Below, piece after piece: positions 1-64,000 of a stretch of 64,000 nt of DNA. Position numbers and translations under genes: made by a program. Source of the DNA: Lindgomyces ingoldianus. Lineage: Eukaryota > Ascomycota > Dothideomycetes > Pleosporales > Lindgomycetaceae. How positions within the stretch are numbered: position 1 is the first letter of the stretch; every line of letters starts with the position of its first letter. The notes under the pieces were generated by a model. The model searched no databases. It worked only from the letters and a program-made list of their open reading frames with translations, and was not told the DNA's origin. The stretch covers positions 791,311 to 855,310 of the forward strand of contig NW_022985165.1 in assembly GCF_010093535.1 (NCBI RefSeq). Reading direction: 5' to 3'.

Positions 1-39
1 CAATAAAATACGAGATCGAGCCTGAAACCTTTGACCTAA

Positions 40-1827
40 TCAACTTTGCGATGTGAAGAGGTGTAGTTGGTCCTGACGTATTGGTGTGGGATGAGGTTGC
101 TGAATCATAAAGTCGGGCTCCATCTCGTTTCCATGTGGAGAGGGTTGACGATGGGGAGACGAACGTCTCGAGCTTAGATTACTCCTGACTCTGCGCAAAG
201 GCCCCGCGATCCGCTGGCCTAGGGACGGCCGATCGTAGTATGGAGATTCCTCGAAGGCTGGAGCGCTATCGAAGTAATTGAAAAAGCCAAGCGGGTTGGT
301 CGTAGGTCTCCCTGGATCAGCAAATCCAGGGTCGTGGTGGGAGTTTTCCGAGGCATTGGCCATGTGTGACTCCAGATCTGAAGGTAAAGGCGGTATCTCG
401 GGCTGAGTTAAGTCCAGGAAATCGGCAGGGTCGAGGTCCATGTAGCTGATACGTCGTCCTGAAGTATCCGTCATGGCTGGCTCTGAAAATGACGACGCGC
501 TGGAACCAACGTGGGAGGAGCTGGGTAGAGGCGGTTGCGACATGTTCGCGTGGCTCGCCTGAAGTAAAGCCGCATTTACCGCGGCAAGACGGGTCCGGGA
601 TAGAGAGGTGTTGGGTCTCCCGATGAGAATCTGCATGCACTGCTCTCGAGTTAGGCGATTGAAATTGGGGACCGAGTCCCTACTCGGCGTGACAAATCCA
701 GGCGGCAGTGTTATGTGTGACGCCTCAATGGGTATATCCGAACGCAAGCTTAAGGCAGTGATTAGTACATCTTCCCTACTCGGCCGGAGATCGCAACATT
801 CAAGCTTCTGTCTTAAAATCCTCGTGTTGTCCACACACCAACTGATCTGCGATCGAGTTTCCCTTAGCCGCTCATCCAACATAAGGCATAGGTCCTTCCA
901 GGTATCATGCGTCGCCTCTTGTCGTATGAGGTTGCGAATCACATTAGTATACTTCCATTGCTCGAATGTCCATCCGTTCTTCATGTGTTTCGCCACATGG
1001 TCGCATCGCTCGTCCCATCCGATACTGACTTCTTTGCATCTGTCGAAGCCGCAGCTAAATACCTTCCGAGGGAGCAGCTGGATTTTGATATCAGTTAGGG
1101 ACGGTAGTGGTCGGCCCGAGTGATACCGCTGATGATGCTTCACAAAATCTTTCTGGCGGTCGAAGATCCGACCACAGCCATTTACAATGCAAGGCCAATC
1201 CTCGCCAGTCTCATGCATCCTCATTTCATGTTTCTTCCAGTCCGATTTGGCCTTGAAAGTTTTTAGGATCTGCAGATCGGCGCAATACGTACAGAACATG
1301 AATGAATCACCCGAGTGGCCGTGGTTCCTCTCACTTGGGAATGGCGAAGAGATGCTGCTCACATCTTCATCCGTTGGGGTGATAGCTATTTCTAAGCTCG
1401 ATTCCATCGGGCTGCTCTCATCGGACAATGGCGTGAGGACAGCGGGGACAGGTCGTGTGGGATCAAGGCCGGATGGATATGACCTCGGTTCGGGCCGCCT
1501 CCCGCGAGACCGAGATGAAGAAGAAGAAGCGATTGATGGCGCAAGCTCACTGCTTGCCGTTGACAAGGTGGACACAAATGAGAGCCTAGAACGCATAGAT
1601 GCATTGGAAGAGGCAAGAGAGCTGAAGGAGGTGAGAGAGCTGAGAGATGATGCAGTCGAATTGCGGCCTAAAAAAATGAGTTTCGTGTGCAGAACTACAT
1701 GTTAAGCACACTTACGCGAATCCATAACTTGCTGAAACATTCGCTGAATGACCTGTGGAGGGTGCCTACTCAACAAGGCTTCAACATGTTGCAGAGAATC
1801 CTCTGGAATATCCACGTTGTCGTCCAT
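40..1827 (-). CDS. C2H2 zinc-finger protein (paralogue A)
   Basis: Fungal zinc-finger protein, probably nuclear; no target can be named. Two exons: 1827-1716 and 1667-40. The 48-nt intron has a GTAAGT donor and a TTTTTTTAG acceptor and is in phase 1, giving about 579 residues. Visible zinc ligands: C-x2-C-x16-H-x4-H (starting FCTYC), C-x4-C-x12-H-x4-H (WPCIVNGC) and C-x4-C-x12-H-x3-H (FSCGFDRC). The N-terminus is Ser-rich, and the C-terminal third is a disordered Ser/Pro region ending in an Arg/Ser-rich stretch. The 10082-11729 gene encodes a clear paralogue with the same finger spacing and an intron of the same phase after a short first exon. The start is uncertain: the frame stays open to an ATG at 2073 (661 residues), but the extra residues look non-coding, so the ATG at 1827 is preferred. 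Confidence 0.8.
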
Positions 1828-2073
1828 CCCGGTGACTGGTTGAGAACACGGCCAAGTGGTTCCTGGGCCTATATGTATAATTGGGTGATAATGATGATTG
1901 ACATGCTTTGCCTCCAGTTCGGCGAAACGTATTGGAGGAGAGCCGCACGTGTTGGGGGCGCAGTCGCTTAGATAGCCGCAAGTAAAAATGGCGTGACTGG
2001 TGATGGTCGACAGAAAGGCCGAAGTATAACTCTTGCGAAGCGCAAATGCTTGGATCGGAGTGTGAGCGGACAA

Positions 2074-3784
2074 CTTTGGAGTAAGGGCTACAGAGTGTTG
2101 TTGGTGTGACCGATATTATATCACATCGGAGTGCAGGCGGGGAGCGCGGAAGGGAAATGTTCTGGAAAGGCCGTAGAAGAAGCTAAATCTCTGGAGTGTT
2201 CATCCGGGTGCTCGAGCGCGGCGACAACTGGACCGGCTGCACGGTTTGAACCCAAAGCTGGGGCAAGGCTGAGGGTTCACCTGTACGCCAAGTCAGAGCG
2301 CGTTTGATGTACGCAGGGACTCCAGGAGCCTTGGAAAGGCAGCTGTGATTGATTCTGAGAATACAACGCAGCCTTCTGTCAGAGAACGTGCGATGTCGAA
2401 CCGGTGTGGTTTGATGATTTTGTGGAAGGGGGAGAGTGAGGGACTCGGGAAGAGAGCTGACAGCCGGCGAAACAAAGCGCCGCTGCTGTCAATAAGGCTG
2501 GAGGTCAAGAGCTTATCGCAATTCGCAAGTGTGCATTGCAATAGGCGCTAGACTGCTGTAAGGGGTCAAGCCGTCGGTACCTGAGTGACGCATGCTCGAG
2601 GGAAGGAATTCTTCTCGAAGACTGCTAGTGACATGCAGGCGGGGACGCAAGCGTAAAAGCAAAGATGCCGTGATGCGTCACCTTAGTTTCGAGGCAATCG
2701 ACGGTCGCTAGCGAGCTGATCAGCTGTCCATGAATGCACGGTCGGCGAAGATATCCGAGAACACTGGGTAGGCTCGAATTATAGCCCGTCCCGCCCACAG
2801 AAGGACGTGAACTGAGGCAGTGTAGTGGACGGGGGGGGGTCAATGTTCACCGATTTCGAGGAGCTTTCAGAGGAGGGGGAGAGGGGGGGGTGGGCTCCTG
2901 GTGCTCTAACCGCCGTGGCAATGGCTGCTGACGGGCGAAGCTCGCCTGCATGGGGCGGAGAAATGCCCCTGCGAAGACAATCGGCGTCTCACGCACTCGA
3001 TCTCTGACCTCACAAATGGGTAAAGAGTGTGAACGGGTCGTCTGTGGGCAGGTCAGAGCTGCAAGAGAAAATAGGGGACAACAGCTTTGAGCCAGTTTGA
3101 GGCATGGTGCAGGGAGTTGCGAGGAGACGATTTGGGGGACAAAGGACTTGTGTCGTGAGTGGATGCATTGCCCGGAACAGGCAGCAGTCGCAGGCATGTT
3201 AATTGTGGCCCGTAACTTGAGAACGTGTTGGGAAGGAGAGTATTGTGTGCGTCGGGAATAGGGTGATGGAAATACCCTGAAATCTCTTGTGGGAGCATCT
3301 GCGGCAGCTTGGCGAGGACGTGAGCTGAGGCACATGGAGGTGCCGGGGCTTGCAGAGAAGCTCGTATCTGCTGCGAAGAGCTTCTCAATCGGCTTTGGTG
3401 CTGCAACATGAGCAGGATGAGTGATCAATGGATGACGTGACGGTGCTGGAGTTGTGGAGGGGGAATGTACTGTACGGCACCGACAAACTTGTGACGAAAC
3501 ACAACCAGGGTCAGAGTTAGGAGAGAATGAAGAACGTCTTGAAAGCCTCCCACATTCTAGCGGGAGGGTTGACGGATCGAATCCATCATAGTCATGCGCT
3601 GTGGTGTCCGCAAGGATGCTCGAACAAAGCAGACGGTTAATTACCACGTGGCTCCGCGATCGGGTCGCGCACTAGGCTAGCGTACACTGGCTGCAGGAGA
3701 ATTCGATCTCGCGTCACTCGTCACTTCTTGACCTCAACCCTATTCCCCTCGCCCCGCATCTCGCTTCCGACTATTAGCCCCTCA
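2074..3784. other. gene-free stretch
   Basis: No convincing gene. Open frames here (for example 2847-3647 minus) are low-complexity Pro/Ser/Arg translations of pyrimidine-rich DNA, with no domain and no splice support. It probably holds the upstream regions of the two flanking genes, which diverge. A short G-run lies at 2830-2838. Confidence 0.5.
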
Positions 3785-4828
3785 ATGTCGCGGTCGTGGG
3801 GAATCTCTAGTCAGCCGTCGGAGAAGGGAAAAGCAAAGGGAGCCGGGAAGGCGTCCACGCCGTTTCTCGACCTCACCCTCTCCCCTTCTCCTGAGCCCCT
3901 ACCAGGGCGGCTAACACAACTCCCAATAGCCCGCGCAAAGAGAGAGACTCCGTCGACCATAAAAGTAGATGGCATATTCCAACGCCCAATCCAAGCCTCC
4001 GCTCCTCGGACTGGCCAGCATACGCGACTCAATCCCGACAAACGCATCAATCCCGATCGCCTTGCGACAATCATCGATGCCGCTGACCCAAAGGCCTTCA
4101 GGGATGTGGTTCTCTATCTATGCAAACTCTCGCCGGCGCTTTCGGGAGCAATAGCCCGTGGACTCGCACAGTACCCGACCTCTGCTCAGCCCACGATCGC
4201 GAATCACCGGCACCGACCAGCTAATCCGTCAAATGCAATGCCATCCCTAGACAGTTCATATCTATCGGGCGACGATTCCAGCCTGCCTGGAAGTCCGCAG
4301 GCCGACGTCTACGCCGAACCAGAGTACGCAAGCCCTGCGCTGTCCGATGCCAGTTCCTCGTCAGCATTCTCGACTCGTTCCTCGCGCGATTCTTCGACCC
4401 GACCGCCCCTCCAAAGCCTTAAGCCGCCTTCACGTTCGCTTCCGCACTCGAGCCACAATGCCGATCTCCGCAAATCGGCCTCTCATCCCCTGTTTAAACC
4501 CGCCGCCGCAAGGCCTTCGCACACTCAGCAGCCGACTCGGAAAGTGTGCAGACAATGCAACAATCATTTCAATGAGGGTGTTGAGGACATCTGTAACTAC
4601 CACCCCGGCCAGAAACAAGATGCAGGGGATATGTTTGGGCGCCCTATGTCAGTGTGGACATGCTGCAAGAGGCAGTATTGGGAGCCCGGCTGTGCAGAAA
4701 GCTCTCACGTTGCCCACGTTGCTCCCGTCAAGTTTGGGGCACCATCGAATCCTTCCTTCCTCAAGCGCCAAAACCCGAGTGGATCGTCCTTCTCCTCCGG
4801 TACCTCGAAAACCCCAAGGCTTCTCTAG
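3785..4828 (+). CDS. conserved fungal protein with C-terminal CHORD-like zinc motif
   Basis: Single-exon gene of 347 residues. The frame is open back to a TTG at 3728, but the first ATG is at 3785 (MSRSWGISSQ). Most of the protein is low-complexity Ser/Pro sequence; a compact helical segment (DRLATIIDAADPKAFRDVVL) lies near residue 105. Near the C-terminus sits a Cys/His cluster: CRQCNNHF, then CNYHPG, then WTCCKRQYWEPGC and a final SSH. The order C-x2-C, C-x-YHPG, W-x-CC, GC, H matches the ligand pattern of CHORD zinc domains, which bind two zinc ions in Rar1/CHP-type chaperone partners. Only one such unit is present and the spacing is not canonical, so CHORD-like is an inference. Cellular role unknown. 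Confidence 0.75.
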   Translation: MSRSWGISSQPSEKGKAKGAGKASTPFLDLTLSPSPEPLPGRLTQLPIARAKRETPSTIKVDGIFQRPIQASAPRTGQHTRLNPDKRINPDRLATIIDAADPKAFRDVVLYLCKLSPALSGAIARGLAQYPTSAQPTIANHRHRPANPSNAMPSLDSSYLSGDDSSLPGSPQADVYAEPEYASPALSDASSSSAFSTRSSRDSSTRPPLQSLKPPSRSLPHSSHNADLRKSASHPLFKPAAARPSHTQQPTRKVCRQCNNHFNEGVEDICNYHPGQKQDAGDMFGRPMSVWTCCKRQYWEPGCAESSHVAHVAPVKFGAPSNPSFLKRQNPSGSSFSSGTSKTPRLL

Positions 4829-5510
4829 ACAAGGCGATGTTCCACCTTGCGGAACCGCCAATACGAAACTTGCTGGATCCAGGACGTTTTCTTGGCGGCA
4901 TTCTGCTCTCGAAACCGATGCAAGGGCATAGTGGGTTTTCTCTTGATATATTGGCTATTTTGGGGAGGTTTTCTGTTTCTAAGGGTTGGTTATGATATCA
5001 TCGCGCTCGGAGCAATTGGATGATCTCAAATTTAGTGCCGCGCATTTTTAGGCTAGACTGCCCAGGCGTATCTAGATACCATCTACAACTATTCCTAGCG
5101 TTACATCGTCGTTTTCACACTATTAAATCATTACTATATCTCAAGATTTCTGTCAAGATTTCCAGCACCTTGACAGGCGAAGCTGGCACCAAGGACCCAG
5201 GCCATAGTCCACCTCTGTGAGTAAGCAGTAAGAAATTAGGTTCTCCGCCTTCACTTCATGGACTCGTCCCTTAAAGCAACCAAACCCCCCTTCATTCTTT
5301 ACTCTTCGTAACATTAAGCGTCTATAGCGCGATTTAAGAAGGAATGTTGAACTACGGCCACGCGCTTCACCACGTGGTCTCCCCTCCTTCCCAACCACTT
5401 CACCACTTCCTATAGAAATGCCCCACGCCCTCATTCTCACCCTCGCTTAAATTCAACTACAACAACCTAACTCCAACCACCTCTACGCTACAGCGCCTCA
5501 ATCAACCAAC
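4829..5510. other. intergenic and promoter of the secreted-protein gene
   Basis: No gene. It contains the 3' end of the CHORD-like gene and, from about 5380, a C/T-rich leader directly before the ATG at 5511, typical of strong fungal promoters. Confidence 0.5.
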
Positions 5511-6224
5511 ATGAAACTGCTCAGTGTCCTTGCTTTCACCATGGGCGTGTTGACGGCAGTCCTCGGTGGCCCCTCGCCATCCCCTCAAATCATGCCCCCG
5601 CCACCACTCATCATCCCTAGCCAATACTATCTGCGAGCCAACGCGTAAGCCTCCACCTACCTCCTAAACTATCTCACTAACTTTCCCAGCCCGAACACCC
5701 CATTCCACAATCGCCCAGTTGTCCGGTTCCCACAATCCCACATGCTCGGCCTCGAGAATTTCACTGTCCATCCCGCCACTACTCCTGTCTATTTCCTCCC
5801 GATCCCAATCCCTGGCAAAGAGACATTTGCGATGCAAGTTCCGTATTCCGGTGACGATATGTCAGAGACGCCGTATGTCACCGCTATCGTAAGTAAGGGA
5901 TCGCATACAGCTAGCATGAAGATCCTCAGTATGCCGGATCCGACTGCGACATCTACCAAGGATGGCTGTCCCGGGGTAGAGGTAACGTGCGTGGCGGATC
6001 AATGGAGTGTTAGTGGGGGACATCCAGGAGTGGCGATGAAGGGGTTGAAGTATGAGGGTTGGAAGGGAGGCTGGAGTGTGGTGAAAGACGCTGGGACTGA
6101 GGGATGGCATATATATTGGGTGGCTAAAGGAGAGGCGGCGAAGGCGAAGAGGCAATTTGGGATGGCGAGTGTGCATGACGTTGATGTTGATGTCGTGCCA
6201 GTGGAGGCGGAGGGCGAGAATTGA
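5511..6224 (+). CDS. small secreted protein, effector-like
   Basis: Two exons, 5511-5644 and 5690-6224, with a 45-nt intron (GTAAGC donor, CTAAC branch, CCCAG acceptor, phase 2), giving 222 residues. The N-terminus MKLLSVLAFTMGVLTAVLG is a clear signal peptide, followed by a Pro-rich segment (MPPPPLIIP). The mature protein has a pair of cysteines in DGCPGVEVTC that could form one disulfide, and a Trp/Gly-rich stretch (LKYEGWKGGWSVV, then GWHIYWVAKG). No enzyme motif or transmembrane segment is seen. The size, signal peptide and lack of a known domain fit a small secreted protein, possibly cell-wall associated or host-interacting; function is not known. Confidence 0.8.
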
Positions 6225-6484
6225 TGGAAGCGCCTGCATTTTGATGACAAATATCTTCACTTCACCATGCTCGAAGATGATGCGTTCAAGAGGTGGATGA
6301 CTTATCTTCACAGTGCCTGGAGTCTCGGAACTCAGCATCCACTGGGATGGCCCGCCTAAATCAGGAAGGATAAAGGAACGTACCTACCCCTAATAACCCT
6401 CATGATATCATCTGAATTCCTTCAGCCCCTTTATCCTCCTCTCCGGCATATATACCCTTCCCCGACTTAACCCCCCCCCCATAA

Positions 6485-7600
6485 ACCCTACCTCGCATCC
6501 GCCAAATCTACCACCAAATCCGCCAACATAGCGTCACACCTCTCCGCCGCAATAATCCCAATGGTAAGCGGTAACTTGGGCCAGAACTCATCAGGGAGAA
6601 TCATTAGTTTGCGGTACGATGAGGACCGTTTCAAGTGAGCTAGTTGGTGTATGCAATCTGCAGCAATTTTGCAGAACATGTTGGCAAACGGGGATCGAAT
6701 ATTTGGGTGATGGGGAGTATGCCGCCGAGAGGTAAAGATGCATTGGCTATTCGCATACCAAAAAACTGTTTACCTGTGAGTGAAGGCGAACAGAGACCCC
6801 GGTATTGGACCTAGTCCCAAAGTCTAGAAATTCTTACGATGCAACACCTGCGCTAGTTTCACCCGAAGGCTCTTGGGGATGCTGGTAGTTGTCTCCACGC
6901 GGATCGAATGGAGCAATTTTAGTCCACGAAAACGGCTGTTAACGGCTAGCGGAGCGCAAATTGAGTTGTCTTAGCCTTGCCAATGACAACTGTACCCATG
7001 TTAATCAATAGTTGTAGTGCCGGTACGCTTTCTTCGACCGGGACAGGTCTTTTCTCGATACGCCCGGTTTCTGCCGCTCGTTCCAGTTAATATCATAGAG
7101 GTCATTCACTACCAGCCTTTCCCCAGACAGTGGCTTTTCCTCACTTAGAGGTGGGTAGTATAGTCTTGAGGGTACGGACAAACTTTACGTTGAACATGCA
7201 CTGGTCAATGCCAAACCTGTGACTGAGAGGTATGTGCTATTCATGTCTTTGATGACAGATTCAACGAATGTAAAATTAAAACCCCAATAGAGTTTGTAGA
7301 CTCCCGCGATGTCGTCTAAAAGATGGGGAAGATATTATCAAAGGCATTAAAGATGTGCTTGGTGTCTTGTTAACCTTTTCATAGTCAATAGAGGGGAGGT
7401 AGGTTTCGGTATCTGGTGAGAGCGATAGCGATCCCTAAGGACTACGATACCAGTGAAGGATTCCGAGAACACATCATCCGGGGAGAGACTACTGGCACCT
7501 CTAAGATACCGGGGTGATTTCAGGCTCGGAAAATGAGAGACAAGTAGATTGAGTAGGCCCGTCATTGAACTATGATTGGTTGGTGATGCCTATAGATGTT
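6485..7600 (-). pseudogene. decayed amidase (Arp1-like / glutamyl-tRNA amidotransferase A-like) pseudogene
   Basis: Fragments in three minus frames line up in order with fungal amidase-signature enzymes. At about 7165-7085 reads KPLSGERLVVNDLYDI, the catalytic-lysine region (normally VKD). Next come TSGRNRAYREK and then LINMGTVVIGKAKTTQFA. At about 6930-6840 reads PFDPRGDNYQ followed by SGETSAGVAS and FLDFGTRSNTGVSVR, the cis-Ser and nucleophile-Ser region. At 6679-6488 is a downstream piece (YRKLMILPDEFWPKLP). The pieces are joined by at least two frameshifts and several in-frame stops. The catalytic Lys reads as Asn and the nucleophile motif GGS reads as GVS, so the gene cannot make an active enzyme. 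The parent would hydrolyse an amide using a Ser-cisSer-Lys triad. Confidence 0.7.
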
Positions 7601-10081
7601 GCGACAAGTTCCGAGGAGTAATAAGACGTGCTGTTAAGTTGCAAAGTAGCTATGGCTTGAGTAGCAAGTACTAGTTAACAGAAGCCTCATCTTGATAGAT
7701 TAATCCAAACATGAAGTAGGAAGTAAATCAATGGTCGAACTTGAAATTTAATCTCGAGCTGTTTGTATGCAGGGTATTGGTGGGTCATGACGCTGCTTTT
7801 GCGTAGATAACTGGGTGATAGGTAGGTCCGCCGGTTGATGGCAGAACGAAAATATAGGAGCGTGATAGGCTGAGGAAATGCAGCATTGGCATGGAAGAGA
7901 TAACGGAGTGTAGCGACTTGGTAGTGATAAGATGCACTAGCAATTGAGGTGAGGAGAGATAGATAAAAAGATGAAAGAATCCACTTAATTCAATTGATGT
8001 GAATTAGATGAAACACCTCATAGATGCAGGCAGTGTCACCCCAAACCGTTGAGGATGGATGCAGGCCTTCGCCAGGGGTTGAACGGTGTGTTCGGCAGCG
8101 TTCCGGTATCGGGATTTTTTGCTGTCGAACCATGGCGGTGAAGAGATCTCTGGGAGAATGTGGGATGTCAGTCACCCAGTTGAACTGCAAGCCCAATGAT
8201 ACATGATACTCTCTGTGGTTTGATCGGACCTTTTCCTGATTAAGCGTGGGCCGAGGTCGGATCCTAATTAGAAGTTTGAACCATCAACCTCAATCATCAG
8301 ACTTACTCCTCACTCTCATTTCCCTTTCTCACGATATTCCTCTGTCAACGGCAATCGAGCTCTGTCCGCCTCACTTTACAGTCAGTCGTCAGTGCCTGCA
8401 GGTGGTGGCTGGCTGGCACGCTGATTGCTGCGTGCTGCATGTTTCCCGCGTGACTCCTCCACGAAGGATGCCCTGCAGCTCGTATGCACGACAGCGGAAT
8501 CCTGAGCGAAGAAAAGGGGCTTACCCCAGAAACGCGGTCATTCCTGATTCCTGACAACAAAGCACTCCCAGAAGCTTTGACTGCGATGTGGAAATGAAGA
8601 GTATGGAAATCGCAAGATACAGAGAATTATCTTGGCGGGAAACTGAGCCCAAAATTTGAACTGAAAGAGCAGGCTTAGAAATGGTTTCGTATTCGTCATG
8701 CTTCCTGTCCCAAAGAAGGCAAATGTCAGATCGTGCGCGTTCCCTCCTGCAGGCCGACAGTGATGTCCCCAACAGCCCAGCAGCCCGCTGCATCCGTGTT
8801 CCACCACTGAATGCCGACATAATCGAAGCCTGTCAACAAAGCTTCCTTCGTTCCACGCCCACTCCACCTTTGGTTGAGCGAACATACCGTCATTCCTTTC
8901 CAGGTCTCTTGAATGGAGAGCCAGCTTCCCTCTTAACCAATCTTTTCTTGCGGAAACATCCATCACTATGTCTGAGCTACTTGCGTGCTGCAGTCTTGAC
9001 TCGACATGAGCAGGTGCCTCAGTGAAGGACCACGCCTTATCGGTCAACCTTCACCGCCAGTTTGGCATGCCGTCCACGTGCAGTTCGATGCCCTTAGGTT
9101 TGCGCCCCTTAACACTTCCGTGTTGATCAAACCTTCGTCTCTCTCAAGTTTCTCGCCGTCTCCAACCGATATTTCATTGGATAGATCGAGTTTGAGCCTC
9201 AATGCCAAGGCAACCGGTGAAGGCTGAAACCCAAACCGACCATCTTTTTCACTCCTGGGAAATTACTCGCGCGGCTTGCGCCTCTCCAGGCACTTTAGCT
9301 ACAAGGTGCTTACAGTGCAGTAGTTGTTCTTGATAGCAGTTAGCGTACCTGCATAAACCCCTGCGTGGAGAGGTCCTCCTGATAGAGCAACGTCATAATG
9401 TGGATCGCCAAATTATGCTGTTCGATGCAACGACCGTTTTCAGATGACCACTCGAAGTCCCATCTTCCCCTCCACGGCGAGAAAGTGGCACGATTTTCAG
9501 ACATGACATGCAGTTCGGTCAAGGATGAATGCACGGGAAGCCCCGGCCGCTGGCGTCGTGGGTAATATTTTCTTTTCTCAGATCATATCCCGTCGGCTCC
9601 AGGGACGCCCATTTCTGACGCCCTGTCGGTGCACCCTCTTCGAACCTCTATACTCGTTTGCCTCGCCGGATATCTACGTCCACGCTTCGTCCTTGGAGCC
9701 TCCAGGTGCGGATTGTCGTCAGTTGCTGACACTGATAAGACACGGGACCCCACGAGAGCAGCAGCCCTCTTGTCCCATCCAGCTTCCCATCACAGAAAAT
9801 TGCACCGTTGTGGTTTGCGTTTGCCAGCCGTCCCTTCCAAAACACTGTCACTTCCGCTTTCCTAGTCGCTCCTTTGCAAAAGAACTCGTTTGTGGCGTTC
9901 CACCGCATCCTTGGAAGGAAGCTACTCCGCGAATTGCCTTGACATTGTTCGACTAGCCTTTCGAATTCGTTCTAAACCCTTCCCAAGACGGAGCAGACGC
10001 TGGACGTCTTCTTTTGGCGGTGGCTGATATTGGTTTGATCTTCTGCTCCACAACGCCACTACTTCGATCCCAGAAGAAATC
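7601..10081. other. long gene-free stretch upstream of zinc-finger paralogue B
   Basis: No supported gene on either strand. The longest frames (8538-9047 minus, 9525-9956 plus) lack domains and have mixed composition. The last few hundred bases are probably the promoter and 5' leader of the gene starting at 10082. Confidence 0.4.
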
Positions 10082-11729
10082 ATGCAGGCTCCACATCCCC
10101 ACGATTTTTTCCCCGAAAAATCGGACAGTGAATTGCAAGATCTTAATGAGAGAGTTCTCGCATCTATGGCATATCGTCGTTCTCTCTTCGGGTCACAACA
10201 TTCTACCACAATCCTGGAAGAAAACCCTGGTACGTATTCGTGGCTCACATCGATATTTCCTGTGCTAATGAACTTTGTTAGATGAGCGCTATAACAATCC
10301 ACCAAAGCCAAGTTCAACTTCATCGATCTCAACTCACCAACGATCTGGGCGATCTAGTGCTCAATCGGATGCCGAACTTTTTAGTGATGCTACTTCTGTT
10401 GATTCGAATGAGTGGCGCTCCGCCGGAACCCCACACGGCTTTGAGACTGGTCTTAATCTCGATCACCCGATGAATACTTGGCCGGATGTTCCTCCACCAG
10501 ATAATGGTATCGCTTACAACCCACTGCATTCGCAGGAAGCCTTGCGGCTCAGTGAAGAGCGGACACCTACTGCAACTCGCGACCAAATATTACGACCTGG
10601 AAGAGGAACTCGTCCAGGCAATTGCAATCGGTTTTGCACATATTGTTTCGAGCGCGCTATATACATCTCGTTTGGCACAAAACATGACTGGAAGAGACAC
10701 GAGGATGTATTCCATGAGACCGGGTTTGAATGGCACTGCTGTGCCCCGAGCTGCTCTCGGATTTTGGAATGTGAGCAGTATTTGAAGAGACATTTCAAGG
10801 ATGATCACCGAGGCCAACCCGTATCTTTTAAGAAGATTAGTTTACCGCCCAAGCGAATTTACGCCTGTGGGTTTGAGAACTGCAGAAAGATTACCCAGAG
10901 CTGGACAGCCCGCTGCAACGATGTTCATTCATGCATGCAAGAGGCAGGTGCCGTATGGAGTTACACCCGGAAAATGCTTAATTTGTTAAGATACCCTGAG
11001 GTCTGCACCCTTTGGAAAGAGGTTAGATCTCATTGGTGTGAGAAAGTAGGCATTGATGCGTCTCAGCTGCGATGGGATCCGGACACTTCGCATAACCTCA
11101 GGATCCAGCTGGAGTGTCTTGACTTTGGAGGTGATTTGCGAGACTTTCTGGAAAGGGTTTTCAAGGCTGGGGTTCCCAAGGGCAATGAGCAGCGCTCAGA
11201 CCTATTTACCGCCTCTCCCTCGCCCTTGAATGCTCCGTACCCTCCCATGGACACCTTCGGCACTGCTCCCGCTGTATTTGGCCAAGAACTACACTTCGAG
11301 CCATTGCTCCCACAATTCTCCGAGAGCCACATCCCTTCCACTGCCGAGGTCCTCTATCCCTCGAGCACATATGCGTCCCATCCACCCCAACACCGAAATA
11401 GTGTCGTGATGCTCGACGCTCCTCAAAACCCAAGTGAAAGGCCACAGAACGATCGAAGCCTCGTCCCATCCGATCAAGAAGATATGTTAAGCTGGCAAGA
11501 GTTCTTGTATACACATGAATACTGTACCAATACCACACCGCCGCTTTCCGGGCCGCCTACCGAGCCTAGCACTACAAGGCCTTCTCCGAGCCGGACTCTC
11601 AGACGAAGGAGCAGGAGTTGGAGTTGGCTTTCGAGTAGGCGAACTCAACAAGTCCATCAACCGATTGTTACCAGTCATCCTGATCTCGCCTTAAACTATC
11701 GGCTTCCCACCTCTACACCTAGGAGCTAA
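10082..11729 (+). CDS. C2H2 zinc-finger protein (paralogue B)
   Basis: Two exons, 10082-10229 and 10282-11729, giving 531 residues. The 52-nt intron has a GTACGT donor, a GCTAAT branch and a TTAG acceptor, in phase 1. Zinc ligands: FCTYC with H-x4-H (W-K-R-H); WHCCAPSC with H-x4-H; and a third, partly degenerate finger starting YACGFENC. It shares finger order, the W(K)RH motif and the following helical region (an LRIQLECLDF-type segment against LRQKLECCDL in paralogue A) with the gene at 40-1827. The C-terminus is a disordered Pro/Ser tail ending in an Arg/Ser-rich patch. Likely a nuclear regulator; target unknown. The first-exon start (MQAPHPHDFF) is the first ATG of an open exon joining in frame. 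Confidence 0.85.
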
Positions 11730-12556
11730 GCCTCAAATCTCCAACGCGACTTCTGTGTCTCCATTTCTTACCTCTGTTCCTAGTGTGTTCCATTCTGACT
11801 TGACTTGTATTCTGTTCACCCGTGTTTTCCTAGCCTTTCTGCTAGTTTCAGGTTGTCCTTTATTCCTCCTTTTCTTCGTCATTATACCCTTCGAGTCTCT
11901 ATGATCGAAATCTACCTATATGCTCTTGTAATTCACGGTATTCATTTGGATGGTAATAGAAAGAATGATTAGGAAAAGGAATGGTTACAAATAGGATGGA
12001 AGAAATGACAGGGTTTTCATCAACATTGTATTTCTGTCTAAGTTTTCGCATTTTCACTTCAGTCTGGTTCGTCAGTTATTGTCTTGTATAACTTGTAATA
12101 TACCAACCAAGTCCCTGTTTGAAGTTGCCTGCTCACTTGCACCTACCCGTTTGTAGCGTTGGTCTGTACGGGGGCTTTATCTCATCATTGCGCTTCACCG
12201 CCTTATCCCAGCCCCGTCTTTTACCCCGGGCGCGAGGCAGCAGTCATGCCTTGCAAAGTTACTGACTCTATCCTCTCTCTAACAATTCAACCCCAATCGA
12301 AGGACGCATAGAACGGATACGCATCGCAAGGAATGGGACATCGCTACCAAGCCGTCTCGCATTTTTAGGTACGATAAAAGGTATCATTCCAAGATTTTCT
12401 CTGCTGGCAGTATTTGAAGAATAGAAGGCCAAACACAGTCTAGATCAGTTTTCGTTCAAGTTCTCATACCTCTCTCTGTACCTACAGTACTCCAGCCTCT
12501 AACCAATATCTCCTTACAGTGTTTTCTTCCGCTATGAATAGTGTAAACCTAGCACT
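11730..12556. other. intergenic between convergent genes
   Basis: No gene seen. It contains 3' flanks of the zinc-finger gene and of the minus-strand Ulp1-like gene. T-rich stretches at 11750-11900 fit 3' UTR and termination sequence. Confidence 0.45.
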
Positions 12557-15197
12557 CTATTTCCTTCTCTTAGCGGGGTTCCCTGTAGGTCCCTCTTTAG
12601 GGCTACCTTTTCTCTTCTCTGAAGTTCTACCTCTGCCTGGGGGACCGTCCTTCGCTGGCTCTGTTGTATGGGCGGCTTCTAGAGCAGTCTCCCTTGGTGG
12701 TGGTGGAGGCACAAAAGGGTAATATTGCCATTTCCCGCGCAGATCCGGCAAATGCGCGACCGACTTTTCTAAAGTCTTTACGATCTCTGGGAGCGTTATG
12801 GCTTTAGGACTCTTCTCGAAAAGGTCATCAGAATGGTCTCTCCAATAGATCTTTCGATTATCACTCAAGTTTTCGAACCCGCCTCCGAATGATTTTTGTA
12901 GCGCTCGTCTCATTTCCCACGTGTTGCTTTTGTCTACCTTCTTCAATGGAGAGCCGAGGGGCTGCCAATCGATCCAGACCTTGAGTCTCTCCTCACTGAT
13001 GCGATCAGACGTAAAGTTGATGGATCTTGCCCTCCAATTAATTTCGGTCTTCGTATAGTGAGCCTGGAGAGTTTCCCTCGCTTCATCGATAGATGGAGGG
13101 TGACAATCCCCAGGGAATAGTTTCCGTCTTCTGTCCTTTATTTGGTAGTCTGAGAGTATGAACTCGTTGATTTCCTCGTCCGATAGGTCCTTCCATTTCC
13201 CACCATAGCAATGTTGGAATAATGCTCTCAAGGCTGGTGCGTGCAGCTGGGTTTTGTCGCGTGATTTTCTACGAAACAACTCCTTGTTTGCATCGTCCCA
13301 AGCCTTGATGGCGTCCTTTGATATTTTAGCGAATCTCGGATATCTCAAGGAGTCGTCTGGTCTCGTTGGTTTATCCTCGCCCGAATCTGTCCCTTCAGAA
13401 TCATACTTAATATCGCGTATCTCGTCGCTGTCCCCATCAGGATGGTACTGCGTTTTCATCCGGAGAGTCTTTGTACCATGCTTGAGTTTCGCTTTAACGA
13501 GGGTCCTCAAGGCATAAACCGCTGCACTACGTGAGAAGTATTCCTTCTTATTCAATGTAGGATGTTGGGTTACCCAATACTCCAGATCTTCATCGCTCAA
13601 GCGTCCAAACCCTTTGCCGAAGAGTCTCTGTAGAATTACCTTTTGATCCCATAGGTCTGTTACATCATCAGTCACGTTCTTGCCTAGCGGCTTCTTCGCC
13701 AACCAAAGTTCGATAGCGTCGGCGTCAAAATAGGTGAAGTTGATCGTCAAGGACTTGCGGCTAGGACCGGGGGGACCGAGAGGATTGGGGGCACCGGGAG
13801 GATCAAGAGGATCGGGGGTATCACGAAGCTTGCCCCACCGTATAAATTTATCTAAAGTCGTACCTGATTTCACCAGACCAGAATCCAGCACGTTCTGGAA
13901 TATGCTTTGCATGTCTGCCTCATTCGATGCCTTTTTAAGCACGTCCCAACAGTCTATCGCAGTACCGTGCATTCCCGCACAGATAATGCTGTCTTCATTG
14001 CCCAGGATTCTATTCACTTTCTCTCGCAGCGAGGGCGGTAAGATGCGCTTAAGCTCTGGAGAAAGCCGTAAGGGATCTTCGAACCCGCTGTTCATCTCTA
14101 CTTGGTATTCCCTTATTAAATCTTGAATTTCCTCTCTGGTGTTCTTTGATGCGAAGCAAAGTTGCCTCTTATGTTTCGGTAGCTCTTGCTTTGAAAAGGC
14201 GGCTAGAAGGTCTTCCATATACTCTGGATTTTGATACAGATACTTTAGAAAGGCATACATATACGGTCCACAAGCGCTCGAGCTCTCACCCGGGGTCCTA
14301 TTGTCGCGGCCTTGGTGCGGAACGTATTTCAAGGTACTTGTAGCGAATCCACTTCTCCGAAACGTGCTTAGGGGTTCCAGGAATCTGTCGATGCCGCAAA
14401 GGACCTTTCCAGCAGCCTCACCAGCATTATACATGCGATCAATAGTGTCGGTTTTTTCTTTGAGTCGTACATGACCGTCGATAAATCGCGCTTTCTCTTC
14501 TTGCTTGTCGACGATAAGGAGGCCCCAGTGAGCGCCTTGGCCGGGTGCGCGGGAGGAATACTTTTTCTTTTCGGACGGCTTTTGGCTGGTGGCTGGTGGC
14601 TTGTCCTTGCCTCTCTTAGACTTTCCCTTCTGCTCGGCTTCCTCCTCAGCTTCCTCCTCNNNNNNNNNNNNNNNNNNNNNNNNNNNNNNNNNNNNNNNNN
14701 NNNNCTTCTTCTTCTTCTTCTTCTTCTTCTTCTTCTTCTTCTTCTTCTTCTTCTTCTTCTTCTTCTTCTTCTTCTTCTTCTTCTTCTTCTTCTTCTTCTA
14801 ACTCCTTCTCATATTCTATAATTCCCTCGAAAGTAGCTAACATTCCATCGCTACAAGGCACAACCACGTAGCGGAATTCCTCATTCTGCAACGCCGTTTT
14901 AATATCTCTTACAGATGGGAGGGAATCCATCTCGATCATCCCCCGACCCAGATTACAGAGCTGCTGGCCCCAGAATGTCCCCACGACAAGGACGTCATCG
15001 CGCCCGTACATTTGAGTAAGTAGGGCGAGAGAGATGTTGACCGGGTCTTCCTTGAACCAACAATTTGTTACCTCGTTTATTTCCCTGCTACCTCCTAGTG
15101 AGGTGATGTGCAGGAAATCCCGGATCTCGATACTATACATTTCCCCAAAACTGGTCGTGTATTCGAGAAATATCTTATTCAACCATTGGTCCGCCAT
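12557..15197 (-). CDS. Ulp1-like (C48) cysteine peptidase with poly-Glu insert and triplicated C-terminal module
   Basis: Starts MADQWLNKIFLEY at 15197 in a good ACCATGG context. It runs through an N-terminal domain and a poly-Glu tract (CTT repeats, 14705-14799) into a 45-N assembly gap, then resumes with an EEEAEQKGKSK-type charged linker. Catalytic signature of Ulp1/SENP deSUMOylase-type peptidases: AHWGLLIV (His), RFIDGH (Asp) and SSACGPYM (nucleophile Cys, codon at about 14272), so it probably processes a ubiquitin-like substrate. After a Pro-rich linker, three roughly 95-residue repeats follow (about 13741-13477, 13339-13048, 13021-12742), each with an FG-x-GF-x2-LSD-type core. It ends in a basic Pro/Lys tail resembling a nuclear signal. 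The two halves are out of frame by the drawn gap length, so the gap length is probably wrong. No introns are apparent. Confidence 0.75.
14660..14799. repeat. CTT/GAA microsatellite with assembly gap
   Basis: 45 undetermined bases (14660-14704) adjoin about 31 uninterrupted CTT triplets. On the minus strand they encode poly-Glu inside the Ulp1-like peptidase gene. The reading frame is open on both sides but would meet only if the missing length were 2 modulo 3, not the 45 drawn. Confidence 0.95.
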
Positions 15198-17047
15198 GGT
15201 GGAGGGTGTTGTTGATGTTTCTGTTCTCGTTACCCGCGACGGTCGTGAATTCTCTTTGGATGTGCGAAGGAATGAGGGATTATCGGGGTGGGCGTTCGAG
15301 GGAGTTGATGAAAGACAAGAAAGTGTGTGGCGCAAACGTCGAGGGAAGCCTTCAAGGCTCGGGTCCTTATACCACCCGTCTTTGTCTGCGAGGGTCAAAG
15401 AACAAACAAAGAAAAAGGATATGCTTTGAACGGCAGCGTGGTGGAACTACTTGATAAGCGGGAAGTCTTACAGGGTTGCTTGGATGTAGCTTTTGAACAA
15501 CAAAGGGGAAGCAATATTCATGGGGCCAGGAAATAATTTCCTTCGGATTTCGAGAGTAGGAACTCAGACTTCAACTAAAACAGGGAGAATGACAACATGA
15601 TGAGATAGAAGGAGAAATGGTGGAACATAGTACGTAAATGCAAAACGCATTCTCTATTCGAACTTAGCTTCCGCATTTTGAGTGCCGGGATCACGAGCCG
15701 TGAAGTCGTGTTCGCCGACCAAGTTCCTTTATCTCAATGACAGACAATTCTAGAGCTCGGGAAGTAGATATGACATCAATTTCCATTGTTGGCGCCTCAG
15801 TATCACACAAAAGAGGTCGCTCCCACTACTGTATCAACATCTATCCCTGTGTGCTGAGACTTACCGTGCTGAGAAATATGAGAGGTACTTTGACTTCAAA
15901 CAACTCACATTCCGTGGGCACATCAGTATCTGTAATAGTTCTATATAAGCCACGTACTGTGGTTACTCCTGAACATCCCAGGACCCCTCTCACCTATAAA
16001 TTACGCTTGTATCCTTGCGTTTCAGTGGGGAGCTGTCTTTTATGGCATAACACACTTTTCTCCCCACAAAACCACTATAAAGCTCTTACTTCTCTAAATA
16101 CTAGGAACAGGGTCTTATTAGAACCTTGCTACAATATTGGGAAGTTATCATCAGCCTAGTGTCTGCTGTAGCGCGTAAATTCATGCAAGGCTGCCACCAG
16201 CCAGCGGGTTGGTACCTCCAACAGAAGCGATTACCAATCCGGGCTAGTGTAGAACAACCACGCCTCACATAGTCAATCATCAGGGTGTACTTTACTAAAC
16301 GTGGCGGCTGTGCATGGTCTTGGTAAGGCGGACCTTAGCCCCGCAGCCTTGCGATTCAACTCAGCCTTGGCCACCCAACCTCAGCTCTTTGAAAACAACT
16401 ACAGAACTGGCCACCTCGCAATCCCGTGGCAGGAGCGGCTCGGCCACCCTCCCTGCGAGGTGGCAATACTGCAAGGACTGTCCGATCACATCAGCATATG
16501 TTCGAGAGCGCTTATGCAGCATATGAGCTTAATTATACGATGCTAAATCGTCGAAACTCAGCCACTCCGCACTGGCCGTCATACTCAGCTTGTTCATCCG
16601 GTGTGCTCTCCATCACCTAGACTACTGTCGCCAATGAGGTTGTTTAGCCGTGTGGCTCGTACAGATCTTCTCCACATTTATCTAGCTATCTCTACCGCTA
16701 GAGCCATCCAACACCCCTTTCTCAATGCGTCTTTTGCAGCTTCGAGACGATGGTGAGTTAAGCCTTGTCGAACGCGTAGGCAACAACATTCCGCGTTGTG
16801 CAATTCTTTCGCATACTTAGGGGTCGGACGGTGAAGAGGTTACTTTCTAAGACCTCAAAAACGGCACAGGCAAAGAAAAAGCTGGTTATGTCAAGATTGG
16901 CTGGTGCGGAAAGCAAGCTAAGAAGGGTTATAAGAAGTGGGGTAAGGAGGCCTATAAGAATAAGGGAAGTAGGATGTAGAGAAAACTAAAAAGAAAGAAA
17001 AGAAAGACTAGAAACCAAAATAAAGGAAAAGCAAAAGAAAAAAAAAT
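15198..17047. other. gene-free stretch
   Basis: No supported gene. The frame at 15737-16159 plus has no domain or codon pattern that stands out. The final part (16980-17045) is A-rich. Confidence 0.4.
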
Positions 17048-17503
17048 TCACACTATTAGGGCCACGGTTTTCTGCAGCTGCGCCCTTAGCTCCTTCAACT
17101 TCTCCTCCATCTGCTCGGCTCGCTTGGCCTGTCTCTTCCTCTCTTCTGTCCTCCCCTGCTTCACCAACTCTCCCTTCTGCTTCTTAATCTCCTCCTCCAT
17201 CTCCTCCTCTAACTCTTTCTTCACCCCCGCCGCCACCCTCTTCTCCACCATTTTCCCCAACTCATCTCTCTCCGCCGCTTTGGTTATATTCTTTTCCTTA
17301 GCCTTCTCCTTGGCCTTGTCCGCAGCCTTCTCCTTGGCCCACTTGTTGTGGTCGTCTAACCAGTCCTCCACCCTCTTTCGCCAGCCCCTGAACCTTTCTG
17401 AAAGGCAGAGCAAAATCAGAAGAAAGTACCACGCGTTTAGTGCAGATGCGAGGAGGGTTCCGAGAGCGGCTCCGTACCACGTTTGTGTTTGTGGTGATTC
17501 CAT
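17048..17503 (-). CDS. small membrane-anchored coiled-coil protein
   Basis: 151 residues from the ATG at 17503 (MESPQTQTWYGAALG); the frame is open to a TTG slightly upstream. One hydrophobic segment (LGTLLASALNAWYFLLILL, about residues 14-33) is followed by a long Lys/Glu-rich helix with heptad-like spacing (KELEEEMEEEIKKQKGELV), predicted coiled coil. The topology suggests a short N-terminal tail, one membrane span and a large cytosolic coil. No family recognised. It lies in an accessory, gene-poor region, so it may be lineage-specific. An upstream exon cannot be excluded, because the ATG is preceded by a CTAG that could be a splice acceptor. Confidence 0.55.
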   Translation of the reverse strand: MESPQTQTWYGAALGTLLASALNAWYFLLILLCLSERFRGWRKRVEDWLDDHNKWAKEKAADKAKEKAKEKNITKAAERDELGKMVEKRVAAGVKKELEEEMEEEIKKQKGELVKQGRTEERKRQAKRAEQMEEKLKELRAQLQKTVALIV

Positions 17504-18320
17504 TTGGCCTAGCAATAAAAATTAGCATCATGCACATGCTCATGTTAGCTATCGCCATTGAAGGAAGTAAGAAAATGAGCACAATTTTAAGTTCTAAAAC
17601 AATAGGGTGAAGAAGAAATGTATACGTATCAAGATGTAATAGTGTTAAGCTAAAGAGAAAAGAAGAAGAAGAGAAGGAAAGGCACAAAAGAACAGGTATT
17701 GTTCAACGGTTTCGGTAGGAAGCTGTACCCCTAGTACTGCTGCTATTCTCATCAATTGTTGAGCGGCTTCGGCGTGGGCGCAACTTCCTAACATGAAGGA
17801 CTTCACGTTAGAGAACTAACAAAGGAAGTGAACTGCTGTTCATGACGCGAATTAGCTCAGGTTAGTTTTGGAGTGGTAGGCAAGAATGGTTTCGCAGTGC
17901 AGATGCATTGTCTATAGGAACAAATAGATGCAACCGCTGCTTTCTAAGAAGGCACCAGTGTGGCTCGGTATTCCTAGCCTCTATATAGAACCCCTAGGGA
18001 CGAAAATTCTAGACACAATATCTAAAAAGCAGAGAACTGGTAGTGTAATATTGCTGTGTGTGTGGCAAGATAGGTGACAAGCGCAGAAGCACTGCGGGCA
18101 AGTTTTGGAGACGTTTGTAAAAGCGTAGGCGGCACCAGCCCCTCTTCCGGAAACGCGATTCTTAACTAGAGATTGACTTTGTAATAAAAACCTAGACAAG
18201 CTCATGTTGAGAGCCAAAACTGTGGTAGCGCCAAGGCTCTACACAGTGACGCAAAGAAACATGAGCGGCATCCACCTCCTTCGCCGTAGCGACACCACAT
18301 ACGTGTACATCATCTTCGGA
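17504..18320. other. intergenic
   Basis: Nothing supported. It is the shared upstream region of the divergent coiled-coil and PPPY protein genes. Confidence 0.4.
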
Positions 18321-19097
18321 ATGGCCGAACCACCACCTCCATACTCGGCGACTGCGATCTCGCAAAACCACAGCCTTCAAAGGGACCTAGTGATCCAGCT
18401 TCGCCGCTACCTTATCGAGATTATGACCTTCGCCTTCAACGCCGATTTCGCTCTTCTGAATCAAGCGCTCGGCCAACATACATTGACCACATCTGTTTCC
18501 ATATCTACTACCAACTCGACCCTCACTGAAGATGAGCGAGCCGAATTGCTGCGCCTAGCCCTCATCAGCAAAGACTTGTACGGGAAACAGAGAGGTCATC
18601 AATGGCTCACCACGCACGACAGCGACCGCAGAGCCATCGCAGATGCGATTGTCATACCCGCTCTCCAGCTTGAGCTCGACCCAGGTTACATTCTCAAAAT
18701 CATCAGCACGTACGCCGACCACCAGTGCGACGAAACTAAGCGCGAACATACGTTGATATCTCTTAAAATACCCTACCCACTATGGTTATTCCGCCATCTC
18801 ACCTTCCTGTTAAGCTTATTCGGCCACCATTTACACTCACATGCCCGCATCATTCGCGCCACTGCCCCAGACGGACATGTCCGCGCAGTGCTAGGCGATG
18901 CGATGAAAGTATTTCAAGAGGAAGAGCTAGGTATCAAGAAAGTCCCAGATTGGTGCCCTGATAGATGGCCAGATGAATTTGGGTCATGGTACAATCTATG
19001 GCAGGCTTTGATATCTGACGAAGAGCAGATTGAAATCTATCTTCAAGTACGAAGGAGAAAATTAGAAAAGGCAAAGAGGGCTAGGAGCAACAACTAA
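18321..19097 (+). CDS. hypothetical protein with N-terminal PPPY motif
   Basis: Single exon. The preferred start is the ATG at 18321 (MAEPPPPYSATA), giving 258 residues; the frame is also open from an ATG at 18204 (297 residues). The PPPY motif right at the N-terminus matches the ligand of WW domains such as those of Rsp5/Nedd4 ubiquitin ligases, a hint only. The rest is predicted mostly helical, with an acidic/Trp-rich patch (VPDWCPDRWPDEFGSWYNLW) and a basic C-terminus (RRRKLEKAKRARSNN). No family recognised. It sits at the edge of an AT-rich repeat block, so it may be a lineage-specific gene. Confidence 0.6.
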   Translation: MAEPPPPYSATAISQNHSLQRDLVIQLRRYLIEIMTFAFNADFALLNQALGQHTLTTSVSISTTNSTLTEDERAELLRLALISKDLYGKQRGHQWLTTHDSDRRAIADAIVIPALQLELDPGYILKIISTYADHQCDETKREHTLISLKIPYPLWLFRHLTFLLSLFGHHLHSHARIIRATAPDGHVRAVLGDAMKVFQEEELGIKKVPDWCPDRWPDEFGSWYNLWQALISDEEQIEIYLQVRRRKLEKAKRARSNN

Positions 19098-20856
19098 ATG
19101 TCTTAAACAGTCACTAATAAGCTTAAGTTAAGGTAATGTAATTTTTAATAATAATACAACAATGTTGTAATAACTACGCGACAACCTATAAAACTTTCTG
19201 AAGCAACAGGTAACAGCTAGGTAACAAAGAACAGCATTTATAGTTATTAGCAGAGTCCCCTTACTCTAAGAATCTTTATTCTTTTACTCCCTACGCCAAA
19301 TATGCCTCTTATACAGCCGGGATACCGACGCAGTACTATCTGTGCTAGAGGAGGCTTGCGCTGCTTTAGCGCTTTCATCTCCTAGTCTGTCTCAGCTCCC
19401 CGCTTTCTTGCCCGCTTACAATGTCATACCCGTATATTTGTCTGTACATCTGTGTGATGCAGAAGGCTATTAGACACTTAAAGAGGCGGATAAGTTAGCA
19501 GGGACGTTAGCGTCGTAGATTCTAAAGTTCTGCACACAGTTAGAAAAAAAGATAATAAAGAGCTGCTTAAACGTAACGTAGTATAGAACATAAGTTAGGT
19601 AAGTAGTAGGTGTAGTAGCTAATGCTCTAGAACCTACCTAGAGAAAGTATCTCTTATTAATATGCTACTCTTTTTGTTAAGAAGGTAGCTTCTAATTTTA
19701 CGAAAAGAAAGTAGTTTAAGGCTTTAAAAAGAATTAGACGCTAGCTACAATGTACGTCTTGGAGCTATTCTGTAATATTAATCTAAGCTAGTGCCTCCTC
19801 GTGCACTAACCTGCTTAGGTGTTAAATATGGCCTATCCTTTGTACATGGAGCATCGCAAGGTCCAGTCTTGGACTCTCAGTTATTATGTGGTACGCCCAT
19901 GCTGAAAGGATGCAGGGGTGGGGCGACTAATAGCTGAGCCTCCTCATGTTAGCATCCCATTCTAATATTGCAGTGAGAGTTGAATATGACAGATTTTGGA
20001 AAATTACAGCGAAGGTGAGTTAAGGAAATGGAAAGCCCAATCTAAGAAGGCGCAACTGCTTCATTCAGTTCTGCACTGCAGACTCGTGTTGCACTATACA
20101 GATTCACCACCGATGACAACGCCCCACGAAAACGGTGGCATATGCCGCCGAAAATGGCGGCAGAATGTATATAGCTTTTCAGTACAAGCGTATTAATATT
20201 TCTATACTGGCTGAGTAAGACCGGATGAAGCTGCTGCCGATCCGCAGGCCCCCGCTGCCACTCAGCTGCACAAGTAGCTTGATTTGTGGCTGAGCAACCC
20301 CTGAGCAGCATGAAGAGGGTCTGAAATATTGGGCCCTAATCAACTCGTAGGGATATGAGGTGTTAAGGACTGACTGGTCCTATTTTCGGCCCACTTAATA
20401 AAGTAATAGATATAAGTAGAAGTTAGATCTTATAGTTATACTTATTATAGTTAACTCTTTAATTAAATTAGTATATTATACCTTCGTATTAATCCTTACC
20501 TTCTATAATCTCTACTATCTATTCTTTACTCTTTAGTAAAGTAAGATCTTATATCTCCTAGTTATTAAACTATATTCTATTACTAAAGACCTTATACCTA
20601 AGTTAGCCTAGGAACCTAAACTCTAGTATAACACTCTACTATATTAGTATATAGTTCTAAGTAGTGTAGAGTCTACTAAAATAGATATATTCAGTTCTAA
20701 GATTATTTGTAGTATTAAAAAATTAAGGAAATATAGTAAAAAATTCTTATACTATATAATTCTAGCTGAAAGCCGTGAATCTAATCTACAGGTATCTTAT
20801 AATCGACATAAATAAGGTATGTATTACAGGAATGATGTATAGAGTAATTCAGCTTA
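19098..20856. repeat. AT-rich, RIP-like degenerate repeat block
   Basis: No gene. Strongly AT-rich with very frequent TA dinucleotides (for example 20400-20760), many stops in all frames and no CpG-rich coding signal. This is the look of transposon sequence eroded by repeat-induced point mutation. No element boundary could be seen. Confidence 0.5.
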
Positions 20857-22998
20857 CTAAGAGGTATACGAAATCTGAAACCTACGACGACCATGATCCC
20901 TATCTAAGAATCTTCTCGGCTGCTTTTCTGTCCAGTCGTCATCCTTCCCGTCGAGAAAGTCAGTAAGAGAATTTAATCTCATGATGTTGCGATCACCGTT
21001 ACTGTTATACCAGAAGGTCTTTGAATCCCCTGCCTCAGTCTCGTACTTGACCTCTATACCGAGTCGATGGGCTGGGTCACTTGGCTGGCCGCCACCCAAG
21101 GTGCATGGGTGAGTATGGTGTTTGCTATCCGGAACGAGATCAGCACGTACAGAGACTGTGTCAACCTTGGCTTCTAGTGGCACGCGAACTCCCACGCCTC
21201 GGAAGTAGACTCGCTTCTCTGTAACTTTACCCTTCCTCTTAAGTTCCGAGCAATGGAATTTCTCACCATATGAAAGTTCCCTCTTCAGTTCTCCATTTTT
21301 CCAACCACATCCTTGCATTTTGTGAGGTATAATGCTCAATTCCGTGTGCGGAGTGCCAATGTCATACTTTTCCTTCTCCATGGTAAGAGATTCTTTCTCA
21401 TGCAACAACTGGCAGAGCCACAGGGAATTATCGGCGCTTGCCAGAAGTCGCTCAAGAGGCTTATCGTAGACAACCTTATCCGCGATGCGAATTTCAATCG
21501 ATGTAGGAGTGAAGAATATCTCTGGAGTTCCGCCGGCGGCAAGAATTTCTGTAGCTTGATCCTTACCAAATCGGAAGCCTAGTGGGATTCTTGAACACAA
21601 TAGCTTAGCTTTTCCACTCTTGTAGACCTTTACCTCCGTGCCATGGCACGAAGCAATCACAATATCGTCCGAAATGACTGAATCAAGTTCTTGTTCCTGA
21701 CATTCGTCATCGGACTCAGAAAAGTCGTCCAAGGGCCTGATGAGAGGCATTTCTTCAACTAACGACTGGAAATCGGTTGGAGATGTCGCAGAATGCTTGT
21801 CGTGAGGAACATGTCCAGCTGGATGGCGCTCTAGCTGTGTCGAGTTGAAGTTTTCCGTCTCCGTGTGGCTTTTAGAGATTTTGGACTTTGTTTGCAGATC
21901 CAGCTTTTGTCGCGCTTCATCAAGTTTGGTCCGCCGATGAATTCTCGTAACGACGATATTAGCTGCAGCGCGGGCAAGGCTACTTCCAGAGACTAGAATT
22001 GATGAAGGATCTTGACCTACGTACTTTCCAGCCCAGCTACGAAAGCTTGGGGTGTACTCGCTTAGCTGCAACAGCCTGGACTCTCTGGCCTCCTGTTTTA
22101 TGTAGCCCCACATCTCGCCGATCGGTGCACGCCTTGTCCTGATTGGACGCTGACATTGGTTTCGATAGCTGCGGGTGAATAAATCGTGGTTGTGGGGAAT
22201 TTTCAACAACTCCAGGAAGAGGTTGACTCCAGAGTCGAGCTGTAGCCCTAGAGCGGACCGCTTTTGGTTGCTAGCAAAAAACCCAGCTATCGGATGGTGT
22301 AGGTACATAATGATTCGATGTAGAGATTTACCACGAAAGTCGAGATCAAACACGAGACGTACTCCAAGACTGAGTTCGACGATAAGAGGCACTGCATCTC
22401 TCGATCTCATGTGTTTCTGTATATTGTCTCTTGTACAATTTGAAGCAGCAATGACGAAAGGTAGCGGAAGAATCTTTAAAAGGTCAAGCGAGAGCTGGTT
22501 GTGCAGATGGGTGAGTGATTTGCTCCAATTCAAGGCGGGACAACGGGCCTTGCGATGGAATGAATCATCGGCTCGCCAATGGTAGTCATATCCAAATGTT
22601 GATTCACCATTAATTCCCTTCTCCTCGAGAAGGCTGATGGTTGCGCTTCGAGCATCCCAGAATTTATCAATCGTATCGTCTTCGCATTGAACGTGGAGGA
22701 TAAGACCAAGAAGCGCATCTGGCGGGCCACCTGGTGCTGCGAGCCTAGATTTGTCTTTGCCGGAGATCTCGGTCTCTGCAGAATAAAAGGCTTCGAGCCA
22801 GTCGTTTAGTACTTGCTCCAGATCATGCTGAGCTTTGCCCTTCATCGGATCCCGCAAAAATTGTTGTAGCAGCAGCAAGCCCTGTGGCGACAGTTGCCTT
22901 GCGGCGGCTTCCTCGAAAAGTTCTTTGATCCGAGCATCTGAGGGAACATTTGAGGTTTGCGCAGATACGTCGATTAGAGTGGTTGAAGGCATCGTCAT
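20857..22998 (-). CDS. hypothetical protein, 713 aa
   Basis: Long single-exon frame with normal codon use from the ATG at 22998 (MTMPSTTLIDVSA). The N-terminal half looks globular and helical (about residues 20-330). The middle (about 370-430) is charged and probably disordered, with an acidic run (DDFSESDDECQEQELD). The C-terminal part appears beta-rich (IASCHGTEVKVYKSGKAKLL; IEIRIADKVVYDKPLERLL). No signal peptide, membrane segment or catalytic motif was recognised. It ends at the border of an AT-rich relic block and has an accessory-region setting. Function unknown; the length of the intact frame argues that it is a real gene. Confidence 0.65.
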   Translation of the reverse strand: MTMPSTTLIDVSAQTSNVPSDARIKELFEEAAARQLSPQGLLLLQQFLRDPMKGKAQHDLEQVLNDWLEAFYSAETEISGKDKSRLAAPGGPPDALLGLILHVQCEDDTIDKFWDARSATISLLEEKGINGESTFGYDYHWRADDSFHRKARCPALNWSKSLTHLHNQLSLDLLKILPLPFVIAASNCTRDNIQKHMRSRDAVPLIVELSLGVRLVFDLDFRGKSLHRIIMYLHHPIAGFFASNQKRSALGLQLDSGVNLFLELLKIPHNHDLFTRSYRNQCQRPIRTRRAPIGEMWGYIKQEARESRLLQLSEYTPSFRSWAGKYVGQDPSSILVSGSSLARAAANIVVTRIHRRTKLDEARQKLDLQTKSKISKSHTETENFNSTQLERHPAGHVPHDKHSATSPTDFQSLVEEMPLIRPLDDFSESDDECQEQELDSVISDDIVIASCHGTEVKVYKSGKAKLLCSRIPLGFRFGKDQATEILAAGGTPEIFFTPTSIEIRIADKVVYDKPLERLLASADNSLWLCQLLHEKESLTMEKEKYDIGTPHTELSIIPHKMQGCGWKNGELKRELSYGEKFHCSELKRKGKVTEKRVYFRGVGVRVPLEAKVDTVSVRADLVPDSKHHTHPCTLGGGQPSDPAHRLGIEVKYETEAGDSKTFWYNSNGDRNIMRLNSLTDFLDGKDDDWTEKQPRRFLDRDHGRRRFQISYTS

Positions 22999-23602
22999 TC
23001 ATCTACAATCGCATCGATTCAAGTTTTTAAATAATGAAGGTTTCCGAACGACAGGTCGACTTATAGTTCATGGATCAGAGAAGTGATCAGTATCTTAGAA
23101 GCCGAAGGGATCATAGGCCCGGGGTTTTTGTGTACTAGCATGACGTACTGCGGTGAAGGCATGTCTCATGCGTGAATGGATGCAGTGCATGAGATCTAGT
23201 GAAAGAAAGGCCCAATTAAAAAATGATAAGAAATGTGACTAGTGAAAGAGGGGTGATCAATTGAGCTTTTCACACATAAGAGCTCATTGCTCGAATGTTG
23301 ACGACTCTCCATGAGCTTGTGCGTATTTCTACTACAAAGTTTGCCAAATGAATGTTTCAAGTCAAGTGCGAGCTGGACGAATTTTCTACTTCGTAGTTGA
23401 CTGACAAGACTAAGGGCTCCGATCGAAGGGCTCAGAAGGTTATATTTTCTTTCCGTCGTGGAGCAATAATATAAATCATTAGCGACCTGGGATCATTGAA
23501 ATACGCAAGGACTATTCTAATTAAAAATCATCGCAATAACGAAAAATTTAATGGAAAAAAGTACTTTGTACCAATGCCGCGTGAAGAGGCAACATTCTCG
23601 CA
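22999..23602. other. gene-free stretch
   Basis: No gene or repeat recognised; moderately AT-rich, upstream of the 713-residue gene. Confidence 0.4.
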
Positions 23603-23726
23603 TTTTTTTTTTGCTCTCACCTGGAGGGCGAAAAAAAATGAGACACTAGTCCTAGCAACGCCTAGTAATCTTTGGGACTAGTGTCTCATTTTTTTCGCCC
23701 TCCAGGTGAGAGCAAAAAAAAAAAAA
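23603..23726. repeat. near-perfect inverted repeat (long hairpin)
   Basis: Left arm 23603-23652 (T10, GCTCTCACCTGGAGGGCG, A8, TGAGACACTAGTCC) is the reverse complement of 23675-23724 except for one base in the A/T run. The arms are about 50 bp with a 22-base loop. The outer right poly-A (13 A, 23714-23726) is, on the minus strand, the T13 terminator of the tRNA gene ending at 23731. It resembles a foldback or MITE-type element inserted beside a tRNA gene; target-site duplications are not evident. Confidence 0.85.
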
Positions 23727-23730
23727 TTGT

Positions 23731-23915
23731 TGATCGTGCCAGGGGTCGAACCTAGGGAGGAGTTAGGATGCGAATCGTCAATTGTTTCTAGTGAAACTCA
23801 CCTGGAATCTCTTGATTACTGTAGAATCGTAGTCTATGAGGAGCGATTAGAAATGTTACAGGAATAAAGTACACCTGTAGACTTACCAAGCGCCTTGCCA
23901 TTGGGCCACACGACC
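23731..23915 (-). tRNA. tRNA-Arg(ACG) interrupted by two GT-AG introns plus an anticodon-loop intron
   Basis: Read on the minus strand. Acceptor stem GGTCGTG pairs with CACGATC, discriminator A. D-arm is GCC/GGC with a GG-containing loop. Anticodon stem CTTGA/TCAAG, loop C-T-ACG-A-A, anticodon ACG (23830-23828). T-arm CCAGG/CCTGG with loop TTCGACC. This 72-nt tRNA appears only after removing three insertions. (1) 23886-23834, 53 nt: GTAAGT donor, CTAAT, ends ATAG; it lies inside the anticodon stem. (2) 23826-23817, 10 nt: the usual site after position 37. (3) 23801-23752, 50 nt: GTGAGT donor, CTAAC, ends CTAG; it lies inside the T-stem. Lengths add exactly (72+53+10+50=185). The A box (TGGCCCAATGG) and B box (GGTTCGACC) stay intact because the acceptor G restores the B box. 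A T13 terminator follows. Whether it makes mature tRNA is unknown. Confidence 0.85.
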
Positions 23916-25061
23916 GATTATTGATGGAAGAACTCCAACAATTATAATATATAACCTACCAAAAACTGCTTGATCGAGATTAGCGATCATGTGGGGTTAC
24001 TCTATAACACTTACGTGTTGCGCGTGTGTGGGAGCTGAGAATGGCCTTTGCCGCCGGCTCGCTTATTCAACCAATCAGGCGCAACTTCACGTGTATATCC
24101 ATTTTCCCGCTTTTCTGTGTGCGTAGGTTGGAGGATTTACCTATTTTTTTGTTGCTCTAGGTTGTAGAAGCGCTACTCTATTATGTGTTACTTATAAAAT
24201 CCAAAAAAATAATAATAATAACACCTACGTGCTGCAACTCCCGCAATATTGGTAGTTTACTGAGAAGAAGGGAGGGGGGTCCATTTCCGGCCCCTGAGCC
24301 TGAGCAGTCCCACCACAGGGATATGCGTCCACCAAATTTTGGAGGAAGGGGCCATACATGATCTGAAAAATAAGCTAAGCAGTAGAAGTTAAAGGTCACG
24401 TAAGCGGTTGAATAAAGTCGATGTTATCGCAAGTATAGATTGAGGTTGCATTAATAAGGCGAGCAGTTAAGAGCTTTCAGAAGTTATTAACTCTATGTTA
24501 CGCGTATCTGGCCGACGTTTCAAACAGCAATTCAGATGGAGATACCGAGTGCGCCTAAATATGGAAGCCAGCGTTCAAGAAAGGCGAATGGTTCACTTGT
24601 AGCTAGGCCCTATCGCTCCCGCATTAGTTAAGCTCTTCTCTAGAGAAGGAGTATACTTGGGAAATAAACAACTATTAGAGCAGACAGTTTATGATTTCAT
24701 AGGTATCCCTGTTAAAGCTCTAATAGGAGACCCTTGCCCTAGTTTAATATGGAGGAGCAATTCTCATAGGCAAAGGAGCGCATGAAAACACGTAAAGAAG
24801 ACGCAGCATACTGTCAGCTAGGTATTTTTTTAAAAAAAATTTAAATAGGTATTCTCTATGCTAAAGGAAAGAAAAAGGCGTTAAAGCAGCTTAAAAAATT
24901 AGAGAGTATTCTAACAATTACATTAGGTTGCTTAATAAAAAGCAGAAGTAGGAACTGCTAGACTTGCTAAGGTTTAACTAGATTAAATTACGCTAGATAA
25001 CTATTAAAACTGCCTATGATAGAACATGTCAATAGCTATTGCGTAAGCCTAAGTACCTTAA
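23916..25061. repeat. AT-rich repeat debris
   Basis: No gene. AT-rich with stops in every frame, consistent with RIP-degraded transposon sequence. No conserved transposase or polymerase motif could be read. Confidence 0.4.
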
Positions 25062-25347
25062 TGTCACGATCAGGCTTGATTTTGGCCCCTTGCGGCCATA
25101 TCGGACCAAAATGGACAAAGAACGATCAGCCGGATGCAGCGAGGCATAGACAAATGCAGAGAGGCATGGACGAATGCAGCAAGGTACAGAACAAAGAAGT
25201 AGTGTATATATAAGCAGTAATGAATCTCTGCTTTAGAGGTATTCGTCTAAGTCTTGAAGGATCAAAGTTGGTCTAGTCTGAATAAACTACGTAAGATAAG
25301 AGCAGTTCAGCCTGTCTTCGTGTGTATTGTACACCTTTATTTTGACA
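25062..25347. mobile_element. solo LTR of a retrotransposon
   Basis: A 286-bp block bounded by TGTCA and TGACA, the short inverted termini of LTRs. It contains a TATA-like TATATATAAGC at about 25204-25214. The downstream CCTTTATTTTGACA end fits a polyadenylation region. No second copy and no gag/pol frame flank it, so it is most likely a solo LTR; flanking 5-bp duplications are not clear in the degraded neighbourhood. Confidence 0.6.
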
Positions 25348-26202
25348 AAAAAGTACTTTTTATAAGGCAATTATTAAGCCTAGAGTAGTTATACTTTGTT
25401 ATTCTTTCTAGAGTTAAGCCTAAGACCTTGTTAAAGTAGAATTTTAATAATATCCTAAAAATAGTATTAAAAGGTTTATACTTAATTCCTTTAAAAAAAA
25501 AAGCTTAAATTGCACTATCTAAAGTTTAAAAAGTCTAGTTTATTTATAAGTTAGTAAGTTAGTAACTTTCTCCTTAAAGAAAGTAGAGTTAGGAACATTT
25601 AGCTCTATCTTGGAAGTAACTTTTAAAGTTAAAGCTATAAGCAGCTAAAGCAATGTTGCCTTAAACTACATTAGCGCTACTGTTTCTGCTAGTTTAGACA
25701 TTAGCAAGAGTCATCTACAAGCCTTAGAGGAGGAGGGTTAAGTTGATCTAGCACAGAGGGATAGTATCGCTTAGCTAGGTTTTCTTGACAGCTTCCTGCT
25801 TGCTAGTTAGATTACGCTTAACAATCTCTTTAAACAACATAAAATACACAGACATAAAGAGAATATAAGTTTTCTGTATATATTAGCAGAAGATAATATA
25901 TTAAATCTTATCTAAGTTTATCTGTTTAACTAGTTGTACTAAAAGTTAAGGATAAGCGCTACAGGACTCCTTTTTTTTTTTTTGCTGCTTTTGCAACTAA
26001 AAGCAAAAAAGCAATCTAAACGTTTGTAGAAGTTCATGCAGTAAGGCAGTCTGCACATATTTAACTCCCTAATCTGCGCTTATTCTACTATAGCAAAAGA
26101 ACTTAAGCCGCGTTTAGACGCAAGTTTAATTTCTTAAACTAAAGAACTATACTCTTACACTTGGCTTGCCTTAGCAACAAGGTGATATTTACTCTAGTCT
26201 TT
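25348..26202. repeat. AT-rich degenerate stretch
   Basis: No gene; AT-rich and stop-rich. It may contain the eroded upstream part of the ankyrin relic that follows. Confidence 0.4.
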
Positions 26203-26529
26203 TAGACAGGAGATTTTAAGCCTAACTTGAAAGAAAAGGACGGCAGGACTCCACTAAGTTATGCTGCTGAGATTGGTCACAAAGCTATATTCAAGCTTCT
26301 GCTTCACACAGGCTCGGTTGACGTCAACTTGAAGGATACTCGATTTGGACGGACAGCGCTATGGTGGGCGGCAGGGAACGGATACGAGGGTATGGTCAGA
26401 CTGCTGCTAGAGACAGGCCAGGTTGACGTCGACTTGAAGGATGCTCACGGGCGGACGCCGCTTTCGGTGGCGGCAGAGAACAGACGCGAGGCAGTAGTCA
26501 AGCTGCTTTGGTCACACGTCAACCTCTTG
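26203..26529 (+). pseudogene. ankyrin-repeat gene fragment
   Basis: An open stretch of about 100 residues contains three ankyrin repeats: GRTPLSYAAEIGHKAIFKLL, then GRTALWWAAGNGYEGMVRLL and GRTPLSVAAENRREAVVKLL, with linkers of the VDVNLKD type. It has no start codon. The frame continues upstream as TGDFKPNLKEKDG to a TAG at 26203, where ankyrin spacing would expect coding sequence; the stop could derive from CAG by a C-to-T change, as RIP makes. It is embedded in AT-rich debris, so it is probably the surviving piece of a larger, dead ankyrin/NACHT-type gene. Confidence 0.6.
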
Positions 26530-26532
26530 TAG

Positions 26533-27995
26533 TAACTGCCTCTCGTAATAATATACACCTTAGCTTAGCTTCTTCACTATCAACTACTTACTACCACCCT
26601 CTTCTTTATATCCACACTAGAGTGGTATATTATAAATCTAAAGTAGCAATATGTGGTGGCAAGTGCCAGTACGCTAGTAGGGAGGATGGCCGAGTCTCAC
26701 CGGCCAAAGCCTTGTGGGGTGGGGATTTCCGTAGAGAGCTGAGTTAGCTCAAGTTAAGTTAGGTTGCCAGGACTGCTAAGCTCTTAACTAATCTAAGTAA
26801 ATTACACAGTGCTAGCTACGTAAGACATGCGGGATTGTATTGCACTAGCCTATATTAATAATTGCTTTCATTAAAGTAACTGCTAATGCGCATGACGACC
26901 TTGTGTAAATCTCTATGCAATAGCGGCTACAACGCTCATAGTAACTTTTAAACACGGTAGTAAAGTTTGCAGGCTTAGATAGTAATGATGATGTAGAGGA
27001 ACATCCTATGACACATTAGTATCCCAGTCCACATCTCATCTAACAAAACCAAACAAACTAAGCTCGTCACGTGACCGCGAGAAGCATATATAGGATATAA
27101 AGTTCATATTTATCCCCACCCTCAACCCATCTACTGCCGTACTAACGGGCGCAACCGAATACTTCCTTGCATGTTTCCTTGCATGTTGATTATACAACAC
27201 TGTCGGCTGCGGAGACTGACATGTCGGTTAACAATCCGCACCAAGGGATGTCCAATCAAAGGAAACAAGAGTGAAGCTCGTGGACAGGAAGTTAAGGACA
27301 AGGATGGAAAGGGTGGATAAGTAGACGGTATGGATGGTGGTTAGACGGCGGTGGAGATGCTAGGTCAGATGGAAAAACAGCTGGCGAAAAAGGAAGAGCG
27401 CGCCATGATGTGTAGATGGTATTGCTTTAGTAGTGGTTGAATTGTTCGGGTTGGTGAAATATCGACGGGCAAAAACAAGAAATTGCAGTGTGGCTGTTGT
27501 GTTCTAAGGTTAAGTACGTGGCGAGAAGCCGTGGATAAGTGAAGGACGGTGATAGCGCTGAAAACGTCGTGGAGAACATGTATACTGTAGCTTTGCGATC
27601 AGATTTACCAGGTAAGCCTTCACGATGCACATAGTTCCCTTTCAGCCAAGTCATCGTTCTAGTGCTAATGCGAACAGCGCGTCGATAATGAATGCATACA
27701 AATTTTAGTGACAAGATGCAGGGGTAGAGGGTGTGAAGATGTAGGAAACGTGTCGGAAGCGTATACAGCATTGACGAGGTCGCTTCTGGAACGTCAATCC
27801 AAATTTCATACCCACAATCGGCACCACATAGAAAAAGAAAACTTCAATAACTACCAAAGGACCAACGAAATACTATAGCCACTCTTCATTTCCAGCTTCG
27901 GAGCTTTCAAACTTACTAGACCAAGGACTCCAAATAATTAGGTAAATGATATGGACAGCTTCTTTCGTCCAGCCTCGAAGCGGGGGATCAAACAT
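26533..27995. other. gene-free stretch
   Basis: No supported gene. The frame at 27427-27771 minus has no recognisable domain. Composition becomes less AT-rich from about 27000, marking the border between the repeat block and the gene-dense region. Confidence 0.4.
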
Positions 27996-29521
27996 TTACA
28001 TACGGCTGCGCGGGTATCGGGTGCGCTCGAGTCGTCCTGGCAGCATCCGTTCTGGAAGCCTGTTACCATATTCATCGTATCTGTAATCTTCCTTCTCCTC
28101 GATCCAAATCTAGGTAGCAACATTAGTTTGAGCACGGCAAGTCATTGAGGACAGCTTACTTCGCGGTCATTTCTCATCGGTGGTACTGGCTGAGGATTAT
28201 GCACCTCCTCATCACCAAACCCAGGGTCTCCCGTAAATTTGCGACGATACACAGAAGCTCCGGAGGGTTGAGGAGCGCCATATTCGGCGTATTCTCCGTA
28301 CTGACCATATTGTGGGCTTCGAGAAGGAGGGCCTGGCATGTATGTCTCGCGCTCGCGAACATGGACGTCACTTGGGCGACCAGCGTACCGATCGTCCTCG
28401 TAGCGGCGCTCTTCATAGCGACTCTCTTCGTGCCTGCCGGGGCCGTACTCCGAGTATCTAGCTTCGATGTGTCGAGGATCGCGGTGGATATGAAGCTCGC
28501 GCTCTTCAACTCGCTTTGGGCCTTTGTGGTGGTGCCTGACGAAGGCCCCACGCCCTTCAGCATGGGAACGAGGCGCACGCTCGGTATCAATCCAGGTCTC
28601 GCGCTCTTCGACGTGACGTCGAGGGCCACGATGCTCGGTCTCAACCCAGCTCTCACGCTCTTGAATGTGAGAACGGGGAGCGCGATCGGTGTCAACCCAG
28701 GTCTCGCGCTCTTCCACGTGACGCCGTGGACCACGCTCACTCTCGACCCAGGCCTCGCGCTCTTCCACGTGACGCCGTGGACCACGCTCACTCTCGACCC
28801 AGGCCTCACGCTCTTCGCCATAACGTCGAGGGCCACGTTCACTCTCAACCCAAGTCTCGCGTTCTTCAACATGAGTATGCGGCGCACGCTCCGTTTCGAC
28901 CCAGGTCTCCCTCTCCTCAACCCTCCTAGTCTCACGATCACGTCCATCACGTCCATCACGTCCATCAACCCAAACCTCTCTCTCCTCGACCATGCGCGGT
29001 CCCTCGCGATCAATTTCAATTTCAACCTTTCTGTCCACCTTCCTGCTCTCATCAACCGGCTCGAGCGCCGTCAAGAATCCAATCGCTTCGCACAAACTAG
29101 CATGCGCGGCCTGCACCTCGCGCTCTCGATTCTCCAGCTTCTCCTTCTCATCCAACAGCCACCTCAGCCGATGTCTAAACCCAACACGCCTTCCGCCATC
29201 GATGTCCCCAGCCACCCGCTCGGTATGCGGCGTGATATTCTCGAGTGCACCACGGGTATCGCGGATGCAGCCATACACCCACTCGGCCTTAGGGCGGTTG
29301 GTCGAAAGTGCTTGTTTGACTTCGGGGACGGTGAGGAGGCGCTTGACTTCGTCGAGGTCGCGGCGGACGCGGTTGATCAGGCGGACGTAGACTGCATTTG
29401 CAGGGCCGACATCATGGAGACGTTTGGCTTTGTTGACGAATTCACTGAATTTGTAGGCGCCGCCGAGGGCTGTTGCAACAGCGCCGGCGCTGACGAGCGC
29501 GCCGATTTCTCCTTTGGCCAT
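27996..29521 (-). CDS. STAND/HeLo-like helical domain protein with 17-residue charged tandem repeats
   Basis: Two exons, 29521-28160 and 28109-27996, with a 50-nt intron (GTAAGC, ACTAAT, CCTAG, phase 0), giving 491 residues. Exon 2 adds an IWIEEKEDYRYDEYGNRLP-type tail; without splicing the frame would stop after five unrelated residues. Residues 1-150 form a helical N-terminal domain (MAKGEIGALVSAGAVATALG start) like the signalling domains at the N-termini of fungal STAND or HeLo-type proteins, by resemblance only. From about residue 175 there are some ten imperfect repeats of about 17 residues around VEERETWVESERGPRRH. Neighbouring DNA units 28699-28749 and 28750-28800 are 51 bp and differ at one base. 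The C-terminus is Tyr/Gly/Pro-rich. It may be a scaffold or an allorecognition-type protein; role unknown. Confidence 0.8.
28560..28985. repeat. 51-bp coding tandem repeats (minisatellite)
   Basis: Imperfect 48-54-bp units encode the charged 17-residue repeats of the protein on the minus strand. Two adjacent 51-bp units (28699-28749, 28750-28800) differ by one base, indicating recent duplication. A separate short GTCCATCAC triplication at about 28940-28966 encodes Asp-Gly-Arg repeats. Confidence 0.85.
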
Positions 29522-29927
29522 GGCGGGTGAGGGATATTCGGCGGCTGGGTCGGACGAGAGAGTCTAGCTCGTTGGTAGCGGTGTGGAAACGTTGTGCGAT
29601 CTCAATTGAAGGTGAAAGAGCCCGTTGAGCTGCAAATATGGGTTGGGAGCATTCCGGGCTCCGCGAGGAGTGGAGATTGACGGTGTTGTGGTGAGGGTTC
29701 GAGTTGTGTTGTCAGTCAGCTCCTGAGCTTCGCGGAGGCTGGGGTGGCGTGCAGCACTAGTCCCGATTCGGTATTGAGTATACACCACCCCAACCTCGGT
29801 TTCACGGGAGCAATTCACTTTTTACAACAGCAACAAGAAGAAGCTGGACATCACACCTCTTGCCAAAGATAAAGGCGGTGTACTAAGAGGATACGGATTT
29901 CTGTCTTAAACTACATATTTTTCCTCT
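29522..29927. other. short intergenic region
   Basis: Nothing supported; promoter of the repeat protein and 3' flank of the augmin-like gene. Confidence 0.4.
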
Positions 29928-31642
29928 CTACCTCTCAGATCCATATTTGCTTATGAACGCCTTGACCCTCGGATCGTTCAACGAAAGCTCATTGGCCTCT
30001 GCATTCAGCAACTTCCTATCGGCATCCTCCAATCCCTTCTCCATTTCCTTCAGTTGCTCTTCTAGCTTCGGATTCGATAGATGAACTTGCCGAAATGGAG
30101 TATGTGAGTACAATGCACCAAGAATGAGTCTCAATTTAATATCTGCTTTCCCGAAGACTTCGGCTAAGCTTTCATGCGTTGACGAAGAGGCTGACGTGTA
30201 ATGATCGTCCAGCTTCTTCTCCCTCTCGAGCTGTGTATTCATCAATGCTTCCATTAGGCTTTCGATGCTGTCGTGGTTGAAGGATATCCCAGCTTGTCGG
30301 AGTGCATCTTCCAGCGCAGGCGGAAGGTCGACGCTTTTTGAAGGCTTTAGCTTTACTATGGTTGAGAGAGGAGATTTCGGAGTAGACATCGTGCGTTTTC
30401 TCGATGGCGTCAATGCTTCTACGTTCGACGTGGGCATATGCTGCAATGCCGCCGCCTTGACATGATCAAGCGCATGGCGAAAGTCATCAATCTTCGTCGT
30501 GTAGATGGTGATGGTATCAAGCCTCTCGCTCATGTAATCGAGGGTAGACAAAACCTAGTCTTGTTAGCAATAATGTTGGACGGAGTCTGGGCGGGACATA
30601 CATATTTCAACCAAGCAACCCTCGCCTCGACTCTCTCCCTCTCTTTCCGCTCCTTTAACTCTGTTATAGGTTTCTTCAACTCACGCTCGACTGCGCTCTC
30701 GGCAAGATAAGCAATTTCTGAATGCATGTCCTCCAATTCCTTCCGTATCTCCGCCTTGCGCTCCAGAAGTTCGTTTTCTGGCATATTCTGGAGCTCCACC
30801 GGTAGGTCCTTGCCCAGATTGTCGAGGTACACAGCGTCAACTCTAGCTTTGATTTCCGCAGTCCGAAATGAAATAATAGCTTGACACCATTGATCGATCG
30901 ACTTCTCGTCTTCGCTAACCTCTGGTTCAGCCATGATCTTCGACACGATGCCGGGAAGGTTGGCAAGCATTTTGTCGTCTGAAGCAAGCCTTTCTGTGAC
31001 ATAGCTTATAACAGACGACTTCTCTGCTTCAACTTCGCGTTGTGTGTCTGTTAATTGCTCATTGATGGACGTAGCGACATCTTCCACCTTGCTCGACATT
31101 AGCTTACACATCATGTGATTTATGGAATTACTTACAGCGATATCAAGCCTAGCTTTCTCCTGATTTTCCCTCCTTCTCCGTTCATTCCTCATATGCTCCA
31201 CGGATAAATTCGGCTTATCGAGAGCTTTGAGTGCCATCAAAGCATCGCGCTGAGCTTCTAAGACCCTGCATTGCTCCTCAATCGCCGCAGTTGAGCTTTC
31301 TAGAGAGTCAATAGCGGAAGACAATTCGTGGTCTAGAACTGGACGAATTGGCGCCTCGTCATTTTCGTACAGATGAACAACACCTTTTTTCTTCAGTGTT
31401 TGATATCTTTAATGAACTGTTAGCTAAGTAAGTGTAGGCCGCAATGATTTGTGGTCCTACAGCTCTAATTCCTCTTTTGTCAGCAAGGTCTCCGAATTCA
31501 GATGCTCGTTCACCCAAGCAGCCATCTCTTTCTTCGTATCCTCATTTTCGAATGCTTCAAGGACTTGGTCGAGATCGACATGAAGATCCCGTTCTTCTAG
31601 AATATTCAAGAGATGATGGGCAGCAGCCGCTTCTTCAGCCAT
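29928..31642 (-). CDS. HAUS augmin-like complex subunit 3 homologue
   Basis: Three exons: 31642-31461, 31406-30602 and 30554-29928, giving 537 residues. Intron 1 has an unusual GTAGGA donor with GCTAAC and AAAG; intron 2 is GTATGT/GCTAAC/CTAG. All joins keep frame (phases 2 and 0). The N-terminus (residues 1-100) resembles HAUS3: a short helical domain, then the pattern AAWVNEHLNSETLLTKEELE followed by L-x3-KKKG, matching HAUS3's WF-x-N-x5-L-x2-RELE region. The rest is almost entirely coiled coil. HAUS3 is part of augmin, which recruits gamma-tubulin to existing microtubules during spindle assembly. The assignment rests on pattern similarity recalled from the human protein. It shares a 209-bp divergent promoter with thymidylate synthase. 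Confidence 0.65.
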
Positions 31643-31851
31643 TTTATAGAATCGTAGTCGTGATGTTCAATGTTTTGCGGTGAGTTTTCGATCTAAAGAG
31701 TTTAGCGCCCCTCTTCGGATAGACATAAAGACTAGGCGCGCAGTCGCGTCTCACACTTTTGCTCTAATGGACACTATTTCATCCCACCCTGACTTCTAAG
31801 ATTTAAACTCCCCCCAACTCCAACCCAACAAACGCTATCTTGGACTACACA
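31643..31851. promoter_or_regulatory. bidirectional promoter, HAUS3-like / thymidylate synthase
   Basis: Only 209 bp separate the two divergent ATGs. A C-rich leader lies just before the thymidylate synthase start. Both genes serve dividing cells, so co-regulation is plausible but not shown; no cell-cycle box was identified with confidence. Confidence 0.5.
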
Positions 31852-32916
31852 ATGCCTCCCTCCGCCGAAGAACTCCCCACACCAACGCCCTCCATCGCCC
31901 TCACACCCACCGAACCCTCCACCGAACCCTCCACCGCTTCTCCAACAAACACTACAAAACCAAAGCCCACCATGCCCAACCACGAAGAATACCAATACCT
32001 AAGCCTAATCCGCACGATCCTCTCCAAGGGCGAACACCGGCCCGACCGCACAGGCACCGGCACGCAATCCATCTTCGCGCCCCCGCAAATGAAATTCACG
32101 CTCTCTCAACCGTCCCCTTCCCCGTCCTCCCCCCCAACCCTAATCCTCCCGCTCCTAACAACCAAACGCGTCTTCCTGCGCGCGGTAATCGGCGAACTCC
32201 TCTGGTTTATTTCTGGCTCCACGTCCTCGCTCCCCCTCTCCGCCGCGGGGATAAAGATCTGGGATGGCAACGGCTCGCGCTCCTTCCTTGATTCCGTGGG
32301 TCTTACACACCACGCCGAAGGCGATCTAGGTCCCGTGTACGGATTCCAATGGCGACATTTCGGCGCCGAGTATCGAGGCTGCGATGCCGACTACACGGGA
32401 CAGGGCGTCGATCAATTGGCGGAGGTAATTGAGAAGTTGAAGCACAAGCCGTATGATCGCAGGATTGTATTGAGTGCGTGGAATGTGGCGGATATTGGGA
32501 AGATGGCGTTGCCGCCTTGCCATATGTTTGCGCAGTTTTATGTGTCGTTTCCGGGGCAGAAAGATGGGGAGCAGGAGAAACCTCGCGGTGTCCTGCATTC
32601 GATTTTGTATCAGAGGTCTTGTGATATGGGCCTTGGTGTTCCGTTTAATATCGCGTCGTATGCGCTGCTGACGCATATGCTGGCGCATGTGTGCGATCTT
32701 ACGCCTGGGACATTCACCCATACCATGGGCGATGCACACGTCTACCTCGACCATGTAGATGCGCTGAAGATCCAACTCGAACGTGAACCCAGGGAGTTTC
32801 CTACACTAAAGATAAATCGGGAGGTTGGAGGGAGTATCGATGGATGGAAAGCCGAGGATTTTATCATCGAGGGATATGCGCCACATAAGACGATTGCTAT
32901 GAAGATGAGTGTATAA
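31852..32916 (+). CDS. CDC21: thymidylate synthase
   Basis: Converts dUMP to dTMP using 5,10-methylenetetrahydrofolate. Single exon of 354 residues from the first ATG at 31852 ([10 protein letters not shown]); the frame is open to a TTG just upstream. Family motifs in order: [10 protein letters not shown] (about 62-71, phosphate loop), LLTTKRVF (101-108), [11 protein letters not shown] (114-124), [15 protein letters not shown] (158-172), catalytic Cys223 in [30 protein letters not shown] (252-270) and [11 protein letters not shown] disordered Pro/Thr-rich N-terminal extension of about 40 residues precedes the core, and a Ser/Pro insert lies near 86-96. All expected core motifs are present, so the enzyme should be active. 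Confidence 0.97.
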
Positions 32917-33344
32917 TGTACTAGTTAAGGGTGTGTGACGCTGGGTCTAGATAGATGGGAGGATAGCTGTTGGATTTGGAGTCATGGCTTATTTGGGATA
33001 TACATGGATGGAATTGGAATCTCGGGTAGAAGAAGTGGCTTCACAGCACAGGTAAATCCCTGTATCTTTTTAATTGTATGTTGAGTTAGCAATCTAATTG
33101 ATTGAATATCTAGAATTTAGAATCTTGGTGAAATTAGGTGCATGTCTCGATAGCCCAAAGACCATCTTATGAATCAGAAACGATTATCCAATGTACGCGG
33201 GGAAACCGGAGCAAAAAGAATCTACGAACTTATTCCCAGGCCGAATAGGCTATGAGCTGTGCATGAATCTCGCTCGTAAGGTAGCATGCTCTCAGCCATA
33301 ATCATAGCACACGCCAACCGTCTCTAAGTCTTCCTCGCCTAAGC
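32917..33344. other. intergenic between convergent genes
   Basis: No gene; 3' flanks of thymidylate synthase and of the F-box-like gene. Confidence 0.45.
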
Positions 33345-34690
33345 CTACATTCCCAGCTGCATAATATCAGCATCTTTGGGAGTATATATCCCATTTCTCT
33401 GTGCAAACTCCTCCCAATTGAATAGCGGCTGCCACCAAGCCCTAGTCGTCGCTAATATCTTCTTAGCCCTCCGACTCCCCTCCTTCCTCCTCTTCACCCA
33501 GATATCCGGATACTCAATCTTCACCAGCTCGCCCCCATTTCCCATCATCACCATTTCCAAACACTGCCTAAACCAATCCTGAAGGCCATCGATCTGGACT
33601 TCTTCAATACCTCTCAAGGCCGCCAGACTCTCGAAAGCAAACATGCGTTTAATCACGTCTTCCGGCGGAATTTGATTAGATCGTCGGACGTTATGTGGGT
33701 ATAATCGACCGAAATGACCATTTCTAGCCATATTAGGCCGGTATGGATCAGGAGGATACGAGAAGCGGACTTTCATCTGCTTGAGCAAACTCCTCTTGTC
33801 TTCATCGTCTGCATGCTCTTTTAGAATGTTCACGAGATGCTCCATGCGACCCCGATGTCGCTTGTTTTCCCAATGGCCGGAACCAGCCAGGCTGTCGTGC
33901 TCAACTTGGATCTCGATGCTTCGGAGGTTGCGTAAGAGAGGGAGAGTGTTGGAGAAGCCAAGTGGGCCGAATATCTGCGACGAGTGGAGGGAATTGGGTT
34001 GGTGCGGTTTGCCGTCGATAGTGAAGCGGAAGGTGTTCTGGCCGTATAGAACAGCTGGGTTGGGTTAGTCGACATGTCTGGTTGGAGATATGCAGAATCG
34101 CGAAGTTCTAAGAGGGAGACAACGGACGGAGGGGGCCTACCCTTTGCTTCATTTGAGACGAGCTTGCTCACATAAAACAGCGCCGTGCACTTATCGAGCT
34201 TGCTCAGGCCATCTGTGCCTCGTCTCACCCTGACCCGCCATTTATTGTTGTTCCGAACATTGTACTGGAATCTGCCGGCTTGGTGCATGCGCTCGAACTG
34301 AAGAACTTCCCCATTGGTGATGAGGTGGTGGTAGACGGCATTGCGTAGCTCCGCTGGCAGGTCTAGAAATCTAAAGGGATTCACCTTAGCCTCTAAGGTC
34401 CGAGCTTCTTCGAGCATCACGGACGGAGCTTCTTCGAGTATCACGGTCGAAGAGGGCTGTGAAGGAAGCCATTCGACCTGAAGAGGAGATGTGTGATGGG
34501 GATTTTGTGGGTAATTCCACGGCGGCGTACTCTCCGGGTCGGGAATTTTTCTCATTGTTGCGGCCGCGCGGCGGGCGTTGTTGCGCAGGAGCAGGCTGAA
34601 GGTGTTGGCGATGGCGGGGTGGTGGGGGAGCTTAAAAGAGCAGCACCGCGTGCCAAGATCACAGGCACAAGGCAGCCGCGCCTCTCTCAT
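33345..34690 (-). CDS. F-box/2EXR-like fungal protein
   Basis: Two exons, 34690-34141 and 34054-33345; the 86-nt intron (GTAGGC donor, ACTAAC, CCCAG, phase 1) joins EAK to AVLYGQNTF. Product about 419 residues from the ATG at 34690; a second in-frame ATG at 34555 (MRKIPDPEST) is an equally good start (374 residues). The segment FRFLDLPAELRNAVYHHLI is the typical opening of the large fungal F-box-like/2EXR family, followed by LSKLDKCTALFYVSKLVSNEA and the YGQNTFRF motif these proteins share. Such proteins are often substrate adaptors, but a Skp1 interaction cannot be read from sequence. The C-terminus contains a WWQPLFNWEEFAQ segment. Specific role unknown. Confidence 0.75.
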
Positions 34691-35535
34691 GCTCAAGATT
34701 CATTCTCGAGGCTGCAGCGCTGGAGGTTCGGAAAGGAAACGCCTATTCACTTTGCGGTGTGTTTCTCCTTGGTCCGTGAAAGGCATCGTCCATCAGCCTG
34801 ACTCTAGCGATTAATCACAGAGAAGGCATTCACTGCTTCGGTGGGCAATACAGCACCTTCTCACCTAACGTGGAACATGACGGGGATAGAGTTAATCTAT
34901 TAAGCATATTGCAAGAGTTAAAGAGAGCCCTAGAAAATCCAGAACACTGTCCTAAATTAAACCCCTATCAAGTTCCATGTTAGGTGACAAGATGCATTAG
35001 AGTTGCTCCTATCACTAATCTGTAAAGAGGTTGGCGTCCTGTCCAGTCGGGGTCAATTCTCGCAGTGACGCAGAACTTAGTTTACTTGTTGCTCATAAAG
35101 ACTGGACTCTAGTCAATGTGTAAGTGCACTTTTTCATGTACAACGTATGAGATAGCGTGGGAGCGAAGACAAAGCGTGGACTTATGAAATATTGAATAGA
35201 AAACCCTCCTAAAGTAATAGAAACCTCATGGGGTGTATATTTGTTGGCATGGGTAGGTGGAGTCATAGGTCGTATCCTTCTACTGATGTAATTAGTTATC
35301 TAGATATACATCTCAGCTTTTCCGTTTCACGAGTAGGTAGTTTGTTTTGATCATTGATTGTACACTCCAACAATATGCTTTATTCCTCTTTGGATGGCTT
35401 ACACCTATCCCACGAGCCTAGATGCTAGGCTTGTGTAAGACGATCTATGATCTCCTCGAGTCTGGACTTTGGGCCACGGATCAGCTCGGTCCCACAGTAT
35501 GCGGATCGTTCGGATAGCCAGATTTCAGAATCTTC
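34691..35535. other. intergenic
   Basis: No supported gene; promoter of the F-box-like gene and the 3' flank of the FHIT-type gene. Confidence 0.4.
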
Positions 35536-36240
35536 TCATCCATACTCCTTCTCATCCTTAGCCATCTCCTCGGCTAGCCACTGGGCTTCTCTCTCCATTT
35601 CCTCTTCATTTCTCGGCGTTCTACTCTCATCCGCATCAACAGCCGGGAATTTCCCCCGACCTTGCCCATTCGTAGTCGTCGATGGGTCGGATCCAGATCG
35701 CTCATTGAAATGACGATCCAGGTCGCCATCCTCGCCCTCCATCATGCTGTAGATAGCGTCCGTACCACCAAACCCTTCTAAATCGGCTCTCTTCCTAGGG
35801 ATGATATGCGCATGTACATGCGGCACACTCTGTCCCGCATCCACACCATCCTGAATCGCAATATTGAGGGACGTTGCTTTAAAGACTCGCTCAACCATAC
35901 GCGAGACACGTTGAACGGTCAAGAAAAGGTCCTGAACCTCATCAATAGAGAGGTCGTTGAAGCGGGGGACGATTCGGCGGGGAGAGACGAGAACATGGCC
36001 AGGGAGAAGAGGTTTGATATTGACGAGAGCGAAGGACAGCGGCGAGAGGTGAAAGACCTGGACGTGGCGCATGTTAGAATTGGGAGGCGTCGATCAGGCC
36101 CATCACGTCATTGCGCTTGCGCTCACGCCTGCGCTCGACTTGGGATGGGAACAGGAGAAATAGAAGGAATACCGTCTACCTACCTGGCTCGTCACGATGA
36201 AGTGTCCGAATTTGATCACATCCTTTGTTAGCGGCGGCAT
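35536..36240 (-). CDS. bis(5'-adenosyl)-triphosphatase, FHIT/Aph1 (HIT family)
   Basis: Hydrolyses Ap3A/Ap4A-type dinucleoside polyphosphates. Two exons: 36240-36184 (MPPLTKDVIKFGHFIVTSQ) and 36057-35536, with a 126-nt intron (GTAGGT, CTAAC, TCCAG, phase 0); 192 residues. Motifs: ALVNIKPLLPGHVLVSPRR (about 29-47), LNIAIQDGVDAGQSVPH and the histidine triad at His99, His101 and His103 (HVHAHI), the central one being the nucleophile in the family. The C-terminal loop has an acidic, disordered insert, then RTPRNEEEMEREAQWL, as in S. pombe Aph1. The length fits the family (about 150-206). All catalytic residues are present. Confidence 0.93.
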
Positions 36241-37080
36241 GACATGCGCTCCCTCTCACGCCCTGACGGTCGTCCTAGGACACGCTCGTGGGATGAAGAT
36301 GACCGATGAGGTGAACAAATTCAGTGATCGATTCCCCTCGATCAGCATGGCAGAGTCCCCGGTTCGGCTTCCGTGAGGAATGTCCAATAGCAAGTTTAGG
36401 CAGGCAGGGCCGGACGCAGCTTTTTTCTTTGTCACAAGATCGCGCGCGCAGGAGCTTGCATGTGCAAAATTTCTCCGGGGCGGCACATCGACCTTGGAAG
36501 CCCGTTCGTGGGGTAGCTCTGGCTGCCGGTGGGGGAATTTGTAAACACCAGGCGTATATCTAACAGAGGCCTTGCTTCGACTGCTCTGTGCGACCACGTT
36601 GCCGAATCCCAGGCCTTGACTGGAGTGATATTGTTATCGCGGCACTCCGCCTACCTTACCTATCTGGATTGAACTTGCTTGCTTTCGCTTGACAGGCCCG
36701 GACTCCCTATTTCTTGGAGCTGCCTTGTCCTACCCCTCGAAGCTCCTCCTTCACTCAACCTTCGCCAGCTGGCAAGCTCCCGCTCGCTGCTTCGGGCTTC
36801 CGACCGGTAGCCCAGCGTACAGATATTCTTACTCGGAAATCCCTATCTGGTTCCTTGTCTGCACTCACAGTCGGTGGCTTCTCACATCAGCTCTTCTTAT
36901 TCTGCGGAATTGCTGCTAGCACTCACACCCTTCAACACCGAGCCGCCACGGAGCTTTCGCACTCCGTACCAGCTACTTAAGAGGCGGCCCCGGAGATCAT
37001 CTACTCTTGGTGCGAAATCTTGAAAGCGAACCCCAACGTCGAACCTGGCACACAGCAACCACCCCGCTCCAAACACAATC
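36241..37080. promoter_or_regulatory. divergent intergenic region, FHIT-like / STEEP1-like
   Basis: 840 bp between divergent ATGs with no supported gene inside. The side near 37080 carries a C/A-rich leader. Probably holds both promoters. Confidence 0.4.
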
Positions 37081-37593
37081 ATGTCTTCCCCTCATCCCGA
37101 GAAAATCTCCCTCGCAGCTTCCTCCACCGTCTACACCTACCACTGCCTATGCTCGCACCTTCTCCTTGCCACGACAACCCCGCTTCCCGCCCTCCCCACC
37201 CGCCAGAATTCCCTTGACAAAGCACATATAATGCCGCTCCCCCCGCCACCAACCGCACACTCACAATCCCCGCGACACCGACACGCGCACTCAGAGCCTG
37301 CCGCTAGCCTTGACCACTACGGCCTCCTACTTTCCGCCACTCTTGACCGAAAGCCCGAGATCGTGCGCAGCGACGATGGGTTTGAGAAGCGGTATATGCA
37401 GCGGTGTGGACGGTGTGCTTTGGTGGTCGGCTATCAGTTGGATTGGCAGCAGTTTGCGGGCGAGAGGGTGGGACGGAGGGAGGATGTTGTGTTCTTGCTG
37501 CCCGGGGGATTGATGACCACCAGAGAGATGGTTATGGGGAAGAAAGTTGACGTTGAGATTGGGGTTGGGACGGTTGAAGTGGTTCAGGGTTAG
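37081..37593 (+). CDS. STEEP1-like (UPF0428/CXorf56 family) protein
   Basis: Single exon, 170 residues from MSSPHPEKISL. Family signature seen: VYTYHCLCSHLLLATTTPL (a CxC at residues 22-24), then a Pro-rich segment, GFEKRYMQRCGRCALVVGYQ (a second CxxC) and DVVFLLPGGLMTTREM. Human STEEP1 has the same order: YYCLCG, RQYRKKCAKCGLPLFYQ, then the hydrophobic beta stretch. The two Cys pairs may bind a metal. In animals the protein promotes ER exit of STING; fungi lack that pathway, so the ancestral role is unknown (possibly splicing- or ER-related). The fungal protein is shorter, lacking the animal C-terminal coiled tail. Confidence 0.85.
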   Translation: MSSPHPEKISLAASSTVYTYHCLCSHLLLATTTPLPALPTRQNSLDKAHIMPLPPPPTAHSQSPRHRHAHSEPAASLDHYGLLLSATLDRKPEIVRSDDGFEKRYMQRCGRCALVVGYQLDWQQFAGERVGRREDVVFLLPGGLMTTREMVMGKKVDVEIGVGTVEVVQG

Positions 37594-38025
37594 CATCCTG
37601 ACGCCCAGGCCGATTTCTTTAGTCAACTCTGGTTCAGATCACGAAGTTACGACAGGCAGGTAGGTGCGGCGTTTGGCGAACCAAGGCTTAATGGGAGGAA
37701 CTTTCATTCTTTGGATTTGTTTGTTTGTACACTCTAGATACCCATTCGCCAACACACAGACATGGCAGGCACTTCTGAACAAGGAAGAACAGGCGCACGT
37801 CTCAAATGGCACCAAAAACAGATGTCATTTCCATTCCATTTCCATTTCCATTTCCAATCCATGCTTTGCTCCCCACCCCCAAAAGACCCAAACCATAACC
37901 TGTGAAGTTTGCACTCAACGCCGATATTCGCATGCTAGCCTCCGCGACCCCTCTCGTGCATAGCAGTGTCATCCTGCGTGTCGGGGAGATTTCGTGACAA
38001 TATAGAGGATGTTCGGAAAGCGAGT
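37594..38025. other. intergenic between convergent genes
   Basis: No gene; 3' flanks. A short TTTCCATTTCCA simple repeat lies near 37835-37855. Confidence 0.4.
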
Positions 38026-38637
38026 CTAATTCTCGGCGATGGTCTTGACGAACTCTGCAAATCAACCCAAGTCAGCCAACCCCAGTTTGCCTGATGTCTA
38101 GCAAACCCGAGCATGCCGGGCTTTGTTTACGTACCTCTGTAATCGATCTCGTTATTGTTCGAATCGATTGTCGACTTGAACAACTCATCAACCTCCTCTT
38201 CGCTCATCTTCTCTCCCAAATTCGTCAAGATGTACTTAATCTGGCCTTTGCCAACGAAGCCTGACCGGTCCTTGTCAAAGACCTGGAAGCCGCGAATGTA
38301 TTCTTCGATATCAAAGGGCTCGCGGAAACCGCCGGGGCGGTTGAGGATTTTGGAGAAGGTGTCGAAGTCGACTGTACCGATATTAGCATGGGCTTTTGGC
38401 GTCTTTTGCCGCTGTAGGGGGTTTCTAGGGGGGGTTCTAGTGGAGGGTTCAAGGAGAGGACTCACAGTCTGCGCCAACTCCTCGCTCCAAATCCGCAATC
38501 TCAGCAAGGGTCGGGTTCTGTCCGCAGGCGCGCAGTAGGTCGCCGAGAGCACCGCGGTCGACGCGGCCATTGCCTCGCTTATCGAAGAGTTGGAAGGCTT
38601 CGCGGTAGTTGGTAGAGGCCTGGCTGTTGTTATCCAT
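38026..38637 (-). CDS. myosin essential light chain (Mlc1/Cdc4-like, EF-hand)
   Basis: Three exons: 38637-38466, 38371-38135 and 38054-38026, giving 145 residues. Introns are 94 nt (GTGAGT, GCTAAT, TACAG) and 80 nt (GTACGT, GCAG). The tiny last exon encodes only the end of EFVKTIAEN. EF-hand regions: AFQLFDKRGNGRVDRGALGD (about 13-32), then GFQVFDKDRSGFVGKGQIKY and LFKSTIDSNNNEIDYREF. The order and spacing match yeast Mlc1 and S. pombe Cdc4, which bind IQ motifs of myosins and IQGAP and are needed for the contractile ring and cytokinesis. The first loop keeps acidic ligands better than in many light chains; whether it binds calcium is unclear. Confidence 0.92.
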
Positions 38638-39202
38638 CGTGCTCGGTTGGGTTTACTCTGTGTTATGAATGGAGAAGAAGGCCCCTTGTGCTAAAGGGGA
38701 GAGATCTCGTCCGCTTTCGTTGCACAAACTGCAAGGAGCAACGTCGGGGTTGTTTGTGTGCCTTCCTGCGGCGAGTGCAGAGGGCGGGAACGGACTTGCC
38801 CAAACAGCCCAGGAAGGCGAAAGTGGGCATGTGATTGCGTGTTTCAAGGAGCCGCGACTTACCATTGTGTAGACTATGAATTGCAAGCTATGTATCGCAG
38901 AACAATGGATGGTATGGCTGCCCGGAAATATGTGACGATGCTTCTTGAGGTGGGAAATGTTGTCTGAAGGAGGGTTTTGGTGTTTCCTTTAAAGGCTGAG
39001 CGTGGGCCAGGAGGTGCGTCGAGCGCAGTATTTTCGCCGCCAAGCCGGTTCACCGCTGTTGCTGGAGAAACAGAACGAGATGCACCATACTAGTGCCGAG
39101 TGTCGACACACACCTCAAACTCCATTGTTCGGAATGTACACCGCGACAACACGGCTGAATTATTCGATTGTTCATTCTTGTCTATCGTGTGGAAGATGTT
39201 CC
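38638..39202. other. intergenic
   Basis: No supported gene; promoter of the light chain and 3' flank of the methyltransferase. Confidence 0.4.
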
Positions 39203-40138
39203 CTAATCGCCATTTCCTTCCGCGAGCCTCCGTCGAGCTAATAGCAGGAAGCTCTCCCACTCTACTTCCACTTCAAAGTCGTCATTCTTCCACTCGGGCT
39301 CTACATTTGCAATCTCATCAAAGCAGGCATCTATCACATCTCCGCTCCCGCCTGCGCTCCTCTTTCTGGCCTCTGGGTGAGCCTCATGCCAGTGGTAGAA
39401 CCCACTCCACGTTCTGGCCGTCTCCTTGCAGTCTCCAATCCGGGCTCTTTTACCCACAAATAGCGTACCCTCTCCCGAGTTGCATCCGCTAGTTCCTGGG
39501 ATGTAATCTACGCGCTCAATGTCTTCCCAGTCTTGCTCCGGAGGTTCGATGTTCCGGTACATTGATGTTATCATGGGCACACCTGATGCCGGCCAGTACG
39601 ACCCCAATTTGTCCTTGTCGTCACTGTAGATGTAGTCCTTGAGTATCTCCACGGCCTTGGGATAATCGACGAAGACTGTATTCTTCAATCCCCAAAACCC
39701 CAACGAGCCACCTGGTTTGACCTTTCGTTGCAACTCTGGCCACAGCCTGCTGTAATCGAACCAATGCGCTGCCTGCCCTGCCAACACCAAATCAACCGTC
39801 CCATTCCCAACAAAATAGAGCTGCTCTGAAGTGCCCTGCCAAAAGGTGACATTGGAAAGTCCTTCCTCTTTAGTAAGAGACTTCGCCAATGCTATCATAC
39901 CCTCCGACGGATCGATTCCGATCACCTTCACGAAATGCTTGGACATGGCGCGTGCCACCACTCCATGACCAGAGCCAAGATCCACGCAGAGACTTTGAGC
40001 GGCTCCGCTTTCTATCTTACGTTTGTGGTATGATAAGATGGCATTATAGAGCGAATCAAGGTAAATCGGTCGAAATGCTGCATACGATTGATGCGAGTAG
40101 GTCTTTTCCCTGTTCTTCATCAAAATGTTTCCATGCAT
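39203..40138 (-). CDS. SAM-dependent methyltransferase, Tmt1-like (trans-aconitate methyltransferase family)
   Basis: Single exon, about 311 residues from the ATG at 40138; a second ATG at 40120 (MKNREKTYSHQSYAAFRP) matches family N-termini slightly better. Class I methyltransferase motif I is VDLGSGHGVVARAM, then IGIDPSEGMIALAK (motif II), LAGQAAHWFDYSRLWPEL and KPGGSLGFWG. The AHWFD motif and the later SYWPASG and TWSGFYHWHE segments are shared with yeast Tmt1, which methylates trans-aconitate and related acids. The substrate of this copy is not determined. Cytosolic, with no signal peptide or membrane segment. The nearby P450 gene is on the opposite strand, so a joint pathway is possible but unsupported. 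Confidence 0.85.
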   Translation of the reverse strand: MHGNILMKNREKTYSHQSYAAFRPIYLDSLYNAILSYHKRKIESGAAQSLCVDLGSGHGVVARAMSKHFVKVIGIDPSEGMIALAKSLTKEEGLSNVTFWQGTSEQLYFVGNGTVDLVLAGQAAHWFDYSRLWPELQRKVKPGGSLGFWGLKNTVFVDYPKAVEILKDYIYSDDKDKLGSYWPASGVPMITSMYRNIEPPEQDWEDIERVDYIPGTSGCNSGEGTLFVGKRARIGDCKETARTWSGFYHWHEAHPEARKRSAGGSGDVIDACFDEIANVEPEWKNDDFEVEVEWESFLLLARRRLAEGNGD

Positions 40139-41184
40139 GGATGGCGTCAGATACACACCCGAATGCAGCCATATCCAGTCCGGTCTGTCTTTGCTTTTCC
40201 AATGTAGTGGCTTCCTGGCGCACCTTCAAATGTTCAGAATCTTCTGTTACCCCACATTCGTGAATCACGGGAAAGACCGGGGTACCCAAGCAGGAAGGCG
40301 GCCGAAGATGGGCTTGCTGGAGCCATCACTTACGGCCTCGTTTCGTGTCGTAATTACGTTGTCGCCCTGCCCTCACAGGTACCAAAACAAAGCGGAGGCC
40401 GATGGTCGCCCAATGTTCTCTCCATTATTTCTTTGGAGATACGAGTTGCGATGAGCGAGTCATGGAAGCACTACGTAGACTTGCCGGGGTAAGCAGGTAG
40501 ATTTCGTAATGGCTTCCTTTCCTTTTCAAAGGCCAATCGAAGCAGGAAGGTGGGTTCCGGTCGACCTTGAACACTGACGGGGCGTAATCGCTGGAAAGTC
40601 AGCGGAAACTTTTTCCAAGCTTCTGATCTACTGCCTCTTTACACTTTGGGCGGATGTTGGCGAGGATCATAGAAATCAGCATACTCTAGCATTCTCCATT
40701 GCATTGCAAGATATTTAGCAGTCAATCCCACTCTGTTCATATCCGTGGTGTCTCCTATCATGCTTGAAAGCTAACCTTGCCGAACAGCCAAGTTTAGCTG
40801 AAAAGCCTCAATCATCAGTAAACGGACCGACTTGATGACTACAGCAGCTTAAGAGGATCCAACCGTCTGGTTCTCAATTAATATGACACCCTGTGCGCAT
40901 CCGCAAGGCTGCACATCCAGGGTTTCAAAGAGGGGTAGTTTCCCTCCTGGAGGGAAAATATGCACTACTCTAGGACACCATTTGGAGCTCAATCCTAGAC
41001 CCATCGGTCAGTAAGAGCGATGAGACCACGGGGTTTGAAGTGATTCGATGGCTAGAAAGTCGGGCCCACCTCAGAATGTAAGACAGCATCGATGAAAGGT
41101 ACTCATAGAAAAGGCAGCGTCTCTTGTCATTTCCGTTGCTTTTCGCTCATTCCCTCTGCTGCACTCTCCATCACTTGATCAGAC
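40139..41184. promoter_or_regulatory. divergent intergenic region, methyltransferase / P450
   Basis: No supported gene across about 1 kb. A short partial palindrome (TCCCTCCTGGAGGGA) lies at about 40940-40954. Confidence 0.4.
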
Positions 41185-42977
41185 ATGGTGAACCTCCTCT
41201 TCGTTGTTGCTGGTGGCGTCCTAATATGGTCGTTATACCGCCTCTTCCAGGTCGGTCGACGACCGAAAGGCCTCCCACCAGGTCCACCCACAATGCCCAT
41301 TATAGGCAACTTACATCAGGTCAGTCTCAATTGAATCTACACTAGGTGTCGAATCTGATGTCTCAAAGATTCCCACCAAAGACCCGCATATCCAGTTCAT
41401 GCAGTGGGCAAAGGAATATGGCCCTGTGTACTCTTTGATCCTCGGGACGAAGGTCATGATCGTCTTGTCCAAAGACCAAGCGGTCAAGGATTTACTCGAT
41501 AAGAAGAGTGCCATATATAGCTCGCGGCCGGACATGTATATTGGGCAAACACTCGTTAGTGGTGGACATCGGGTTTTGATGACGGTTTGCGCTTGCCTAT
41601 ATTTCCCTACTCTGTGACTAATGACATTCGCAGCCTTACGGGCCAACATGGAGAATGGCAAGTATCTGCCCTAAACCTAAAGTGAAATTTCTAACCTATT
41701 CCAGATCCGTAAGCTCGCTCATACTGCGCTCCATATCAACAAGGCCGTCACCTACGTCCCATATCAGGAGATAGAGAACAAGCAGATGCTATATGATATG
41801 ATGGAAAAGCCGGCAGACTTATTGGAGCACTTTCGACGCTATTCGTCCTCTCTGACCACCAGCATGGTGTTTGGGTATATGTGCCTCTCGACACCAAAGA
41901 TACGTCAAGACTTACACCACTAGCTTTCGATGGAAACATTTCAACGACCCACGTCTCCAGAAGATGTTCCATATCCTTGACAACTTTTCGCGCATCAACT
42001 CGCAAGGTCATGCAGCCATTATCGACTTCTACCCAATTCTTCGACAGATTCCTGATTGGCTCGCACCCATCAAACGTGAGGCAAAAGAACATCACAAAGT
42101 CGAGAAGGAGAATTTTCTCGAATACTGGCTGACAGCGAAGAATGCGATCATTAACAAACTCCCTTCAGTTCGTCCATGTGCTTGCGTCGATATCGTAGAG
42201 AACCAGAAAGAAGAGGGATACAGTGACGATTTCGCGTCGTACATTTCCGGCTCTTTCCTTGAGGCCGGTAGCGACACGACATCATCAGAGCTGTATGGCT
42301 TTGCTCAGGCAATGCTCCTGTACCCAGAGGTCCAACGCAGGGTCCAGGCCGAAATCGACGCTCAAGTCGGTGACGACCGTTTGCCTACTCTCGAGGACAT
42401 GCCAAAATTACCCTATATCCGCGCCTGCATTAAAGAAACTCACCGTTGGATGCCAACAACTATCCTTGGCGCTGTACCGCACGCCGTCACTGAGGAAGAC
42501 AACTACATGGGCTACCGAATCCCCAAAGGTGCAAGCCTCATGACGAATGTCTGGGCCATTCATCGCGATCCAAACCGTTACCCCAATCCTGAAACTTTTG
42601 TGCCAGAGAGATATTTCGGCGACGAACTCAACTCGGCTGACAGCGCCGCCTGCTCGGATGTCTCTCAACGTGACCACTTCGGCTTCGGTTCTGGCAGACG
42701 TGTATGTCCTGGAACCCACGTCGCAGATCGTAGCATGTATCTCGCAATGTCGCGAATGTTATGGGCTTTTGATATCAAGCCGAAGAAGGATAGTGAGGGG
42801 AATGTGAAGATGCCAAAGCAGGATGTCTTTGTGGAGGGCTTTCTTGCTATGCCGGTGCAATTTGAGGCTGAGATTACACCGAGGAGTGAGAAGAGAGCGG
42901 AGATTGTTAGGAAGGAGTGGGAGAAGGCGAAGGAGGGGTTAGATGAAGATGGGCAGTTTTTGACGAATCCGATCTAG
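41185..42977 (+). CDS. cytochrome P450 monooxygenase
   Basis: Five exons: 41185-41319, 41369-41584, 41634-41657, 41705-41874 and 41924-42977; 532 residues. Introns are 47-49 nt. Intron 3 is GC-AG (GCAAGT donor, CTAAC, CCAG) and intron 2 has a weak GTTTGC donor. The N-terminal segment (about 3-20) is a membrane anchor, followed by the hinge GLPPGPPTMP. Oxygen-binding motif AGSDTT at 296-301, ExxR at Glu353-Arg356, PERY at 409-412, and the haem loop FGFGSGRRVCPG with ligand Cys443. Architecture fits ER-anchored class II P450s that take electrons from P450 reductase. Sequence style resembles the CYP64/O-methylsterigmatocystin oxidoreductase-like clade, but family number and substrate are not claimed. 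Confidence 0.93.
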
Positions 42978-43642
42978 GTATGGTTTCGAGGATGGGAGGG
43001 TTCTTTGGTCAGAGAATTCCTTCCGCGTCTTCAAGATGGCTTCGCCTTGCATATTACGCGATATCAGATTGGCGGATCCGGATAAGGGTTAGCTTATTTT
43101 AAGCTTGTAGGAAATGCTCCGCCAAGCGTAATCATCAGCACCAGCTTTCTTCCTCTTCATTCACTTCAGCCTGCCTTCCCACCCCGCAGCTGAAAGCTCA
43201 ACATTCCAAGCCCAGCCAAGCCATCATTTTAGATCTGCTATCAGCGTTGTCCCAAGAGTTTTCTTTCACCTTGTGCATTCTAAGTTCTCCCTTGACCAAT
43301 GCAAAATGTCATTTTCGTATGGCGTTTCTGTGGCGTTTTGCCTAGTCTGCACGTTGTAGCGAGCTGAACATTCCGAGCATGGGATACGATGTTTGCTCCG
43401 CAATGAAACATCCAAACAGGCGTTAGATAAATTCAGCTGGCTGAAATCGGGCTGGCTGTGGCTGAGTGGCATTGACGGCTTATTTATAATTACTCTCCTC
43501 TAAGCGTCCTTCGTAAGATTCCTCTCCTTGACGATTTCTTAGAAACCCCGTTTCTTGCTCTGCACAAGAGTCAATTGCTTTCTCCCTTCTATTCTACTCT
43601 ACCTCTTCTTCTTTCCTTCAATATTGTTATCTTTCCATTGCC
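42978..43642. promoter_or_regulatory. intergenic with fasciclin-gene promoter
   Basis: No gene. From 43555 to 43640 the sequence is almost pure pyrimidine (CTCTACCTCTTCTTCTTTCC and similar) up to the ATG at 43643, a common feature of highly expressed fungal genes. Confidence 0.55.
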
Positions 43643-44919
43643 ATGATGCATCTTTCCACAGTCCTTCTACTAGCCACTGCGGTCAGCACAAACGCTCAAT
43701 CCCTCCTCGAGGCGATCTCCCATATCACCGAACTCTCCAACTTTACCGCTTTCTACTCCGCCAACGAAGCTTTCGCAAATGCGCTCTTCGGAAATGAGTC
43801 TCTCTACCCAATCACTGTTCTCGTTCCCAACAACAAGGCCTTCGCCGCATACCAGGAGAAATATGGCATCTCCCTCACCGACGCATCACCCCAGGCCCTT
43901 CTCCCTCTCGTTCAGTACCACACCCTTGTCAGCAGTTTGAATAAAGACAATTTCACAAGCGGGTCCGGAGCCACGACTCCCACGCTGCTAGTCGACAAAC
44001 AATACAACAACCGCTCCGTCGGAACCTCAATGGCCGCAAAATACGGTGGCGCCGAACGATCATCCGGCCAAGTCGTTTTCATAAAACAGACCTCAGGCTC
44101 AACCTCCAAATTCCGGCTTTCTCGCCAAGCAGGCGGATCCACCGAATCCGTCCGCTCTGGTCTCTCATCCTCCGTCAACATGACCGCGCTTGACGACAGC
44201 GAAAACACTTGGAAAGGCGGCAAATTTCACATCATTGACGGACTCTTGACCCCACCAGACCTCTGCGCCACCACCATCCGCGGTGCAGGACTCTCATCCC
44301 TGGACAACGCACTCAACCGCACGAGCCTTTGGGGCGCACTCGACGGGACTGCGAATCTGACGTGTTTGGGGCCGAATAATGAGGCGTTCAAGTCTGCAGG
44401 GAATGCAGATTCGACGCTGAATACCACGGATTTGACGGGCGCCATTTTGTTTCATACGTTGCCGGAGGTGGCGTATAGTGATTACTTGAGTGATGGGCAG
44501 GAGTTTAAGAGTTTACAGAATATGACGGTCAGGGTGAAGGTTGAGGGTGAGGGGAGTGAGAGGCAGATTTGGTTTAATAACGCAAAGGTTGTGGATGCTA
44601 ACGTTTTGTATGTCGCTCCCTTTCGTTTCTCTCCCGCTTCGCTCACCTCCCTGCTTTCTACCCAGAGGTGTTAAGATTTGAGCTGACTATTGACAGGACT
44701 CATAACGGCCTCATGCACGTCCTAGATAGCGTTATGAAGCCGCTCGAGGAATTAAATGCAACCGCATCTGCATCTCCATCCAGCACACAGAAGCCGACGG
44801 CCACCGCCTCAAACACAGCATCTGCGGCTGCAAGCTCGACAGGCGCTGCAGTTGCTAACGTGATGAGCAGGAGTGTCTGGGGACTAGGACTGTTGGGAGC
44901 CGTGATGGTGATGTTTTGA
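43643..44919 (+). CDS. GPI-anchored fasciclin (FAS1) domain protein
   Basis: Two exons, 43643-44607 and 44697-44919, with an 89-nt intron (GTATGT, GCTGAC, ACAG, phase 2), 395 residues. A signal peptide (MMHLSTVLLLATAVSTNAQS) is followed by two FAS1 domains. Domain 1 shows ITVLVPNNKAFAAYQ and LVQYHTLVSS (about 55-100); domain 2 shows LTCLGPNNEAFKSAG and GAILFHTLPE, ending in NGLMHVLDSVMKP, the usual FAS1 ending encoded by exon 2. Many N-glycosylation sequons (NFT, NRS, NMT, NRT). The Ser/Thr/Ala-rich stalk ends in a hydrophobic GPI-type tail (SVWGLGLLGAVMVMF). Likely a cell-surface adhesion or wall protein. Confidence 0.93.
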
Positions 44920-46182
44920 TGAGATCTGGAGAACACTTGGGTTTCCACGACAAGTCTTGTTGCTTCGTTTGTATATATTGGATAAAACCTCGAGGCCGTC
45001 TTGGCTGCAATAATAGTCTCGCTACATAGTGCTCATCATCGTGTTAAGATGATGCGGACCTCTGCCTAATCACCAACTATATCCACATCCTCCAAATCGC
45101 CCATCGATCACTGATCTCTTTATTTTCGTCCTCAAAACCGTCTCATTATCATCCTCGCGAATTCCATTCTCCCTCCAAAGCACCTACGCCGCTCAACGCA
45201 TCAAGCAGAGCTTAGCTCTACGAGGAGGCACTGGTGCGGCATATTGGACTCACGCGCCAGCGCAGCGACTCTAGGTTTTCGTTATAAGAAATCTGCGCAA
45301 TGGCAAACTTAATGTGCTTTTCAACCTCCGCGTACGATCCGTAGTGCGGCATGGTATGGTTGTGGACAAAAGGTGCATGTTAAAAAAGGTGCAGGCAAAA
45401 AGTCGCCTTGAGGTGAGGATTATTGTTGAGCTGCATAAGCGTCAGTGAAATCAAATCAAAGCAGGATCGTATGCCGTGCTGGAGACACTTAAACCTACCT
45501 ACATCTTATATCCCACTCCTTCCCTTTCTGCTTGAAAATGACTCTTTGTTGTCATAATAGATTATGTGTGACTGGACTGTCTCCTCGGTCGGTTCTCTCA
45601 TCGGACGGAGACGTGCTGCAGCTTTACTCTCGTGCTACACGACGAATATTGGGGTTTCTTCGAATTTCGGGACTATAATGCGAAAGCCCTTTCAGTATTG
45701 GATAATATATTAGGCTTCCTTAACAATCAGATCTCGGTAACTGGAATTCCAGTAGTCTGGCCGAGAGGGAGGCAACTCCTAGTACAGTATTTGCTAAGAC
45801 GTGACTTCGTTATGTCGTTAACTTTTCGTATAACTCCGATTTCTTACGCAGAAATCACATGACGGTAGGATTGCAGAAATATCCATGGTATTGCCCTAGG
45901 GCCTGTTGTCAAGCGCAGCTCGTCATTCACTTCCGTTTACCATCACCCCCCTTTTGTAGAATGGATCCCGCCAGTGCCGTCCTATGTGAAGGCCTTTATC
46001 CGATTAAGTCTAGAGCATAGGCTGTCATATCAACATCTCTCATAGTTATGAGGCTAGTAATTCCGGGGCGGGTTCTAACGAATCTTGCACCGGGAAGAAA
46101 GGCGTACACACGAGAATAGCCTGGCTATAGGTACATGGTAAGGTACGAGGACAAACTGTGACAGAAAAATCACCACTTGCAT
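44920..46182. other. gene-free stretch
   Basis: No supported gene; marks a change from the conserved gene-dense block to a more accessory region. Confidence 0.4.
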
Positions 46183-46784
46183 TCATTATCTTGGCACGAA
46201 GCGATACCCCAAGCTGTAGAAGTAACAGCCCCTTCAGATTCACCCCAACCTAACGGATCGACTCCGCGAATGTCATCTGCCCCCTCACCCCAATCAAGAT
46301 CTGTCGTATCTCTCTGATCAGCGCTTTGAAGGTCACATTCCTCATTGCCCCAGTCACCTTCTTCTGCTGCCGAGATTTCATAGATCGTTGTTGTATGTTA
46401 TTCGATTCTGCGTTCGAGCCTGTGTAGCTGTTCGAGGAGTGTCCCCAATCTCAGTCTCTTGTCTATGACATTAAGTTTTACCCTTGTCACCTGTTTGTCC
46501 TCTTCTAGTAGATTAGTTTGTGCAAGACCCGAAACACCTTTGGACAGGGTTTCGTTAGCAGACTTGAATTGCGCCCCACTTTTGTGATATCCAGCTCCAC
46601 TGTTGATGTTGCCGGAAATTTTGACAGTATCCTGACATTCGATCATGTTTGATTCGTCAACTGCTTTCTGTTCTTTAGGCTCGATTCTTGGTCCCATTTT
46701 AGGTACAACTAAACTACTGGGGGAGAGAAATGACTTGTCTACCACATGGTATACTGTGTATGTTTTTGAAGCTGTGAATTTCAT
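46183..46784 (-). pseudogene. hypothetical acidic protein, frame broken by one stop
   Basis: A minus frame encodes a charged protein (from about 46694, MGPRIEPKEQKAVDESNMIE) that stops at a TAA near 46398 after LEQLHRLERRIE. The same frame then continues without another stop for about 70 residues to near 46183, with coding-like acidic sequence (YEISAAEEGDWGNEECDLQ, then DLDWGEGADDIRG). A single C-to-T change (CAA to TAA) would explain the break. No family recognised. It lies just downstream of the broken ubiquitin-like-domain gene on the same strand. Either a recently disabled gene or one short gene followed by chance open frame. Confidence 0.4.
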
Positions 46785-47042
46785 GAGTCACGCGTTCAAC
46801 GTCAATATCATTGCTCTCGTTGATCATGAACAAAGAATCATCCTTCTCCAGCTTCTCCAGCTTCTCCAATGTATTCCAGATGCAGAGTATTGATGCTGTC
46901 AATGAGGCGATTCCTAGTTTTGACTCTCTTACGGATGGGATCGACCAAGGGAGCCAAGCGTATCGTTTCTTAAACGAGAGACCACAGCGCTGGCTAAATG
47001 TGCATCAGTACACTCGAGCAATAACCACTTAAAGATACTATT

Positions 47043-48274
47043 TCACCAAACAATTTCTCCACCATAATCTTTCGCGAAGTCACATAATTCGCAACCAGGC
47101 CCGGGGCAATCATCGAAGTCCAGAAACAGCCATTTCCCTTGAGGGCTCATGTCTAGATCTTCCAACTCTTCATCCTCCATAAGTATTGACATATTTACGT
47201 CCATACCAGGTGGGAGAGGTTTTCCGGTAAAGCTTGATCTTGTGACTATTTGCTCGGAGTTTCTAGTATTGAATAATTCATCCTGCCTAGACATAATGTA
47301 TTGGGATCCTTGCTCCTCTCTGAACTTGGCGTGGATGATTGTTTCTAGAAGCCGTTATGCGTCAGAATCATTGAGTGGAAAGAGCGACTTATACCACCTC
47401 CCGGAAAGATGTATTGCAAATAATTTCTGTTGTGACTCACGTCGAAATCTTATTCTGACGGTACCGGCATTTTACGATCAAATGAGTCGTCTAGAATCAC
47501 TGGGCTCTGAAAGAATGTATGGCAGAGGTCAGGGGGTGGGATAGTAGATTGGAGTTTAAAGAGCATGTTGTGTAGATCTGAGACGAGTTCCATTCGTTCA
47601 AAGATTGCTCGAATTTTCGGTACTACGTCAGAAAGAATTAATTTGCTTTGGGTCTGCACCTGTTTCTCGACCTTTCCTAGATTTGTGTTTGAAACTTCCA
47701 CCCTTTCCTGGATGGTAGCGAGACTGGCGTTTGCGGCTTCAATGCTGTTTCCAATCTTGACGCTTTGATATTTGCTGACCCTTTCAAAGTACGAAGAATA
47801 CTTGCTAACAATAGTAAGCAGGGCTCCTAGCCGTTTATTACTAAGACAGCAAACATATGATAGAATCCTAATAACATCGTTGTCGCGCGTGTATGGGCGT
47901 CGACTTCCGCCCTAAGTGTTTTAATGTGTACTTTCATGCTGAATTCCCATCTTATATTCTTCTCTGCCTCAAGAATCCGCTGATTTATCAGCTCCATGGC
48001 TGGCATCATACTTCCTCGCAATCCGTAGAAATCGGTTGAGTGGAGTCTGACAGGATAGTGCTGTGGCCTTGGTCGAATTTGCCATATGTTAAAGTTCATT
48101 TGGACCAGTAATGAGTGATACCTCTTTAAGAATACTCTTTAGTAGTTTCAGTTCGTGTTCAAGGTACTGATATTTCTGCGTTAAACCGGTGGCATCTCGC
48201 AGATATGAGATGATATCTGCGACAAGTTTTCTAACAGTAAGGAAGTCACTGACTGAGAATTCGAATGGAACCAT
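47043..48274 (-). pseudogene. disrupted fungal ubiquitin-like-domain (ULD_2-type) gene
   Basis: Pieces follow the standard layout of a fungal family with a helical N-terminal domain and a ubiquitin-like domain. The order is MVPFEFSVSDFLTVRKLVAD (48274 on), TALSCQTPLNRFLRIARKYD, NIRWEFSMKVHIKTLRAEVD, then a long coiled segment ending FFQSPVILDDSFDRKMPVPS, and finally ETIIHAKFREEQGSQYIMSR to a stop at 47043. Two lesions: a frameshift near 48000 between the ARKYD and NIRWEF parts, and a TAA near 47449 directly after PVPSE, where the family has an aromatic residue (PSE-Y/F-D). Splice signals between the pieces survive (a GTGAGT donor after the DFD codons, a CTTCTAG acceptor). The N-terminal part resembles that of some NACHT/ankyrin proteins. 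Probably a recent pseudogene. Confidence 0.6.
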
Positions 48275-48978
48275 TATCTGACTGATTCTTTCTGGTTGAA
48301 GAAATAGGAATAAGGAAAGACGGTCGAAATAGTCAATATGGTGGGTGATGAGTTGTGGCCGATTACGTTGGCTTCAAGGAGAGCCTAAAGCACTGACGGT
48401 TAGGAATGGGCAATGTGTAAAAAACTTCCTGCTAATATTAACTTACAATTCGATTATCATGTAATTATATAGCCATATTAAGTCACGTGAATGCGCAATA
48501 CTAAATGCACTTAAACTTTTGCTAAGTACGCCCTCTACAGTGAATTTGCCTCCTCTACCACCTAGGTAGTAACAATAGCCTGAAAGTATTATATAGAGTA
48601 TTGGATACTCCAATCTACCTGTTTATAGTCTGAAATAGTAGTACGATGGGGTTGGTGATATTATCTTGAAGAATCTTGGTCGAGGCTTCAAACAGCACAG
48701 TGCGCAAATTCGAGGGACAAGACAATCGTACTAGTGTAATTTTTAGGTGAGGAGTGTCGTGAAATATTAGGAACTTGATGAAGGCACATGGATTGTAGCA
48801 TAACATAAATATTGAAGTGTGTGCAGCTTCTGGGTTATTCAACGATCAAAGTACCTCTAACTTTATTCTGGAACATAGGGTGACCGGTAGCACTGGAGGG
48901 AAGGTTACTCTTACCCTAAAACACGCCGACTCTTTGAGAACGTCATCCTCTCACAGGTACTTTGGTTCATTGTTGCCT
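48275..48978. other. gene-free stretch
   Basis: No supported gene; AT-rich. Confidence 0.4.
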
Positions 48979-49770
48979 CTATGCCTTTTGCGGTCTATAA
49001 AGGAACCCAATCTCTTTGTACGTTTCGACACAACCGTATGAATCCTGCAACTTAAGGGAGAGCGTCTCTATAGCGATGAAGCCATTTTTCTCGTAGAAGG
49101 GTGCGGCTTCGATGGTAGATTCAAGATACGCCGGCGCATTGTGCTTCCTACATTGTTCGAGACCCCATCGAAGCATCATTGAGGCTGCGCCACGTCTCTC
49201 GTGAACAGGATCTGTGCCCATAAAGTTAAGACCTAGCATTGGGTTAACCTAAAGATAGACGTGATCGGCAACAGTAAGCTTAGGCTCAGCAAAAGTGTAC
49301 TTACGATAGCATGGAGTTGATCCCACGACTTTCTCTTGTGCTTCCTCCATCTGTTTTGTCCATTCATTCAAGACCTCAAGTGCTGTTCCCTCTGGCCAAT
49401 GCCACGGTGGTTCTTCGTATTCCTCATCTTCTGCGACTGGATGAGCCCACTTCGCAAAGCTAATGATTGTACCCTTCTTGCATGCGTCCTCGTCATGCTC
49501 ATCCCCAGTAAAGCGCACGTCGGTGGATTGGTCGCTTTGGTCTTTGCCACCTGGAGCTGCCTGATCCAGATCGCGCACGACAAGTACGGTGGTCTTTGGG
49601 TCCAGGATATCCGCGAGTGCCTTCGATTCAATTGAGCGTTGAAGCGCATCTCGGACAGCTGGAGTCGGGAATTGCGCACGCAACATGGCGTTCGGGCCGA
49701 AAGCTGCCATGTGAATCTCTGCGATACGGCCCGAGTCGGCCGGAAGGGCGACTGAAAGTGCAAGCGGCAT
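48979..49770 (-). CDS. GNAT-family N-acetyltransferase
   Basis: Two exons, 49770-49305 and 49232-48979, with a 72-nt intron (GTAAGT donor, TTAAC, CTAG, phase 1); 239 residues. The join gives PCYRLNFMGTDPVHERRGAA. The T-DP-x3-RRGA-A segment is the acetyl-CoA pyrophosphate-binding loop (Q/R-x2-G-x-G/A), followed by MMLRWGLEQCRKHNAPAYLE and PFYEKNGFIAIET, typical strands and helices of GNAT enzymes of fungal secondary or stress metabolism. The N-terminal half has SVALPADSGRIAEIHMAAFG and a Trp-rich acidic loop (PPWHWPEG). Substrate unknown. It lies next to a second GNAT gene on the same strand. Confidence 0.88.
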
Positions 49771-50324
49771 TGAAGGGCAGAAAAGACTTTAGCAACGAGT
49801 AGAGGTGAAGGACTTCATGATTCAGCTCACGGGGAACGAAAGGGTTAAATTTAGATTGATAGAGTTTTTGTAGTCCTTCTGCAGGCAGTTCTCAAACTTC
49901 GCAGCTGGTGAACTTTGAATCGTTCGGCGAGGATTCGTATTTTAAGGAGCGGCTAGAAATACGCAGCTGAAAACCTGTAACTTAACAAAGAATACAAGTA
50001 CGGATGGCTTTCTAAGGCTAGCGTAGCCGAAGAACTAGTCCGGCTAGGGTAGATAGTTACAAATTAAATCTTAAAGGGTACGGATACGGCTTACTTTAAG
50101 TTTAAGCGCCGTGCCTGCTAAATGCCACACGCCCGCATATTTTGGGCTGCGGCGTGTGCTTCAGCGGCTATGTTAGCTACGGGGCTCCCCTTCATCTTCC
50201 AAGCATGGGACGAACGACAAAAGTAATATTTTATCTAAACACATTACATCCTTACATGTAAGTCAAGCGGCTAAGAGTAGCACAGCTTAGTTCTCTGTAA
50301 GCTTTTTCTAATAGCCTTCGTTGG
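49771..50324. other. intergenic
   Basis: No supported gene between the two GNAT genes; part of it (50130-50185) is GC-rich and may be repeat-derived. Confidence 0.4.
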
Positions 50325-51518
50325 TCACAACCATGCATAATGCTCGTTATTGACCCATAATGGCGCAACACTTCCTTGGCCATTCTCTCCGTACCACATC
50401 CCACTAGCGATACTATCTTCCTCACGTTCTACGACAACGTGGTCGATTCCACTTTGCATGATCATGTCCTGGACCAAGGGTGTTGGATCCCAGAGCTTGA
50501 CATGGTCAAGCTTCCACTCTGCAGCCTCAGCTTGCGCAGCTTGCAGAACAGCTTTCAAATAGGCCACCTGCTCGTCGTATCTTGCTCCTTTGAACTTCTT
50601 CTCCGCATCCAATGGGAGCCGGGTGGCTGTCTCATCCGCTTCGACGACGAGACGTAAGATGTAGAGCACGTTGTTCCGAGGCTCGGCATCTAATGGTCCA
50701 TAATATCGATGCGTCCAAATCGCCCACACTTGGTTACCCGGCGATCCTGCAATCGCTCCTTTTGCTGGAGGTACCTTTCCGAAGAGATATCTCGAAGCGA
50801 AGTCCTCCTTCCGGATGTGCCAAAGCATGTGATCTAGATCGGGAACAATTGTCACACGCATCTTGACATCGTTTGTCGGTGTTGCCATGGCCTTACGGAC
50901 CATTATTTCGTCTCGCTTACAGAGCTCCGCGAGGTCTCCTTCCACGATTTCTTGACCAAGGGACAGCTTCGGAGCTATGCGCGGTTCGAACGTCAAATGC
51001 GAGTTTGTGGGATTTGGGTGCCATCCAAGGTTTCCGTAGTATTCCTTTCCAATATCCGAGTACAGTATGCTCCCTACACATCGAGAAGCATCGAGCTGCC
51101 ACGTAGGAAGAGTCTTAGCTAGTTCCTTCATCATACGCACTGGGTAACCGCGGCGCCGATATCCTGGAGCGCAGAAGACGCTGGCAATTCCGTGGACAAT
51201 GTTATCATCGACATTGCCAACCGCGTTGCTTGTCAAGGAATGCTTGCGGAAAGTTTCACAAGAACACAGAATGGGCCGTTGGTTTGGAGGAAGGTTTTTG
51301 TCAACAAGAATCCAGTTACTCATTCCCTCATCTTTTGCCAAAGGGACAGTAGTCAAGAAGAGAGATTCATTGAGATACTCTGGTAGTGGGAGAGAATCAC
51401 CCCATGACTCAAAGGTGTTGGTCCAGATGATAACGCATTCATCTGGAGTAGGATGGCGAAGTGCGAGGTCGAGCGAGTTGGAGTCCGGAAAGTCGGCTTT
51501 TTCAGAGAAATTACCCAT
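50325..51518 (-). CDS. LYC1-type N-acetyltransferase
   Basis: Single exon, 397 residues from MGNFSEKADFPDS. The N-terminal GNAT half has LRHPTPDECVIIWTNTFESW, then GIASVFCAPGYRRRGYPVRM (acetyl-CoA loop) and SILYSDIGKEYYGNLGWHPN. The C-terminal half carries the LYC1 family region (DHMLWHIRKEDFASRYLFG, then VWAIWTHRYYG). Yarrowia LYC1 acetylates free L-lysine as the first step of lysine catabolism; this homologue may do the same or act on another small amine. The C-terminus (GMWYGENGQGSVAPLWVNN) is conserved in style with the family. The upstream region is short and the neighbouring GNAT is unrelated in length, so the pair is not a simple tandem duplication. Confidence 0.9.
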   Translation of the reverse strand: MGNFSEKADFPDSNSLDLALRHPTPDECVIIWTNTFESWGDSLPLPEYLNESLFLTTVPLAKDEGMSNWILVDKNLPPNQRPILCSCETFRKHSLTSNAVGNVDDNIVHGIASVFCAPGYRRRGYPVRMMKELAKTLPTWQLDASRCVGSILYSDIGKEYYGNLGWHPNPTNSHLTFEPRIAPKLSLGQEIVEGDLAELCKRDEIMVRKAMATPTNDVKMRVTIVPDLDHMLWHIRKEDFASRYLFGKVPPAKGAIAGSPGNQVWAIWTHRYYGPLDAEPRNNVLYILRLVVEADETATRLPLDAEKKFKGARYDEQVAYLKAVLQAAQAEAAEWKLDHVKLWDPTPLVQDMIMQSGIDHVVVEREEDSIASGMWYGENGQGSVAPLWVNNEHYAWL

Positions 51519-52245
51519 GCTGTTGGGCGAGGCAGACCAATGAAGGGCAAATACTCTTTCCTACGGCAAACCGAAGGGAAGGCTACGTTTTCATCATATT
51601 TTAAAGAGGATAAGGCTGTTGCTTTGCTTGCAACATGAGCCGCGCACGGGCAGTTCTGAATGACCTGAGGCCACTATCTTTAGCAAACGGGATTGGCGAA
51701 CGGCGCGGCTCAGACAAGCGGCTAGAAGATGCAAGCCCGCGCACTCCCGAGGCCTCATAGAACAGAGGATGGAGTCTTGGGGCGCTTATATTGGCGCTAG
51801 AAATAAGGTCGAATCGGACATGTATCGAATGCTGCTTCAGCTTTTGATGGGCTAATTGCCATAGGTGCAGAGCGAGTGCCGCATTGCATCATCTACTTTT
51901 TCTTGGCGTTTCATGCATGCTTGTAGTCCGAGGGTGGATCCTCGAACAGCTCCTGTGCGCCTAAGGCAGGGGTAAACCGAAGAGCTGGGATGGCCAACAG
52001 GCGCCTGTTAGGGTTACATGTCTCATAATTAATGCTTGTCCGGAGCCTGGGACCTTGGGGCCGTTGTGAACGAAGAAGCGTCCCGTCCCGCTCCCCATCT
52101 TCCCCTTTCCGCAGACCGCTCCTGCCACGAGGAGTGGAACCCTGCACCATGCCGGCCCACCACACCCAAAGTACAGCAGTTGTTAGAGCTCCTCCTGCGT
52201 AAAGAATAACCTACTGCGAACATCTTTGGACATGACATCTCCTAA
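51519..52245. promoter_or_regulatory. divergent intergenic region, LYC1-like / ankyrin gene
   Basis: No supported gene. Contains both promoters. Confidence 0.4.
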
Positions 52246-55020
52246 ATGGATCCTATCACTATCATTAGCTTGCTTGCCTCGCTCACCAATCTGATTCATG
52301 CGAGCAAATCGGTGATAGAGGTTATCAACACCTTTAGAGATGGCGACAAAGACCTACAGAAGTTGCTTGAAGATATATCTGTTTTCACAGAAGCCTTGAG
52401 CGGATTCGAACGTGTCCTACGGAGTCGGCAAACCATTCACAGAATATCCGGACCGGTCATGGACAGCATGCTCCAAAATTCATTTAATACCATCAAAGAT
52501 CTCGAGGATCGTTTGGAACAATCACTAAACTCCAAGGTCTCAGCCGTCCGCCGAATGAAATGGGTCCAGAATACGTCCGGGATCAAAAGGCTACACGACC
52601 GGATAAAGGAGCAGCACTCGATGCTTCAAACATTCCTCGCCATCACTCACGCGTAAGAATTTCCCCTCTCGGAGAGCTTCTGAAAGTGTACTGATCTTGT
52701 ACATAGAGAGACTTTCCTATCAGTTGCTTGCCAGTACCCGCAATACATGTTGCGAGGCTCTGCGGTTGATAATACCGCAGCTGTGGACGACAAGGCTACG
52801 GCATCGACCAATCTACAAGTTCCAGCGACAACGTATCGATCGCGGCGAATTTCAAATGCTAGCTCATTAGCCACGATTGAAAGCCTTGCGGACACGATGA
52901 TTTCATCCTTCGATTCGCTAACACTCGTTAGCTCATCCTCAAGCTCAGGGAGCTCTAACATCTTCTCGCGCCAGTCGTCCGAGATTCCCTCGAACACTAG
53001 TCAGGAAACTAACGAGGGGCTATGTCAGGTAAATACAAGGCCCGAGCTGGGCGATTCTCAAGAAATCTTAGTGGTCCGCCAAGCGTGTCGCTACAACTGC
53101 TATTGCATATGCCATACCCAAGATGTTACCAAGCTTCGCCAAGGCCTTGGGAAACGTGCAAATGCTAAGGTGCGTTGCAGCGTGCCGGATTGTCTATCCA
53201 ATGCAACAGTAGAAGAAAAGTACGCCATCCAGTCGAAGTCCTTCCTCAAAACTCTAAGCAAGGCCATCTTCTCGAAAAGCATAAATGTTCGCCATGAATT
53301 GAAGACATATCGCATGGTTCCAGAAGGCTCAGAAGCAATGCGGTATGTGAAGCACGGGAATTTAGGGAAGCTAAAAGCTTGCATCGAGTCCGGCCAGGCA
53401 ACAATCTGGGACACTGCCCCAGATGGATGGTCATTGCTCCATGTAAGCATAAAGGAGGATTAAAGGAGGTAGGCTAATACATATATAGACAGCTGCGTAC
53501 AATCGACAACTACCAATTGTGAAATACCTCATTGAGTTAGGTGTTGACACCGAGAGCGGAGATGTCGGATCAAGGTTAGTCACTCGACATAAGCGCTCCA
53601 GGCTGTATTGACACATGGATCACCACTAGGAAGCCGGCCGATCTTGCCATTCTCAAATCAATTGGTCAGGACGCAACTCAGGTAGAGCACGATATCGTCG
53701 AAGTATTCTCGCAAAAGGATGGTTTCTTAAGCGATTTTGATTTTACTCCCATCCATATCGCTGTTCTCGAACTCTATTCTGCTTCAGACTCTGAACGCCC
53801 TTCTCTTGAGTCGTAAGTTCCAGCACATATCATGTTGTCCCATATCTATGGTCCCTGCGATCTTTTCGGAAACTAATGCGTATTCACCATTCGTCTGATT
53901 CGATTATAGGCTTATTCAGCTAGTCGATGATGCCAACAACGCACCCGTAAACACGAGCTGGTCAGAATGGAAATTAAGATATAAGAAGCGATCACCTTTG
54001 TTCTCTGCCATAATTGAATACTTCCGGGCCTCGGCATTCGGTCAACCAGAAGGAACCAAAATCATCCATAATCTCGTTGACCAGAGGGATAAGAAATACA
54101 GCTGGACACCTCTCCATTGGGCTTCTGCTGCAGGTCACGTGGAAAAAATGCGGGTCTTGGTACAGTTTGGAGCAGATCCGACACTACTGTCAAACTTGGA
54201 CGCGAACATACTACATGCGGCGGCCGAGTCAAAAATTGGCAGAGGCTTGGCAGGTGCTCTTGATATTTGGAGACGTTGCCCGGACCAGCTAAATATCAAC
54301 CAAACTAACAGATGGGCCGAGACACCATTACACGTTGCCTCCTGGTGCTCTGCCGCTTGCGTATCGCTTCTACTGGAGGCTGGGGCCGACACTGATGCGC
54401 AACAAGAGGATGGCCAGGTTCCTCTTCATTGCGCTGGACTTTCTGGACGAAGCCTGGACAGGAGAGATATCGTCTCACTCTTGTGCAATTCAAAGAGCAA
54501 AAAACACATCAACATTCAGGACGCCGACGGTCGGCCTCCGATATTCGATTTCCTCGACGACCAAGAGTGCATCGAGATACTTCTCCAGAATGGAGCTCGT
54601 CTAGACTTGACCGACGAGTCTGGCAAAAATATCATCCACCACGCTTGTATACAAGACGAAAAGGAATCGCTGAAGCTGTTATTATGCGAAGCTGGGGACA
54701 CCAACATAGCTACTGCAAACGATCTCAGCGGCAACAGCCCTCTCATAGAAGCTTTCTGTAACTCCAGCATTGAATGCGCTTTGATAATGCTCGAGCTTGA
54801 TGACGTAGGAGATATCATCAGCAAAGATGGTTGGGCAGCTGTTCATTACGCCGCAAAAATCGGGGACGAGAGATTGCTAGAAGCAGTCCTCACGCACTCG
54901 AGTTTCATGAAAGGTATGAAGACTATGGACGGGAAAAGGGTTGATATGGTGGCCATGGAGTCTGGTACTTGGACTGGAAAAGTTAAAGAACTGATACGCA
55001 AGTATGACTATTTGGGCTAA
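52246..55020 (+). CDS. ankyrin-repeat protein with fungal STAND-type N-terminal domain
   Basis: Five exons: 52246-52652, 52707-53442, 53489-53574, 53630-53812 and 53910-55020; 840 residues, all joins in frame. Residues 1-150 (MDPITIISLLASLTNLIHAS...) form the helical domain found at the N-termini of fungal STAND/NLR-like and ankyrin proteins (PigL_N type). A Ser-rich linker with a Cys/His cluster (ACRYNCYCICHTQ, then VRCSVPDC) follows. Ankyrin repeats run to the C-terminus, including DGWSLLHTAAYNRQLPIVKY, YSWTPLHWASAAGHVEKMRV, WAETPLHVASWCSAACVSLL and DGWAAVHYAAKIGDERLLEA. No NACHT or NB-ARC domain lies between them, so it is a truncated-architecture relative of fungal NLRs. Possible role in non-self or stress sensing; inferred. 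Confidence 0.87.
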
Positions 55021-55397
55021 GATATATACACGCGTAGGATTTCAGCGGGGCACCGACTTAGCATGGTATATTCGCCTTGGGGAGACATTTAATTTCATGC
55101 ATTGACCCGCACACATAACCATTAAATGGTAATCTGTTTAATTAACTAGACATGTAGTTATCGTTTAGTAATATCGGATCTGTATAAGGATCTACCCATT
55201 TCTACTGTGTACCCTCCATAGACGAGATCTATGCGCAGATATCCTGGTTTTTGGCACCATAGGACTGCTGCGAAGCTGCTACTGCGCTGTAGCATTGTTG
55301 CATTCGATTAAGACTGCTATCGTGTTGCTCCGTGCAGACCATGTGAGTGCTGCGTACATTTTATCTGCTGTTTAGAAATTATACAGATTCTAGATGA

Positions 55398-55785
55398 CAG
55401 TGTTCGGAATCAACAGGTGGCAGGTGGCTAACCTGCAGATTCTCAGGTGCCTGCGGGTGCAATTTTTGAAGGGTGAGTTTACTGTATAGAGTAGTCTAGA
55501 TATTCCTTATTGTCAGATTGCCCCTTCTATACCTAAGGTAACTGACAAATTAGCTTTATAGTACCTTAAAATTGCCTAATGAAGTTGTTAACGCTTCTTA
55601 TGGCCTCCTGTTACACTAATACGGCAGCGGTACACTAATTCGACAGCGTCTCCCTCAACCACATTACCTAATTGGGTTGTTTATTGACTTGGTTAGGTAT
55701 AGCATTGAGTCTCAGGCACGACCTGCACCTGAAAATCTGCAGGTGGGCTACCTGCAGGTGCTCCACCTGTCGATCCTGAACACTG
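55398..55785. mobile_element. hAT-like MITE with CAGTGTTC terminal inverted repeats
   Basis: The left end CAGTGTTCGGAATCAACAGG and the right end (reverse complement CAGTGTTCAGGATCGACAGG) are inverted copies. The similarity continues inward through AACCTGCAG and TCAGGTGC motifs for about 60 bp. The element is 388 bp with no coding frame, as in non-autonomous hAT elements, whose ends are typically CAGTG. An exact 8-bp target duplication is not visible. Confidence 0.7.
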
Positions 55786-56882
55786 ATTCTCCAGCGCGTG
55801 CAGCCTGCGCTCCCCGAGAACGACAGCGGTGCGACCAATCACCACAGCGGAAAGTTTAAATTGGGACAAAGTGGCTCTATAAGAGGAACTTAGCTGTCTG
55901 TTTAGGAGATTGATATGCAAATGGAGAAAACTAAGCCCTCCATAACGAAAATAAAGAAGTGGAGCACAACGCGGATAAAGGCTTATGGAGCCCACCTTTG
56001 CGGACTTGTCACGGGTGTTCAGTTTTAAAGAGAAGATGTGACGGGGAAGGGGGGAATATAAGGACCTTCGCGATGTAGAAGCTCTATTCTTCGAGTAATA
56101 GGCTTTGCAAAATTTGGAAGGGGACTGGCTGCTTGAATATAACATGGTATTATCTAGGAGAAATGTTCCTATAGAAAACGAAGAATTGACATGGGCTGCA
56201 CTTCTTCCGCTCGAATGGGGAATAAAAATGGCTGCGGGCGTAGATGGGGTTGATCCGTTATATTAACAATGAAGTTACTTGTTGTCACTAAAGTTCAAGT
56301 TCAATGAGGACTATATAGATCAATCAATGTTGCATAATGAGTAACTTACGAGACTAATATCTTCCCAGGTCCCCAAATCCGGATTGCCTTTTGAGAACTG
56401 CTTCTCTTTAGCAGCTCTAACTCTAGTGCTTAACAGCAATATTAAATCTGATTTAAGGATAATTTTGAATTCTTTAAATCTGAGCATCTCTAAGTCAATG
56501 ATTACTCCACATCACGCTAATGAATCATCCCCGTCCTCGGAGTCGCTTTTCCATTCATAACCATTGAGCTTTTCCATGTTTCCCCGCGCGGGGTTCAGCC
56601 CTGCACAGTACTGCGCTTCTCCACAAATGCAAGTGACATGGATAAGGCGGAGGTTGTGCGACCATTGCCGAGCTTTCAGGAATCCTGCGGAGATGAGCGA
56701 CGACAACCATCGCGATATATCTTGGATGCAGGCCACTGATCCGTGGGCCCGGTTTCGAATCGACTGACTTGCATGAAAATTGGTTTTTTTGGATTGTCAG
56801 GACCCTTGCATATTTGTGCAATTTTTGGGGCCTTTTGAATGAGCGTCCTGCGAGGTCATCGGCATCAAAGATATTTGCTTAC
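55786..56882. other. gene-free stretch and MFS promoter
   Basis: No supported gene; the open frames at 56512-56821 are shadows without domain signal. Confidence 0.4.
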
Positions 56883-58784
56883 ATGTCTATCCTAGAGGAA
56901 GAGAAGGTCCAGGGGCAAGCGGTGGAAGCTGTTGAGAAGTCTCTGGAGCAGATCGGCACAGAAAGCTCATCACATGTGTCTCCAGGCGGGGGACCTCGAC
57001 CAAAGATCTCCTTCAAGACTAAGATGGCCATCCTGGTGGGCTCCCAATTCATTCTCACTCAATCAGGCAAGAAATGATGTCTTTCTAGTCTCTAATCATG
57101 ATGTACGAATCCTACCTTTTCACCCTCATCATGCCAGCCGCCATCCTCGCCTATATCAATGCCGATCTTGGCCCAGACCCCAAATATCCCTGGATAACAG
57201 TGTGCTGGAACCTCGGAGCTGCTATCATCGTCACCGTAGGCGGTCGTCTCGCCGACATCTTTGGCCGTCGATGGTTTCTCCTAACAGGCGCGGTGTCAGC
57301 CGCAGTCGGCGCCCTCGTCGGCGCAACCGGACAATCCATAAACCAAATGATTGTTTCTGGTGTGCTCTTCGGTTTTGGCGGCGGCTTCCAAGAAATGTGT
57401 TTCGCTTGTGCTCAAGAACTCGTTCCGAACCGGTACCGCTTTGCTACACTCGGCATTATGATTCTCGCAAACCATGTCAGTAGTTTTGGACCGCTGATTG
57501 GATATGCGTTTATTACCTATACGAGTATTGGGTGGAGAGCGTGCTATTGGTTTTGCTTTGCGTTTGAGAGTGCGACGGCGATTATGTTGTGGCTGTTCTA
57601 CATGCCGCCTAGTTTTGAGACGAAACATGAGGACGATTATAAGACGAAATGGCAGCTGGTGAAGGAATTGGATCATATGGGACTGTGGTTGTTTACAGCA
57701 GGATGCTTACTCTTGCTCTTGGGTTTGAATTGGGCAAGTCCACAAATTATGAAAAGCAAGCATAGATCGAATCCTAACGATACAACAGGGAGGTGTAACG
57801 TACCCCTGGTCAAGCGCGCATGTCGTGGCACCCATTGTGATAGCATTTGCATGCTTCATAGTGCTCGGATTCTGGGAAGTTTACGCAAACCTCAAATATC
57901 CCATTCTACCCCCAAAGCTGTTTGTTAAATGGCGAGAGTTAGTCTTCTCTCCTCGGCCATGTTTCTAGCTAATCGCTTTTAGGTTCACCGCTCTTCTTGT
58001 TGTCTGCTTCGTAGCCGGCATGCTCTACTATAGCATGAACGTACTTTGGCCGCGGCAATCGTCCCTTCTCTTCGTTCCCGCAGGCGACACAATCATTCGT
58101 GGCGTCTACGCCAATATGGTGTCATTTGGCACTATAATCGCTGGTTGGTATTGCGTCCTAGTAATGCCTTGGGTGGGACACGAACGGTGGCAGCTCGTTA
58201 CGCTCATCTGCGCTCAAACAGCCCTAATCGGATCCATGGCAAGCATCGGTATCAACGACAAAGCCCAAGCGATTGCTACGGTCGTAATCGTGGCCGCGTG
58301 CAACCTACCCCCAAGCCCCTTGAGTTTCGGAATGGTTAGTCTAGGCCTGGATGACCAGAGTGACATCGGCGTCGCAGTGGGTCTAATCTCAACATTCCGC
58401 CTTATCGGCGGCGCCGTCGCAACCAGTATCTACGTATCCATTTACACATCGCGATACCAGTCTAACATCACACCTATCCTTCACCGTTTGACGCAGGACA
58501 CCGGATACACTGGGTCCTTCCAGGCTTTGCTGAAGGCGACCGCGGCAAATACTCAAGCGACGTATGCGAAGGTTCCGGGGATTACTCCGGAGACTATGCA
58601 GGCGGCTATGTTAGCTGTTAAGACGTCGTATGTGGGTGCGTTTAGGCTGGTGTATTTGGTAGCAATTGCGTTTGGGGTTTGTGCAATTGCGAGTGCGCTC
58701 AGTACGAGAAGTGTGGAGAAGGCGAAGAAGAGTAATGAGCAGGCTGTTAGGCTGGAGACGGAGAAGGAGAATATATTGGTTTGA
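56883..58784 (+). CDS. MFS transporter, fungal Tri12-like efflux pump family
   Basis: Four exons: 56883-57035, 57089-57733, 57789-57937 and 57983-58784; 582 residues. Intron 1 uses a GTGGGC donor, and its removal joins FKTKMAIL to SLIMMYESYLFTLIMPAAIL to rebuild the first membrane span. Intron 2 is GC-AG (GCAAGT, CTAAC, ACAG) and joins LLLGLNW to GGVTYPWSSA. Intron 3 is GTTAGT/GCTAAT/TAG. The MFS signature GGRLADIFGRRW lies in the loop between spans 2 and 3, and about 14 hydrophobic spans follow. The layout matches the fungal trichothecene-efflux-pump-like family (drug/H+ antiport), which also covers many non-trichothecene exporters; no trichothecene genes are nearby. Plasma-membrane exporter of unknown substrate. 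Confidence 0.9.
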
Positions 58785-58893
58785 AAGAATGAGATTGCGT
58801 GTTGAAATCAAGGAAACCAAGGTTCTCTTTATACAGAATGAGATTTGAGTGCCTGGTGCTTAAAGTTGAGAATTTTCCTATACCAGAACCTGT

Positions 58894-60262
58894 CTATGAG
58901 GGTAATGCTAGTGTGGACATGAGACTTTCGCGGAAAGCTGGTTGATCTACCTTCCTTCCAATCAGTACTAGTTTGGCTTCAACGTGGCTAGGCTGGCCTT
59001 CTCCTTCCGTCGGTTTGCTTCTGACCGGACTCTCGTCAATGATCTCGTATATATTTCTCACTCCCTGAACAAGTAAAACCTTGCCGCCTATGATTGGGAC
59101 TCGGCCTTTCAACCGATGTATCTCAAAAGTCTCGTACGCACTGATCTCAGGCAACTCGTCTTCCCACAATACAGTGCGTAGGAATTTGTCGAAGTTCTTA
59201 ATATGTGCTTCGTCAATGGCAGGAAATGTAATCGTGGAAGTGGATATTGTCTAAAATTGATGATTAAATTAACAAGTACCAAAGGGAACTTCGCAACTCA
59301 CAGGATCAAGGTGACTGTGTCCCTTACTCGCGAATGTTAGATCTGCATCTGTGACTTGGTTGTAGGCATGTAGATCTAGAAGTAAACCCTCCAGCTGTGA
59401 GACCCGACTCTTAGTCGTAGTTTCTATCCTTGCTAGTCCATTTATCGACCGGATACGTTCCACGACTTTGTTGAGTTCCTCGGTGGAGACTAAGTCGGCT
59501 TTGTTTATCAGTATGACATCTGCATGGCTAATCTGCAAGTGACATGTGGTTAGGAGTGGGCTATTGTGGTGATGTTCTTTCTCTTCCTTTAATTTGTCCG
59601 GATCATCACCGAATCCCTCATTCAATTCTTTCATGACGTTCTTGGCATCAACTAGAGTTACTATTCCATCTAGGAAAATGGTACTTCCGAGTCCATCATC
59701 TAGCCAGAAGAGCGGAGCGATGTTCCCTGGATCCGCGAGACCGGTGGTTTCGAGGAGGATGTAGTCGAACTTTCCTCGCTGCTCCATGAGGTTTTCGATT
59801 GCCGCTACGCCGACATCTTTGACGGAACAGCAGATACAGCCGTTTGCGAGGGGAACAAAAGGAATGGGCTTCGCTTCTGTTGAATTCGTGTCGGAAACCG
59901 TAAGCTGTTTCTCGATGTCGATCGCTACGTCCTTTATCAGTCAAGCTGAGCATGGGCTCGGGCGTTTTAGCACTCTGCTTACAATCACCAAACTCGTTGA
60001 GGATAACCGCTATTTTCTTGCCATGTTGTTCGGTTAGAATGTAGTTGAGCAATGTTGTTTTCCCGGCGCCTAAGTAGCCGGTGACGATCGTGATGGGTAC
60101 TTTGTCAAGTGTCATTTCTATAGGATCGGCAATGAGGTCGGGCACGGCATCGTCTTGGAGAGAGGCTAGCTGGGGGGGTTCTTCGTCTACGTCAGGGTTG
60201 GCACCTTCTTGTCCTGGCTGCACAAGAGGTGGGGTCTCATCATCCGACATGTCAGGATGCAT
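58894..60262 (-). CDS. ZNG1: CobW/ZNG1-type zinc-metallochaperone GTPase
   Basis: Three exons: 60262-59983, 59924-59302 and 59250-58894; 419 residues. Introns are GTAAGC ... GTAG (58 nt) and GTGAGT ... TTTTAG (51 nt), in phases 1 and 0. Walker A is GYLGAGKTT (62-70). NEFGDS then leads to the metal-binding CxCC at 123-126 (GCICCSVK). Switch and specificity motifs follow: [26 protein letters not shown] and ILINKADLV. The C-terminal domain has a His-rich loop (GHSHL) and ends LALPS. ZNG1 proteins deliver zinc to methionine aminopeptidase 1 using GTP. The acidic N-terminus may hold the Met-AP-binding motif. It converges on the MFS gene with a 109-bp gap. Confidence 0.95.
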
Positions 60263-60829
60263 GTTGGCTATCGCGCGGTAAGTCTCCGCAAAAAGAAGTC
60301 TGTTTAAGTAAGAGGGAGTTTGCAGTGGCGAAGGGCCGGCAGCGCACTGTTGGAAATATCAGACTTTGGACAAAAATAAAGAAGTTAAGAGACACGCAGA
60401 TTAGTTTGGAGAAAAGAAGGACCTTTGAAAGAATTGCCCCAAATATGTAGTGAAGTTCTAGTGCGCAGGTGATTGGAGTAATCGCATGTTAACCCGGGCG
60501 AGGTTAAAATTCAACTCCGCAAGCTCAGTTCGGACTTCGTTTGAAGCTAATTATGCAAAGATAGAGAGGTTGTGATTTAGACATAGCTTAAAAGATCTGC
60601 GATTTCTTACCTGGAAGATATTGAACTGGCTTCCGTATTCGTGGAAGAGTCGTGGTTCACGATGTTCAAGTGGTGGTGAATCTACGTCATTCCCAATTTG
60701 GACTAGCTTAAAAAGTGCTAATCCCTGCATTCTCGACTATGAGGCGTCGAGTTTAGGCCAGCAGCAAACAACATCTCTGGCACTACCCCAGACCGACACT
60801 TTTTCCTCATCCACACTCACTCGACTGTA
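60263..60829. promoter_or_regulatory. divergent intergenic region, ZNG1-like / MOB3-like
   Basis: No supported gene in 567 bp; contains both promoters. Confidence 0.45.
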
Positions 60830-62358
60830 ATGGCTGCCTCAGCTCTGTCCCCTTCGAGCTCTCCCCGACTCCCTAGTCCTCCCCCGATCGCCGAAGACCA
60901 GCTTGGCCCTAAATCCCCCATCGCGCAAACGGAAGAACAACAAAAGCTATGGCAGAGTGTAGATCATGGCGCCGCAAGGAGGATACGACCGGGCACGAAG
61001 GCGGCCGATATGGCAGAAGGACCTCCGTTGGTTGACCTGTCAGAGGTACGGAATCACCGAGGCGGTTGGCCAAGCAAGGTGAAGCTGTTCAATGCTAATT
61101 ACATGGCTAGATTGACTCGGCCTTCCAATTGACAGAGCACCTAAAAGCACTCCATAACTTCCTCACCCACCCTACCGGCACGAATACTACAATACCAGTG
61201 GATAGGGAGACGGCACTCAAGCTTGCGCAGCCGCCAGAGAACGTCGACAAGACACTGTGGCTCTACGAACTCTGTCGTTTCCTCACCCAGAAAGTAAATT
61301 CAATTATAGTGGCTCTCTTCTTTGACACTCCGGCTTGCTCTGCTGCTACATGCCCCGAGATGCGCGCCTCAGAATGGCAATACTTATGCGCCGTCCACGA
61401 CCCTCCAAAATCCTGTTGCGCCATCGACTACTGCTGCCACACATTAGACAATGCTGCCAATACCCTCACCTCGCCAAAGACCTTCCCGTCACGGCTGTCG
61501 CTGGGCGCCGAGCCAAATGTCCAGCATCAGCAAATCCGCCAGCTGACAAACATCTTTAGGAGGGTATATAGGATTTTCGCACATGCGTGGTTCCAGCACC
61601 GGGAGATGTTCTGGAAGGTTGAGGGTCGGACTGGGCTGTATATTTTCTTCAAGACTGTATGCGACGTCTATGGGCTGATCCCAGAGGACAACTATACCAT
61701 TCCCTCGGAAGCGGAGGGCATTGATCCCGCGGCAGACGCCACCCCGGTTACTGCGCCTATGGTTCTTAAGAGACCCCAAGATCAGGAAAATACCTCCGTA
61801 ATCGAAGGCGTTTCCGACCATGGGCTTTCCACCGCTGGCACCACGAAACGGCACCGCCACTCGCCCTCTGTTGGTGCTACAGCTGTGACGACGGTTGTAG
61901 AGGAGAATGAAGAAGAGGAGCAACAGTTAACGACAGAGGACCCGAAAGACCTGCTTCCTCAGGTGGAGACACCAAGCGCGATCTCTAACCCCGCCGAGGA
62001 CTCCACAGTAATAGAGCAACCGACGATAGGCGAGAAGGGCGATGAAGCCCCGGAAGTAACCGGATCTCTGCCTGCTCCAGAAACCGCCCAAGTGCCTGAA
62101 GAAACCGAAAAGCAAAGCGGAAGCGCAACAAAACAAGATGAAGTTGAAGCCGTAGAAGAGAAGGCGAGTGAAGCTCCTGATGAGCCAGTGGTTGCACCCG
62201 AGACAGAAAACGTCCCAGCAGAGAGGGCGGAGGAAAAGGCCGAGGAGGAGACAAGCTCAGCGGAGCCGGAGAAAGCAAAGAAGGACGAGCCTGCTGTCGA
62301 TCTAGACATGGCTGGTGACGGAAATCAACCGGGGGAGAAACTAGGGTCTGACGAATAG
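60830..62358 (+). CDS. MOB kinase activator, phocein/MOB3 type (STRIPAK component)
   Basis: Two exons, 60830-61045 and 61111-62358; the 65-nt intron (GTACGG, GCTAAT, CTAG, phase 0) joins DLSE to IDSAFQLTEHLKAL. 487 residues. The Mob1/phocein core (about 65-290) has SAATCPEMRASEWQYLCAVH, PKSCCAIDYCCHTLDNAAN and IFRRVYRIFAHAWFQHREMF. Its Cys and His residues form the Mob zinc site; the EMRASEWQYLCAVHDPPK string is the phocein-specific version. Phocein/MOB3 sits in STRIPAK, needed for hyphal fusion and sexual development in Sordaria and Neurospora. The C-terminal 190 residues are a long acidic, disordered Glu/Ala/Pro tail, absent from animal phocein. Confidence 0.95.
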
Positions 62359-64000
62359 CTGTAGGCGCAGCCTACAAAGAGCAGTGCAGCTTTTGTAATT
62401 TTAACTTGACCAGCGTTAATGGCATTGTGATTGGAAGCATATGTTTTTTCATCCATGATTATTAAATTTGTTAGCGTGGCGCTGGCCGCTGGTTGCTATC
62501 ACACGTTATCAAGATATAGATATTTCGAGGTTTCGGATTATGCAGAGATACCGATGCAGTTTAGTGACAGGTAGTCTCGACATAGTGCCGGCAGGCACAA
62601 GCTTGGTTCAAGCACAAAATGCAGGTGCTGAAGTCGACTACTTTTCTCGACAAACCTTTTTGGGCTTGAAGCCTAACGTCGAAACAACTTAAATAGGCAG
62701 CCCGAAAAGAAACACTTAAGTCGCAGAGTGACACGTATGAGTGCTCGTGTGCTCACTCGGACTTTCCACAATATTGGAAATGGCCGAGAATTCAAACTTG
62801 TGTTTCTTTTCTCTTACGTGCAGGATCTCCAGATTTCTTGGAAAATTATCCCGCATCATTCGTCTTTCTGGTCCGGCTTCGAGAACGAAAGAGCAAAGTT
62901 CCATATTGGTGCCTTTCTCCAGGTCCCTCACCAATGGGAAGCTACGGGCCCCGAGATACCATGGCATTTTGTGAGCCAACTCATGCGTTAGCGGGACAAA
63001 TGGGGGATTTCTTTTGTGAGATTCGAAGGCGCTGGTCGGTGAGTCGGTTGCTGGGATTGTTGGCAAGGTGGCGCTTTTCTTCGAGCCTCAAACGGATGTG
63101 GACGTGGAGAAAAAAGAAGGAAAACGCGGGAAAAGAAAAACAAAAAGGGCGCAGGGCATGCTGGGAAATTTTTGGGCGGATACTGGTATCAGCTCCAGCT
63201 TGCTGGACCGATATCGATCAGAAAGACAGGGAGGGGTGGATGGGTTCGTCCGTCCGCGTCCGGTACCCTGGGTCAGGGACTTTTTCTCTGGATGAAGGTT
63301 GGGACTTGGAAGACATGGAGTTTTCTGTGGCAGTGATTGATGATGCCGGGACAACGTGACTGGGGGTGTTAAACCTTCCTGAGAGGTAAAAGTGCAGTGC
63401 ACGAGCAAAGGCACAAGATGAGGACGTGCATGACCATCCTGGGGCAACGTTTTTTTGCTCTTCCGTTCCAGGACGTCGAGGGTCATGACACTACGTATGC
63501 CGAGCTGGCACCTGCTCAACTTTTGCTTTGGAAAGTGTGCCAGAATGTCTGCGCAGACTTAATTGCAGGGAGAGACCCTCCATCTGAAGTTGGCGAGTTT
63601 CGTGAAAAAATAAAAGTGACCTCTGAAGGGACGTCGATTGGCTGGAATTGTTAGGCGACGAGCTGCGGTTGGCCGCTGCATTTCCCGCATGTCTGCATGA
63701 CGCCACAATAATGGCTCGCGGTCTTGGCTTTGTCCGACCTGAACGCGTGATGCGTGATCTGGGGTAAGGAGTTGCTGATTGGAGACGCGGGACGCCTTGC
63801 AGGTCGGCGGCCGGTCGAGGCTTGAAGGGGAAGAAAAAGAATTGGCAGGAAAGCCAATGGAGGAGAGGGAAGAGAAAGGAGGCTCGTGTGGTGAGGCGAC
63901 ACAAATTGGGAGATCCCAGGGAGCTGCTGGATAAAGTTGGATCAGATATGTCGAAGGCAGAGGCAGCTAGAGTCTGAAGTCACGCCTTAGTCTGGAGCTA
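62359..64000. other. gene-free end of window
   Basis: No supported gene. Open frames at 62838-63519 are G/A-rich and lack domains. The region may be the promoter and leader of a gene beyond the window edge. Confidence 0.4.

Follow-up and report, generated by a model that had tools for sequence, protein, structure and literature searches.

Spliceosomal-type introns in a tRNA-Arg(ACG) gene and other tRNA genes of the ascomycete Lindgomyces ingoldianus

The minus strand of a 64,000-nucleotide stretch of the Lindgomyces ingoldianus genome (Pleosporales, Dothideomycetes; contig NW_022985165.1, positions 791,311 to 855,310; hereafter the window) carries a tRNA-Arg(ACG) gene at 23731..23915, which measures 185 nt with three introns and 72 nt without them. 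All its features named here lie on the minus strand, and the tRNA positions at which exons 1 and 2 end are numbered by hand. Exon 1 (23887..23915) provides the 5' strand of the acceptor stem, the D arm and the anticodon stem up to position 30. It is followed between positions 30 and 31 (30/31) by a spliceosomal-type intron of 53 nt (23834..23886) that starts with GTAAGT, has CTAAT 12 nt from its end and closes with TAG. Exon 2 (23802..23833) holds the remaining anticodon arm, the variable loop and the T stem up to position 52, and within it a canonical tRNA intron of 10 nt (23817..23826) is placed at 37/38. The second spliceosomal-type intron, 50 nt long (23752..23801) and situated at 52/53, begins with GTGAGT, has CTAAC 10 nt from its end and also closes with TAG. 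Exon 3 (23731..23751) supplies position 53, the T loop, the 3' strands of the T and acceptor stems and A73. A tRNA-Arg(ACG) gene with two mRNA-type inserts of these lengths and motifs was the core of the original prediction, and direct reading and a script confirm it.

The A box TGGCCCAATGGC (23897..23908) and the B box GGTTCGACCCC (23742..23752) were placed by script and, as had been proposed, both survive, the first G of the B box being the last base of intron 2. The role of the A box is the one usual in Pol III promoters. Upstream, at -38 to -27, lies a TATA-like stretch TATATATTATAA (23942..23953) of presumed function, and downstream a Pol III terminator-like run of 13 T (23714..23726) doubles as the outer end of a palindrome. 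This MITE-like palindrome of about 120 bases (23603-23726) adjoins the gene and provides its T run; its arms extend over about 50 bases by eye, the longest exact arm is 21 by script, and its 64-base core has no second copy in the sequence examined.

Removal of the two inserts leaves 82 nt in which the acceptor stem pairs at 7 of 7 positions and the T stem at 5 of 5, and removal of the 10-nt intron as well leaves the 72 nt foreseen, with the stems restored (script). The two junctions allow 2 and 5 equivalent placements, exactly one of each being GT-AG (script), so the stems by themselves do not fix the junction there. In the spliced sequence ARAGORN detects a tRNA, which it labels Thr(AGT) with the 10-nt intron at 33; the ACG reading depends on placing that intron at the usual 37/38, which also yields an anticodon stem of 5 bp. 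That the unspliced sequence might be the better tRNA, an objection raised beforehand, is not borne out: neither ARAGORN, with introns of up to 120 nt allowed, nor an Rfam search of the region recognises a tRNA in it. By a consensus rule the gene contains exactly two intron-like segments, and the cloverleaf returns once both are removed; of 5000 dinucleotide shuffles of its interior, 170 had any intron-like segment and none restored a cloverleaf, in keeping with the earlier judgement that coincidence is very unlikely. Group I and group II introns were rejected for the target, the Rfam result at 23700-23950 (E up to 10) consisting of a single chance miRNA family with an E of 9.9.

Inserts of this type recur in the genome, where 13 of the 47 tRNA genes read, about a quarter, carry 14 of them. 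The 47 comprise 34 genes found with Rfam, 12 found with patterns and the target. In the Rfam tRNA search 63 of 3779 candidates were scored and 34 matches exceeded the cut-off; all 34 were read by eye and with ARAGORN, and four have a long insert outside 37/38, in every case GT-AG (two His, Thr(TGT) and Ser(GCT)). Gapless D-arm pattern searches contributed the 12 further readable genes, eight of them with inserts (two Ile(AAT), Glu(TTC), Leu(TAG), Gly(GCC), Ile(TAT), Asp(GTC) and Phe(GAA)) and four with canonical introns only (three Pro and one Phe). Four such searches were read at 54 of 58, 14 of 43, 12 of 12 and 4 of 5 matches, and with 34 D-arm matches outside the inventory intact copies may be missed. 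The patterns require an intact D arm, so introns within it escape and the spectrum of insert positions is biased accordingly. One T-arm pattern gave 29 matches, among which only the known His gene was recognised as a tRNA, and 38 in its control; an anticodon-arm pattern gave 10 matches, each with one mismatch, versus 9 in the control. tRNA-Cys and tRNA-Tyr, among others, were not located by hand reading in this partial inventory.

Isotypes were assigned partly by hand. ARAGORN recognises a tRNA in all 13 insert-bearing genes once they are spliced and in 4 of 13 unspliced, and returns nothing for the other nine, a warning that genes of this kind can escape tRNA finders. For four of the 13 after splicing (Arg, Thr, one Ile and Phe) its label departs from the hand reading and is taken as wrong. 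A further locus, L024, is Glu(TTC) by ARAGORN and Arg(TCG) by hand, and being labelled two ways it leaves room for an intron-free Glu(TTC) gene. Four loci were left out of the 47. One is an Ile(AAT)-like gene (L129) without a spliceosomal insert and with its T loop shortened to 5 nt; another (L092) is Asn-like by hand reading and Ala by ARAGORN, and contains a long insert; a third (L142) is Ser-like and lacks the 3' half. The fourth (L144, G000:C6:146120-146322) has a tRNA-like acceptor and T arm over 155 nt with no anticodon arm resolved, and is called Leu by ARAGORN. The check for other Arg(ACG) copies that had been recommended turned up, at G000:C35:468814-468842(-), two overlapping pattern matches that read as the D arm and anticodon arm of another Arg(ACG)-like tRNA; there is no insert at 30/31 in them, and the target gene may on that account be dispensable.

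The 14 inserts share the signals of mRNA introns. Thirteen have GT-AG termini and one, in tRNA-Phe, has GC-AG; the donors are GTAAGT (6), GTGAGT (3), GTAGGT (2), GTAAGA (1), GTTAGT (1) and GCAAGT (1). Their lengths are 48-58 nt in 13 and 86 nt in one. All 14 have a YTRAY motif that ends 8-13 nt from the 3' end (CTRAY in 13); when the insert interiors were shuffled 1000 times, the motif stood at that distance in 0.9 of the 14 on average and in 5 at most. A chance origin of the intron-like inserts was rejected on these shuffles and on those of the target. The junction is unique and GT..AG in four inserts (Glu, Leu, Gly and Ile(TAT)) and slips over 2-5 placements in the other ten, each of which has one GT/GC..AG placement.

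A yardstick for these signals is the cytochrome P450 gene of the window, whose four introns (49, 49, 47 and 49 nt), when taken out, leave exactly the database Lindgomyces ingoldianus protein (532/532). Their donors are GTCAGT, GTTTGC, GCAAGT and GTATAT; all end in AG, and the single GC-AG intron has the same donor, GCAAGT, as the tRNA-Phe insert. YTRAY ends 8-13 nt before the end in three of the four, the remaining one being without the motif at the usual distance. By donor, branch point and length, the last compared with mRNA through these four introns of one P450 gene, the tRNA inserts would class as major (U2-type) spliceosomal introns.

Numbered by hand, nine of the 14 inserts interrupt the T arm, two fall at 25/26, two at 30/31 and one in the variable arm; the sites seen are 25/26, 30/31, the variable arm, 52/53, 53/54, 55/56, 58/59 and 61/62. 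None is at 37/38, and by position they do not class as canonical endonuclease-type tRNA introns. After splicing, the acceptor stem pairs 7 of 7 in all 13 genes and the T stem 5 of 5 in 12, with 4 of 5 in Asp(b). A T run of at least 5 occurs within 40 bases downstream of 12 of the 13 genes; for the Phe gene only 9 downstream bases were examined. T runs of 4 or fewer are not expected to stop Pol III efficiently, and as no run within any of the 14 inserts is longer than 4, efficient termination inside them is not expected.

The inserts at 53/54 (two His, Thr) put their acceptor AG in the place of the B-box GG, and in the Arg and Asp genes the final G of the insert completes the B box. In these genes the internal promoter is thus largely kept, a plausible reason for the hotspot. 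The B box is broken into by the introns of Leu(TAG), Glu(TTC) and Ile(TAT), and this weakens a Pol III account for those genes. In the Leu(TAG) gene (L140, G000:C12:736680-736880) the intron at 55/56 splits the box, and the spliced acceptor and T stems are intact.

Comparison between paralogs bears on function. Once its intron is removed in silico, the intron-bearing Gly(GCC) gene matches its intron-free paralog at 71 of 71 positions, and the flanks of the two show no similarity over about 480-500 bases per side. Two tRNA-His genes were found, both with an insert at 53/54, and the Rfam and pattern searches of this partial inventory yielded no intron-free one. The His pair differs by compensatory changes in the acceptor stem (4), T stem (2), anticodon stem (1) and D stem (1), and at 2 of the compared positions one or both genes have a non-standard pair. 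In the two Ile(AAT) genes, inserts of dissimilar sequence occupy the same position, and there are compensatory changes in the acceptor stem (3) and T stem (1). For tRNA-Phe, one gene has an insert and one does not, with compensatory changes in the acceptor stem (4) and T stem (2). Intron-free paralogs exist for the insert-bearing Gly, Phe, Ser and Asp genes. That no intact copy was found can be said with fair confidence for His and tentatively for the other isotypes. Acceptor-stem changes could come partly from pairing in the unspliced RNA, and the His and Ile(AAT) paralogs may already have been distinct when the introns arrived, so the changes in these pairs support function and do not prove it. 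Some gains seem to be old, judging by the insert position that the two His genes, and likewise the two Ile(AAT) genes, have in common. A set of decayed genes would not be expected to show such kept stems and signals.

We conclude that the two inserts in this Pol III gene for tRNA-Arg(ACG) are most probably (at about 0.85) genuine spliceosomal introns of the major (GT-AG) type, and that the gene is one of many such in the genome, which we take to be working genes. The observations behind this are sequence anatomy, restored structure, recurrence, the Gly paralog pair and the compensatory changes, and from them we infer transcription, spliceosomal splicing and the following order of steps. Pol III would transcribe the gene from the A and B boxes, the last G of the intron completing the B box, and transcription would end at the T run. 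The unspliced pre-tRNA would be unable to form its T and anticodon arms, leaving the ends immature and the RNA retained in the nucleus. Recognition of the short introns by U1 and branch-point factors would then follow the intron-definition mode of this fungus's mRNAs, and two lariat splicing events would give back the cloverleaf. RNase P, tRNase Z and, for the 10-nt intron, tRNA endonuclease and ligase would complete the tRNA-Arg last. We also think it rather likely, though with clearly less confidence, that the spliceosome is an obligatory tRNA-processing enzyme in Lindgomyces ingoldianus, where intact genes for indispensable tRNAs would exist only with spliceosomal introns. The tRNAs concerned would be His, Ile(AAT) and Ile(TAT), and perhaps Arg(ACG), Glu(TTC), Leu(TAG) and Thr(TGT).

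The original prediction had left two options, a transcript that reaches the spliceosome or recently inserted mobile introns in a tolerated or dead gene. The first appears the better one, given 13 genes with the same signals and intact stems, the exact Gly pair and the lack of an intron-free tRNA-His gene among those found. If the insert-bearing genes were instead tolerated or dead copies with accidental introns, left unmatured while intact copies elsewhere do the work, one could expect what is seen in part: the Gly, Ser, Asp and Phe genes have intron-free paralogs, the T stem of Asp(b) is imperfect (4 of 5), and there are the second Arg(ACG)-like locus and the 34 D-arm matches outside the inventory. 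A 2014 review, where it turns to ectopic inserts in eukaryotic tRNA genes, also places these mostly in pseudogenes (PMC4090602). We nevertheless regard dead copies as unlikely, because exons and splice signals are both kept, the Gly genes agree at 71 of 71 positions within unrelated flanks, compensatory changes are present in His and Ile and the T stem is perfect in 12 of 13 genes, while the genes read include no intron-free His gene and, for Ile(AAT), a single intron-free relative whose T loop is shortened.

A recent burst of mobile introns that seeded the tRNA genes would have a local parallel in the introner-like elements that PMC4457414, in its account of Dothideomycetes, describes for this class. 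It is very unlikely in our judgement. The genome search proposed earlier, made with the 201-base target region, returned a single match, the region itself, and so gives the notion of recent mobile introns in a dead gene no support; the search misses short matches and concerns the target insert pair only, and with the 72-nt spliced tRNA as query it gave zero candidates, its own locus included, and is therefore uninformative for short matches. The 14 inserts share at most an exact word of 10 bases or a 12-base stretch at 92%, and the common positions in His and Ile(AAT) suggest older gains, although old, diverged introners would be compatible with the data. Least probable of all, and hardly credible to us, is that the inserts are cut out by the tRNA endonuclease or along some other path that bypasses the spliceosome, an idea modelled on algal nucleomorph tRNA genes, which do have introns in D and T arms; the Guillardia theta introns given in that account measure 3-24 nt (PMC4090602), whereas those here have 48-86 nt with donor, branch and acceptor.

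The spliceosome, acting on mRNA, and the endonuclease and ligase, acting on tRNA, are held to be separate, and this genome suggests that the line has been crossed repeatedly, possibly for essential tRNAs and with target exons of 21-32 nt. If the spliceosome is obligatory for tRNA processing in this fungus, translation would depend on the splicing of Pol III transcripts. These genes make it possible to ask, in a natural setting, whether the spliceosome has access to Pol III transcripts and by what route non-coding genes acquire introns.

Introns of the mRNA type occur in U6 snRNA genes of fungi, and these, like the tRNA inserts here, are spliceosomal-type introns in a Pol III transcript. As U6 belongs to the spliceosome itself, its introns would seem to come from reverse splicing; a tRNA has no such link. 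No intron was seen in the U6-like copies of this genome (L043-L048, six read of 12 matches, the lower-scoring ones being diverged), and an intron-bearing U6 gene could escape the search. Ribosomal RNA genes are transcribed by Pol I. Spliceosomal introns in nuclear rRNA genes of ascomycetes, including 18S, are attributed to Cubero 2000 and Bhattacharya 2000 in the citations of PMC11889510, and an ascomycete 18S rRNA spliceosomal intron also appears in a 1993 title referenced by PMC11782384; here, too, spliceosomal introns interrupt a structured RNA of Ascomycota that is non-coding, but the hosts are rRNA and not tRNA genes. Canonical nuclear tRNA introns, one of which the Arg(ACG) gene has too, also interrupt tRNA genes but lie at 37/38 and are removed by endonuclease and ligase, not through GT-AG signals, according to the description in PMC13149111. 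Ectopic introns of cryptophyte and chlorarachniophyte nucleomorphs, as treated in PMC4090602, likewise interrupt eukaryotic tRNA genes in the D, T and anticodon arms but, in Guillardia theta, lack the length of the inserts described here, which bear spliceosomal signals. The introner-like elements treated in PMC4457414 are spliceosomal intron gains in the same fungal class, but multiply as families of similar introns, and no such family was seen among the 14 inserts in what is a limited test. In searches of the openly licensed PMC literature no account of such introns in tRNA genes came up among the papers listed, and the nearest precedents for the inserts of Lindgomyces ingoldianus are those in U6 and in the rRNA genes of ascomycetes.
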